64,000 nucleotides of DNA from Bolinopsis microptera (Eukaryota; Ctenophora; Tentaculata; Lobata; Bolinopsidae), in the NCBI RefSeq assembly GCF_026151205.1, contig NC_087072.1:19560103-19624102 (forward strand), read 5' to 3'. A program made the position numbers and the translations under genes. The notes beneath the pieces were generated by a model. That model was not told the DNA's origin. It saw nothing but the letters and a program-made list of their open reading frames with translations, and did no database searches. This document shows, piece after piece, positions 1 through 64,000 of the stretch (positions within the stretch are counted from its first letter, which is position 1; every line of letters starts with the position of its first letter).

Positions 1-523
1 TACCATAGGAATGTAAATATTTGGATCTATCATACATTCCACTTGTCATGTATCGTGCTCAGTATAATAGAGAAGTCTTATTTTGTGTGCCGGAATCAAA
101 TTGGTGGATTAGAGAACAGGTACAGAATCCATTTAAGTATTCCCAAATTGAAACGACACAATCGGACGCCAAATAAAATTCCCCGATTTACCATAGAGTC
201 TGGGGAAAATGAAAATAGTACAGTAAATTGGGGTTTTGATTTCGGAATTCCAGGTGAAACACATGATATTTCTCAGCACAATATTGGTTCCAAATCTGGG
301 CTTATGGTTGACAAGCACTCAAGTAAGCGTAGTTAGGGGGAAAACTAGCCTGACAACTCATGACAAGCTTGCTTGAATTGACGGTCCGTGTATAGAGCGT
401 AAAGGATCACGTGATGTCAAACTAAAATATTTATATTTTTTCAAAAATTTTGGGGGAACCCGAAGAGGTACAGTAAATCGGGGTTTGATGGTTAAAATCA
501 TGGTTTTACTGTAATAAACAAAC

Positions 524-1235
524 CTTTAGTGTGTCCCCTACAAGTTGTGACTGATCCATCAGGAACCTGATCGTTGTACACGATAAAGTTAGTACCGTGA
601 TCAGCGTCAGAGTAGATCGGTTCTAAAACTCGACCTGCTGGATTCTCTTTATCTGTCAGCTTGTAAGACCCTTTCTTCAGCTCACCTTCTACATTATCTG
701 AAATAATACAGTGTTATTGGAATTAAGCTTTAATGTTATAAGCTGTAATGACGTGAACTATTTAATAAAACACAAATGTAGATTATTGTACTGATAACAC
801 TAGTGTATATTTCTCTCGCTCTCTGATAATGTGCAGTCTACGACCCATCTGATAGCAGGCTTCAATGATCACTCCAGTAATATAAACCTTGGCAAATGTC
901 CAAAAGTAAATCTTGTACTGAAGTATTTATAAAACTTGGCAGATAAAAGGACGATAAATCTAGTCAGATAAATATAAACTGAGAGTTGACAGTTTGCAAA
1001 TTATCGGTAATCAGAGGATACAATTTACAGAACATTATCGTGTTTTGTACGAATGCGTTATAGTCGGGGGTTAAACATAAGACAGTGATTATAAAGGAGT
1101 AATACCTGCGTACAAGTAGTCGTAACCACCAGGCATCTTGAGCATGAGGAACCATGACCTCGCCTCCCCCTCTTCATTAACACATTTAGCAACAACCCCT
1201 GACGAGAGAACTAGCAAAACAAACAATCTCAACAT
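524..1235 (-). CDS. DNASE2: DNase II-like acid nuclease, first two exons (5' partial gene)
   Basis: Exon 1 runs 1235-1106 from the ATG and exon 2 runs 697-524; both introns are GT-AG and the phases agree (exon 1 ends with one base of a codon, completed by AT of exon 2). The product starts with a signal peptide (LRLFVLLVLSSGVVAK), then a Cys and WFLMLKMPGG, matching the start of the mature DNase II family (Cys, then WF and KLP). Exon 2 contains FIVYNDQVPDG and ends in CRGHTKG, close to the family's YNDQ and RGHTKG segments. DNase II is a secreted or lysosomal endonuclease active at low pH. The catalytic His and later exons are not present in 1-523, so the rest should lie left of the window. 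The start is supported by the signal peptide directly after it. Confidence 0.85.
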
Positions 1236-2051
1236 GACACTGTTGATTTGTAGGACTGTTCGAAAGTGTACAATGTAAGAAATGGTGCTCTGAGTACTGT
1301 GGTTTGTGTGTATCTGTGTGTATCTGTGGTTTATCGTGTACTGCGTTTTTTGCTTCCTTGTTAATCTAGCTCACGTTTTTTCCATTTGTAACACGATGCT
1401 TGGAGATATGACAGAGTTTTTCGTCAAGTGCGTCTCCTTTTATGGGATAAATTGTGATTTATGACGGGTTTTAAAGGTTATCATAGAACTGTTTCTGTGT
1501 TGACTGTTGTAACATTTTGCCATCAACACATAAAAATCACATTTTAAGCGGCGAACATAAAACTTAGCCTTGTCTGTGTGGTCTGGTCAATGAACACGAC
1601 AACTTATGTTAAAACTAAAGGTATAGGTTTAACTTAAAACTATACCTTTAGCTATACTACGTACCAAATACCTGGTACTCGTAACCACAGCTGGTAAATC
1701 ACATACAGTGGATGTTAAGTGTGCTATACTGAATACACTTAGCTTAGCAAGTGGTGTAATAGTTTTACAAACATCATGCATGGGAACAATACGCTTTAAA
1801 CCACATACTCGTAATATGAGACTTCCAATCTAACACTACTTCCAATCTAACACTACTTTACTATTACAGTAGTTATACTACTCGTAAAATGTACATACAC
1901 GTCTTATCGTGGGTGTCTAATGTGTATTTCCTATTATAATCATCATAAATTGGTTGCGTTTAAAGATATTAACTTTGTTATGATGTATTTGTGGATACTA
2001 CATGGCTTATTTTCATTAAGTTAACAGTTTTATCCCAGGCGCCTAAGTTAT
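1236..2051. other. Intergenic: DNase II upstream region
   Basis: No coding exon is supported here. A GT-rich TGTGTATCTGTGG stretch at about 1300-1325 sits just upstream of the DNase II start and may belong to its promoter. A short direct duplication of CTTCCAATCTAACACTA occurs near 1825-1855. Upstream UBE2W exons, which should precede 2499, were looked for and not found. Confidence 0.5.
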
Positions 2052-2525
2052 TTTTATAGGTGCCCTCCAATAAACCTGGCAGTTCTATTTCATGTAATGT
2101 TTATAGGTGATCCTTCAATAAACCCAGTTCTATTTCATGTAATGTTTATAGGTGATCCTCCAATAAACCCAGTTCTATTTCATGTAATGTTTATAGGTGA
2201 TCCTCCAATAAACCCAGTTCTATTTCAGGTAATGTTTATAGGTGATCCTCCAATAAACCCAGTTCTATTTCAGGTAATGTTTATAGGTGACCCTCCAATA
2301 AACCCAGTTCTATTTCAGGTAATGTTTATAGGTGACCCTCCAATAAACCCAGTTCTATTTCAGGTAATGTTTATAGGTGATCCTCCAATAAACCCAGTTC
2401 TATTTCAGGTAATGTTTATAGGTGACCCTCCAATAAACCCAGTTCTATTTCAGGTAATGTTTATAGGTGATCCTCCAATAAACCCAGTTCTATTTCAGGT
2501 AATGTTTATAGGTGACCCTCCAATG
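2052..2525 (+). repeat. 45-bp minisatellite spanning the UBE2W intron-exon junction
   Basis: Nine complete 45-bp units start at 2097 and every 45 bp after it. They are preceded by one decayed unit (about 2052-2096) and followed by a tenth partial unit that is the real start of the UBE2W exon (2499). Each unit reads without a stop as MFIGDPPINPVLFQV (first unit PS, first two ending HV). Each contains a pyrimidine-rich TTCTATTTC followed by AG or AT and then GTAATG. Seven units end with an intact CAG acceptor (AG at 2227, 2272, 2317, 2362, 2407, 2452 and 2497). The unit is therefore a copy of the 3' splice site plus the first part of the exon. Units differ by only a few bases, so amplification looks recent. 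Confidence 0.95.
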
Positions 2526-3265
2526 CACCCTCATGTCTACAGTAACGGACACATCTGTCTGTCCATCTTGACGGAGGATTGGTCCCCAGCTCTCAGTATT
2601 GAAACCATCTGTCTCTCAATACTCAGCATGCTCTCCAGCTGCACTGAAAAGGTATTTTTACTTAGATAATGTTAACTTATCACTGTTCAAGTGATGCTAC
2701 TAATACTTAGTATTACTTACACTGCCATAATATTATTATGTATGATAACTTGATAATGCTTCCTGTGTAAAGTATTATATTTAAGGAAATTGAGAATGTT
2801 GTTTTTCCTCATCGTTCAAAAAATCAACAACGAATAAAAATCGGTGTATATAATAAGATATCGATTTATTGCTCAGGATTCTATAACATAGAATCTATAT
2901 ATCCTATGATTGCATGATACGTAAGTTGCACCTACACATAATCTATGTCCCTATACGTGTTAGTAGTGTCAATAGTAGCGCGCAAAGCTGTTTTTGAGTA
3001 GATGCCGGCGTCCGGTATGCACTTAAATTATAAACAGTTGTCTACTATAATATTACACTTCTGTTTTTAATTGTATACAGTGATTTATAACATTTACCTG
3101 ATGAGAGAATAGGAAGAAAACACTCGCTGTAAGATAGATCCACTGTCTAATCTGTATCCAAGGTATTTAAATCAATATTGTCTTCTCAGGGGCGACCGCC
3201 TGGCAATGATTTTTACGTTCAGACTTGTCACAAGGACCCGAGGAAGACTCAGTGGTGGTATCACG
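2499..3265 (+). CDS. UBE2W: UBE2W-like ubiquitin-conjugating enzyme, C-terminal exons
   Basis: Exon 2499-2651 begins VMFIGDPPMHPHVYSNGH and continues through ICLSILTEDWSPALS to MLSSCTEK. Exon 3190-3265 encodes GRPPGNDFYVQTC and KTQWWYH. This matches the C-terminal half of UBE2W, the E2 that ubiquitinates protein N-termini; the catalytic Cys is the one in NGHICLSIL. Splice phases are 0 at 2499 and 2651/3190, and phase 1 at 3265. A possible last exon of eight bases (3392-3399, after TTATTTTAG) would give Asp-Phe-stop, where the vertebrate protein has a slightly longer acidic end; this is weak. The N-terminal half of the E2 fold (roughly the first 70 residues) is not found between 1236 and 2499, so the 5' exons lie elsewhere or this is a partial copy. 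The first exon here sits on a minisatellite of its own splice site. Confidence 0.88.
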
Positions 3266-3399
3266 GTGAGTTCTGGAAAATTATTCTGTAATTAATTATT
3301 TGAATGTTACTGTGAAAGAATCTATGTTTGCAATTATTATGCGCTATTTAATAGTTTCACGATTGAATCGGTATTAGTTATATTATTTTAGATTTCTAA

Positions 3400-5213
3400 G
3401 AATTTTACAATCATCGTAATCTTCAAAAGATCAAACTATTATTAAGTGAATTACCGCGCTTTGAAAGAGCTCCTGATGGTTAACCAAATTCTACCACCGA
3501 CCCCTGAATTTTGTAATGCAACCATAATCCTCCATAGCTCTGTCGTAATCGTGTAACTATTTGCATTATCACGCACCGTTTATACAATTGGTTCACAGCC
3601 TTCAATTCGCCCAAAATGGGGACTCTCTAGTTTCTGTATGGTTGCAGTTTCTAATTCAGTATGCAAGCTGTATCTGAATGTAACAGTGCAATATCATTTG
3701 TCGCAAATCAGAATAATCAGAAACTATTTGGAAAAACCCAAAAACTGTCTATTGAATGTATAAGGGTAGATCAATACTTACATCTGATCTAAGTCTGATT
3801 ATCAGCTCTATAACTCAGAGATCCTCGGCTGTCTGTATGTTGAACATTTCTCTTTCGTACAGAAGAAGTGGAAATCAAGGGGCATGATCCGCTGTCTTCG
3901 ATATGGGGCGAGAAAACACGTTTTCTATTTTTAGATTGATCATTTTTGTAACGCGCAGTCCGATGTCCTATATCTACGCAGCATTTACGAACGCGCGTCA
4001 TAACGCGCGCAGCTCAATTTTGATCTTCCTCGGACCGATTAAAATTGAGTTGTGTGTGCAGCAGAAGTACAACTTCCGGTCGAATGCTTCAAGTTTGGCT
4101 TCTCGTAATGTCTTTTAGTGCCAGCGAGCGGAATCGGAAAGCTGAACGTGTGAAATCACTAACGGGTCAAATTATGGACATTGTTCGCACAATTTCGCAA
4201 TCAGAATTTACTTCGACTTGAACATATTATAAGGGTGAAGGATTCATCTAAATATCACGCCTGCAACTATTTTTGTCCCTCATGTCAGTGGTCAGCATTT
4301 TGTCCTATGGGTTTATTCAGGCATTATTCGATAAATACTTACCTTTCAGACGATAAAGTGTGAAGATGGATTACTGCAAACGAACAATGCTGACAACCAA
4401 ATACTTGAAATTCGCCGTCAACTCTGTCTCATTAAATGACGATATAATTTAAGTTATTATGTTTTCTCTCACTTTGCCGAGCACTGAGTAGTGTTATCAA
4501 AAAAACTGTTTTATTTATGAATCTCTATTTTTGGATGCAATTCTATCATTGTTTGCAATTACTTATCTATAAATAATGCGAAATATTTTTACATACGTGA
4601 TATGCAGTGGACGATGTATGTAGTGCAGGTGGCACGTTTTTCTTTGCCCTTTTTCTCGTGGCAAATGATACGTACGTACTACACATAACAGGGGTTTGGG
4701 TTATAATTACAATTCTTTGTTATCTATGCATTTTATTTTGTGTATATTACCTTAAAATTTCAGACCTTAATTTGTCAGCGTGATAAAATCAATGTGGGAT
4801 AACTCAGTGGAAGAGTATTTCTATATGGAGCATTAACAATGGAATTGTATCACGCCCAAATGAAGAATGCTACAGCCTACAAATATGTATATACAAGTTT
4901 ACAGTCACACTCTAATACTGATCTACGATTTTTTGGTTACTGGACAAGAAATACTTTATTTTTACAAATTGTTACATTACAAATTGTTGATTGGTTACAT
5001 CGGCATTGCCAAAATGAAATAAATTCATATAATATCAAATATTTTGGTTGCATTTTAACAGTGCTCATATCAAATATTTGTACCATAATGACAGAATCTA
5101 ACAGTTGACAACTTCGTTTGTTGACAGTGAACATTTAAACATCTCAACTGAACAATCATAACAAAAACACGGCTAAAGAAACAGCTAGTTTCGCAGCCCC
5201 CTCCTCGGCAGGA
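3400..5213. other. Intergenic between UBE2W and RAB24-like 3' end
   Basis: No recognisable exon. Around 3955-4135 there is a CpG-richer patch with GCGCGC words and a short inverted repeat (CTCAATTTT at about 4012 against AAAATTGAG at about 4040). Several open frames of 60-90 codons exist on both strands but have no family similarity that I recognise and no splice context. Confidence 0.4.
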
Positions 5214-8200
5214 TCAGTCATTGCAACTAAAGCACTCGTCCTCCTTGTCCTCGTCATGAAGAGATATGGAACTGAGTCTAACCGTGCTTGGGGGACATGT
5301 CCCTGTTAAGCAGTGAAGTGCTATTGCGTCGAACAGTTCTGGTATTCCCTCCCCAGTCTTGCTGCTTATTCTGTACGGTCCTCTCGCCCCTGAGTATGAC
5401 ATTTTGTGAGTTAGGTGGAATTGAAATGAGCTCTTGTCAGTTATTAGGTACAACGGAGCGATGCGACCCTAAAACATAGGAATAAATCAGAATGGGTTCC
5501 TCATCTAAATTATAATAATGATAATGATAAGCGATGACGTGGACTCACCTATCTTCTGTTTAAAAGTTAGGGCTTCTTGCTCAGATACCTCTTCAACGAT
5601 TCCGTCACATTCAAGTAAATCTATTTTAGTGGCGACTAGAAATACTCTGCAGGAGGGTTCATTCTGCCTCAATCTGTCCGCCCAGAACATGGCTCGGTCG
5701 AATGACTGCAAGGATACTGTCTCGTAGCATAGGATAGCTACCTGGGGAGACACTGAGCTGATTTATTGTCATTCACAGTTCAGATAAGCAAACAGATATA
5801 ATAGGTAGAGCTTAATTTGTACAGAACTTTTTGAAATTATCATGAAATTAAAGTCTGACTTTTGATGGAAACGGAATGGTTCATTCTGTTGTCTTTTATA
5901 GTATAGTATGAAACAAACTAAACACTTTAGTAAAGCTGATAAGCAGTAACTAGAACTACTTATCAAACAAAAATGCACTAATCGGTCTTAAAACTGCTGT
6001 GTCCCATTATTGTAAATTAATAACGCTAAGAATTCTTGTTAAAGTAGTGACGATAAACACTAAAAGCATAATATTATCTCTTCTACATATCAGGTTTATT
6101 TGTAAATACGACCAAATCTATCAAATAATCCAGGTTGCAAGTATAGATTATAAAATTGTTAAGATGCATGGTGTGAAATAAATAAACAAATTTACAAATT
6201 ACCGTTTTATCTCCATTCTATTAAGTCCCTAAACGTTAGTATTAAATTTTGAACAAAATATTGCTTCTTCCCTGTCCAATAAAATTGGTTTTGTTCTCTT
6301 AACGATCCCAAATCTAAAAGTTTCAAAATTAAAGATATTTCTGTGCTCAATATAACAGTGCATAGATAAGGCAGAATGTTCATAAATTTCTCGGTCATCT
6401 TAAATAAATTTACTACTAAAATAAAATTACTACGGATGTGAAAATTGGAGTGAGTGTCTGCCCGAAATAAGTGTCTTCGCGCCTGTGTGCAACATAGCTG
6501 ACACTGGGCAACATAGATAACGTGCTTGTCCTTGCATGTTAGAGTTCCGTCTAGCATCAGTTCTATGTTGTTGACCATGATCTTTGAGTCCTTGTCAAAC
6601 AGTACGGGGCAAGTCTTTCAGCCAGGTTCATTACACCTCTGTTGTCCTACAATCTACATCAATTAGGGTTCCCAGTTGTCGATTCATCACTAGTGTATTA
6701 CCGATCGAAGGGTGTTTCCTAGTGGCGAATACTATTCGTACATCCCAACATAACCTCTTAATGTCCGGATTAAGTTGTTCAACCAACACTTTAAGACCAA
6801 TGTTATCAAGAATAAACTCTGTTGTGTCTTATCCTATTATTAAATACAAATTACATTGTAACGTCGATTACTTGGGACTCTTGGGCCGTGGCCGTAAAAG
6901 AAGGGCATATTTCCCTGTAATCCCTAACACACTGCACACCAAAGTATGATTTACATTTTACATCCATCTGCACATAAACCCAGTTATCTAAATTATCGAA
7001 TTTTGGTGTATTAAACTCGAAGCCTAGTATGAGTAAATCGAGGGTTTGCTTAGTGGTCGTTCACATATTACGTAATCAGCCGAGAAATAACATTGACGTG
7101 TGACTATATTCATCAACTGGTTGTTTACTCATTGTCAAAGATTTATACCTGAGCATCTCGGTAGTAAAGCTTAGTCAAGGAATCAAACCGCTCGGCTCCA
7201 GAGGTGTCCCATACGTTCAGTTGGATTTTTTCCTCTTCTGAGAATGAGACCATTTTCGCTGTATAGGCCGCTCCTGAAAACAGCCCAATGAAATGGTAAG
7301 TTCCCTAACCACTAACAAAATTTGCAGTTATCTTCTAAGCGAAAGTGAGAAGCAGGAAACTTTTCGTCATGAACCCTGGTTATCACGGTTAAAGTGGAAC
7401 AGAAGTTAAAAATACGTGGTTGGCTTTATAATTATGTTCATTATTAACCCTGATAAAACTCGTTACTCGAAAATTATAAAAGGAACAGAGCATTAATTGA
7501 ATTCCATAATGAAGTGACCCTATCTAAATTAGGTTTTCCTAAAACCTTATCAGTAATAAGTTCATTGCAGGTATCGTGATGCACGATCAAGGGACACGTA
7601 AGTGACTTACTTACTGTGTCTAACAGGTTTTCCTATTTAAAGAAGCGCCCCCTTCAATTTTCTTCGGTCTCACACAGCAGCATCTTTAGTTTTTATGATT
7701 TGACTTTAAGAACCATTTCTCAATTCTCCAGCGCATTGTAAATTTATCATCGAACTTTAATTGTCCTTTATAACTATATCATTGTGTTTATAATACTTAT
7801 TCGTAACTTAAACCTAGCAACCGTCCCTCCCAGAATCTAGAAATGAAGGCGATATTAATGTGGCTGCTGTGGCTTGTAACGGTCACTACCTCACAAGATC
7901 AACAATCAATGCTTACCACCTCACAAGATGATTTAGTATTCTCCTTTGATATAAACTCCTTTCTTAAACACTACTTTGACAACATGATTGATGAAGCCAA
8001 AACAGAAGTCCGTGAGTCGTGGCTCTCTGAAGACGGTTTGTCTCTGAGATCAGAGGGCATGCAGAACCTGGCAGCTCTGGAAGCACTGTGTGACAATAGG
8101 GAGACTGTTATAGTTGGGAAGAGTTGCAGGGGGGAGTTTACAAAACTTGGGGATTGTGCTGATACTCCCTGTCGGGTGTTAGACTGGGCCAAAAACCAGG

Positions 8201-9790
8201 CTCCGGTTTCTCTCTCCAGGCGAGTTGTAGTGTACACTAATAGTCGTGTGACGTGTGACTGGTTATTGGTTGAACACATAGAGTAATATATAAATATATG
8301 TCATGCAACCTGACAAACCCTTCAACGTTATGTTAATTGTATTTATTTAACTTAGTATTACTACTTAGTATTACATTTACTAATAGTAAAAGTTGAAGAT
8401 GATAATCTCTGACCAGGTTTTTAGCAGCAGAGTCCTACGAGGATATATACAGGATAGTATTCGGGGAAGGTATAGTACCACTGTGGAGGTTGCTGTGTGA
8501 ATGTCCTGGTGTTATAAACGCCAGTATCGAGTGTGTCAGAACAGAGTTTGTGGAAGAAGTGACGGCGCGTAAGTTTAACTGGAATGCGGTAAGATCAGTG
8601 TTGCAGGGAGTAATAAAGTCAGGATGTGGTGAAGTTGGAGGATCTGAGTGTTTGGTGGAGATGTCGGAGTTGCAAGCTAGTATCGGAAGAGTTCTGGATA
8701 ACACTTACAGGGGAGAGGAAGGGTGCCTGTCTCTGAGAAGGGCGGAGAAGGAGCTTACAGGAGTGTTCAGGGTTTTGGTAAGTTTAGTTATATTTTTTAT
8801 TTGTACTTGTTATACTTATTGTTAACGACATCAAATGACAAGTTTATACTTTACGATCAAACAAAGCTGGAATGATTCATGCACATTGACTTAGCAATTA
8901 GCATGTCCCTTGCTAAGGTTTTGACAATTACATGGACCCCGACCCACCAGATTACTGGGCGGCGTCCAGCCTGTCATTCCACCGAATCTTTATTGTTTAT
9001 GGACATTATAGCCTGGGATCCCTGCAGGTAACCCAAGAGACTGCATTGCCATCAGAGTACGTGGAGGCGTACATTGCAGAGTGTGTCAAGTTGTGGGATG
9101 AGCTTATGTGCGATGGAGACTGTGCCGGAGAGATGCAGGACACCTTTTACTCCAACTGTTGCATTAAACGAGCTGCTGAATTCCTGAACTCTAAGCAGAT
9201 GAGGAAACACTTCAATAAGCTCTTCAAGAACGTCTGGAGTCTGTATTTCGAGGAACCCTCTCCAAAACGAGTTGTAGACCAGTACCTATCCATGTTTGAG
9301 CCGGCCACTTTTTGTGGGGACAAGACTGGGGCTTATAAATACTTTAACAAACAATGTGATCAAGCCATAGGGGCTTAACTTCAAGCTGACGTAAAACTCT
9401 TTGGGTAAAATTATGACCCGTATGGCATACATGAGTGCAGAATGCAGTGACGTATATGAATATGCGTGCTCAAATTTTATATAATTATTTGTACTTTTGA
9501 TTTTGTACATCTGATATTGATCAACACGTAATGTTTTTGGGAAGAAACTAAATTTACTTTTGATTTTATTATTAGTCAATATTTTGAAATGTTTATTAAA
9601 AGTTTAAAGTCATTTAAACCTAATTTCTAAAGTTTGCGTATTAATGTTTGCACAAACCGATAGTAGTGTAGGTGTTTTTTTCAAAGTTTCCAGCGTTCCA
9701 TCGAATAATGAGAGTTGTTTTTCCAGCGTTGTCTGCTCCAAGTAAGATTACCTTAGCCACTTTCATTTCCGGGGTGCTCCGACCAAACAT
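5214..9790 (-). CDS. RAB24: RAB24-like small GTPase, complete, four exons
   Basis: Exons 9790-9658, 7273-7149, 5741-5549 and 5389-5214 join in phase (1, 0, 1) to 208 codons plus stop, about the usual RAB24 length. Visible motifs: P-loop GADNAGKTT, switch I Thr in TYTTIGAAYTAK, switch II WDTSGAERFDSL (no Gln after Gly, as in RAB24 where Ser replaces it), TKID for the base-recognition motif, and ISSKTG. RAB24 is an atypical Rab linked to autophagosome clearance. The loss of the catalytic Gln suggests low intrinsic GTP hydrolysis (family knowledge). The C-terminus ends CFSCND rather than a clean CC or CXC, echoing the odd RAB24 tail; prenylation may be unusual. Intron 1 contains a gene on the opposite strand and intron 2 a dead retroelement. 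The start has an early Met and no upstream in-frame candidate that I prefer. Confidence 0.9.
6200..6840 (-). pseudogene. Dead Penelope-like element fragment (RT tail plus GIY-YIG endonuclease)
   Basis: On the minus strand, broken frames spell the end of a Penelope-like polyprotein. Near 6740 comes RIVFATRKHPSIGN, then CPVLFDKDSK at about 6590, LTCKDKHVIYVAQCQLC at about 6520, and after frameshifts HSALSMHCYIEHR, RFGIVKRTKPILL and EEAIFCSKFNTNV, then a stop followed by GLNRMEIK. The IYVAQC...Q and terminal Glu/GLNR arrangement is the GIY-YIG nuclease of these elements. The fragment lies in intron 2 of the RAB24-like gene, in the same direction as the gene. It differs clearly from the intact element at 49-52 kb (for example the HPSIGN segment), so it is a separate lineage. 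Confidence 0.8.
7843..9378 (+). CDS. Unrecognised secreted Cys-rich protein, nested in RAB24-like intron 1
   Basis: Exons 7843-8282, 8417-8777 and 9028-9378 join in phase (2, then 0) to 383 codons plus stop. Donors are GA|GTAATA and TTG|GTAAGT; acceptors are GACCAG|G and CTGCAG|GTAA. The N-terminus MKAILMWLLWLVTVTTSQ is a clear signal peptide. The mature part is rich in paired cysteines: CADTPC, LLCECPG, CGEVGGSEC, MCDGDCAG, SNCCIK, TFCGD, KQC. No transmembrane segment follows, so it is likely secreted. I do not recognise the family; the spacing suggests a disulfide-bonded helical protein. The whole gene lies inside intron 1 of the RAB24-like gene on the opposite strand. Other joins for the exon 1/2 border are possible but need poorer donors. 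Confidence 0.7.
8952..9031 (+). mobile_element. Old MITE copy providing the exon 3 splice acceptor
   Basis: The segment TTACTGGGCGGCGTCCAGCC ... CTGCAGGTAA matches the ~75-85 bp MITE present at 58251-58335, 59259-59417 and 63194-63268 (shared core CAGCCTGTCATTCCGCCGAA, here with one change). It runs from TTAC to GTAA like the other copies. The AG at 9026-9027 used by exon 3 of the nested secreted gene and the first four exon bases (GTAA) are the MITE end. Confidence 0.75.
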
Positions 9791-10959
9791 GGGTGAAACG
9801 TGGCTTCTCTGAACTTCAAAAGAACACTTAACACAAACGGGCTCAGCTGCTTCGCAAGAACTGATACTTGCTTAAAAGCTAGATCTTTACATTTGGGCCA
9901 TAAATCTGAACTGAGGATGAAATCTGTGTGAATATACGACAATAGTGAGCCCTTAAACTAACGATCAACTCAAACATAGGCCAGTTAGCAATGCAAAAGA
10001 TAAAGCACAACTGGGCTGAAATAGCTATGAAACGTAGCCGGGTATGGGATAATGTTATGATAGTTAGTATCCTGATCTCCATCGAATGCAGTCCAGAATC
10101 CTTCTCATATAATACAATGCAGCTGCACAATACACAATACACCCTGCTAACTAATGTGCGATCCATATTGATACATAATGTAAATGAAACCACGTGACGC
10201 CTATGCTATAAGTATAATACAACCAATTTCAGCCTTACAAAGAGCTTCTTAATGGCAACCCTAACCGCAATGACGTGGACTATGAGAATGTCAGTCGCAT
10301 GAAAACGATCTAAAACGAAAATGACCGGTCGTGACGACGAGGAATTCCCAACATTCCACACATTTCATAGTTGTAACTTGCGGAGAAGCTTGTGGAGTAA
10401 CTTGCGGAGAAGCTAGGATAGTTAAATGTAGGCATTGTATAGTGTAGGTACTATACAAGTGTAGGTACTATACAAGTGTAGGTACATTGCACATTGTCAA
10501 AACATTGCGAAAAGTGGAAGACTGAAGTTGCAAGTTTTTAATGTGAGTTGAACTTGATGAAACAAGACTAACCAAATAACATACAATCTGAGAAAAACTT
10601 CACAGTAAACTTGGCATCCATTTTGTCTTGTTGAGCTTTCATATTATTTAATCGGGCATGTTTAACAATTACATAGTGGCATGTCATTATGATACGGCCA
10701 AATTTGATTTCTGGGATGCAATATCCAGTCTTTAATAGTATTATATTTGACCGGGGCCTTTGAATCTGACCATCGACAGATTACTATACCGAATTGCCGG
10801 CTCCTCTTGTTGTACTAGTGAGAGACAACTGTGACCAATCAGTGAGGTCAGTGTGAGTGACACAAGTCATCATAGAGGTACTGAGCTGAATATTAAATCC
10901 GGAAAAATCTCTGATGAAGGGAAAATTGTGAAAATGTCCGACCAGTAGGAAATTTTCAG
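9791..10959. other. RAB24-like upstream region and satellite border
   Basis: No exon found. Contains a duplicated ACTTGCGGAGAAGCT (about 10377-10415) and three tandem copies of a 17-bp GTGTAGGTACTATACAA-like unit at about 10440-10490. From about 10680 the sequence shows weak, decayed similarity to the satellite monomer that becomes clear after about 10960 (for example a GATGGCAGAAGACACAATTG segment near 11037). Confidence 0.45.
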
Positions 10960-13900
10960 ATTTTAGCTTACCGCAACCAAAACTTCACTGTTCTGACGAA
11001 ATTTTCTTGAATGACCAATTATTGTGTTCACTATGGATGGCAGAAGACACAATTGAGGCACTAAAAGATACATAACCAAAGAAAGCTCTGACAAGCGGAA
11101 AATCGTCAGAATAGAAAGAAACATTTTGGAAGATTATTGAACAGAAGCTTAATACTGAATTTCTCACCCACAACCAATTAGTTAGTCAACTATAGATGGC
11201 ACATGACACGATTGAGGTTATGGAAATTTGATTTCGGTCGGAGGAAGCTCACTGCAGAAAGCTTAACAAAACGAAAATTCACATTTTCCAAATTCTGTCC
11301 CATTTTCAAATATGAAAATTTCTGAACACAAATTTGACAGATTGGATGGACCTTTTGCCCAGAGACCAATTAGTCAGTTAATTGATGATGGTATGAAACC
11401 AAATTGAATTACTGAAAGTCAAAATCCCGAAGAAAATTGAAAAATCATACTGCCCCAAATTCTGTCCCATTTTCAGTTTTTGAAGATGAAATTTCCAGGA
11501 CCGAAATTTTACAGTTTCTACTGAATTTCTCACCCACATTCAATTAATTAGTCAACTATAGATGGCATATGACACGATTGAGTTTCTGGAAATTTGATTT
11601 CGGTCGGAGGAAGCTCACTGCAGAAATCTTCACAAAACGAAAATTCACATTTTCCAAATTCTGTCCCATTTTCAAATATGAAAGTTCTGAACACAAATTT
11701 GACAGAATGGATGGAATTTTTGACCAGAGACCAATTAGTCAGTTAATTGATGATGGTAAGAAACCAAATTGAGTTACTGGAAGTCAAAATCCAGAAGAAA
11801 ATTGAAAAATCATACTGCCCCAAATTCTGTCCCATTTTCAGTTTTTTGAAGATGAAATTTCCAGGACCGAAATTTTACAGTTTCTACTGAATTTCTCACC
11901 CACATTCAATTTGTTAGTCAACTAGAGATGACATATGACACGATTGAGGTTCTAGAAATTTGATTTTGGTCGGAGTTAGCTCACTGCAGAAATCTTCACA
12001 AAACGAAAATTCACATTTTCCAAATTCTGTCCCATTTTCAAATATGAAAATTTCTGAACACTAATTTGACAGATTGGATGGAATTTTTGCCCAGAGACCA
12101 ATTAGTCAGTTAATTGATGATGGTAAGAAACCAAATTGAGTTACTTGAAGTCAAAATCCCGAAGAAAATTGAAAAATTATACTGCCCCAAATTCTGTCCC
12201 ATTTTCAGTTTTTGAAGATGAAATTTCCAGGACCGAAATTTTACAGTTTCTACTGAATTTCTCACCCACATTCAATTAATTAGTCAACTATAGATGAAAT
12301 ATGACACGATTGAGTTTCTGGAAATTTGATTTCGGTCGGAGGAAGCTCACTGCAGAAATCTTCACAAAACGAAAATTCACATTTTCCAAATTCTGTCCCA
12401 TTTTCAAATATGAAAATTTCTGAACACAAATTTGACAGAATGGATGGAATTTTTGACCAGAGACCAATTAGTCAGTTAATTGATGATGGTAAGAAACCAA
12501 ATTGAGTTACTGGAAGTCAAAATCCAGAAGAAAATTGAAAAATCGTACTGCCCCAAATTCTGTCCCATTTTCAGTTTTTGAAGATGAAATTTCCAGGACC
12601 GAAATTTTACAGTTTCTACTGAATTTCTCACCCACATTCAACTAGTTAGTCAACTACAGATGACATATGACACGATTGAGGTTCTAGAAATTTGATTTTG
12701 GTCGGAGTTAGCTCACTGCAGAAATCTTCACAAAACGAAAATTCACATTTTCCAAATTCTGTCCCATTTTCAAATGTGAAAATTTCTGAACACGAATTTG
12801 ACAGATTGGATGGAATTTTTGCCCAGAGACCAATTAGTCAGTTAATTGATGATGGTATGAAACCAAATTGAGTTACTGGAAGTCAAAATTGCGAAGAAAA
12901 TTGGAAAATCATACTGCCCCAAATTCTGTCCCATTTTCAGTTTTTGAAGATGAAATTTCCAGGACCGAAATTTTACAGTTTCTACTGAATTTCTCACCCA
13001 CATTCAATTAGTTAGTCAACTAGAGTTGACATATGACACGATTGAGGTTCTAGAAATTTGATTTTGGTCGGAGTTAGCTCACTGCAGAAATCTTCACAAA
13101 ACGAAAATTCACATTTTCCAAATTCTGTCCCATATTCAAATATGAAAATTTCTGAACACGAATTTGACAGATTGGATGGAATTTTTGCCCAGAGACGAAT
13201 TAGTCAGTTAATTGATGATGGTATAAAACCAAATTGAGTTACTGGAAGTCAAAATCCGGAAGAAAATTGAAAAATCATACTGCCCCAAATTCTGTCCCAT
13301 TTTCAGTTTTTGAAGATGAAATTTCCAGGACCGAAATTTTACAGTTTCTACCGAATTTCTCACCCACATTCAATTAGTTAGTCAACTATAGATGGCATAC
13401 CTATGACACGATTGAGGTTCTAGAAATTTGATTTCGGTCGGAGTTAGCTCACTGCAGAAATCTTCACAAAACGAAAATTCACATTTTCCAAATTCTGTCC
13501 CATTTTCAAATATGAATATTTCTGAACACGAATTTGACAGATTGGACGGAATTTTTGCCCAGAGACTAATTAGTCAGTTAATTGATGATGGTATAAAACC
13601 AAATTGAGTTACTGGAAGTCAAAATTCCGAAAAAAATTGGAAAATCATACTGCCCCAAATTCTGTCCCATTTTCAGTTTTTGAAGATGAAATTTCCAGGA
13701 CCGAAATTTTACAGTTTCTACTGAATTTCTCACCCACATTCAATTAGTTAGTCAACTATAGATGGCCCATGACACGATCGAGGTTCTGGAAATTTGATTT
13801 CGGTCGGAGTTAGCTCACTGCAGAAATCTTCACAAAACGAAAATTCACATTTTCCAAATTCTGTCCCATTTTCAAATATGAAAATTTCTGAACACAAATT

Positions 13901-14137
13901 TGACAGATTGGATGAATTTTTGCCCAGAGACCAATTAGTCAGTTAATTGATGATGGTATGAAACCAAATTGAGTTACTGGAAGTCAAAATCCGGAAGAAA
14001 ATTGAAAAATCATACTGCCCCAAATCCTGTCCAATTTTCAGTTTTTGAAGATGAAATTTCCAGGACCGAAATTTTACAGTTTCTACTGAATTTCTCACCC
14101 ACATTCAATTAATTAGTCAACTATAGATGGAATATGA
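10960..14137. repeat. Satellite array, block 1 (~366-bp monomer)
   Basis: Head-to-tail monomers repeat every 365-370 bp; the word GACACGATTGAG recurs near 11205, 11571, 11937, 12302, 12668, 13034, 13400 and 13770. Each monomer has two related halves. Half A starts CAATTAATTAGTCAACTATA and half B starts CAATTAGTCAGTTAATTGAT, and both contain CCAAATTCTGTCCCATTTTC. In one measured monomer A is 192 bp (12273-12464) and B 174 bp (12465-12638). Monomers differ by a few percent by eye. The leftmost monomers are the most diverged. Open frames inside are by-products of the repeat. Confidence 0.95.
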
Positions 14138-16101
14138 GGTCACGAAATCCTCTCCGAACCTCCACGTGGTGTGGCCTGGTTGGCACTAACGGGTGGTGTG
14201 CTCTCTTGTTGAGTACAAAGGTTGGGCCTTGCCAACTCAAAGTTCCCATAGGAACCAGGAAGTCAACACTAACAGCTACCAAGCACCAGGAAATTTCTCT
14301 TTCAGATATCAGGTTACAAGATAGTACACACACAAATGACGATACATTAGACACAGATACCTAGCTCTAAGAGCTACTAAATCACCAGGAAATTCTCTTT
14401 CAGCTTTCAGGTCCCATCGAAGTCACCCACCACAGAGCTAGGGATTCCAATTCGCTCATCCTGACTACAAGGACACACTGATAATGAGTAGTCCTGGCAC
14501 TTCTCCCTCCAGTAACCACTTTTCAGGTCTTTTCAGTTAAGACAGCTAATGCGTAAGGGCTGACACACGCTAGACACAGGCTCGTGATAAGACAGAATTA
14601 GGGATTTAAACTCTGACTACGAGGACACACTGATAGCGAGAATTCCTGGCACTTCTTCCTCCAGTAACCACTTTTCAGGGGACCGGGTTAGCTTTGCCAC
14701 ACTCTTCATTGAAGTGTGACTGGACGCTCTACAATCATCTAGTAGCAGCAGAGTTTGACTGACACCCTTACTGGTTCTATTCAGTTTCTACAGCGGAAGA
14801 TCTCAACACTCGAAAACAGTTCATCTCGGACATCCTGCAGAGCTGCTTTTTCACAGCCTGCCCCATTACACGGGGAATCCTTAGATCTACAGTACCCTGG
14901 TGGCGAGCATAGCTCACTAAAGCATAGTGGACCTCTTTAGTTCTGAGACGCAAAGCTAACCGGATCAGGAATAAACATCAATACAATGCTTAGGGGATGC
15001 AAATAGAACATACAATGTTTATCGAATGCATTACTCAATCTTTTGATTCATTTTTTTAGCTCGACGTTACATGGTAACATTTCAGGACTGACATTCCTCC
15101 TTCAGGTTAATTGAGGAAATCATACCCGCTATTTGCGTTATACATGGCAAGTATCTGGACTTATGATAACTTAGGATCTCCATCAATCATAAATTCCTCT
15201 CAGATTCCCAGGCTGCATTTAAAGCGCTTAACAGCACCAGTTTTAACTCCAGGTTCGTTCTGAACATCTCAGACCAACTCACTAGGTATTCACATCGAGT
15301 AGGACTTCGTTCCAGGACATTAAGGAGTATACGGTAAAGAACTAGCGGAAGAATTCGCAAGGGACGATCAATCCAACAACATCCCCATAGGACCAGAACC
15401 CTTCCTCCCAAATAGGCCACACTCAGTGACAAAGGAACATTCCACTTGTGATGTTCCTCCACAAATTAAATACAGGAACTTTTATTCTTCTGGAACTCAC
15501 ATCAGATGGCTAACATGGTCGCTTTCAGAATAGGTCACAGCCCACTAGTTTATTTTCAGAACGTGGCAAACAACGTCAACTTCAAGACGCAAGATTGCGA
15601 ACACTTTTCAGGAGAAGCAGCAACATCCCAGCACCTCCTCTACAATAGCATCCAGATCATGACGTTCAGAATGAGGATAATTGGTAAACTCTACCTACAT
15701 CATATCTTCAAATTTGTGGAACAGTCGACAAGACTGGATAGGGAAAACCCTTTTGGGTAACCTCCTTGGATTCTTCACCAGGAACTTTTGCTAAATCCCA
15801 TACTAGGAACTCAACCATCTCCGCATAGAGACATATCTCCCAGGCTTTGACCTTGCTCGGAAGTCCCTTGTCTACCCGCAGAAGTACTACAACGGAAGTG
15901 GGTTTGCTCTGAGACAGGTAGTGACAGCTTCAAGACTCCAGGGGTCTGTTGCATTGATATTTATTATTTTATGATTTCGTATATACTTTGGGAGTCCTGG
16001 CGTGCAGCTAGCAGGAGTTGCATTCTGTGGGCACGGTGAGAAGGCCTCCATCTTAACGTAAGAGGCCAGAAACCGTTGACCAGAACAGAGAGAGAGAGAG
16101 A
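14138..16101. mobile_element. 1.96-kb unclassified insertion in the satellite, 12-bp target duplication
   Basis: GATGGAATATGA occurs at 14126-14137 and again at 16102-16113, and satellite resumes immediately on each side, so the 1964 bp between are an insertion. The right end is a (GA)n run just before the second duplication, as expected for a retroposed sequence with a simple tail on the plus strand. Inside, a ~55-bp segment ending CCAGTAACCACTTTTCAGG is duplicated (about 14475 and 14630). I find no reverse transcriptase, integrase or tRNA-like promoter; 60-130 codon open frames exist but match nothing I know. It could be a non-autonomous retroposon or a processed transcript. Confidence 0.75.
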
Positions 16102-19100
16102 GATGGAATATGACACGATTGAGGATCTGGAAATTTGATTTCGGTCGGAGGAAGCTCACTGCAGAAATCTTCACAAAACGAAAATTCACATTTTCCAAAT
16201 TCTGTCCCATTTTCAAATATGAAAATTTCTGAACACTAATTTGACAGATTGGATGGAATTTTTGCCCAGAGACCAATTAGTCAGTTAATTGATGATGGTA
16301 AGAAAGCAAATTGAGTTACTTGAAGTCAAAATCCGGAAGAAAATTGAAAAATCATCTGCCCAAAATTCTGTCCCATTTTCAGTTTTTGAAGATGAAATTT
16401 CCAGGACCGAAATTTTACAGTTTCTACTGAATTTCTCACCCACATCTAATTAATTAGTCAACTATAGATGAAATATGACACGATTGAGGTTCTTGAAATT
16501 TGATTTCGGTCGGAGGAAGCTCACTGCAGAAATCTTCACAAAACGAAAATTCACATTTTCCAAATTCTGTCCCATTTTCAAATATGAAAATTTCTGAACA
16601 CAAATTTGACAGATTGGATGGAATTTTCGCCCAGAGACCAATTAGTCAGTTAATTGATGATGGTAAGAAAGCAAATTGAGTTACTGGAAGTCAAAATCCG
16701 GAAGATAATTGAAAAATCATACTGCCCCAAATTCTGTCCCATTTTCAGTTTTTGAAGATGAAATTTCCAGGACCGAAATTTTACAGTTTCTACTGAATTT
16801 CTCACCCACATTCAAATAATTAGTCAACTATAGATGGCATATGACACGATTGGGGTTCTGGAAATTTGATTTCGGTCGGAGGAAGCTCACTGCAGAAATC
16901 TTCACAAAACGAAAATTCACATTTTCCAAATTCTGTAGAATTTTCAAATATGAAAATTTCTGAACACTAATTTGACAGATTGGATGGAATTTTTGCCCAG
17001 AGACCAATTAGTCAGTTAATTGATGATGGTAAGAAACCAAATTGAGTTACTGGAATTGGAAGTCAAAATCCGGAAGAAAATTGAAAAATCATACTGCCCC
17101 AAATTCTGTCCCATTTTCAGTTTTTGAAGATGAAATTTCCAGGACCGAAATTTTACAGTTTCTACTGAATTTCTCACCCACATTCAAATAATTAGTCAAC
17201 TATAGATGGCATATGACACGATTGGGGTTCTGGAAATTTGATTTCGGTCGGAGGAAGCTCACTGCAGAAATCTTCACAAAACGAAAATTCACATTTTCCA
17301 AATTCTGTCCCATTTTCAAATATGAAAATTTCTGAACACAAATTTGACAGATTGGATGAATTTCTCACCCACAACCAATTAGTTAGTCAACTATAGATGG
17401 CACATGACATGATTGAGGTTCTGGAAATTTGATTTCGGTCAGAGTTAGCTCACTGCAGAAATCTTCAAAAAACGAAAATTCCCATTTTCCAAATTCTGTC
17501 CCATTTTCAAATATGAAAATTTCTGAACACGAATTTGACAGATTGGATGGAATTTTTGCCCACAGACCAATTAGTCAGTTAATTGATGATGGTATGAAAC
17601 CAAATTAAGGTACTGAAAGTCAAAATCCCGAAGAAAATTGAAAAATTATACTGCCCCAAATTCTGTCCCATTTTCAGTTTTTGAAGATGAAATTTCCAGG
17701 ACCGAAATTTTACAGTTTATACTGAATTTCTCACCCACATTCAATTAATTACTGAACTATAGATGGCATATGACACGATTGAGGTTCTGAAAATTTGATT
17801 TCGGTCGGAGGAAGCTCACCGCAGAAATCTTCACAAAACGAAAATTCACATTTTCCAAATTCTGTCCCATTTTTAAATATGAAAATTTCTGAACACTAAT
17901 TTGACAGATTGGATGGAATTTTTGCCCAGATACCAATTAGTCAGTTAATTGATGATGGTAAGAAACCAAATTGAGTTACTGGAAGTCAAAATCCGGAAGA
18001 AAATTGAAAAATCATACTGCCCCAAATTCTGTCCCATTTTCAGTTTTTGAAGATGAAATTTCCAGGACCGAAATTTTACAGTTTCTACTGAATTTCTCAC
18101 CCACATTCAAATAATTAGTCAACTATAGATGGCATATGACACGATTGGGGTTCTGGAAATTTGATTTCGGTCGGAGGAAGCTCACTGCAGAAATCTTCAC
18201 AAAACGAAAATTCACATTTTCCAAATTCTGTCCCATTTTCAAATATGAAAATTTCTGAACACTAATTTGACAGATTGGATGGAATTTTTGCCCAGAGACC
18301 AATTAGTCAGTTAATTGATGATGGTAAGAAACCAAATTGAGTTACTGGAATTGGAAGTCAAAATCCGGAAAAAAATTGAAAAATCATCTTGCCCCAAATT
18401 CTGTCCCATTTTCAGTTTTTGAAGATGAAATTTCCAGGACCGAAATTTTACAGTTTCTACTGAATTTCTCACCCACATTCAAATAATTAGTCAACTATAG
18501 ATGGCATATGACACGATTGAGGTTCTGGAAATTTGATTTCGGTCGGAGGAAGCTCACCGCAGAAATCTTCACAAAACGAAAATTCACATTTTCCAAATTC
18601 TGTCCCATTTTCAAATATGAAAATTTCTGAACACTAATTTGACAGATTGGATGGAATTTTTGCCCAGAGACCAATCAGTCAGTTAATTGATGATGGTAAG
18701 AAACCAAATTGAGTTACTGGAAGTCAAAATCCGGAAGATAATTGAAAAATCATACTGCCCCAAATTCTGTCCCATTTTCAGTTTTTGAAGATGAAATTTC
18801 CAGGACCGAAATTTTACAGTTTCTACTGAATTTCTCACCCACATTCAAATAATTAGTCAACTATAGATGGCATATGACACGATTGGGGTTCTGGAAATTT
18901 GATTTCGGTCGGAGGAAGCTCACTGCAGAAATCTTCACAAAACGAAAATTCACATTTTCCAAATTCTGTAGAATTTTCAAATATGAAAATTTCTGAACAC
19001 TAATTTGACAGATTGGATGGAATTTTTGCCCAGAGACCAATTAGTCAGTTAATTGATGATGGTAAGAAACCAAATTGAGTTACTGGAATTGGAAGTCAAA

Positions 19101-21925
19101 ATCCGGAAGAAAATTGAAAAATCATACTGCCCCAAATTCTGTCCCATTTTCAGTTTTTGAAGATGAAATTTCCAGGACCGAAATTTTACAGTTTCTACTG
19201 AATTTCTCACCCACATTCAAATAATTAGTCAACTATAGATGGCATATGACACGATTGGGGTTCTGGAAATTTGATTTCGGTCGGAGGAAGCTCACTGCAG
19301 AAATCTTCACAAAACGAAAATTCACATTTTCCAAATTCTGTCCCATTTTCAAATATGAAAATTTCTGAACACAAATTTGACAGATTGGATGAATTTCTCA
19401 CCCACAACCAATTAGTTAGTCAACTATAAATGGCACATGACATGATTGAGGTTCTGGAAATTTGATTTCGGTCAGAGTTAACTCACTGCTGAAATCTTCA
19501 AAAAACGAAAATTCACATTTTCCAAATTCTGTCCCATTTTCAAATATGAAAATTTCTGAACACGAATTTGACAGATTGGATGGAATTTTTGCCCACAGAC
19601 CAATTAGTCAGTTAATTGATGATGGTATGAAACCAAATTAAGGTACTGAAAGTCAAAATCCCGAAGAAAATTGAAAAATTATACTGCCCCAAATTCTGTC
19701 CCATTTTCAGTTTTTGAAGATGAAATTTCCAGGACCGAAATTTTACAGTTTCTACTGAATTTCTCACCCACATTCAAATAATTAGTCAACTATAAATGGC
19801 ATATGACACGATTGGGGTTCTGGAAATTTGATTTCGGTCGGAGGAAGCTCACTGCAGAAATCTTCACAAAACGAAAATTCACATTTTCCAAATTCTGTAG
19901 AATTTTCAAATATGAAAATTTCTGAACACTAATTTGACAGATTGGATGGAATTTTTGCCCACAGACCAATTAGTCAGTTAATTGATGATGGTATGAAACC
20001 AAATTAAGGTACTGAAAGTCAAAATCCCGAAGAAAATTGAAAAATTATACTGCCCCAAATTCTGTCCCATTTTCAGTTTTTGAAGATGAAATTTCCAGGA
20101 CCGAAATTTTACAGTTTATACTGAATTTCTCACCCACATTCAATTAATTACTGAACTATAGATGGCATATGACACGATTGAGGTTCTGAAAATTTGATTT
20201 CGGTCGGAGGAAGCTCACCGCAGAAATCTTCACAAAACGAAAATTCACATTTTCCAAATTCTGTCCCATTTTCAAATATGAAAATTTCTGAACACTAATC
20301 TGACAGATTGGATGGAATTTTTGCCCAGAGACCAATTAGTCAGTTAATTGATGATGGTAAGAAACCAAATTGAGTTACTGGAAGTCAAAATCCGGAAGAA
20401 AATTGAAAAATCATACTGCCCCAAATTCTGTCCCATTTTCAGTTTTTGAAGATGAAATTTCCAGGACCGAAATTTTACAGTTTCTACTGAATTTCTCACC
20501 CACATTCAAATAATTAGTCAACTATAGATGGCATATGACACGATTGGGGTTCTGGAAATTTGATTTCGGTCGGAGGAAGCTCACTGCAGAAATCTTCACA
20601 AAACGAAAATTCACATTTTCCAAATTCTGTCCCATTTTCAAATATGAAAATTTCTGAACACTAATCTGACAGATTGGATGGAATTTTTGCCCAGAGACCA
20701 ATTAGTCAGTTAATTGATGATGGTAAGAAACCAAATTGAGTTACTGGAATTGGAAGTCAAAATCCGGAAGAAAATTGAAAAATCATCTTGCCCCAAATTC
20801 TGTCCCATTTTCAGTTTTTGAAGATGAAATTTCCAGGACCGAAATTTTACAGTTTCTACTGAATTTCTCACCCACATTCAAATAATTAGTCAACTATAGA
20901 TGGCATATGACACGATTGGGGTTCTGGAAATTTGATTTCGGTCGGAGGAAGCTCACTGCAGAAATCTTCACAAAACGAAAATTCACATTTTCCAAATTCT
21001 GTCCCATTTTCAAATATGAAAATTTCTGAACACAAATTTGACAAATTGGATGGTTTTTTTTGCCCAGAGACCAATTAGTCAGTTAATTGATGATGGTATG
21101 AAACCAAATTAAGGTACTGAAAGTCAAAATCCCGAAGAAAATTGAAAAATCGTACTGCCCCAAATTCTGTCCCATTTTCAGTTTTTGAAGATGAAATTTC
21201 CAGAACCGAAATTTTACAGTTTATACTGAATTTCTCACCCACATTCAATTAATTAGTCAACTATAGATGGCATATGACACGATTGATGTTAGACTGGAAA
21301 TTTGATTTCGGTCGGAGGAAGCTCACTGCAGAAATCTTCACAAAACGAAAATTCATATTTTCCAAATTCTGTCCCATTTTCAAATATGAAAATTTCTGAA
21401 CACAAATTTGACAGATTGGATTAATTTCTCACCCACAACCAATTAGTTAGTCAACTATAGATGGCACATGACACGATTGAGGTTCTGGAAATTTGATTTC
21501 GGTCGGAGTTAGCTCACTGCAGAAATCTTCACAAAACGAAAATTCACATTTTCCAAATTCTGTCCCATTTTCAAATATGAAAATTTCTGAACACAAATTT
21601 GACAGATTGGATGGAATTTTTGCCCAGAGACCAATCAGTCAGTTAATTGATGATGGTATGAAACCAAATTAAGGTACTGATAGTCAAAATCCCGAAGAAA
21701 ATTGAAAAATTATACTGCCCCAAATTCTGTCCCATTTTCAAATATGAAAATTTCTGAACACAAATTTGACAGATTGGATGAATTTTTTGCCGAGAGACCG
21801 ATTAGTCAGTAATTGATGATGGTATGAAACCAAATTGAGGTACTAGAAGTCAAAATTCCGAAGAAAATTGAAAGATCGTACTGTCCCAAATTCTGTCCCA
21901 TATTTAGTTTTTTTTAAATCAAGAC
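16102..21925. repeat. Satellite array, block 2, with higher-order repeats and half-monomers
   Basis: Same ~366-bp satellite as block 1 but more uniform. A ~2033-bp superunit repeats: the marker ATTCTGTAGAATTTTC at about 16935 recurs at about 18968 (again near 19900), and the short junction TTGGATGAATTTCTCACCC at about 17352 recurs at about 19385, with a similar one near 21418. At those junctions half A runs straight into the next A, with half B missing, giving half-length monomers. This is what unequal exchange between the two related halves would produce. No transcript feature is evident. Confidence 0.9.
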
Positions 21926-22266
21926 ACTTATTTTACTTCGGAGTATTCCAACAGCCACATTGTTACACAAGTGCAACCAGCCAATTCCAGGAAGCCGAAG
22001 GATTTGTTTTGGCCAGTGACGGTTAAGGTAGTGTGTACCATACTTTCTTCGCCAGAGACTTTGCTGCAATGTGCAGCTCCTCATTTAACCCTCACACCCG
22101 ATTTCTCGAGTATTCGGCTGAGTAGACCGGAGGGCTGCATAGACCACTCAAGATCCTTAGCTGAACGTCAACGACGCTCACCCCACGACCAGGCAGACAG
22201 TGGGATTCGAACTCGCAACCTCACGATTTGAAAAGCTGGCGTTCTAACCAACTGCGCTACTTGGCC
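21926..22266 (-). repeat. tRNA-derived SINE, copy 1 (inserted in satellite)
   Basis: On the minus strand, starting at 22266, the head GGCCAAGTAGCGCAGTTGGT has a pol III A box (TAGCGCAGTTGGTTAGAACGC), and GTTGCGAGTTCGAATCCC is a B box. The ~270-bp body follows, and a T-run at about 21908-21916 on the plus strand is the likely A tail. Satellite sequence (TTTGAAGATGAAATTTCC) resumes right after it. The body is shared with 53843-54188, but the tRNA-like heads differ. Confidence 0.85.
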
Positions 22267-22365
22267 GTTTGAAGATGAAATTTCCAGGACCGAAATTTTA
22301 CTGCATTTCTCACCCGCAACCAATTAGTCAGTAAACTGTAGATGGCATATGGCACGATTGAAGTG
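22267..22365. repeat. Last satellite remnant
   Basis: TTTGAAGATGAAATTTCCAG and CACCCGCAACCAATTAGTCA continue the satellite to about 22365, after which similarity ends. It marks the right edge of the array. Confidence 0.8.
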
Positions 22366-22937
22366 CTCATTCTGAGTTGATGCAATCAGAGAGAAAGACT
22401 GACAATAAGAAAGACCTTAGTAGAGGGGAAGGAATGCCCTAGTCATTAGGGGTATTTTCTGCGTAAAAACGCTCCTTATTACTTTATTAAGTGTAATATT
22501 TGTTTGCAACATGTAATGCAACTGGAGTTATGAACTTGAAGCAATAATTGGTGTAGAGAAGATAACTATCTTTTTAGCAAAACATCGGTTAAATAAACTC
22601 GCCTCAACTCGGGCTTTCAAATTTTATCAAGCTGATTTATACAAATGGATCGCAAAAAACGTTCAAACTTTAAAAATGAAGTAATAATGGACCCTGAAAA
22701 TGTAAGCTGCAACCAATGTAAGCTGCAACCAAATCCTTAAAAAGTTACCAGAACGGCTGAGTATCACGATCATGCTGACACTGTATGATGTTAAATAGAT
22801 AATTGAGATATTATACATTAGGCAGAATAATTTAAATTCAAAAAACTTTGACAAAACGTATAGTATAAATTCTATAAAAATCTAAAAAATCACCGATAAG
22901 AAGGAGTATATTTTGTACTAGGAACAAGCGTTCTTCC

Positions 22938-23517
22938 CAATGCTGTTAAATTCGCACTAAACGTATTTTTCGAATTAAATTCGCATACAAATTTTTTCTG
23001 AAAATTGTCGCATTTAAAAAAATACGGGAACAGGAAATCACTTGCCCGCATCAAAATGTTCACGATAGTTGGCTTTGTATGGTGAAATATTGCCAAAACA
23101 TGCGTTTCCCGCGACACGTTCGTGGTTACTGGTTAGTGACTAGCGTGGGTACTGACAAAGATCGCAAGGGGTTAAATTTAGCTCATACCCGAAGACGTTA
23201 CGGAGTAAACTAACTTCTATTAATAAACTTGAAATCACTTAATTACCTCCACAGTCTAGTCTACTCGTCGAGATTTGTAAGTTTGAGATTTGAAGTATAA
23301 CGTCACAATTCACATATCCAACTAGATTATAGACGCGAGACTGCTGCGCGTTCACACAGCCGCATTTTTACCGAATTTTTCGCGCATTTTTTGGCAAATT
23401 TAACAGCCCTAAAAATTTAAACTTGAAGTTGTAAATTGGCGAATCATTCGCGTACTTTTTGAAAACTCTAAATACGCCGTACTTTTTGACGAAAATGTGG
23501 CGAATTTAACAGCCTGG
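22938..23517. mobile_element. hAT-like MITE with 8-bp target duplication
   Basis: GTTCTTCC at 22930-22937 and 23518-23525 flank a 580-bp segment. Its ends are related inverted repeats: CAATGCTGTTAAATTCGC at the left, and CCAGGCTGTTAAATTCGC when the right end is read on the other strand. No transposase frame is visible, so it is non-autonomous. The 8-bp duplication with CAGG-like termini fits the hAT superfamily. The right end is 45 bp from the stop codon of the transacylase gene, in its 3' flank. Confidence 0.75.
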
Positions 23518-23561
23518 GTTCTTCCTACTAGTACTACCACATTGGAGTTCTTAAGAAAACC

Positions 23562-26500
23562 CTATAATTTAGGTCCAGAGTCAGTAGCTTTAGTACGACG
23601 TCTTGAAGGTCGGTGTATCTGGGCAATCATAGCTGATATTTGACGTGAGGGGCCAACTTCGTAGAACTCCAAATCTTTTCCGTGTTCGTCGATCATGTTC
23701 TCAATTAGAGACTGCCACCTCACCTGGGATAGATATGGTCGGTTATTATCAGTGACTCAGTGGGCTTACAGAGGGTGGATTTAAATTGTTTTACAAGGAG
23801 TTCCGTTAGATAGTTGAAATTTTTTGTAATTGGCTTTAAAGTATAACTTATCAACTCAGTTGTTTAGGGGCCATCTACTTAGAACGTCCGGCAAATAGGG
23901 AGGGGGTGGTTTTGGAATTTCGGACAAATCCGGACAGGGGGACTGGGGAGGGGTTTTCTGAAAATCCGGACGTCCGGAAATTTTGGCAGAATTATCGAAA
24001 AAGTCCCATTTATTTCGACTCTTTGACACTAATTACTCTGTAAGTTTAGATCCCTGTATTTTGAACGAGTACTTAAATCTTTAAATGTAACTGTGCTAAA
24101 CTTGTTCGACACTAAATGTATTATTGTCTATTTTAAGTAACTACACATTTTATTAACAATGAATTTGAGTTGGTTTAATTTGTACTCTTAAGAGTAGCTG
24201 GAAATCTGGAAATCCGGGGGAGGGGGTTGGTTTTGAAAATTTGGACACACCCGGACAGGGGGAAGGGGGTGGTCTGAAAATCTGTGATTTTGGCGGACGT
24301 CCTAAGTATGTAGATGGCCCCTTACGGATACCATTGACGACATAGACGTTTTTATCGCTATCAAATTTTGCATTGAAATACTTGACGATCTAGTTTCGTA
24401 AATTTTAATTCTAATCTGAAATGAACTTACCGACATCTGCAACTGCTGACAGAACAGTTCGGTTAGTTCAGTTGATTGGCTATGTTGATAACCCGTTACA
24501 TTGCTGTAAACTGGTATCAGCGGATCAGCTATAGGCACACCCACTGAGAGAAAACCTCTGTTAATATACTTTGTACTATGAGATCATACGTACAGGAAGA
24601 AATATAGAAAATGTTATCATGTTGGTGACAAGAAACTCTATATCATTGTTAGTAAATCTAAGTGCCCAACACAGCCCACGTACAACTTTTGTGGTAATGA
24701 AACGTGATCCTAATGACCTAATATAGTTGACCATATTTGAAGCAATCCCTAAAAGAAGAGCAGGAAAAACAAACAACTCGATAGAACTAATTATTAATCA
24801 AACATTAAAAACCAGCATATAAACTAACCAAGAACTCTTCTGAGAGCCACAGATGCACCAGCCATGAGGGGGCTGTGAAAAGCTCCAGCCACCTTCAGTC
24901 TCTTCGCCTTTCCTCCGCTCTGAGTTGCTAAATCTGAAACTAGACTGAGAGCGTAATCAGATCCGGAGACAGAGACAGCGTTAGGGAACAAATAGTTCCC
25001 AATCACAGCAACTCCTTCCACCCCTTCTCTCTTGCAAATGTCCTCTGCTTCTAGACACATCTCCTCGATCTGAAAACGAGATTTATTGAATGTTGGATAA
25101 GTAAAATAGAATCCTGGTACAAAAATCATAATTAAATATCTATATGGATGTTTCTATTCGGACCTTTGTTTTATCCTTCTTTTAAGACAAGCCACTGAAA
25201 TGGCAACTATTCATACAATGAAACGATTATTTTTAATCGTTTTTTGTTACAAAAAGAGTATTCCTTTACCTTAGGGATTTCAAGGCCTCTAACATTGATC
25301 ATCCCAGAGTTCACATCAGTCGACGCATCGTGCATAGCCTTCGCTCGGACTTTTACAATACTGAACGCTGTGGTAATACAAATTATTAGAGTTCAATTTT
25401 CAAGGAGTCAAGGAAAACTTCCCTAAAAAAGCCCATGATAATCACAGATTAGGACAAAAAGAATCAACACAATGAATCAATCTAACACTGACCATCCTCA
25501 AGAGAAACAGCTTCACTGAATGCAAGAGAAGTTAATTCTCCCACACTAAAGCCTGCAGTTGCAACACAGCGTTCAAAAACCTGGCGATTAGTCGACATTC
25601 GGTGAGGTTGAAAAAAATTTGCAGTTCTTTACTCTCCAGTACAGTGATTACTGATTAGGTTATACGATAAACATTTCATTGTTGTTTTACTAACATAATC
25701 ATTTATTCAAATCTTAGAACAGTTAAACTGTTAAAGATACTTATAAAAGTATCAAACACCGCAATCTTATCTTACGAAGATTGCGGTGTTTGATACTTTT
25801 ATAATCATTATTCATCAACTACATATAAATATAGATCATCATCACTCTAATCATGTACACACAAATTAACATGATAGCCTTCATTAGATATAACATCCCT
25901 ATAGGCTATAACATAAACCAAAAATGCAATAGCTCCAACTTCTCAGAGACTAAATAAAACTATTAACAAGCTACATGTTACCTCTATATGTACCAGGTAC
26001 CTCTTCATGTAGCTTTATGTAATGTATGTAACAAGCTACATAACACATGTTAGTCCTGTAAATACTAACAAGAATCAGGGACACGGTAGACCTATGAAAG
26101 AGAGTACTAACCGAGGGGTCCTCCTTCTTAAGCCAATGTAAAGCAGCAAGAGACGTTGCCATGACAGCAGGTTGACAGTAATACGTCAACTTTAGCACTT
26201 TCTCTGGTCCTGTAATAATGATGATAAAAGATCATTAATAAGGTGGTGCACACTTGGTCAGATAAAAGATTGTTCAAAAGGAATGGAATAAGAGAATAAA
26301 AAAGAACCCAACCTTTTTGACAGAGTTTGAGAAGGTCATATCCGAGGATAGAGCGAGCTGTTTGGAACACTTCCCTCGCTCCAGGGGCTGAGAGATACTT
26401 GTCTGCCATCCCAACATATTGAGCTCCTTGTCCTGCCATGAAGTCTGGTTAGATTTAACGGATTTTAAATCTTAAACAAACGTGTTTGTAACCTCTGGAA

Positions 26501-26679
26501 GTATGGTTGCCACTGCCCAATCTGTCTAATAAACAAATTCAAAATAGTTCAACTACCTTAAAGAAAAAGAACTGCTCACCAGGGAACACAATAGCCACAG
26601 GATTCTTAGATGTCTGAGTCAGGGATCGGAATTGGGTTGTTGTTCCCGGGAGCAAACGGGTGCAGTGTCGTGCAACCAT
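23562..26679 (-). CDS. MCAT: Mitochondrial malonyl-CoA:ACP transacylase, complete, eight exons
   Basis: Exons 26679-26580, 26432-26313, 26209-26112, 25580-25493, 25367-25270, 25069-24829, 24543-24431 and 23723-23562 join in phase to 339 codons plus stop. The enzyme moves malonyl groups from CoA to mitochondrial acyl carrier protein in type II fatty-acid (lipoate precursor) synthesis. Motifs: FPGQGAQYVGM near residue 32, nucleophile Ser in TAGFSVGELTSL, the Arg of KVRAKAM, NYLFPNAVSVSG, catalytic His in VAGAFHSPLM, PVYSNVTG, and EVGPSRQISAM near the end. The first 26 residues (MVARHCTRLLPG, then Arg/Ser/Thr-rich, no acidic residues) look like a mitochondrial presequence. It is somewhat shorter than the ~390-residue human protein, mostly at the ends. 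Introns hold a 455-bp inverted-repeat element and a perfect 28-bp hairpin. Confidence 0.95.
23867..24321. mobile_element. 455-bp inverted-repeat element in the last MCAT intron
   Basis: The left end GGGGCCATCTACTTAGAACG and the right end CGTCCTAAGTATGTAGATGG followed by CCCC are inverted repeats (about 25 bp, imperfect). The interior has G-rich words such as CCGGACAGGGGG repeated in both halves. Flanking TTA on both sides may be a 3-bp target duplication. No coding capacity is seen, so it is a MITE-type element between MCAT exons 7 and 8. Confidence 0.7.
25741..25804. other. Perfect 28-bp inverted repeat hairpin in an MCAT intron
   Basis: The arm 25741-25768 is exactly complementary to 25777-25804, with the 8-nt loop ATCTTACG. 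Both outer ends are TTATAA. Total length is 64 nt, the size of a miRNA precursor or a tiny foldback MITE. It lies in the intron between MCAT exons 3 and 4. A perfect stem argues for a recent or constrained structure. Confidence 0.85.
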
Positions 26680-27960
26680 ATTCTGCCAGCTTATCTACGG
26701 CGGCATTGCTACTCTAGGATTTCATTAAGATTACAGCACTGATTAATAAGTTGTAAGCGAGATAGTATTTTAGAGTATTGATTTTTTTTGTAAATGTACA
26801 GCTACAATTTGACAAGCGCTTTGCTTTGAAGGTAGATATTGAGTTAAGAGTAGGTAGGCATAAAGTCGTTCTCGATATTTTATATGCAATCGCAATGAAC
26901 TTGTCTTAAATACTTATGCATGGTCGATGGCTGTCATTTTCAGTGCAAGTAATAGCTGTTGGGATCTACAAAAACTTCAATCTGAACGTACGTGCAGCTA
27001 GCAGACTCACGTACGAATATGTGCACCATTTATGACAGTGCGCGTTACGCGAAATTGGCTCCAATTTGCCACGTTCAGAAGGACCTAGAACTAAGACTGA
27101 AAATCATGCGTTTCTTGTTCGAATGAAAAATCGTGTACTTAACGGTAGTGCAATACTGCTGAATTTAAAACTGCTGTTTCTTTCGAGTGAAAAACATGAC
27201 ATGTATCTATGTTTCACCTCTTCTGAGTTAAGATTTCAAAGTAATTCCTGGCAGAGTATTCACTAGTCGTACAGTGCAATAAAACGCAATTTAAGTTACT
27301 TAAATTTCCAATACAGTTCACTTAATTGAACGATTAATCACAATACATTTAAACGCATATAGATAGATCAAGAAGTGGGAACTATAAAATGCAAATGGGA
27401 AAGATACGATCTAAGATCTGTGGATTTTATGTTACAAACCACTATCGCTTCTCCAAACATAGCATAATTCAATCAAACGATGCACCAATTCTCTGTCAAA
27501 TGTTCAATAAATGTTCAATAAATTATCGTCTGTATAAAAGTATTACTTATAACTGTAAGTTGCTTATCTTAATTCTTAGGAGTTAATTTTGAAACTGAAA
27601 CGTATCTAAAATACTAAGAAATCAATATTTGGCAGTTTCAAAAAACTAGAAACAAATGATAGATCATTCGTTTTAAATGAATAATCATTTGTACAACTTG
27701 GTATATATTATAAATGATAAATCTATTTTAGCTAGAAAGATATTACAGAAATCGCCCAGACACTTACTAATCACAAAAACCTGTTATCAAACTAATCTAC
27801 CCCCAAACGAACAATTCTCTATAATAATTCAGATATATAAGAATCAGATACAACTATTTATATAAGTGTATTGACTTAGAATTGACAGTCGAGATCACTG
27901 ATAGTTATATAAGAGGGCCTCACGGTAAAACGGTAAGAACTTTAAACATAGTTTGTTCGA
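26680..27960. other. Intergenic: MCAT upstream region
   Basis: No exon or known repeat recognised. A short CpG-containing patch at about 27005-27060 (GTGCGCGTTACGCGAAATTG) lies 330-380 bp upstream of the MCAT start and is the most promoter-like part. The rest is AT-rich. Confidence 0.4.
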
Positions 27961-28671
27961 TTAAGGGGGCAGGGGGGGTCTTCATGGAAATTTTCTCAAA
28001 ATCGACTTTTTAGTTGTTTCTGATAGAGGGGAGTGATATCTATCAGATGCTTTTAATCCGATAGAAAAATATTGTTCCTAGCCGAAATTATCGCCGGTAA
28101 AAGGTCAGCGCTTGTGTGTAATTGTATTGCGCGAGCGATTTTCGATCCCGTGCCCTGAAAATCGAGTCTAAAAATATATCTTCTCCTACATTTTTTGAGC
28201 AATCACCCTCAAACTTTCAGGATATGTTCTAAGGATCATTTAGAAGGGATTGTCCAGGCAAAATTTTGAGATAGGCCTTAAAACATTTTTATTCGATGAT
28301 TTTAAAAATCTTGGACCTCGAAAAATCGTCAAAAAACCAGGTCTAAGATTTTCAAAATCGAATAAAAAATGTTTAAAGGCCTATCTCAAAATTTTGCCTG
28401 GACAATCTCTTCTAAATGATCCCTAGAACATATCCTGAAAGTTTGAGAGTGATTGCTCAAAAAATGTAGGAGGAGATAGATTTTTAGACTCGATTTTCAG
28501 GGCACGCGATCAAAAATCGCTCGCGCAATACAATTACACACAAGCGCTGACCTTCTACCGGCGATAATTTCTGCTAGGAGCAATATTTTTCTATCGGATC
28601 AAAAGCATCTGATAGATATCACTCCCATCTATCAGAAACAACTAAAAAGTCGACCCCCCCTGCCCCCTTAA
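27961..28671. mobile_element. 711-bp foldback MITE ending in TTAA
   Basis: The two halves are near-complete inverted repeats of about 340 bp around a centre near 28315. It starts TTAAGGGGGCAGGGGGGGTC at 27961 and ends GACCCCCCCTGCCCCCTTAA at 28671. TTAA at both ends is the target-site signature of piggyBac or Kolobok-type elements. No open reading frame of note. A decayed relative is present at about 56215-56580. As RNA this would form a long, nearly perfect hairpin. Confidence 0.85.
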
Positions 28672-28866
28672 AAGTGTCTGGAAATTCTTGGATTGATATT
28701 TATATATTTTTTTTAATTGGCTGACCTTTCTGAGAATCTCTTAAAACCGCTAATTTTAAATCGGTGCACTATAATTCTATACTATACCCGATCAGGCTTA
28801 GTGGAAATCAAAATTATTATTCATAAATAAGTACTCGATATCTGACTTGCAGGATGTTTACTCTGA

Positions 28867-28950
28867 ACACCTACACTTTAGGTGGGGTCACGTGATAACA
28901 CCTACGCTTTGGAATGGGGTCACGTGGTCACTGATCATGTGTTATAAAAG
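28867..28950 (+). promoter_or_regulatory. Promoter-like patch: paired GGGGTCACGTG boxes and a TATA box
   Basis: Two copies of an AACACCTAC ... GGGGTCACGTG unit lie in tandem, with E-boxes CACGTG at 28889-28894 and 28921-28926. They are followed by TATAAAAG at 28943-28950. TCACGTGA-type boxes bind bHLH-Zip factors (USF, MITF/TFE family). The TATA box points rightward. No exon is identified downstream on the plus strand, so the transcript is unknown; transcription would run antisense to the tail-anchor exons at 29.2-30.3 kb. Confidence 0.45.
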
Positions 28951-29195
28951 TCGTTCTCACAGCAAGCTTTGACTAGCTCTATGTCACCTAGTCTGAAAGG
29001 GTGTGGTTTTGGGTCTCTGTTTCAGTGAAATTTGTACCGTTTAAAATATTATGACGTGATACATATTATTGATAACAGTTTTAACATTCTTAAAGTCTTA
29101 ACAAGCTAGGAGGCAGGTATTTAAATAACAACGCAAAACTAATGCAATGTTTCCTTTACTTTTCTTTGCTAAGTGCCAACTTTAAAATATTTAAC

Positions 29196-30265
29196 TCACC
29201 AAGTTCGGCCCCCGAACACGAAGAAAGCCCCGGCGGCCACCACGGCAGCAACAACTCCCAACATAAGGGCACTGGAACTTCCCCTGAAACAGATACAAGT
29301 TCAGTGGCAGTGGCAGTTCAGGTCTTACAGCTCACAACTGTAACCTGATACATAGCATGCAGTGTTCACTGTTCGTTCAGTAGTACCGGGTTTGCAAGGT
29401 CACGTTTCAGACTAGAGCTCATGTGTTAGCTGTTAAAGTTACTGAAGATTATCTCATTTGATAAAGCTTCCAATAAGAATCAGTCAGCTCTATTTCAACA
29501 GGGAAATTATATTGTCTGTTTCTTTATAATGCCTTGTATTGGTAACTTAACAGTCAGTTATAAAAGAGTACAATAACATTGTATACGAACACTAAGGTAT
29601 TTAAACAATACACAACAAGTATTAAGGTATGTAAAAGTAGGCTTACACAAAATATCAAACATTCTGAGAAGGGTGAGATGGAGCAGGTACATTTTTTACA
29701 TATTGAATATTTATATAACAATAAAAAGTTGTAACAACATTACACGTGAGAAGATCAAAACTAACTTCAAAGTTATCATTGTAATATACTGCATATTTTT
29801 GTCCAGACACCATTAATTTTACTGTTTAGATACAAATAGGTTACTCTATAATACAGGCAAATCTGTTAAATTCTTATTGAGGATTATAATAACGATCCAA
29901 TAACTTCACTACGAAGATAGCTATCATGAATCGATTATATCATCATATTAACATAAAATTGGAACAAGAATTGTGGCCCTTAAATCTACTTAATATGAGA
30001 GTACGGCAACTGTAGATATAACTAGATGATCAGATGAAGCACGTTATCAAAACAAACATTCTTATCACGGATATCCAGTCCAACTATCCGCTACAAATCT
30101 ACATAAAGAGATAAAGGTCGACTACTTTTACCTGCGAAAAACCTCCTTTCCACCGTACCCGCCTCCCCGACCACTGAACAATAAGGAATGTGGTTCATAG
30201 TCGGCCACAGGCTCAGGGACCCAGATGGCAACCTCCAGCCTTAACGGCTTTTTAATCCCACGATT
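29196..30265 (-). CDS. Two exons encoding a tail anchor; likely 3' end of the cytochrome b5 gene
   Basis: Exon 30265-30132 (acceptor TCTCTCAG, donor CGCAG|GTAAAAG) encodes NRGIKKPLRLEVAIWVPEPV and on to GGGYGGKEVFR. Exon 29283-29196 joins in phase 2 and encodes GSSSALMLGVVAAVVAAGAF, then FVFGGRTW and a stop. A Ser-rich linker, one ~19-residue hydrophobic helix and a very short polar tail are the layout of a C-terminal membrane anchor, as in microsomal or mitochondrial cytochrome b5. The first exon begins in phase 0, matching the phase 0 end of cytochrome b5 exon 4 at 54480. No other gene lies between. The link is an inference; the GGGYGG-containing linker is not typical of b5, so a separate tail-anchored gene is possible. 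Confidence 0.5.
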
Positions 30266-31010
30266 CTGAGAGATGACCACGCTGTCATATTTAGTTTCAT
30301 ATCACAAAAAGAACCGATCTTAACGCGTTTCCACCCTCGTTACTATGCAACTTCCTAATTTTAACCTTGTCCTTATTTGCACGTGGGTGGCACACATACA
30401 GATGTACATTCAGAAAAGAACATCCGAATTATAATATAGACGTCCTGAAAAGATAAGACATACATTCAACGAAGTACAATTCACAAAGAATGCTACAAAG
30501 CATGATTGAGATGCCTCTTACAGAGTGCCAAACTCACAACATATAACGCGTCATACTATCATATTGATAAATTTCAAGTCCGTAGCCAGGACTACGATAA
30601 TTGTAGCTATATATAAATACCAGAAATTTGTTTTTTGTGCCGTATCTAAACTTCTGAGTGGGTAGAGTAGAACCTTTTTCTGGCTACGGCCTTTGAACAC
30701 TTTCAAAATACTACGCAAACTTTAGACAGGTCAACAATATAATATACATCATACACCTACCTTGACGAATAAAGAAAATTAATCTTGGTGGAGTAAGAGT
30801 GAACTGGACATTTCACCTAACATTTCATCAACATTTCACCTAACTATTCAGAAATTGAATGAGATCATCATCATGGGAGTTCAGGAGATTCTATTTATAT
30901 TTTAAACGGTAAATTTTACTATTAAGTTCGGCATATTTTATATGAAATTAAATAACAAAGTTGATTTATGTAACTAGGACAGTTTCTAATTCTATTTGTT
31001 ATTCCGAATA
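29284..31010. other. Non-coding stretch around the tail-anchor exons
   Basis: Apart from the exon at 30132-30265 I see only AT-rich sequence here. No transposon ends or tandem repeats stand out between 29284 and 30131 or between 30266 and 31010. Confidence 0.4.
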
Positions 31011-31043
31011 AGGGGTCGTTCACATATATTACGTAATCAGCCG
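31011..31043 (+). repeat. Shared transposon terminus GGTCGTTCACATAT..TACGTAATC
   Basis: AGGGGTCGTTCACATATATT followed by ACGTAATCAGCCGAG recurs, with small changes, at 7053-7083 (plus) and, inverted, at 53405-53433 and 63146-63176. Each is followed inward by G- or C-rich runs. It is the end of one family of DNA elements, but I cannot pair the ends reliably. Confidence 0.55.
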
Positions 31044-31149
31044 AGGGGGGAGGGGGTTCCCTAATATTTACGATTGATTACAGGGGGGGGCGGGGGTTTC
31101 GCTGTTGATTAAATCAAATTTTCTTTTTTACCCTCTAGAATAATAACAA

Positions 31150-31440
31150 TTTGACAATATTTTAATTCAAATTCCACTCAATTTCACTCTGATAGTGATA
31201 AAATTTAGGAATCGATCGGGTATCCGGCTTCCCAGTAAATAGTTGGGAAGGTGCTTGTCCGGATATCGGGGGGAGGCCGGAGGGGGGATCATAACAGAGA
31301 ACCTTATAAGGTAAATGCGGCACTGTGGCACTTGTGGCACTAACATGCGGCACTCACATGTGGCACTTGCGGCATTATCAATCATAATATGTAACATGCG
31401 ACACTTGCGGCACTCAAATGTGGCACTTGCGGCTCCAATA
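31150..31440 (+). mobile_element. LINE 3' end with tandem GCGGCACTTGTGGCAC tail
   Basis: A broken C-terminal reverse-transcriptase reading (ending ENLIR, stop; compare DNLIR, stop, at 48890) runs into ACCTTATAAGGTAAATGCGG, then short tandem CACTTGTGGCAC/CACTTGCGGCAC units to about 31440. The same junction follows the LINE fragment ending at 48890, and the same tandem tail (reverse orientation) fills 52770-53055. This marks a LINE family whose 3' tail is this simple repeat. Confidence 0.65.
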
Positions 31441-32118
31441 TGCTGCATAGTTAGATACAATACTGCTTTTTTTTGCAAGAATCATCAACTTAACTGGTTG
31501 CTACTTCAACTTTAAGTTATAAAATTGATTTTTACGATAATATCGTGAAATCTAATTTTGTCCGATTCTAATTTAAACTGCGATTCAGCAATCATAAATA
31601 ACGCCAAAGACGATATTAATTTGTTTAATGATTGCAATCATAATTTGGCTTGTTAAGCTTGAATTGATCAGCTGTGTTTTTATTATATATATCAAACATA
31701 ATTACATACTATCACGAATTGCGAATGACATTATTGTAATATTTACTTTAATGATCATCGGTCATCTACAAAACACAGTGCCTCTGATTCTGAGTCTGAC
31801 TGAACTTAACCTTTTTGTACATAATAATCTTAAAAATTATAATATAAAAATATAAATATTTTTATATTATATAATATGCGGCACAACCCCATCCCTTAAC
31901 AAGCTTTTGCCAAAAACCAAACGGCTAACCCTGCCTAGTACCTAACGACAAACTTGACATCTTAATTTATTTAAATGTCGATGTTGTCATGTCCAATGCA
32001 GTGCTAAATTAGATGTCATACTCATAATATATATTTGTTAACTAAATTCAATTTTGATCGGCTCATGTCCCATGATTATGGGGGGCCATAACTCCATAAC
32101 AACAAGATATGACATAGC
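31441..32118. other. AT-rich non-coding stretch
   Basis: Very AT-rich (for example TATAATATAAAAATATAAATA near 31835-31860). No gene or repeat end recognised. Confidence 0.4.
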
Positions 32119-32319
32119 TTATGACATGATATTCAATTTTGCCATCAACAATAATTTTTCTACACTTCCCATTGTCTGCGTAGAACTGTAGAACGTCGCT
32201 TTCCCAAATTCAGCCACTTTAACGGAAGCAGTCACATTGCCCTGTTTTGAAACGGTCGACCGTTTACTATACGAAGGTCCCGGCGATTTGTCCGCAGGAC
32301 GTTTAAAAAAGCGGTCCAT
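32119..32319 (-). pseudogene. Possible hAT-type transposase N-terminus, broken
   Basis: From 32319 on the minus strand an ATG opens MDRFFKRPADKSPGPSYSK and continues about 66 codons. A basic, Ser/Pro-rich start with MDRFF is common at the N-terminus of hAT/zinc-finger transposase-like proteins. No zinc finger or catalytic domain follows, and the frame ends early. Weak assignment; it may be chance. Confidence 0.25.
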
Positions 32320-33173
32320 TGTTCAATAACATGTTCTCCACGGTCCATGCTACATTGCTACCCTGATTACCCTGATTATTATGAGCCTAACGGTTTTTTC
32401 CCTACTCTTGCCGAAGGCAAAAAGATCGTAGGGAATAAGTAATCGGGTTTGGATATATGATGTTTGATCATGTGGGGCCTGAGTCCTGACTATCGCTGCC
32501 TATGAATCTGAAAAGAATGTGATATTGTGATAACTGATACATCCTGGTTCCTTTATAGCGTTTATTATTTAATATTTCACAATGAGCTGCTGAGTGCTGA
32601 CTGCTGTATTAACAATAACTGTTGCCGATCGGGAGAGACTCGAGGGTCGAGGGACAATAGTCTTGTTCTGGGATTTCCGTTCACACACTACACCATACAC
32701 ATTCTCGTCAATTTCCAGTCACATAGAATTACGACACACTACACAGTTAAGACTTAGACAGTACACATTCTTAAATGAGGCCCTTTCCACCCATTACAAT
32801 GCATTGCCACTGCGAATTTAACCATAATCCTGCCTACTTAATTGCGAAGTTATTTGCGCAGGTATTTGTTATTTGGCAGTCTTTCTATTAACTTGGCAGG
32901 ATGTCGGATGATATTAACTTTTGACAATTTTGAAGATCGACTGTAGAGTGATTTGGCACGCTCGACAAAATCATACATTTTTCTTGGATGTATATATAAT
33001 ACATATATAATATATATAGCTCTCATGACATTGAAACCATAACAAAAGCGTACGAGAAGGGTATCACTTTAAGGCAAATGACAGATGACAGAGATATTCA
33101 TCAAACTGCAAGCAATAGGTTTATCAGAAGGTATAATGCAGAGAGCGAGTGAGAAGGAGGAAGGAACAAAAGT
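32320..33173. other. Non-coding stretch before the LINE ORF1 relic
   Basis: Contains a small hairpin (CCCTAC at about 32400 against GTAGGG at about 32430) and a TATATAATACATATATAATA run at about 32990-33015. No gene recognised; the part after about 33020 may be 5' sequence of the adjacent LINE. Confidence 0.4.
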
Positions 33174-34137
33174 TTGTATCTGATCTCAAGCAAACGCAAG
33201 CAAGCTATATCATGCGCACGTGACTTAAACACTGCAATATCATTGGTTATCTTTATTAAACAGGAATCACCAGATTTCAAGGAAATTATAAAGACACAGC
33301 TCAAAGAGGTACTAGCAGAAGTACTCCCTACAATTCTACCAGATTTATTGAATACAGTGGTAGCAACACTGCCCAAAGAAAAGAAAACACAAGAAGAAAC
33401 TAAGCTTGCAGAAAAACACACACTCACAGTGGAGAAGACTCAAACTGAAGAACCCATTACTAAAGATGATGAAAAGGAAATGAAAGGTTCCCTTAAAGTC
33501 AACCCAGTGAAGAACTATACAGTGTCCGGAAATACTGCAACCTTCAAGTTTGTTACCAAGGATCAACTTAAGAAAGCTGAAACAGTATTTAAAAGTCAAG
33601 ATAAATACAAGGTATCGTCAAAGTCCGAACCAGGAAATAAATTGGACCCTAAACTGTCTATTCGGAATATTCCTTCTGACATCACAAACAAGGAGGCACT
33701 GCTAGAGAAACTTTTGGAAAAGAATGAAATACTGAAGTCAGAAGTCCTCATCTGAAAAAGACGATGCGGTTAAAGTGGTTTTCTTCAATGATAAAGAGAA
33801 ATCGGCTGTCATCCGTGTCAATGCAGCAGTACGAGAGTCAATCAGACAAAACAGAGACTATGTTCATATTGACCTTAGGGAACACCATGTCACAGACCGA
33901 ATTCATGTCATCCAATGTTATCATTGCCAGGAATTTGGTCACATGGCTAACTCCATGTACTACAAAGCCAAAGATAAAGACCCAACATGTTTCTTCTGTG
34001 CAGGAAACCACAAGTCAAAAGAATGTAGAAACAAGAGTGAAAATAATGTCACGAAGATAAAGTGCTCTAACTTCACGACAATCTGTTGTAAAACAGGGGT
34101 TCCAGGAAACCCACTTCCCGATACTTCTGAAACATGA
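33174..34137 (+). pseudogene. LINE ORF1 (gag-like, zinc knuckles) with a frameshift
   Basis: Frame 1 (33174-33755) is a Lys/Glu-rich coiled region followed by LSIRNIPSDITNKEALLEKL, an RRM-like segment. A frameshift near 33755 is followed by a second frame to 34137 with the zinc knuckle CYHCQEFGH ... CFFCAGNHKSKEC. This is the nucleic-acid-binding ORF1 of a Jockey/CR1-type non-LTR retrotransposon. The first knuckle has its last Cys displaced by an insertion (MANSMYYKAKDKDPTC). No ORF2 follows, so the copy is truncated at its 3' side. It is unlike the ORF1 at 38-40 kb. Confidence 0.75.
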
Positions 34138-35039
34138 AAAAAATTTTACAGTCGATTTGGTTAACGTCTAGACGCCCTGCAAAGTTTCAGATTTCTAACT
34201 CAATTTTAACATGTAATGGTTTTTAAGGCACCTGAATATTATATGGCGATTTTGGGTTTTTTACCGAATTTCGTATAACATGCTGGCGCATATTTTGCGC
34301 AAATTTCTTAAAAACCTCCACATAACTATTTATACAATTTAAATATTCTAAGTATCACATTATGGCATGATCACTTTCTTGATCTTCGGCTTCCTCGTTC
34401 ACTTCTTCGGAGTTATTATTTACATCCACATATTGTAAAAGTGTACAGTTCTGAAATGAAGACTTTGTCATGAAGACTACAAAAGTATTGTCGATTGAAC
34501 AAACAGTATATCATTGTGTTTCATTTGATATTTGCTATATTTCACTTGGTAACTTATACGTCCTTAAACAAGATGAAGCATGAGTATGAAGTCATAATTG
34601 TTGGAGATGATATATTAGACGATACAGGAGGACAGAAGGAACGGAAATCTTGAACGAGAATCGATAAGCTCTTGTTGATGTTTTGTGTCCTGTGCGATTT
34701 TGCAGATGGAACAGAAATTGATCTACCTGGTTTGTAAAACGTTTAAAGTTGTAACTTACAATTGAGGCAAAAAACCGAAGAACTAATAGCATCCCTCACT
34801 CCTAGCCTGTCTAATACAAGTGTAGACAGTAGAAGCCTGATAAACATCCGTCGTCTCCTCAGGAATGATTACACAACAAGTTTCGTGTGACATTGAACTG
34901 TCTCCATGGAAGGAAGGATTGCTGAAATGTAGTTTATACATCGCATTAGTAATTTCAACTTTCTTTGCCGTAGCACTGTCAATAAGGTAAGCGTCGAAAA
35001 TTGCTGTGTATAGGCTATACTGTAATACTAATATTGATT
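34138..35039. other. Non-coding stretch
   Basis: No repeat end or recognised gene. An 86-codon open frame on the minus strand (35043-34783) contains HGDSSMSHETCCVIIPEETT but matches nothing I know and has no splice support. Confidence 0.35.
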
Positions 35040-35345
35040 CCAATTTAAGAGATTTGGTTGGGGAGGCGGGTTATCGTTGTGAAGTACTGTACTACTCACG
35101 AAGTACTTTACACGATGTTTTCAACCCACGAGTCAGAGAGCAAGCTCAACTGACGGCTCCCAGATGAAGTATGCACATGTAGGTGAATCGGTCTGACCAA
35201 GTAGTTGGTTGGGCTGTGATTGTATCGACCATGAGTAACAAGCAAGCAGATATTTGAATTGACTAGATTTCCACTGGTAAGCGATTCGGAAAATCATGGG
35301 CCGGCATAGCGCCTGGTGCTCTACCAATTGAGCTACCGGCTGATT
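35040..35345 (-). repeat. tRNA-like SINE or decayed tRNA-derived repeat
   Basis: From about 35345 on the minus strand: GCCGGTAGCTCAATTGGTAG then AGCACCAGGC. This is a good tRNA D-arm/A box. The anticodon arm does not fold cleanly and the B-box region (TTTTCCGAATCGC) is poor. The body does not resemble the SINEs at 21.9 and 53.8 kb, so it is a different family. Confidence 0.55.
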
Positions 35346-35568
35346 CCAGGGATAATATCCGGTAGTAGAGACTAGGTAGGACAAGTGAAACTACTTTTTA
35401 GGAGGAAACACGAGGTTGCAGTGTGCTACACTTTCATCAGGCTAAAATTAAAATCATTGTTAGGATAAAATTACAATCACTAAATTGTAAACATAGGATA
35501 TGCAAATATCTACATAATATATTATATACAGGGTGGGCCAAAAGTCAGTGGGCATACGTTGGCCTTAA

Positions 35569-37597
35569 AGGACCAGTTAACTGAAAAAAAAGTTATCCTC
35601 ATATTTTGACAGATTGTGACAAATAGCAAACTAAGCAACGAGTCGAAATTCTTAAATCTCTAACTGCTCTCTAACGCGTGTAAATAGCGTTTGTATTATT
35701 TTGGCGATGACGTCATAAAGTCCCTCTTGCGCGCAGAGTAGCTCGTGAGACTGTATTTTACAGGTAAAAAATGGACATAATACAATCTTTTCCCCCGAAT
35801 AACTCGAAAATTAAGTAATTTAGGGTACATGTTGCTTCATAAGTTGTATATAAACATGGCCATTCTGCACAATTTGCACACATTCAAAAACCTTTAGGGC
35901 CTTCATAGCCCAATTAACCAGATACCCATAGTTTTGCATGATTTCTGGAACCGAAATCAGTTTTTCGCCAATAACTGAAAAAGTAAGCACTTTAAGGCAT
36001 ATGTTTGTTCGTAAGTCATATATTAATATGCTAAATGCGGTTCTTTTGCATCCTGTCTGAAGACTCCATCACGATCTTATCGAAATGGGCTTAGCACCAC
36101 GCCCAAAATGGTTTTTGGCGAATTTATCGAAAAGTAAGGATTTTAGGCCATGTGTTGCTCAATAACTCCTATATAAACATGCATATGCGGCTTCGTTCAA
36201 GCCTATTTTGAAGTCTCTACGACCTTCAGAAGCAAGGGGTCGGTTACGTTATTGGGTCAATATGGGCGTGGCCCTCCTGGGTTTTCTCCACGGTCAAAAA
36301 AATGTCTCCAAACGAAAATCGTTTAATCATAACTTCGGGAAGGTCTGTGCAAACTGCAAAGTTTCGTGAGTATTAGAACATTTGCAGGTTCATTTCCATA
36401 AATGTCCATAAATGACTGGACTACACAACTTTAGAGTTAACTTTAGAGAAACTCATAAGTCATTTATCTCAAATTAAGCTGTTAGTGTCCATGATCAACC
36501 TCTGGCGACAATGTTTTACGTGAAATGTAAAAATCAGGAGTAATATAAAAAAGGTATTTTTAGATTAAAGTGCTAGCTCATAGTTTTAGAATTGTATAGA
36601 TTAACGTTGGTCATTTAGCCATCTAACAATCGATCGTGCCGTATATATGGCCAGAGAATAATTGGGTCTTGGAAATTCTATAGTTGTTCAGTGGGTCGAT
36701 CGACTGAACACGTTTGCACTTGGTATTTAAACTTACCAGTAGTTTATTTATGTTATGCACCGATGATAATGCAATTAGGATAACAACTAGGTAAGCCGGA
36801 AGTCTAATTCAAAACACACCTCACACCGTACACACCTCCAATCAGTAATTTTACTATTTGGTAGACCGGGTATTTTTGCGGGAATTCTGTTCCCACGGCA
36901 CTGTTCTGATAGAAGCTACTTCTACTAATGGTCCCAGAGGAACGACCGTAAAGTAGCCAGACTTCTTGTCTCCTGTACTGGCAGACACTTGCAGATTAAA
37001 CTTAGAAATTTCGCTATGCTATAAATATAATTGCTCTCGGAATTGAACAAACTCCTACTTATCTGTATCCTTTCTAAATTCGTTAGAGTTTCATGGACTG
37101 GGAAAAATAATCGGTACAGTCTCCCTGCTTGTGTAATTAAGCAATGGAAACAATCCAAAATTATCACATATGACATAAGTTGTAATAGCAGAAACTTTCT
37201 AACCGTAATTCACCCGCCACTGTTCAAGAACCTATATCACTGTTTAAAAATCATGACGTGAGCACTGTACATCAATCAGCTATTCCTTTAGTTAGGATGA
37301 TAGCCAAAACTATAAGGATTTTGGAGAACTAGGGTAATAGTCATAATTCTAAAATTTGAGTGAGTTTCACGTGTTTTATTGACGATGATAAACATTTGTA
37401 ATGTAAATTACGCTATGCAAGCGCGCACTGAGGGACTTTATGACGTCACGAGGCCACAGCTTATTATTGCAATAACACGCGTTACACGTACGCTAGAGAG
37501 TTGGTTCTTTCGGCGATACGATTCTTTACCAGTTTGTCACAGCTGATTTAAATCTTAGCCAAATTGGAGACTACAAATTTTTCAGTTAACTGTTCCT
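35569..37597. mobile_element. 2-kb non-autonomous DNA element with TTAA target sites
   Basis: TTAA at 35565-35568 and 37598-37601 flanks inverted ends (AGGACCAGTTAACTGAAAAA at the left; AGGAACAGTTAACTGAAAAA when the right end is read on the other strand). Similarity extends ~170 bp inward to a shared GACGTCATAAAGTCCCTC. The interior holds three loose repeats of about 160 bp (near 35795, 35967 and 36115) sharing AATAACT, GAAAA and GTAAG words and ATATAAACATG. No transposase. TTAA points to piggyBac or Kolobok-type mobilisation. Confidence 0.75.
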
Positions 37598-37601
37598 TTA
37601 A

Positions 37602-38040
37602 TAGCTCCACCATGTTTTATATTTGAGAGCTGTTGCTTTGCAGATGGCATACTGAACTTACTGAATACTGGTTCGAGGATTCCGTCGTCAAAATTTGAAA
37701 ATTCGAATATTTTAGACCACGCCCATTCAATATTAAAACAACTATATACTGTTTTCTCTGAACATGCTGAACGCCTAATTTTTTCAGAGACGGTAGAGTA
37801 TTAAATGTTGCATTATATGATCTGAAAACATGAGGCAAAACGGATTAGAAATGACGAAGTTATCAAGCATTTTCTGTATCTCGTTAACAAAATTGACATG
37901 GTGATTATGTGACACCGTGACAAGACACCTTAATTGGGCACCCTTAACAATTCCCATTTAAATGTTTAACGGGGTAGTTGACCGGTTGACGGGGTCACCT
38001 TACCTGGATCTGAGTCAAGTCTTTCAGGTTCACAGACAAA
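37602..38040. other. Spacer between TTAA element and LINE
   Basis: No gene or repeat end is clear. The LINE 5' end probably lies within 37900-38060. Confidence 0.35.
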
Positions 38041-39512
38041 GAGTGATACAAACAGGCGGAGCACAGTGTGGATCAGAGATGACGGTGAGATATTTCTTGA
38101 CAAAGGGAAGTCCTGCAAGCTTGGTTACATAAGCGACTACATCAGTACTGAGAGCAATGCTAACCTCTGTGCAGAACTCACTGCTACTGTTGGGAAACTC
38201 TGTACACCAAGCAACAAAGATACAAAATCGTCCTCAAACATGGTGTGGAGACCAAACTGACAGATGTTGATCTAAAAAAGGGGGCAAAGAAGCTTAAGAA
38301 GACCGCAACCCCTAAAATGTCTGAACTATCCGTAAACCTGGGACGAACCGTCTGAACTTTGCTCTTTTGTCAAATGCCACCAGGATCGTATCAACAAAAC
38401 GGTTGAGGACGTTTTTCAGTTGGATGTTAAGTTTGACAAGACACTATTTATCGATGAATGACCCCTCACACAGCATTCCATACGGCAACACTAGCCAGGA
38501 AAACAGCAATTTCTCTCCAGTAGTTGCAGTGTTGGCACTTGGTCTGAAGGATCCACGCCCCATGTACATCAAGACCCAAGCTGGGAGTCAAGTAACCCAC
38601 AAAGCGGCCCTTATGTCTGGCACGTTGTGCGTACTCAGTGGCAAGACAGAGTTGAGATACAAACGTTCGATACCTAGAGGTTGGGGAAAAGAAGAAGAAC
38701 AGTACTTCCTGATATTTGAACAAAAAACTCCAACAGAAACCTGACAGCACCCCCAAAGGTTCGCAGAAGAACTCCCAGTCAGACATCACCTCGGAACAGA
38801 CTGAAGAAACGACTTACCCCTCCTCAAGTCTCCCCCCACTGTTGTTCGAGTAACGTCTGTAGCAGAGAACCTGGATTATGAAGCAGATGGAGGACTCCTG
38901 CTTGCATCAACGATCAGCGCACGTTGTAGGGAAGATGGATGAGGGAACAGTAGATAAGGAGCTCATAAGGAGTCAAGTCTCAACTACAGGATCTTTATCT
39001 GAAAAGCGGACAAGACTTCAGAACAAAATGTGTATGTCAATCGGGGAACTCTCCATGTCAGCAGCCAATAACTCGATGTCTCACGGCATGAACTTCTCAC
39101 GATGTGAATCCCCGAGGAATCGAAGACGTGGAAATGAAAGATGACATTGCGATCAGTGCGTAATGCTCAAAAATGTGTGGAGAACTCTCTAAAGCATGTT
39201 GTGGATTCCATCGTTTCTGTCAAAGCGAATGTAGCAACTCTCCAGGAAGCGACCAAACAACAAACTCCAAAAGACATCTCGCCTCACCCAACCAGCAACA
39301 CCGACGTTTTGGATGCGATTAGTGATTTGAAAAGTGCAGTGAGTGATTGCAACAACAGAATCGAAATCTGAGCAAGACAAATGTGTTCACACAAACGATA
39401 AGGAGTGCAATGGTAAGATTGATGACCTTGTGGAGAACATAAACGGCACGAAAGATGACCTTCAGTCAATGAGGAAGATCTGAACGACCTTAGTCAAAAT
39501 GGAGTAGACATC
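38041..39512 (+). pseudogene. LINE ORF1, N-terminal part with an AlkB-like domain, frameshifted
   Basis: Broken frames precede the esterase part of the same ORF1. The piece 38367-38744 reads SIPYGNTSQENSNFSPVVAV, then LALGLKDPRPMYIK, GTLCVLSGKTELRYKRSIPR and GWGKEEEQYFLIFEQK. The order of a P-V-V-x-L-x-L-G strand, RPM-IK, a GTL-VL-G strand and an IPRG turn fits the C-terminal half of AlkB-type 2-oxoglutarate/Fe(II) dioxygenases, which repair alkylated nucleic acids. The usual HxD motif and second metal-binding His are not seen (YKRSIPR has Arg where His is expected), so this copy should be inactive. The segment 38878-39480 is coiled-coil-like with stop codons. Assignment is by pattern recognition only. 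Confidence 0.5.
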
Positions 39513-40343
39513 ATGAAGAAATCGGTGGAAGACATGGGGAGCTACTACAATAGTGTCTTCTGCGATGAAACAAGGGAACAAATTAAAGATATCCACGCGT
39601 TTGTAACACACCAAATGTGCGAGGTTGCAATTCAAACTGACCCTTTGATAAAAGAAATAGCAACGTTAGGAGAACAACCGAACCTAGCCTCGCCTTCTCC
39701 TAAATTTGGTTTCCCCGATCCAATAAAGCCCTCCCTCAAAGTCATGGTCGAAAGTGGTCAACCCATCAACGTTTGGCTCGTTACCGATTCAATTATGAGA
39801 CACATCGATGAGTCATGCTTGGAATTAAGGAAATATAGGTTGAATTTCAAAAGAATTGACTTTACATGTAGTGAATCACTGACCGGAGAATACATGATTG
39901 GGAGTCAAATAGCAACAGAGAAGCCTCAACTAATATATGTACATCTCGGCATCAATGATATACACAAAGGAGAGGACATCACCAAAATCGTCGACAACTT
40001 CAAGATCTTTAATGAAATGTTAGAACTAGTATCTCCCACCACCAGACTGGTCATCTCTTGCCCCCTACTAAACGGAAACACTTATCAGAACCGACACGTC
40101 TTTTCCTTGAGGAGATCCCTGTCCTTATTGGTCAATCAGCAGCAAGACGAGGACCCTAAAACAAAAAGGATTTTCCTTCAGAGAAATGATAAGTTCTTCA
40201 TTAACACGCAGTCCACTCCCAAGCAGAACTCGATGTACTTCCGCGATAATCTCCATCTGTCAGACAGAGGAATGCATGCAATCACCAACACCATGAGAGA
40301 CACCCTCGACAAGATCTTCAGAGAGTTTGAGCTTCCATTCTAA
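39513..40343 (+). CDS. LINE ORF1, C-terminal SGNH-esterase domain
   Basis: 276 codons without a stop. The SGNH hydrolase blocks are in order: WLVTDSIMRH (block I Ser), YVHLGINDIHKG (GxND block III) and NLHLSDRGMHAI (DxxH block V). Esterase-type ORF1 proteins are known in several LINE clades (CR1 and relatives). The frame is intact but the preceding part of ORF1 is frameshifted, so the domain is probably a remnant within a dead copy. The stop at 40341-40343 is 43 bases before the ORF2 start. Confidence 0.8.
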   Translation: MKKSVEDMGSYYNSVFCDETREQIKDIHAFVTHQMCEVAIQTDPLIKEIATLGEQPNLASPSPKFGFPDPIKPSLKVMVESGQPINVWLVTDSIMRHIDESCLELRKYRLNFKRIDFTCSESLTGEYMIGSQIATEKPQLIYVHLGINDIHKGEDITKIVDNFKIFNEMLELVSPTTRLVISCPLLNGNTYQNRHVFSLRRSLSLLVNQQQDEDPKTKRIFLQRNDKFFINTQSTPKQNSMYFRDNLHLSDRGMHAITNTMRDTLDKIFREFELPF

Positions 40344-40386
40344 ATTTTAGTCTTCAAACCACCAACCCAACCTCTTGAAAAATACT

Positions 40387-43300
40387 ATGAATTTACAATC
40401 CAAAATTATAAGCTGGAACATCCAATCAACATGAACAAATACAAATTTTGGATCTAAGTTTGATGACCCTCAATTTTGTGCCGTCTTTGACAAGTTTCCT
40501 TTTGTCTGCCTTCAAGAAATAAGACAACCGGTCAAACACTCGGGCTTCAGGTCCTTCAATAAAACCCGCCGGGACAAAAACATGGTGGCGTATGCATCAT
40601 GGTCCAAAAACGAAATAGCCAAAGGCGTAAACTTGAAAAATCCACAATTGAAGATGTTGTTGCCTGTAAACTTGAAAAAAATTACTTTGGCGTAGATAAT
40701 GATATATTTATTGTTAACTCATACATTAAGCCAGCTAACACTTCCTCTAAAAACTCAGATATTTCGGGCTTTGACACCATCCGTGAACTGGACCAATTTC
40801 TTAATGTTCTTCTAAGTAAAGGCGATGTTATTACCTGTGGTGACTTCAACTCGCGTATCGGCCATGACATTGACTTCATCAAAGGAGAGAAATGTGGCTA
40901 CGAGAGCTTCATTCCCCTGCCAGAAACTACACCCCCCAAGAACTCCCAACCAGGAACTCAAAGGACAAAAGTCGAACAATTACAAAAGACCCTTTCTAGA
41001 AATGCTTGTCAATAATGAACTCCATATTCTCAATGGGAGAACTTTAGGAGACTCATATGGTGACTTCACTTGTATCCAGACCAGCGGTGCCAGCGTTGTG
41101 GACTACTTTATTATATCACCAAACTGCAGTAAGTATGTATGTCATATGACAATCCAGCCGTTCACTTGCTTTTCTGATCATAAACCACTACTCCTGGCAC
41201 TCAACTTCTCTCCTTCCAACATTCTTGTAAACACAAAAGGCACTCCATGAAACTTACGCTCGAGCCCCACTTCGTTCAAAATAAATCCTGATAGCCTTTC
41301 AAGCTTACGGGATACAATGATGGACCCACTTGTGGAAGAATGTTCCAAAACCCTCTTAGAAACACATTATCCCGAAGATATCCTAGGTACATACAATTGA
41401 ACGAAGATATCACAGTTCACTTGAACAAATAGCAGACAAATGTCTCCAAAAGACCAAACATCCAAAATAACCAAAAAGGGATCCATAAATAAACAACCCT
41501 GGTTCACACAAGCCACTAGAGAAGCTAAAATATCCTGTGCTCGTGCAGCTCAAATTGTTTCTGATTTCCCCAATAGCGATTATCTTCGAAAAATTTTTAC
41601 CAAGTAAAAAATACGTACAAAAGTTTAATTGACCGTACCAAAACAAATATCTTGACAAACTGAATACAGATATCCGAATCTGGTAAAATTCTAAACTGGA
41701 AACAATTCAAAAAACTGAAAAAATTTAAAGGAAGAGTGACAAATTTGATTGCCATGACATGGACAACTTTCAAAAATTCTTTGGTAAACTTTATGCCAAT
41801 GCACATAGCACCATAACTGTAGAGAATAAGGAAGAAATGCTTCAAAATGCAGAGGCAATTAACAATAATTGCCAACCATCCCCTGCCACAATCAATACTC
41901 AATGGCCAGATCTCTGTGGACGAAATATCTACTGCGCTCTCTCACTCAAAAACGGCAAAAGTTCCTCGGAGGATATGATATGCAATGAAATACTGAAGAC
42001 CTTGTCCACAACAAATACACAACTCCTTTGCAAAGTATTTAACCGCTGTTTGGACACTGGAACTTACCCGTGGAACAACAGCATTATAACACCCCTACAC
42101 AAAAAAGGCGACAAAGATAATCCCGACAATTACAGAGCAATTGCTGTGAGTAGTACAATCGGGAAACTATTCTCGACCATTATGCTAAACAGGATAATCC
42201 AAGTTCAAAAATGAATACAACCCGGACCCCATAAATCAACTTGGCTTCGCTAAAGGAGCTCAAACATATGACCACATACTCACACTCAACACCATTACGT
42301 CTAAATACAAAAAGCTCAAGGTTCCCGTCTATGCTGTTTTCGTGGACTTCCGGAAAGCTTTCGACTCTGTTTGCCGTGAAGCTCTTTTCTTAAAGTTAGC
42401 TAAACTAGGTATCACTGGCAAAACATTTAATGTCTTAAACATATGTATAAAAATTCCACTGGCCAGATAAAGCTATCTGGATTTGTCAGCGAAAAATTTG
42501 ATATCAATAAAGGAACTGAACAGGGTCATCCACTTTCCCCTGATCTTTTAAAATATACATTAGAGATCTTTCCCCTCGACTAGAATTTGATAACTGTCCA
42601 AAACTAATGAACCAACTTATCAGTCACTTACTATGGGCAGATGATCTGATACTCTTGGCACTGGACCCCAAAACCTCCAAAAGCAACTCGATGCTTGAAC
42701 AATTTCTGCTTGGAATGGGGCGTCGAAATTAATGCAGATAAAACTAAACTCATGAAATTTAATTCCCGCTTCGATAATTATCAGCCGGTTCCCCTCAAAT
42801 AGGTAATCATTGTTAGAAGAAGTCGAGTCATACTGTTATCTAGGAATCGAAATACACAAATCCGGCACATTCACAATGCCCGAACTGAGCTCAAAAAGAA
42901 AGCCATGCGTGCACTTTATGGCATGAAAAGCTCAGTAAACAAATCCAAATCATCATTCCGTTCTCTAACAACACTCTTTGACGCTCTTATTAAACCTATC
43001 GTTCTTACGGAGCGCCTATTTACACACCTAATATGCTATCATAAAACACATAACAAAACAAGTCGATCTCAATATGGATCCCGACCACAAAAAAGAAATT
43101 TCAAACTAGTATCCTCAGAAAATTAGTCTTCTGAACAGCGAAAAAGTTCACCTTCACTTTCTTAAATGGTCCACTGGGTGTAAATCGTAAAACCAGTAAC
43201 GCAGGCGTCTGGGGTGATTCAGGCCGCTACCCATTAATCTATGAATGTATTAACCTCACTCTCAAATATACCCAACGCTTGAAAAATCTCAAAGATAACT

Positions 43301-44140
43301 CCCTTGTATCCTTAGCTTTCAAAGAACAGATGAACATGAAATTGGACTGGTACAGAGGTTTGGAGCATGTCCTCGCGCTAGACCCATGTTTCTCTACCGA
43401 TCATGTCACAGCCTACCGCACACTCAAAAACAATCACTCCAAGTCAATTTCGAAAGTAACCCGAGTATCGCAAAACCACCAAAAGAGGACTTTCTTATTC
43501 ACAACGGTTTCAAGAAACGAATTCCTCCGCAATCAACACAACCCATCAGGAGTAAATATTCACACCACACGTCATTACTAAAACTTGAAAAGTAGCTTTA
43601 GAGAATATTGGGGGTCCTGTATCAACCACTTCTCGGAAATTAGAATTCTATTGTGACCTAAAATCCAAATTTAACAAAGAGTATTACCTAGACAGTGTCA
43701 TTAAATATGCAGACCGTGCTAATATCACAAGACTGCGGATAAGTGCACATCGACTCGAAATTGAACTTGGCCGATATAATCAAACTCCTCGCGATGAGCG
43801 AAATATGCTCCTGGTGCAATATAGTCTTAGGTTCTGGTATTATTGAGAATGAGATCACTTCCTTAACCATTGTGATCTTAACGCTGCATCGAGGCGAAAA
43901 GTCCTAGACAAATCCAATCAATCATATCAAATTCAATCAAACCATCTGCGTCATCTTGTTCTGTTTACACTGTCATCCCTGGAGCAAAACGTGCTCAAAT
44001 TCATCAGCAACAACAGTGAAATCATTGAATTAATCACGAATGAAAGTCAAGTCCACCTCACGAGAGTCGTTGCTAGATTTGCCACTACGACGTGTTTTAA
44101 CAACCGCAAGAAATTCGTCGACTCTCTGGCCAGTACATGA
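40387..44140 (+). pseudogene. LINE ORF2: APE endonuclease plus reverse transcriptase, many frameshifts
   Basis: Starts MNLQSKIISWNIQST then a TGA. Endonuclease pieces: VCLQEIRQP near 40510, CGDFNSRIGHDIDF near 40840, VVDYFIISPN near 41095 and CFSDHKPLLLALNF near 41170. Reverse transcriptase pieces: ITPLHKKGDKDNPDNYRAIA near 42090, VYAVFVDFRKAFDS near 42330, GTEQGHPLSPDLF near 42510 and the catalytic LLWADDLILL near 42630 (Trp where Phe/Tyr is usual). A C-terminal CSWCN ... HC zinc-binding region ends with SLAST and a stop at 44140. The several frame changes show an inactive copy. With ORF1 it makes a ~6.3-kb element of CR1/Jockey-like organisation. Confidence 0.85.
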
Positions 44141-44402
44141 ACACTGAAAATCACTGTACCAGCGCTTTTGTTCTTTTCGCGCAACAACGAGTGCAAAGTG
44201 GCCTGGCTCAAACATTACAGCATTACCAAGGCGATTGTAAACAAAATATTTTTTGTCAAAATCTTTATGTTTCACTTTAGTTTAAGTTATATTAATATAA
44301 TAAATTCAAATCTATGATATTGTTATTATCTTAACAGTTACTATTGTAGCTTAAGATTTTAAATTTGTATTCCTTGTATTCCTTGTATTCCTTGTATTCC
44401 GT
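44141..44402 (+). repeat. LINE 3' UTR and short tandem tail
   Basis: After the ORF2 stop, ~220 bp of AT-rich sequence end in four tandem 10-bp units of GTATTCCTT-type (about 44366-44402). Short repeated 3' ends are usual in CR1/L2-like LINEs. Confidence 0.7.
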
Positions 44403-47400
44403 GATTAGGTAAACCAATCATATACACTATGAAAAAAACCTCTTTGCTCAACCGGTCATCTAGAAGCTACGTTCAAATTTTTTTAAGGGACAACGTAATT
44501 CGAATCCAAACAAAATTTCAAAAATTTTCTTATCCACTACCCCAAAACTTTAAGGGCAACTATCCAACTATTTTGGCCCCCCCCCAATTATAACCCTTTA
44601 AACCCCCCCGAAAACATTAGGGGAATTTTTAAAGGTTTTAAAGGGGGGCTATATTTATATCGCTTTGAACTTATTTTTTTTTTGGGAATTCCTTTTACAC
44701 TTTTAATTTCAACAAATTAAGCAGCAACTTTAACTAAAACTTTATTTGAATAGAAACTATTCGGGGGAATATTATTTATTCAATAAATTTTTTGCTTAAA
44801 TCTCTTTCAATTTGTTGCGTTAAAGTTTTAAAGAAATTCTCCAAAAAACAAAAAATTTTTAAAGGGGTCCCCCAATTTAAAGGGTGTCGAGTCAGGGGCA
44901 CATAATCCCCAAGTAAATTTTTGTTAAAGTACATAAAATGCTTGATAACTTCATCTTTCTAATCTTTTTTGCCTCATGTTTTCAACAATGAAACTTTTAA
45001 TACTCCCCTCTTGAAAAAAATTGGGCGTTCGCTTTTCAGAAAAATTATTTATATTTTTTAAATTTTGAAGGGGCTTTCTAAATTTCAATTTTAAAATTTC
45101 ACAATCCTCAAACCCGGGTTTTCTATCATCCAAAGAACACTTCAAATTAAACTCGGGGGGCTTTAAAAAAGTATGCCATGACTTTTTGGCCCCCCCCCGT
45201 ATATATCTGTCGAACTTCTATCTATGTTTCAATTTAGGATTGAAATTTATCCAATAATTTTTTAAATTATACCTGATAAATGACCCCTGAACTCGCGTTT
45301 CCCCCAAAACATTTTTTCATTTGTCCTATTTAGCTTATTACGGATTTATCCGGAATCATTAAATATCATGGATTTTAAAAACACAAACCCCTTCCAAATC
45401 TTTTAAATACTAACCCGTGTTTTGATTGTCTGATTTTATAAATTCATCTCATTTGGGGAAAGGGGGTTTTTTAAAAATCCTCTATGGGGGCAATAATACA
45501 ATTCTTTTGTGCAATTTAACACTCCCTTTTTTCCGAATATCCTTGGCTTTTGTCTTTACTGAGCACACACCTAATTTTTGGGGTCGCGATTTTTCAAAAA
45601 TTTCTACAAAATTTTTTAAGGCCCCCCCCGTGTACTATGGGGGGAAATGTCGTGGGTTGGGGGGTTCCCCTCCTACTTACCTTTTTGGAGGGAAATTTTT
45701 TTCTTTTTCGTTTTCCCAAAACATTCCCCCCAACTTCGCTTCCTTTTCAAAAGGGAAGTGGCCACAATAAACATGTATAAAAACTGCCCGCCAACTTTGT
45801 TGGCCGAACCCCCAAAAACGGGGGTTGCTCTTTGCTTGATAATTTTTAAAGGGGCTCCTTACCCCCCCTTCGTTCCCCCCTAATCAAAAGTTCATATCAA
45901 ACATCAACATAATTCTCTGTGCCCATACTGGGGGCCAAACTCTTTTTAGGGGCTCTTAAACTTCGCACCTTCCCTTCCGCCCCCCCGTTTAAAAAAGATG
46001 GTTTTTAAAACTAGGGGTGAACCCTTTGGGTATACATAAAATTTTTGCCTTTTAAAATCTCCACAGGAAAGCCTGGGTAGGATTTTAACCCAACTTCTTT
46101 CTAAGTTGTGGGGGATCCTGCCTTGAACATATGTTACACTCTCGATAACTATTTTGGAACAAAATACTTTGCCTTAGGGATCACCCCCCCATTATATAAG
46201 GAGGGAAAGGGGGGCCCGGTTGTTTTTTTCCCATCGTCCTTATAACACTGCTTTTGCTCTCGCTGCAGATAAAGGTCCTTTTCCTTTGCCAAATGCAAAA
46301 GGGGGAAGGGGAAAACAAGAAAAGGGGTGGAAAAGGGGGGCAAACTTTAATACAAACCTTTCAAATTTTAGTGTTTTTTTTTTAAACTTAAAATTTAAGG
46401 TTTTTTTTCCTTTTCACCTTTTGAAAAAAACAAAAGTAAAGGTTACTTGGGGTTTTTTCAAAAAACGGGATTTTGGGGAAAAGTGGGCCCGGTGGGTTTT
46501 AAATTTTGTCGTGTTCCTTTTCCCTTTTTTCCATCAAAAAAAATTCCCCCAAATTGTCAATTATTTAATATCCTTGATCAAATGGGGGGGCCGCGACTTT
46601 TTTTAATTAAAAATGTTTTGGGATAATATTACTATTAGGGAATACCCCAATTTGTACGTGGGAGGGTATTTATTTTGTACCGATTATTTACCTTTTCTGA
46701 TAATTTCTTGAATTACATCAATTAATTCTACCAATTTAACTGAATTTATGTGTTTTCCCCCCTATTTTATCATAAAATTATCAAAATTTTTATCAAAAAA
46801 TTAATAGGATTGGGGTTTACTTTAAAATTTTATAAATGGAAATAATTAGCGTCCGCCAACAAAACAAGGGGGCCCAATTCTTTTTAAAATGAAACAATTA
46901 AATGTTTCGGTTAAGTCGTAAATAGCATAAAGAACCCCAATTTGTTTTTTCAGTTTTCAAACCAATTTCCCGATTTTAACTTTTAATTTAATTCACTAAT
47001 TGGTACGGGGCAAAACTGATTCCCATGAATACCATAAAATTTAAGATTTGGGAAAACCCCAGGGGAATCTTTTATTTAATCTTACCCCAATATTATAGTT
47101 TAGCTAAATTTTTTCCCCGTTCCGTTGTTGGGGTTCAATTCACTTAAATAATTTCTCAAATTTATTTTTTTCAGGCGCCTTTTTGGGTTTCCCCTGTCAT
47201 TATTTTTTTTCTTAAATTTTTTCTGTTGAAGTTTATTTTTATTACTTTTTTTTTTTTTTTTCCCCTTTCATTTACTGTTTCATTTTTCCCTACTGCCCCT
47301 GCCGTTCGTGTTACGGACTAACTTGATACAACACTATAAAACCCCAAACCCCGGGCTTCTATTTTTTACCTGGGGGTTTTAAATTTTGTTGTTTTTTCTT

Positions 47401-47450
47401 TTATCATTTAAAGCCAAACATCTTGTTTGGCGATTTTCAGAATGCTGAAA
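44403..47450. other. Homopolymer-rich, probably low-quality sequence
   Basis: This stretch is full of runs of five to ten C, G, A or T on both sides of short unique words (for example GGCCCCCCCCC near 44575, CCCCCCCGTGTACTATGGGG near 45625, TTTTTTTTTTTTTTTCCCC near 47250), unlike anything else in the window. The open frames here are dominated by Phe, Pro, Gly and Lys and have no family. The pattern resembles stretched homopolymers at the ends of poor sequence reads, not a biological repeat. I annotate no gene here. Confidence 0.65.
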
Positions 47451-47859
47451 CAATTATCTACTTCACTATGCCCTCAAATTTTGAATAAAATCACTCCTTA
47501 ATCATGGTGTTAAATCGATTTGAAAAGTTGTTACTTTGTCAAAAATCAAGTTTTAAAAATGGATTAATTTAATGACGTCATGAAGTGGTAATGATAAGGT
47601 TATATTATTTTTTGATATAATGTAAAGTCTAAACAATTATCTTCAAGATTAAGACCTGTGGTCCGAAATGGCTGTAACTTTAAAGCTTCTGATTCTACGG
47701 ACACTTGAATGTAGGCAATAATTGACTACCAAAGCGTCTATCACAGTGCTGGCAAGCATGCCTTTTATACGTTCTATACCGTTTTTCAGGCATTAAGCAT
47801 TAAGGCTCATTGGAAGTCGTTCAGCAGGTTTATTTTTAGTTAAGAAATAGTTATGTCAT

Positions 47860-48890
47860 GAAAGTTTTTGAGCGCATTGTTAAACGTAAACTGCTTTCTT
47901 TGACAAGTACCCTTCTTGATCCCAGGCAGCATGGTTTCTAGAGCACAAGTCATGCACAACCAATATGGTTGATTTTTGTGATAGCCTGGCATTGTCTCTA
48001 AACGAAAACATTATAAATCATGTTGTGTATTGTTATTTTGCTAATGCATTTGATTCTGTAAATCATGATATCCTTCTTCTGCTTCATTAAGCTAAAGACC
48101 TTATATAACATCGATGGTACAATTCTCAAATTCCTTACCAATTACCTTCAAGGCCGTTACCAAAGAGTGGTTATTGGTAATGAGATGTCATCTACCCTTT
48201 CAGTTAATTCTGGTGTCCCCCAGGGCTCTATTCTTGGTCCCTTACTCTTTGTATTGTTTATCAATGATATTCCCCTTGGCCTTTCGGATGATACTGATAT
48301 TGTTTTGTATGCCGATGATACAAAAATCTGGCGTAAAATACATTCATCTTCTGATAATGCTAATTTGCAAATGGATATAGACTATCAGTATCTTTCTGAT
48401 TGAGCACTAAGAAACAAAATGCGATTCCATCCAGCAAAATGTAAAGTACTTGTTGTTTCAGGGAAACCATCCTTATCTCATCCATTCGCATATAATCTTG
48501 ATGGCTCTCCTCTTTTGTATGTATGTAGAGTTAGAAAAATATCTTGGAGTCGATATCACTCCTAAGCTAAGTTGGAATAGTCAGTGCGAAAGAATTTATA
48601 CTAAGGCCTGCCAACAATATGGCCATTTCTTCTGTATGGTTAGAAGAAATGGCCATATTGTCATTGATCAGAAACGTTGCCGGGCCCTTTGCCTTTCCCT
48701 TGTTCGTAACCAATTCGAGAATTGTTCCATGATCTGGCGCCCTTGTAATAAACAACTTAGTGATAAATTAGAAAGTCTCCAAAAGAGAGCTATTAAATTG
48801 ATTCTGTTTGAAGAGGGCCGCAGTTATCCACCTGAGCAATATGTCAAAAAGTGCAAGCTTGTCGACATTCCAGACAACCTTATAAGGTAA
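47860..48890 (+). pseudogene. LINE reverse transcriptase fragment (CR1/Jockey-like)
   Basis: Frames 48065-48403 and 48450-48890 carry KFLTNYLQGRYQRVVIGNEM, SGVPQGSILGPLLFVLFIND, the catalytic VLYADDTKIWR, then LGVDITPKLSWNSQ and MIWRPCNKQLSDKLESLQKR and finally DIPDNLIR with a stop. This is the palm and thumb of a non-LTR reverse transcriptase. The 5' part before 47860 is missing and there are two frame breaks. It is followed at 48887 by the TAAATGCGGCAC tail start, as in the fragment at 31.2 kb. Confidence 0.85.
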
Positions 48891-49049
48891 ATGCGGCACA
48901 TATCAAAAGTATTATGATATGATAATGTACCACATAACAGTGCTGTAGTGTCACATATATATAATAATGTAATTACATAATTGTGGGTGGCGTCGTCTGC
49001 TTACAGTGCTCAATCGGCAAGCCGAGAGCTAGATACAAAATGAAACGAC

Positions 49050-49115
49050 CGGTTGAGTCAGACAACTGTTTCAATCATGATACAAAACCATGATATCATC
49101 AGTGACAACTGAGGT
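49050..49115 (-). ncRNA. Hammerhead ribozyme-like motif, left terminal repeat
   Basis: On the minus strand the order is GTTGTCA, CTGATGA (49102-49096), a 6-bp stem ATCATG/CATGAT, GAAAC (49072-49068), a short stem and GTC, then TGACTCAAC that can pair with GTTGTCA with a small bulge. This is the hammerhead core order. The base pair next to the core in stem II would be U-U, which is unusual. Confidence 0.55.
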
Positions 49116-49185
49116 ATAGGAACTAAAATCAAAATTACAAAGCTAAATTTTAACATATACATTCACTCGTGAAACAATACTAGGG

Positions 49186-49408
49186 GTTAGATATATGAGT
49201 CATTAGATTATAAAAGGAATTTCCGTTTATGGCGGCATTTTGTGAGGATTTCCGTTCTGGAGTTAAGTAAGTGTGGGTCAGAGGATCGAAGTAGAAATCT
49301 TACTTCGACCCTCTGACCCACACTTACTTAACTCCAGGACGGAAATCCTCACAAAATGCCGCCATAAACGGAAATTCCTTTTATAATCTAATGACTCATA
49401 TATCTAAC
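49186..49408. repeat. 108-bp foldback in the Penelope-like element leader
   Basis: 49186-49293 is complementary to 49301-49408 with one or a few mismatches and a 7-nt spacer. The right arm is the 5' leader directly before the ORF (49416), so the left arm is an inverted copy of the leader joined to an inverted terminal repeat. Confidence 0.85.
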
Positions 49409-49415
49409 TCAACAG

Positions 49416-52175
49416 ATGGAAGAAGCTCTAAAAGAGACTAGGAGAACAGCTATCAATCTTGGAATCGCTGAGGCCAACCGTGATATCACGAGAATACGGG
49501 GTGTTGAAAATCAAATGCTTGAACAAGCTACAGAAGTTTTATCAGAACAGCAGATAATACAACTTAAAAGGAGCATGGATAAAACCCAGTCGACCACCCA
49601 CCAAAAACTCGTAAAGAAACACTCGGTAAAATTTAAGAATAAGAGTGATACTCCTATTTCACCTACTGATCAGCCTCTTTATCAGAAAAGAACCGAACGT
49701 TCTGCTAGCCAGCAGGCGTATAAAAAACGATGCCGGAAACACTACAAACATCGTAAAGCAGCTGAAAAGAAGGAACGTTTGGCTGCTAGACTGAAAACTA
49801 TAGATGACTCCAACATGGTCATAAACTTTTCAGACATCACCCTACCACCAGAAGCGAAGCTGTTCCTTGCCAAAGGCACAGGTTTCGTCAGTTCCAGAAA
49901 ACCGGATAGGGACAAACTGCACTACGATACCAGGGAGCTGATAAGAAATATAGCATGGAGAGCACATCATAACACGAACAACGATGAGGAAAATCGGGAA
50001 GAGCAAGACACCGTACCTACAGATCTATTTCCTAAAGCACTCTACATCAAGCGCACAGGTTGGCCCCCATTTCAACAACCAGGAATCGAAGAACTGAAAA
50101 CAGAAATGAAACAACTTGTAGATACAATAGTACTGAGCAGACCCACCCCCAACCTGACAAAAGCGGAAACTAGAGGCCAAAACTGGTGTAAGAGCATGAT
50201 GCGCCTTGGTAAATTGGTTTTCACAAGAGCTGATAAAGGAGGAAGTGTCCTTGTGATGAACCCCCAGGATGTGGATAAAGCTATAAGAGCTGAACTTAGC
50301 AAATCAGATGGTTACAGCAGTCTACCAGAAGACCCTAATGATGGAATTCTTAAAAACCAGAAGTTGCTTATTGAAAATCTAATCAATAACGGCTCTTTCA
50401 AAAACAAGATTTTAGAAACCATTACAGGGTACACAGAAAGAGGAGGGAAAATGAGAAAAACCTGTTTTAAGACAAGGACAGGAATACCATACCCACTATT
50501 CAAGATCCACAAACTAGACCCCCAACAAATCCTAGACAGGACCATTCCCCCATCAAGATTAGTACACGCTCTTACCCAATCTCCAACAACCAGGCTTGAA
50601 CAATTCCTTGCTCACCACTTCGGCCAAGTTTCACGTAACTATGCTAGTGATGAATACATCAAGGATACAAACGATTTCCTACACCAAATAAAAGAAGTCG
50701 GAATAGAAGAAGGCGAATTACTCTATACTCTAGACGTGAAAGCCCTTTACCCGAGCATGGACCAGACCATCGTTCTACAGTCAGTCAAAGCAGCACTGGA
50801 AGAGGATAGAACCCTAACCCCTGAAATCAGAAGCGGCATACTCCCATGCATCGAATTCTGTCTTCAAAACTCTACTCTAGAGTACAGAGGCATGTATTTC
50901 AAAGCCATCAAAGGAGTACCAACAGGCGGCTCCATATCTAGACCTTTGGCTGACACATTCCTCAAATTTCTCAAACTACATCTCAAATCTAAAATACCAG
51001 AGTGGGATGTACTCATCAGATTATGGAAAAGGTATATCGACGACATTTTCGGTATATGGAGAGGTACGAAAGAGGAATTTGAGGATTTCGTCTCTAAACT
51101 CAACAGTGAGTCATCAACTTACGGGATAGAGTTCACAGGGGATGGAGGTAGAGAGCTAAGCTTCTTGGATGTTAAGGTCAGGATAACAGATCCAGAACAC
51201 GACACACCAGTAACTCTGGCTACCTCTCTGTTCAAGAAACCTACTGATAACAGATCTTTTCTACAGAGGAACAGTCACCATCCTCCTCATGTCTTCAAAA
51301 GCGTTCCTTACTCACAACTTCTAAGAACAAAAACCATATGCTCAGATGAGGACACTTTTATGGAAGCAGCACAAGAGATTATGGGAGACTTCAAGAAAAG
51401 CGGATACAGGGATGCAGAACTTAAGGCAGCATTAACCAAAGCTAGTCTGGTTAACCGGGATCAACGCCTTACACCGAGGGAGAATACCAATGAGTCTATG
51501 CCAAATAGTGAACACTGCAACTTGATCCTCTCAACACAGTACTGCAAGGAACTCAACGAAATCAGGAGCTTCCTTGAAGATAAGAAACAAACTATTGAGC
51601 ATATCATTGGTAAGCAGGTATCCATAACAATAGCTCACAGAAGGGACAACAACATCGCAGTTGAAATGTTCAAGAGGCGGAGATTTGCGACAACACCTGC
51701 TGACTCAGCACCCAACTCCATCAATACGGCGGACATAACATCACAAGCTTGCAATAGACCTCGCTGTCTTACATGCAAGCTAACTAGTGGAACAGCAAAT
51801 GGTACTTTGACAGTTAACAAACAGATTATCAGAATTGACATGCGGCTTAACTGTAGTAATGAAAACGTGATTTATGTAGCCCAATGTAAACTGTGCGATA
51901 GTGGCTTTTATTTCGGCCAAACCTGGTTGACTTTAAGCACACGAATGAACAGCCACAGGGCAGCTTTTAAACCAGGTTGTTACACTAAATCGGCCCTTTC
52001 CATGCACATATCTGAAATGCACCAAGACAAACTTCCTGAGAAATTAAGCAATTTTAATTTGGGTATTATTAAACAATGTAGTAGAGAGGAACTTAACATG
52101 TTTGAAGATATTTATATCGAGAAATTTAAAGCGAGGATTATTGGGTTAAATAGGAGCAAAGTTACCGGGAATTAG
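49416..52175 (+). CDS. Penelope-like reverse transcriptase with GIY-YIG endonuclease, intact
   Basis: A 919-codon uninterrupted frame. A basic N-terminal region (residues 1-130) precedes the reverse transcriptase (about 260-600): RADKGGSVLVMN, YPLFKIHKLDP, LLYTLDVKALYPSM, GVPTGGSISRPLADTFLKFL and the catalytic RYIDDIFGIW. The C-terminal GIY-YIG nuclease (about 790-915) has a Cys pair CNRPRCLTCK, then NVIYVAQCKLC, FYFGQTWLTLSTRMNSHR and terminal EDIYIEKFKARIIGLNR, giving the expected Tyr, Arg and Glu. These proteins copy their RNA at a nick made by the nuclease. The ATG lies eight bases after the foldback arm. Not telomerase: no TEN or TRBD domain. Confidence 0.95.
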   Translation: MEEALKETRRTAINLGIAEANRDITRIRGVENQMLEQATEVLSEQQIIQLKRSMDKTQSTTHQKLVKKHSVKFKNKSDTPISPTDQPLYQKRTERSASQQAYKKRCRKHYKHRKAAEKKERLAARLKTIDDSNMVINFSDITLPPEAKLFLAKGTGFVSSRKPDRDKLHYDTRELIRNIAWRAHHNTNNDEENREEQDTVPTDLFPKALYIKRTGWPPFQQPGIEELKTEMKQLVDTIVLSRPTPNLTKAETRGQNWCKSMMRLGKLVFTRADKGGSVLVMNPQDVDKAIRAELSKSDGYSSLPEDPNDGILKNQKLLIENLINNGSFKNKILETITGYTERGGKMRKTCFKTRTGIPYPLFKIHKLDPQQILDRTIPPSRLVHALTQSPTTRLEQFLAHHFGQVSRNYASDEYIKDTNDFLHQIKEVGIEEGELLYTLDVKALYPSMDQTIVLQSVKAALEEDRTLTPEIRSGILPCIEFCLQNSTLEYRGMYFKAIKGVPTGGSISRPLADTFLKFLKLHLKSKIPEWDVLIRLWKRYIDDIFGIWRGTKEEFEDFVSKLNSESSTYGIEFTGDGGRELSFLDVKVRITDPEHDTPVTLATSLFKKPTDNRSFLQRNSHHPPHVFKSVPYSQLLRTKTICSDEDTFMEAAQEIMGDFKKSGYRDAELKAALTKASLVNRDQRLTPRENTNESMPNSEHCNLILSTQYCKELNEIRSFLEDKKQTIEHIIGKQVSITIAHRRDNNIAVEMFKRRRFATTPADSAPNSINTADITSQACNRPRCLTCKLTSGTANGTLTVNKQIIRIDMRLNCSNENVIYVAQCKLCDSGFYFGQTWLTLSTRMNSHRAAFKPGCYTKSALSMHISEMHQDKLPEKLSNFNLGIIKQCSREELNMFEDIYIEKFKARIIGLNRSKVTGN

Positions 52176-52650
52176 GTCCGATGTTTGGCTATTTTTACCC
52201 TTTACACTTACACACACTCTCTCTTAGGTTATTAGCAGTAAAGTGTACTTTTTGCTTGCGAACGTGTTTCCTCCTTTTAACTTCCTATCTCAGTTCAGTC
52301 TTACTCTGCACGTTTTGTAGTTGTTTTGGCCCACTCCATGCTTTCACAGTAGTTACCTTATTTACATTACCTACTTCGTACATTTTCCTACTGACTTTTT
52401 CTTTTGAATTTTACTTTTATACTTTCGGAATGTTGTTTATTGATAATTGATTTCAAATTTCCCGCTAGATGATTCATCGATCCTGTTGATGGCGGTAAGC
52501 CGAAACTAGTCGAGACTCTGCGGATCATCCCGAGATACGTTGTATCACTGCTTATGCTCAATGATATCTAAAAAATATCTAACCCCTAGTATTGTTTCAC
52601 GAGTGAATGTTTATGTTAAAATTTAGCTTTGTAATTTTGATTTTAGTTCC

Positions 52651-52720
52651 TATACCTCAGTTGTCACTGATGATATCATGGTTTTGTATCATGATTGAAA
52701 CATTTGTCTGACTCAACCGG
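52651..52720 (+). ncRNA. Hammerhead ribozyme-like motif, right terminal repeat
   Basis: CTGATGA at 52667-52673, stem II ATCATG/CATGAT, GAAAC at 52697-52701, short stem III, GTC at 52706-52708 (cleavage would follow C52708), then TGAC..AAC pairing with GTTGTCA at 52660-52666. Hammerhead ribozymes are known in the terminal repeats of Penelope-like elements, which supports the call. The U-U neighbour of the core may weaken it. Confidence 0.6.
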
Positions 52721-52769
52721 TCGTTTCATTTTGTATAATGTAATTACATATAATTCAGTTCCGAAAGTG

Positions 52770-53055
52770 CGCATTTTAGTGCCAAAAGTGCCACATGTTA
52801 CAAATGATAGTGCTGCAAGTGCCACATGTTAGTGCCGCATGTTACATAATCTGATAGTGCCGCAAGTGCCACATGTTAGTGCCGCAAGTGCCGCATGTTA
52901 CATAAGATAGTGCCGCAAGTGCCACATGTGAGTGCCGCAAGTGCTGCATGTTACATGAGATAGTGCCGCAAGTGCCACATGTGAGTGCCGCAAGTGCCAC
53001 ATGTTAGTGCCGCAAGTGCCGCATGATAGTGCCACAAGTGCCACAGTGCCGCATT
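52770..53055 (-). repeat. Tandem GTGCCGCAAGTGCCACAT repeat (LINE 3' tail, reverse)
   Basis: About 14 imperfect 18-20 bp units of GTGCCGCAAGTGCCACATG, some separated by TTACATAAGATA spacers. Read in reverse it starts TAAATGCGGCACTGTGGCAC just like the tail at 31314. Its GC-rich open frames are by-products of the repeat. Confidence 0.85.
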
Positions 53056-53179
53056 TACGTAATAAGGTCGGCTCGATCATAAGGTCAGCTCGATCATAAG
53101 GTCAGAATCGTTGGGTGGTTGCATCTTTTTTGTAAATTCCAAAGTTGCACTTAGTCGACGTCACGTACAGCACTTGGTA

Positions 53180-53433
53180 CCTGATCACCCCCCCCCCCCC
53201 CCCCCCCACGGATATCATAACAATGATATCTGGCACTCATAATTATCAGGGTACCATGAAACGTAGAGAAAAGTGTCAAAGGGGGGGGGGGGGGGGGGGC
53301 GGGGGTCAGGCCACGATTACGTAATTTTGCTGCCAGGAGGGGGAGGGGGTGGGTCTTGATTAAGGTTGATTACGGAGGGGGGAGGGGGGAAAAGGCTAAA
53401 ATATTGATTACGTAATATGTGAACGACCCCTAA
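53180..53433. repeat. C- and G-homopolymers and transposon terminus
   Basis: A run of about 20 C (53188-53208) and a run of about 19 G (53281-53299) flank 70 bp of unique DNA. G-rich sequence and an inverted GATTACGTAATATGTGAACG terminus follow to 53433. This is the same terminus family as at 7053, 31011 and 63146. Confidence 0.55.
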
Positions 53434-53842
53434 GTGTGTGTAATCCAAAGTAACAAAGCTTAGTTCTCGGTAATATTTAATACTACTCATTCCTTTATTT
53501 TGTTATATTTCAGGTTTACAGTACAAGAATACACGATATAATATGATCTCACAAACATCCCGAATAAAGTCTCACAGTTAATGGCTATTGAATTACGTAC
53601 ATCCAACAAACCATTAATATGCAAAGCCAATCTAAATAGAAATATCTTAGGATGTATTTCAAGATGAACTTGATCCTACAGTTCGACACTAACCCCACTC
53701 TCACTGTATTTGGGCATACATAAAGTTATAATATCTAATTATAATATGTTTTTATAGCGCATACATTCATGTGATAGATGGATCCGTCATGCACTGGGTC
53801 ACGTGCAAATTTACCATTAGTTTGATCTGATTTATTAATCTC
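53434..53842. other. Non-coding stretch
   Basis: AT-rich; no exon or repeat end recognised. I searched its minus strand for a cytochrome b5 anchor exon and found none. Confidence 0.4.
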
Positions 53843-54188
53843 AACACTTATTTTACTTCGGACATTCCAACAGCCACATTGTTACACAAATGTGTAACCA
53901 GCCAATTACAGGAAGCCGAAGGATTCAATTATACATTAAGGTAGTGTGTACCATACTTTCTTCGCCCGAGACTTTGCTGCAATGGGCAGCTCCTCATTTA
54001 ACCCTCACACCCGATTTCTCGAGTATTTGGCTGAGTGGACCGGGGGGCTGCATAGACCACTCAGGATCCTTAGCTGAGCGTCGACGACGCTCACCCCACG
54101 GCTAGTGACAGAGTCGGGAATCGAACCTGGTACCTCAAGCAATACCAGGCGGATTAACCAACTGAGCCACTAAGCCACTAAGCCGTTT
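53843..54188 (-). repeat. tRNA-derived SINE, copy 2 with a different tRNA head
   Basis: From about 54188 on the minus strand: CTTAGTGGCTCAGTTGGTTA is the A box and ACCAGGTTCGATTCCCGACT the B box. The body (GGGGTGAGCGTCGTCGACGC to AAAATAAGTGTTGAGA) is the same as in the SINE at 21926-22266, but the anticodon arm and B-box region differ. The head also has a duplicated GGCTTAGT. Confidence 0.85.
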
Positions 54189-54479
54189 ATAAAAAGGTAA
54201 AGTGAATGCAACTATAACAACTAATTAAGATGAACTTATTTAAATATCTGATCACTTATAAGATAACACACCCTTTGTCGTCACTTTCTGCTGTCTGAAA
54301 ATAAATGTAATGATAGGTCGCAAGAGGAATTTCTCAGCGAAGTTCTGAATATCAATTTGTGACAAAATTTCAGAGCAAATTCGTCTTTAATTTAGTCACT
54401 ACACATTATCATCAGTCATCACTATTATCTTGGAATTTCTACAGTAAGAAGATAGAAAAGAGTCAGACACAGAACTCAC

Positions 54480-55967
54480 CGCTCCTTTTTCTGTACGATC
54501 GTCCTGCAATGATAAACGATATCAGCATCATAAATCAGGATTATGATTTTTAACGTGCACTAAGTAGGGTATGATGCAAAACTTAGTAAAATTGATTAGA
54601 TATTTAAAGTGATGTTAAATTTAGTTCAAAAATACATGATGAAATGAAATGAAACACAATATAAGAATGATAATAGAGTTTATTTTTATTTTCATACGTT
54701 TGTGCATTTTTCCCTGACAAATTTATTCAGATTAATTTCTCGCTAGAATTCAAATTATAACAGAATTATAAAAAGTTCAAGGGAATGATCTCTAATGAAA
54801 GGGAATTCATCCCAAACAGTGATTAAACCATAACTTACATCATGAACATCTCCAATATAGTATTGAGCAAGCAGATCTCTTGCGTCTAAGGAGTGTCCGA
54901 CATCCTCGAAAGCATAGGTAGCCTCCGATCCTGCATGTTCCAGCATAACTTCTACGCCACCAGGATGCTGAGAGGGCACAAATAAACAAACTAGATACAA
55001 ACTATAAAGGAATACTGAATATAAATAGTTACTAATCATAACAGAAATCTGAGAATCTAGGCAGATTCCTAACCCACCTCTTCAAGGAATTTGGTGACAT
55101 CGTATACTTTATTGTGAATTGCCATCCATATATTTTCAGCATCGCAGTGTTTGGACACCTCCTCCAGCTTGTACGTCTGTGAAGAACATAATATTGTAAC
55201 ATAATCTTAACATTATTTCCATTTTGTTTCAAATTATTATATAAGACAGCTCAGGCTACTTCAGATAATATTAAAGAACCGATGATATAATCATTTTTAT
55301 TTGCAACCAGTTCAGAATGAACAAGAATTGCGCCCGTTGTTTCGTTTTGGCAGACGCTAGATTTCCGTTCACTATAACTATAAATATAAGCTCCAATCAG
55401 CTCACTTCATAATAATAATATTCATACACATCAGTACACTATACTACGCATGCCACGTACAAATTGGGCTTGGCCCGCTTATAACCTAATCATTAATTAA
55501 TACTATACATTACACCGTTAAGTACATTGAAACACAGTCGCGCCGCGCATTCATTGACCACAGGCTATCTATACATCACATCTCCGCAAGCAATCCTCGC
55601 GCGCTGTACTGCACGCTGGTTGTCATGGTAACGGACGGAAGGACAGATGACAACATATTCAGACCCACCTACCGCTATCTCCAAAATCCACGTTTTTCTG
55701 CAAAAACGTCCATTCGTAACCTTTCACTATTGCCTTTTTACAAAAGGGTGAACGGAAAAAATCTATCAAATTATCTCCCTAAGTAGGCTAATACCTAAAA
55801 TGCATAGTATAGTATATTATGGCAATAATATCCCAGAAATAAAACATGGAGAAATCATTGTGCACCTCATAGAAAATGAATAAATTGATATTAACCTTTC
55901 CTGATGACTCCTGTCCCTCCATAGTTACATCCAATTCTTTAGCAAATGATCCTGTTTCGTTAGACAT
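54480..55967 (-). CDS. CYB5: Cytochrome b5, exons 1-4 (haem domain)
   Basis: Exons 55967-55896, 55176-55078, 54967-54839 and 54503-54480 are all phase 0 and give 108 codons. Exon 1 starts [20 protein letters not shown]. Exon 2 is [20 protein letters not shown] to [10 protein letters not shown]. Exon 3 begins [17 protein letters not shown] and includes [20 protein letters not shown]. The two haem-ligand His residues are in HPGG and VGHS. Cytochrome b5 carries electrons to lipid desaturases and P450s, usually from the cytosolic face of the endoplasmic reticulum or the outer mitochondrial membrane. Exon 4 is a 24-bp microexon (DDRTEKGA) matching the DDR that follows the haem domain. The membrane anchor must lie in further exons; the best candidates are at 30265-29196. 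Confidence 0.93.
55619..55632 (+). promoter_or_regulatory. Perfect RFX X-box in cytochrome b5 intron 1
   Basis: GTTGTCATGGTAAC is two half-sites (GTTGTC, GGTAAC) around AT, a full match to the RFX X-box consensus. It lies in a CpG-richer patch (55540-55640). RFX factors drive cilium genes in animals. Here it could mark an alternative promoter or be chance. Confidence 0.45.
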
Positions 55968-56214
55968 GTTGCTTTTAAAAGCTAAAATTAATACTTGGTT
56001 GAAACATAATTAATAATGCTATATACTATACACATGAATGTTGAGATAAAATAAAATCTAGCTGCATATAAACTTATTTGTAATATTATCGTGGATGGAG
56101 AACAGACTTAAAGTGACATGTAACACAGCATTATTTACATTCTAATATTTTGTAATAAGGCAAAAAAAAACATTTAACTCATTCAAGAAACTATTCTACT
56201 ATGGTTTAAATTTG

Positions 56215-56580
56215 ATGAGTCCTCATGGAAATTTTCTCTACTTTTAAGCTGTTTCTAATAAAAGGCAGTAATATCCATCAGCTGCTTTTGATACCATTGC
56301 TCAATATTTTTCTTAGCCGAATTTATTGCTACAGCGTGCCGGTCAAAGGTCAGCACTTATTAGTAATTGTATTATGATTTTCATTCACACTTATTGAAAA
56401 TCGAGTCTAGAAATCTTCTTCTATGGAGCAATCAGCCTCAAACTTTCCAGGTTTTTTAGTAGAAAAATCGTCAAAAAATAGGTCAAAAATTTTCAAAACC
56501 GAAGGAAGCAATTTCATAGGCCTATCCCAAAATTTTGTCTATGGAATCTCTTCTAAATGATCCTTAGATTGCTCAATAAC
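56215..56580. repeat. Decayed copy of the TTAA foldback element
   Basis: Shares CTCATGGAAATTTTCTC, AAAGGTCAGC, AAAATCGAGTCTA and CCTATC(C/T)CAAAATTTTG segments, in the same order, with the element at 27961-28671. It is shortened and mutated, and the TTAA ends are not preserved. Confidence 0.75.
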
Positions 56581-56756
56581 TGTAGTTCAAGAAGCTCAAT
56601 GCAAGTAGCAAGTGGCAAGTGAATTAAACAATGCATCACATGGAAAATCGTATGGTATGTGAGGGTTTCCGCACTTATATTATCATTCTATTATCATTAT
56701 CACGAGGTCAAAGCAACTGAAATAGGAAGTAGGAAATCTGTGAAGAATACGACAAA

Positions 56757-57080
56757 CTTGTCCTAAAGGAGTACTTTAAGGATCTATATCAAACTCTATT
56801 TGAATCGCACACTGGGTTTGGATTATCTGTATGGGGTTGTATTAGCAATAACCGACTTGACCTCCTCTTTAAAACACAGAAAAAAATGTATAAGAATTCT
56901 GTTTGGAGGTCATTAAAGAAGCTCACCTAGAAAAGTTTAAAACGAGGTCGAATAAGCATGCAGCAAAACAGGTTACCAGTCCACAGCCTATACAAGTACA
57001 CTTTTCCTTTCGAAATTTTCTAAACCATCTTCACTATTCATTTACAAGTATTATATGTGGGACAGCTGTCGAAAAACATC
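56757..57080 (+). pseudogene. LINE reverse transcriptase C-terminal fragment
   Basis: Frames spell LKEYFKDLYQTLFESH, GLSVWGCISNNRLDLLFKTQ and, after a frame change, ILFGGH. This is the thumb region of CR1/Rex-like reverse transcriptases (compare SVWG.. and LQKKAIR motifs). Short, broken, no active-site motif. Confidence 0.65.
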
Positions 57081-58140
57081 AAATAAGATAGTTTAAATTT
57101 CATATGACATCTTTGATAGGATAGATGTGTCTGTGTCTAATAGGAATAGTTATGTAAGTTATGCGCGCTAAGTATGTTAGCGCGCATAACAAGGCGCGCT
57201 AGCATTTTACTGCCATTCTATGTTTCACTGATTTCTGGGCCACAATACACATTATGTCCAATTTGATTCTAATTGTTGCTCCTAATCTGATAATTCTAAT
57301 GACAGTGACTGCTCCCTATTAACCAACCGACCAACATTTTCGGTCGAACCCTAAAATTACTAATACCAAATTTAAACCCCGCATATGTTCATTATATGCA
57401 GGCCTCTTGATTTATGTGCGTGTATAGTCTCCAAATCTGCTCTCTGCTCTCGGACTTTGTTCTTTTGAATGGAACTGTTTGTATACTTTAACAAATAGTG
57501 ATTTTAACTTAGAGATAAACTGCTATATTATTATATTTGTGTACCAATGTTCACCCAACTTAACGTCTCTCACTAACACCATCGCCCGGCAACCAATTTT
57601 AAATTAAAATTTATTAACGATCTGACAACAGACTGGCGATCAACGTTCCCCGTATAGTAGCTCAACGGAGGGGTAATCAGGGCAGGTGTTAATGAAAAAT
57701 GTACGTGTCCTTCCACAATCCCTTCTGTTGGGTCACACGTTATTGGGAGCTGAGATCGCTATCGTGTAACTAGAAGCAGTATATACAAAGTAACTTAGGT
57801 GATAGGTGATAGGCAATATGAAATTACACATCTTATTTTATCCCGTCACCCATGGACTTATCAATTAAGGGCTGATGGTGGTGTCATCGTTTGCGAATGC
57901 CGGCCCATCGAGGAAAATCTTTTTACTTTGTTTTTTAACCATTATAAAGTATGATTAGTCGGATATAATACTGAGTTCAAACAGTTCCCGAAACGAAAAA
58001 GCAAACATTTGATTTTTGTTTCGGCGACTCAATCGTCGATGGGCTGGCAAATATTTGTTGTCGAGTAGTGTTGAATACTCATATTAACATGATTATTGAT
58101 TTAATTTAGGAATTGTATATAAATATCTTTGACCAAGTTT
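57081..58140. other. Non-coding stretch with one palindrome
   Basis: No gene seen. A perfect 14-bp inverted repeat GTTATGCGCGCTAA (57158-57171), 5-nt loop, TTAGCGCGCATAAC (57177-57190) is present. Palindromic GCGCGC words recur from here to 60.7 kb. Confidence 0.5.
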
Positions 58141-58250
58141 AATTGTCAATGAGAATGCACCCCAGCACTCGGCGCGCGCGGCGGCTTTGACGTTAGCGGC
58201 TACAAGTTAGGCAGCTACAGAAAAAATGCCGCGCGCGTTCAGCGTACGGC

Positions 58251-58335
58251 TTACCTGGGGACCCCAGGCTATTATGTTCATTAACATAATAGAATAGAGA
58301 TTAGGCGGAATGACAGGCTGAGCGCGGCCCAGTAA
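58251..58335 (-). mobile_element. 85-bp MITE with exact 8-bp target duplication
   Basis: CGTACGGC at 58243-58250 and 58336-58343 flanks TTACCTGGGGACCCCAGG ... GCGCGGCCCAGTAA. The short inverted ends read TTAC(C)TGG. Same family as 8952-9031, 59259-59417 and 63194-63268. Confidence 0.85.
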
Positions 58336-59099
58336 CGTACGGCTTTTCGTTTTTGATTTTACAAATGGAAAAGCAACTTTTAATGATTATAAATGGAATT
58401 ATCGGATATTTATAATTCAATATGTATTGATTCTTCTGTGAAAATTAAAAATTGTATTTTATTTATGAAAGAGAATCCATTGGTAGCTAAAAGGAAAAAG
58501 GTTAATATCAAAGGTATTTAGTTGAATTTTTTAAAAGTTTGTAATTATATGTGATATGGTTTCAAACGTAAAGTGTTCATTTTCTATGAATTTCTTTTTG
58601 AGATGCCCATAGTAGAGGCATTATTTATAATGTTATGTTAAATACTCCGACAAACGGATTTAAGAAGCCAAAGGAGCCACTATTACTGCATTCATCATTC
58701 AACATCATTGTCTTTTATCAAGAATTGTCTTTTCTGAATAAGTTAATAGTTAATAGTTTGTAGGTTTACAACCTAACAGGACGCGCGCCGAGTTGGACTC
58801 CAATATATGGAACAGATATTTTACGAGTATCACCCGTTAATTAATAGTTAATAGTTAATAGTACTATGTTTACAGTATGTACTGAAGGGATATCCTAGGG
58901 ATTTTTTTGACATTTTAACAGGTACCTCTCCTCATTTAACCCTAAATCTAGTTTCCTATCATCCAGCTGAGTAGACCTTGTATCACGTTGCGACCCCCAC
59001 GGTCGTTTCACTATGTCCTGACGATACAGGGGGAGCCGCGCACTTCGTGCGCGGCGGGTCATACAACGTATGACAAAGTAGACCGAGGAGATTGCATTA

Positions 59100-59190
59100 A
59101 CCATTGTTAACGATCTGGCCCGGCGCGCGCTACTTCGAGAAGAATGCGGCGCGCGCTACTTCGAAGAAATTTAGACGAGTAACATCCGTC
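59100..59190. repeat. Dispersed GCGCGCGCTACTTCG repeat, copy 1
   Basis: CCATTGTTAACGATCTGGCC followed by CGGCGCGCGCTACTTCGA and GAAATTTAGACGAGTAACAT recurs at 60628-60745 with ~25 extra bases, and in shortened form at 59878-59945. Each copy contains two GGCGCGCGCTACTTCG words. Family unknown. Confidence 0.7.
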
Positions 59191-59258
59191 AAAGATTGCA
59201 TATAAGATCCAATGGATTCTTAGCTACTCCCTTGACTAGGTGATACTGCAGAGTTACT

Positions 59259-59417
59259 TTACCTGGGGACCTCAGGCTATCATGTTCATAAACATAGAGA
59301 TTCGGCGGAATGACGGGCTGAGCGTTACTGGGCCGCGCTCAGCCTGTCATTCCGCCGAATCTCTATTATGAACATAATATCCTGAGGTCCCCAGGTAAGC
59401 TGAGCGCGGACCAGTAA
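59259..59417. mobile_element. MITE interrupted by a second MITE of the same family
   Basis: The outer copy runs TTACCTGGGG (59259) to CCAGTAA (59417). Within it, 59325-59398 (TTACTGGGCC ... CCCAGGTAA) is a complete copy in the other orientation, flanked by GCTGAGCG on both sides (59317-59324 and 59399-59406). This fixes the family's ends and its 8-bp target duplication. Confidence 0.85.
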
Positions 59418-59689
59418 ACTGGTACCCAGTATAGTGCGCCGGCTTGATTGACGTTGAAGTTGCTCTAACCAGAGCCTTCTCGCTTGCAGTAGCGCGCGAC
59501 CGCCGAAGGCGGCATTCTACTTGTGAAACAAGCGCGTCACGCAGTACGCGTATACACATGGCTATGTGAAACGTTGAAGCGTGATCGGCTGCACCGAGCT
59601 TCGAAGGATTTTGTCATACGTTGTATGACCCGCCGCGCACGAAGTGCGCGGCTCCCCTGTACCGTGGGGGTCGCAACGTGATACAAAAA

Positions 59690-60627
59690 GGATTGACATC
59701 GTCAATTAAGATTGACGTGATGTCAATCCTTCGCACAGCTGATCGTAGCGGCGACCAATAATGCATTGCTACATGCTACAATTTAATCACGTTGATTGAC
59801 GTTAACGATTACATGGTACCCTACAGGCTAGAATGTTCCTAAACATATATTTATTAGAGATTCCGCGCATGACACATGACCATTGTTAATGGTTAATGCA
59901 TGGACTAGCCCGGCGCGTGCTACTTCGTAGCACTTGAAGTTGAGGTCCCCAGGTAATGTACCAGTGTACTTCCTTGATTGACGATGTCAACCCATCGAGA
60001 TCGTTGCTTTACGATTCGACTATTCGATGCGAAGCAAGTTAATGCTAGTTTGCGTGGCGCGTCGAAGCAGCGAAGTCCTCCAATGTACTTCCATACTTTT
60101 ATTTGGAAGGCGTTGCGTTGTATATAATAATAATGTCATGGTTGTTTTGCTTTGAAGTTCGCTCTAATATCCAGAGCCTTTGCGCTTGCAGTGGCGCCCG
60201 CCCGCAGTGGCGCGAAAGCACATGGTTAGGTGAACTTCGAAGACCAGATTCGGAGCTGGAACTGTTGCCTAGCAGAAAAATATAAAACGGGTGATACTTG
60301 TGTAACATATTACGTATAATCAGCCGGGCGCCGGGGGTTTCCAAATGACTAGGGAGCGTTCACATATATGACGTCAGCAAGATTTTGGCCAATTTTACCC
60401 CCTCCACAATGACGTCAGCATTTGCGAGACCCCCTTACTTAATACATACCCCTCCCGTCAGCCAGCGACTGCGAGGGGTACTAATTCGCTCGCCCAAAAA
60501 TTTCACGTGACTTCGATTTTTATGGTTTTGCAGCCGTACAAAACGGTTTTACATAAATCCTAATCCTAACCATATAGAGCCCTAAACAATCGAATTCATG
60601 TTTTACTACTACTAGCCTGTCACCTGA
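59690..60627. other. Repeat-rich non-coding stretch
   Basis: Holds the shortened dispersed repeat at 59878-59945, an AACATATTACGTATAATCAG terminus-like piece near 60305, and a GGGAGCGTTCACATATATGA terminus near 60353. No gene seen. Confidence 0.45.
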
Positions 60628-60745
60628 CCATTGTTAATGATCTGGCCCGGCGCGCGCTACTTCGTAGCTCTTGCCATTTCGAGAAGAAAGCGGCGCGCGC
60701 TACTTCGAAGAAATTTAGACGAGTAACATCCGTCAAGCCTGTCAC
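60628..60745. repeat. Dispersed GCGCGCGCTACTTCG repeat, copy 2
   Basis: Same unit as 59100-59190, ending GAAATTTAGACGAGTAACAT and CCGTCAAG. It has the extra TAGCTCTTGCCATTTCG segment that the first copy lacks. Confidence 0.7.
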
Positions 60746-61059
60746 GTGACCAAAACGGTTTTTTGTCCATAACTCTCGAGGGCCGGAAGCATTTTTACCC
60801 TACGTCATCGGGGGTGATTCGGAATCAGCGTCCAAAAATGCACCGATTCATCTCAATTTCATACTCAAAGGGCCTTTTCACAAGAATTTTCATTAAATTT
60901 GGGCGAGCGATTTAGTAGGAGCGGTCTGTGCAGGCAGGGACAATTTAAGTGTGTGCGTCTGAGTTAAACTTAAACAGATGGTCAATGGTCAACAGAGTTT
61001 AGTTCACCAAAGTACTAATATTACTATTAGGGATATTATATATTACGACTTACTCGACT

Positions 61060-62900
61060 CGACTTAGGGCGGCTTCAGCGTCCGAACAGAAATAGTCTTC
61101 TTCCAAATCTGTCTATCCAGCATGAGTTTGTTAATCCCTTTGCTGTCGTCAAGCCCCGTGTCCTTCCGAAGGATGTCAATGTATGTGAGATGTGGTCTTC
61201 CCCTTCGACGATGTCCTTGAAGGGGTTCCTAGAAGAGAAGTTGATGACTCAATAGTTCTTCATGTCTGGCTAAATGACCTGCGAGTCTCATCCTCCGTGC
61301 AGCTATCTTATCAGATGCTCTGATGAGGTGTCCATACACCTTGTCCATACACCTTATAGTCTATGTAATACTAATAAGCGCCATGAGCTGGCACAGAATT
61401 TTTTGTCTCTGATTTTGATAAATTTGGTACCAAAAGTTGCCTCTAAGTGTGAATAATGAAAATTCACCGTGTAGCACGATAACGTCGAGCTGTATGTGGG
61501 CCTTTTGTGCATCGCAAGAGTGTACAAAGGACGAAAAATGGGTAATTTATTGCTTAAAATGCCTATAACTCCTATCATATTGAATATTTTGAAATAATTC
61601 ATATTGGCTAGTTAGAGGCGGTCCGTGTAGGCCTTACACTGTGCTTTCAGCAATACTCATACGTATATCCGTAGCTGTGGTTGCAATGCGCCTAGTCTAC
61701 TGGAATGATTCTTCGGAATTTCGCTGGATTGCACAACTTTCGTCTTAGTAGATTCCAAACACAAGGAAATTTTCCTTTTGGTTGGTAATATACTCAATGA
61801 TGGGAGTACAGTGTATTGGCTATGCCCCGCATACTAATTTAGCTCTATCTAGTCCCCTGCTACACGGCATGTAAACAGGGATTGGCAAGTTAGAGGTGGT
61901 CCGTGTAGGCCTTACACTGTGCTTTCAGCAATACTCATACAGGATCGTAATGAACTTAGTCGGACGCAACTTTTAGTACCAAAATTATAATATTTGAAGA
62001 ACAAAAATTTTCAAAAATTTGTTCAAAATTTCACACAACATACAAGGGGGGAACCCTTGTTTTCAGATAAAAAATTTTTGAAAATAATTTCCTTTAAATC
62101 TTAAAATATTAGTACTAAAAGTTTCGTCTCGATAAGCTGATTACGATGCCATAATATTTATGTGATAATAACTGAAAATGTGAAAGTTATAGGCCAAAAA
62201 CTAAAAATTTGCGCGAAAAAAGCACGCGCGGCGAACAAGCGCCATGTAGCATTTTTAGCGAAAATTGCTACACGGTGGATTTATTTTATTCACATTTTTA
62301 GACAACTTTTGGTACCAAATTTATCGAAATCGGAGAAAAAAAGTTCTGTGCTCGCGCTTGGCGCTTATTACACTGACTATTATATATATATTTTTTATAG
62401 TCTGCCGCTCTTTCCAGTCAATGTTCAGTGCCATCCTCAGCATTCTCGTATAACATCCATCAATACGTTTTGCGAGGGTCTGGCTGACAGTCCATGTTTC
62501 AGAGCCATATAGAAGGATGGACTCGACTGTAGCCAGGAACAGTCGTATCTTGAGATCGCTACGCATATATATCCGACTTCCATACAAGCTTCATCTGGTG
62601 ACACGCTCCCCATGCCTTAGCTTTCCTCACTTCGAAGTCCTTCTCCGAACTCTTCATTCTACTACCCAAATATACGAAGTCATCGACTTTCTCAATGTTC
62701 TTCCCACTCCCAGCAACCAGAGTCGGGTTATCATCATCTCTTATGTTGATTCCCATGTACTTAGTTTTCCCTCGTTGAGGTGGAGTCCAACTGAGTTGGC
62801 CGCCAGTTCCAGACTCCTGAGGAAATCTTGTGCCTCCGCAACACTATCTGTTATAAGAGCAAGGTCGTCAGCAAAGTCCGCATCAGTGACCTTGATGAAC
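61060..62900 (-). pseudogene. LINE reverse transcriptase 3' half, split by a 1.03-kb insertion
   Basis: Minus-strand reading from 62900: TDADFADDLALITD (catalytic FADD), GKTKYMGINI, VDDFVYLGSRMKSSEKD, KIRLFLATVESILLYGSETW and RIDGCYTRMLRMALNIDWKE to about 62404. After the insertion it resumes with VYGHLIRASDKIAARRMRLA, then LLF, a stop (TAG), EPLQGHRRRGRPHLTYIDIL and IWKKTISVRTLKPP near 61070. This is the typical C-terminus of RTE/CR1-group endonuclease-reverse transcriptases. The nonsense codon and the missing 5' half make it inactive. GACTC repeats near 61045-61065 may be its tail. Confidence 0.85.
61363..62394. mobile_element. 1.03-kb element with long inverted repeats and 9-bp target duplication
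   Basis: TTATAGTCT at 61354-61362 and 62395-62403 flanks the element. Arms of about 100-130 bp near each end are inverted repeats (shared TAATAAGCGCC, GATAAATTTGGTACCAAAAG and CACCGTGTAGCA). A 9-bp duplication with long inverted repeats is typical of Mutator-like MITEs. Inside, a ~55-bp unit (GGTCCGTGTAGGCCTTACAC) occurs at 61620 and 61898. It interrupts the LINE; without it the LINE frame is continuous. Confidence 0.8.
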
Positions 62901-63145
62901 TTTATTAGCGACGGTTTTATTGCTAATATTAATCAAATTGATTCGAAACAAAAATTGTTGCCAAAATGCACGTATTTTTGCTGACGTCAGCAATGACAAA
63001 TGAGCAAAGCTCAGACCCCCCTAGCTCCCCGGCCCTCGGTCAGCATTTTCAAACCCCCTCCCCCTCGGCTGCTGACGTCATATGTTAACGCCATGTGGCT
63101 ATGTGTAAAACTGATTATGGAGGGGGAAGGTGGAGGGGTGAAAAA

Positions 63146-63176
63146 TTGATTACGTAATATGTGAACGACCCCTAAG
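63146..63176 (-). repeat. Shared transposon terminus (inverted)
   Basis: GATTACGTAATATGTGAACG followed by ACCCCTAAG is preceded by a G-rich run. Same terminus as at 53405-53433 and, in the other direction, 7053 and 31011. Confidence 0.55.
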
Positions 63177-63193
63177 TAGCGCACACTGGGTCC

Positions 63194-63268
63194 TTACTGG
63201 GCCGCGCTCAGCCTGTCATTCCGCCGAATCTCTATTGTTTCTCTATGTTTATGAACATAATAGCCTAA
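63194..63268 (+). mobile_element. MITE copy with altered right end
   Basis: TTACTGGGCCGCGCTCAGCC and the shared CATTCCGCCGAATCTCTATT core are intact. The right end after ATAGCCT lacks the GGTCCCCAGGTAA part. Same family as 58251-58335. Confidence 0.75.
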
Positions 63269-64000
63269 ACTGGTCCTTGGCAGATTGGCGTCGTGGGACA
63301 ATGTTGCATGTTGAGCACGACGGTCACGCAGCAGCTAGGCAGCTGCAGGATGACGAATATAGAAGCCTAGACGGGGATAATAATTATATTACAAAACAAT
63401 GAAAACACCCGAATAACTGTTCGCTTGATAGTTGTTTAATATTTACAATTGACACAAGTCTTACTAAGTAGATTCACAAAGCAACAATTAAACGAACTTT
63501 CTAGCATGAGTCATGGAGAGATGGGAACAATTCTGGATGTTAAAACCAAGGTGTTACTGTTAAGGAGCTCTATTATGAGTCACAGAGAGAATCAAAGTGT
63601 GATTTTAAGTTTAAAATTCAAGTCGGCAATATATTTACTTGAGTATATGCATGATCTGAAAATGGAGTAATGCCAGTACATGGTGATAATTACAAATGCT
63701 ATGAGTGAGTCAATAATTAGGGAGTAACTGATATCAGATATTAGCATCATTACAAAATAGAGTAGACATTAACGCTACCAAAATAACACTATAAATGATA
63801 AACGTTAAATTCAAATAAATCTATTTAATAAAGGGTTACTTTGTCGCATTTTTTGAGGTATTTTGATCATCCACGAACATGACAAATCTCACTCTTAGAG
63901 CCAATCAATTATTACAATTTGTCATCAACCATTAATATTCATCGCATCCCCTTATATCAGACGTTTTACAGTCATTAGTGGACGACGGAATCGAAATTCA
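63269..64000. other. Right edge, non-coding
   Basis: A 73-codon open frame at 63449-63670 matches no family I know and has no splice context. No repeat end or exon recognised. Confidence 0.35.

Follow-up and report, generated by a model that had tools for sequence, protein, structure and literature searches.

The boundary between intron 2 and exon 3 of the E2 gene UBE2W in the ctenophore Bolinopsis microptera is multiplied into a 45-bp tandem array. Judging from its sequence and from comparison with similar arrays described in amphioxus, we think it likely that this array is a boundary-spanning minisatellite of the "mirage" type, spliced mostly at its last acceptor (position 2498) and nearly silent. 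A broader claim, namely that splice-spanning arrays are common in this ctenophore and that the last acceptor is dependably the one spliced, even where as many as 74 identical copies stretch over 3.4 kb, is put forward here tentatively, and we consider it rather doubtful. Unless a locus or contig is named, positions are those of the window, by which we mean the whole 64,000-nt stretch of DNA that was analyzed (GC content 38.0%, against 38.5% given for the B. microptera genome; PMC11797021). A glutamate receptor encoded in the assembly was closest in the PDB to the Mnemiopsis receptor ML032222a and to 4zdm, from Pleurobrachia (116 and 104 bits, compared with 67 for the next entry), and the best match in the genome to the Mnemiopsis receptor piece was 77% identical, in keeping with Bolinopsis and not Mnemiopsis.

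The UBE2W splice sites were placed from sequence and homology. The exon downstream of the repeat had been identified as UBE2W in an initial annotation, and this was borne out: exons 3 and 4 matched UBE2W (PDB 2mt6, E = 9.5e-40, 76 residues aligned), and a Pfam UQ_con match supported the E2 identity of exon 3. Both the UBC sequence containing HPHVYSNGHICLSIL and the WWYH tract at the C terminus of UBE2W were recovered in the alignment to PDB 2mt6. Exons 1 and 2 lie to the left of the window (L009 6596–6702 and 6848–6950), while exon 3 (VMFIGDPPMHPHVYSNGHICLSIL...SSCTEK, donor AAAAG/GTATTT, the slash marking the splice junction) and exon 4 (GRPPGNDFYVQTCHKDPRKTQWWYH) occupy 2499–2651 and 3190–3265 on the plus strand. 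Intron 2, with donor CCCATA/GTAAGT and acceptor TTTCAG/GTAATG, is ~5,451 nt long, of which the part at 1–2498 (plus strand) falls within the window. The four joined exons gave 146 UBE2W residues with phases intact, reading MDFAQKRLTRELK...EAPI/VMFIGDPPMHPHVYSNGHICLSIL...WWYH with phase 0 at 2498/2499; the last exon, in which the final few codons are expected, was not located in this gene model. In a search of the assembly, the six matches other than UBE2W coincided with listed E2-family (UQ_con) matches.

A DNase II-like gene is nested in intron 2 on the opposite strand (window 506–1370, L009:9142–9885), and two of its open frames matched Pfam DNase_II (E = 2.6e-65 and 1.6e-10). One minus-strand open frame with a DNase II-like exon lies at 506–713, and a probable first exon, judged by eye, lies in the minus-strand open frame at 1089–1370. 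At the coding end of this gene, beginning at its last codons and stop, we observed a 23-bp array of 4.7 copies (L009:9057–9165, 100% identical), and the same UBE2W intron holds (CTACACA)n at L009:7456–7641 (26.6 copies, 98% matches). Elsewhere in the window, exons of a Ras-family gene lie downstream of UBE2W on the minus strand (5505–7304), and large tandem arrays occupy 11153–21901 in two blocks, mostly of a 366-bp unit.

TRF placed the UBE2W array at 2053–2524 (10.4 copies, 96% matches), with a score of 847 that was the highest in the window among periods below 100. When anchored on GTAATG, positions 2094–2498 resolve into nine units of exactly 45 bp (GTAATGTTTATAGGTGAYCCTCCAATAAACCCAGTTCTATTTCAG), each combining the opening 26 nt of exon 3 with the 19 nt that end the intron. 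These are preceded by a degenerate 41-bp first unit (2053–2093, plus strand) and followed by a terminal partial copy, the 26 nt supplied by the true start of exon 3 at 2499. TRF and the unit count agree on what had been described initially, a minisatellite made of intron end and exon start whose nine units adjoin the true exon. TTTCAG ends at 2228, 2273, 2318, 2363, 2408, 2453 and 2498, with TTTCAT instead at 2093, 2138 and 2183, so that the degenerate unit and full units 1 and 2 (2094–2183, plus strand) have no such acceptor. Seven of the nine full units keep TTTCAG: units 3–8 (2184–2453, plus strand) carry six decoys, and unit 9 (2454–2498, plus strand) ends in what is presumably the native 3′ splice site of intron 2, and the earlier count of seven copies with an intact CAG is right when this native acceptor is included. 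All seven read TTTCAG/GTAATG, with AG/GT at the join. The nine full units vary at three positions, namely 18 (T/C), 22 (C/T, in one copy) and 45 (G/T, in two copies). The edge units, i.e., the degenerate unit and full units 1 and 2 with their CAT and other changes, are the most altered, and the seven inner units (3–9) vary at position 18 alone, as expected for tandem-repeat turnover. Using a search method that can miss repeats, we found the array at a single locus of the 264.65-Mb assembly.

The array is open in frame 0 and contains stops in the other five frames, confirming the initial observation that the unit amounts to 15 codons without a stop. Its copies had also been predicted to extend the protein in frame by multiples of 15 residues, and indeed, the frame stayed open whichever of the six TTTCAG decoys exon 2 was joined to (6/6), the additions being 15, 30, 45, 60, 75 or, at most, 90 residues. 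Of the 27 AGs in the array, the 20 that are not part of TTTCAG (mostly CCCAG and TATAG) each cause a frameshift and run into a stop. We also tried two AGs that precede the array: the one at 2027 gives an open, in-frame reading, and the second does not. We also estimated how often an open unit would arise by accident. When the 26 exonic nucleotides were joined to any 19-nt piece of the window ending in YAG, the frame was open in 725 of 1761 cases, which, multiplied by one third for length, gives a chance of ~14% (about one in seven) and makes the in-frame openness of the UBE2W unit unremarkable. The six decoys share their local sequence with the true acceptor, and therefore nothing in the sequence itself accounts for the last acceptor winning. 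The array RNA folded no better than shuffled versions of itself (z = +1.54; 18 of 20 shuffles folded at least as well), leaving a role as structural decoy or shield without support. A match of the repeat peptide to DUF7419 (22.3 bits) fell below the 27-bit cut-off and was taken as chance.

All 42 listed E2-family model matches, a few of which look like allelic pairs, were examined for similar arrays, and two E2 genes besides UBE2W were found to carry them at splice sites. We take these genes to be UBE2G2-like and UBE2G1-like, on the basis of UBE2G1 and UBE2G2 sequence motifs. The UBE2G2-like gene has 74 copies of the acceptor CGGCAG/GTTCTC (C12:14320592–14324023; L059, L032) in 47-bp units with 99% matches, each unit deriving 34 nt from the start of the exon and 13 nt from the end of the intron. 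Its acceptors keep a strict 47-bp spacing up to the true exon at C12:14324023, and the array occupies 3,431 of the 3,557 nt of its intron. Not one of its 73 decoys combines the right frame with an open reading; the nearest one shifts the frame, yet meets no stop inside the exon. The UBE2G1-like gene has an intron that is multiplied at its two ends (C2:10879747–10879957 and 10884597–10884811, minus strand; L072, L077). At the acceptor end, four copies of ACAG/TTGAAA, with no GT after the CAG, lie 63 bp apart, and read-through hits a stop in each of the three decoys (0/3 readable). At the donor end, GTACGTA occurs six times in 35-bp units (35–38-bp spacing) that are almost entirely intronic, having ATG alone in common with the exon end.

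A further acceptor-spanning array, with a 40-bp unit and three CAG acceptors, was present at a Rab-like exon (L118:102–239; C11:1541502–1542076), and both of its decoys meet stops (0/2 readable). This was the one acceptor array among 40 Ras-family exon matches, a non-random sample picked by hand from 152, with short matches, obvious duplicates and some others skipped. Another Rab-like gene (L088; C8:11918457–11919055) has its exon end duplicated across the donor in two copies, which is perhaps the seed stage of a boundary-spanning array. Around 25 kinase loci, taken from 136 listed matches, no array with a period of 9 or more and 2.5 or more copies occurred 60 bp or less from the match, although this is a weak control because most of the matches span the whole domain in one frame. 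Among 24 proteasome matches, 14 had coverage that included 100 bp or more of flank, and none of these showed a boundary-spanning array. Several other candidates were rejected as boundary-spanning: the arrays at L017, L033, L080 and L105 are intronic, that at L071 begins just past the donor, and a 34-bp array of 6.1 copies at L085:1–206 is upstream of a start codon. The last of these ends a few bases 5′ of this codon, the probable start of a Rho/Rac-like exon (named by eye).

A shuffle test of array positions used 81 exons (30 E2, 11 proteasome and 40 Ras), a sample from which kinase and receptor loci, allelic-looking loci and second exons on a shared locus had been dropped. Exon ends were approximated by match ends and the flanking sequence measured 220 or up to 700 bp; the limits of the sequence used cut the UBE2G2-like array short. 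Of 12 arrays, eight were no more than 15 bp from the edge of a match, compared with a shuffled mean of 5.5, and the fraction of shuffles reaching this number was 0.07, which is not significant; a preference of arrays for splice sites is thus not demonstrated. Put plainly, minisatellites seem to form frequently in this genome, and those situated on the intronic side of a boundary persist.

The closest known counterparts are the amphioxus mirages, which are described as tandem repeats of the intron-exon boundary, many with AG/GT splice signals, in Adh3, the globin genes BflGb6 and BflGb9, and troponin C, with similar imperfect repeats in PGBD5 (PMC3087553, PMC3902484). According to the same reports, mirages are known on both the acceptor and the donor side, evolve in concert inside clusters with the boundary units left out, and are unstable in length, while normal splicing is reported to be undisturbed (PMC3087553, PMC3902484). 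The UBE2W array resembles them in that its unit spans the exon-intron boundary (26 nt of exon and 19 nt of intron), many of its copies keep AG/GT, the authentic boundary is the last copy, and its inner units are homogenised while its edge units diverge. It differs in being from a ctenophore rather than a cephalochordate, and in having a unit that is in frame and open. As for scale, the UBE2G2-like gene has 74 acceptors, whereas the two BflGb6 haplotypes described have 6 and 3 repeat units; furthermore, instability and regular splicing are reported for amphioxus, whereas the ctenophore arrays are known from the sequence of one assembly. In the mainly non-subscription literature that we searched, we recognised multi-copy boundary-spanning minisatellites in the amphioxus papers only and came across no ctenophore example. 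What appears to be new here is the phylum and, in the UBE2G2-like gene, the scale, within the known mirage type. Neighbouring acceptors of the NAGNAG type are another familiar arrangement in which alternative use would add whole codons; the UBE2W acceptors differ from these in their 45-bp spacing, their seven copies and their minisatellite origin.

The initial annotation had proposed that the array creates a length-variable enzyme or a splice decoy array. On the first of these readings, several decoys would be used appreciably to yield UBE2W isoforms 15–90 residues longer (VMFIGDPPINPVLFQ repeats) that vary between animals. Each copy does have an identical acceptor sequence, all six TTTCAG decoys are in frame without stops, and an in-frame open unit is what a protein-length device would need. 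As a designed or selected device, however, this idea is not supported, since the three sibling arrays in the same genome shift the frame or contain stops, accidental openness would be expected about once in seven, and amphioxus arrays are reported not to disturb splicing (PMC3087553, PMC3902484). In addition, the insert would duplicate residues aligned with the conserved VMFTG segment in the solved structure of UBE2W, just before HPHVYSNGHIC. We therefore regard appreciable use of several decoys as unlikely. Intron removal in steps is less probable still. In long introns of Drosophila, recursive splicing is described at ratchet points, where an acceptor directly abuts donor-like sequence (PMC8605326), and TTTCAG/GTAATG could in the same way serve as a joined acceptor and donor, allowing the array to be removed stepwise until exon 3. 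Acceptor and donor-like sequence are indeed juxtaposed at seven places inside this long intron, and since exon 2 ends in ATA/GTAAGT, a junction with a decoy would read ATA/GTAATG. AG/GT is also present in the UBE2G2-like and Rab-like arrays, though GTTCTC is, by eye, a poor-looking donor. Unlike ratchet points, however, the UBE2W sites are seven identical copies, made by duplication and spaced at 45 bp within an intron of 5.45 kb; one-unit steps would imply 45-nt introns, AG/GT arises simply because the exon itself begins with GT, and the UBE2G1-like acceptors (ACAG/TTGAAA), which have no GT, mean that this cannot be a general solution.

We also considered whether the array might be an early step by which tandem duplication creates an intron or exon (the Rogers/AGGT model or boundary duplication), a copy being recruited into a new intron or to serve as a mini-exon. 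Potato RdRp, ATP2A1 and 24-bp AGGT repeats in two fission-yeast genes are given as cases of intron gain (PMC4974935). In potato, a two-copy tandem duplication crossing an intron-exon boundary gave a new intron (PMC4974935), and in fission yeast an AGGT segment is repeated several times; the authors of one amphioxus study propose the same origin of introns for mirages (PMC3087553). The UBE2W array shares with the AGGT model the AG/GT at the join of its seven CAG units, GT following every TTTCAG, and a link to intron gain of this kind is, by analogy, a possibility. Those cases have a new intron, however, and their AGGT repeats are exonic, whereas the UBE2W unit is part exon and part intron and occurs in many copies. 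There is no sign of a fixed new exon, and the copies are near-identical and presumably young, making intron gain under way at this locus very improbable.

We thus favor a mirage-type array that is nearly silent. Its history would have begun with tandem duplication of a 45-bp piece of the boundary, which slippage or unequal exchange could then have multiplied, and with all extra copies on the intron side, the true exon start would be the last copy. Most likely, the spliceosome mainly picks the exon-proximal acceptor at 2498, a conclusion that we draw from the amphioxus precedent and from the frame-breaking sibling arrays: since the decoys of the siblings are unreadable, the UBE2G2-like, UBE2G1-like and Rab-like genes would fail if decoys dominated. 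The animal itself could carry a shorter allele absent from this assembly. Leaky use of the TTTCAG decoys may yield low levels of UBE2W carrying 15n additional residues ahead of the active-site region, and such products would be readable because the unit happens to be 15 open codons. As the junction of exon 2 with a decoy would recreate the donor-like ATA/GTAATG, some decoy use might even be corrected, but given the UBE2G1-like copies without GT after the CAG, re-splicing through a recreated donor could not be general. Our preferred guess as to why the last of several identical copies wins is exon definition.

That a modest sample of a ctenophore genome contains four arrays at acceptors and one at a donor suggests that a recurrent process operates in this distant animal phylum. 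The UBE2G2-like array, with 74 identical acceptors and none of its 73 decoys readable, constitutes a natural experiment on 3′ splice-site choice. Long-read RNA data (Iso-Seq) have already been made for Bolinopsis, along with RNA-seq and PacBio genomic reads at over 70x (PMC10232365), and the question of which acceptors are chosen should be answerable with these existing data. If the broader claim is true, a 3′ splice site would be chosen for its proximity to the exon, as in exon definition, and not for being the first AG encountered. UBE2W would then be a gene in which errors of acceptor choice can be read as proteins with 15n additional residues.
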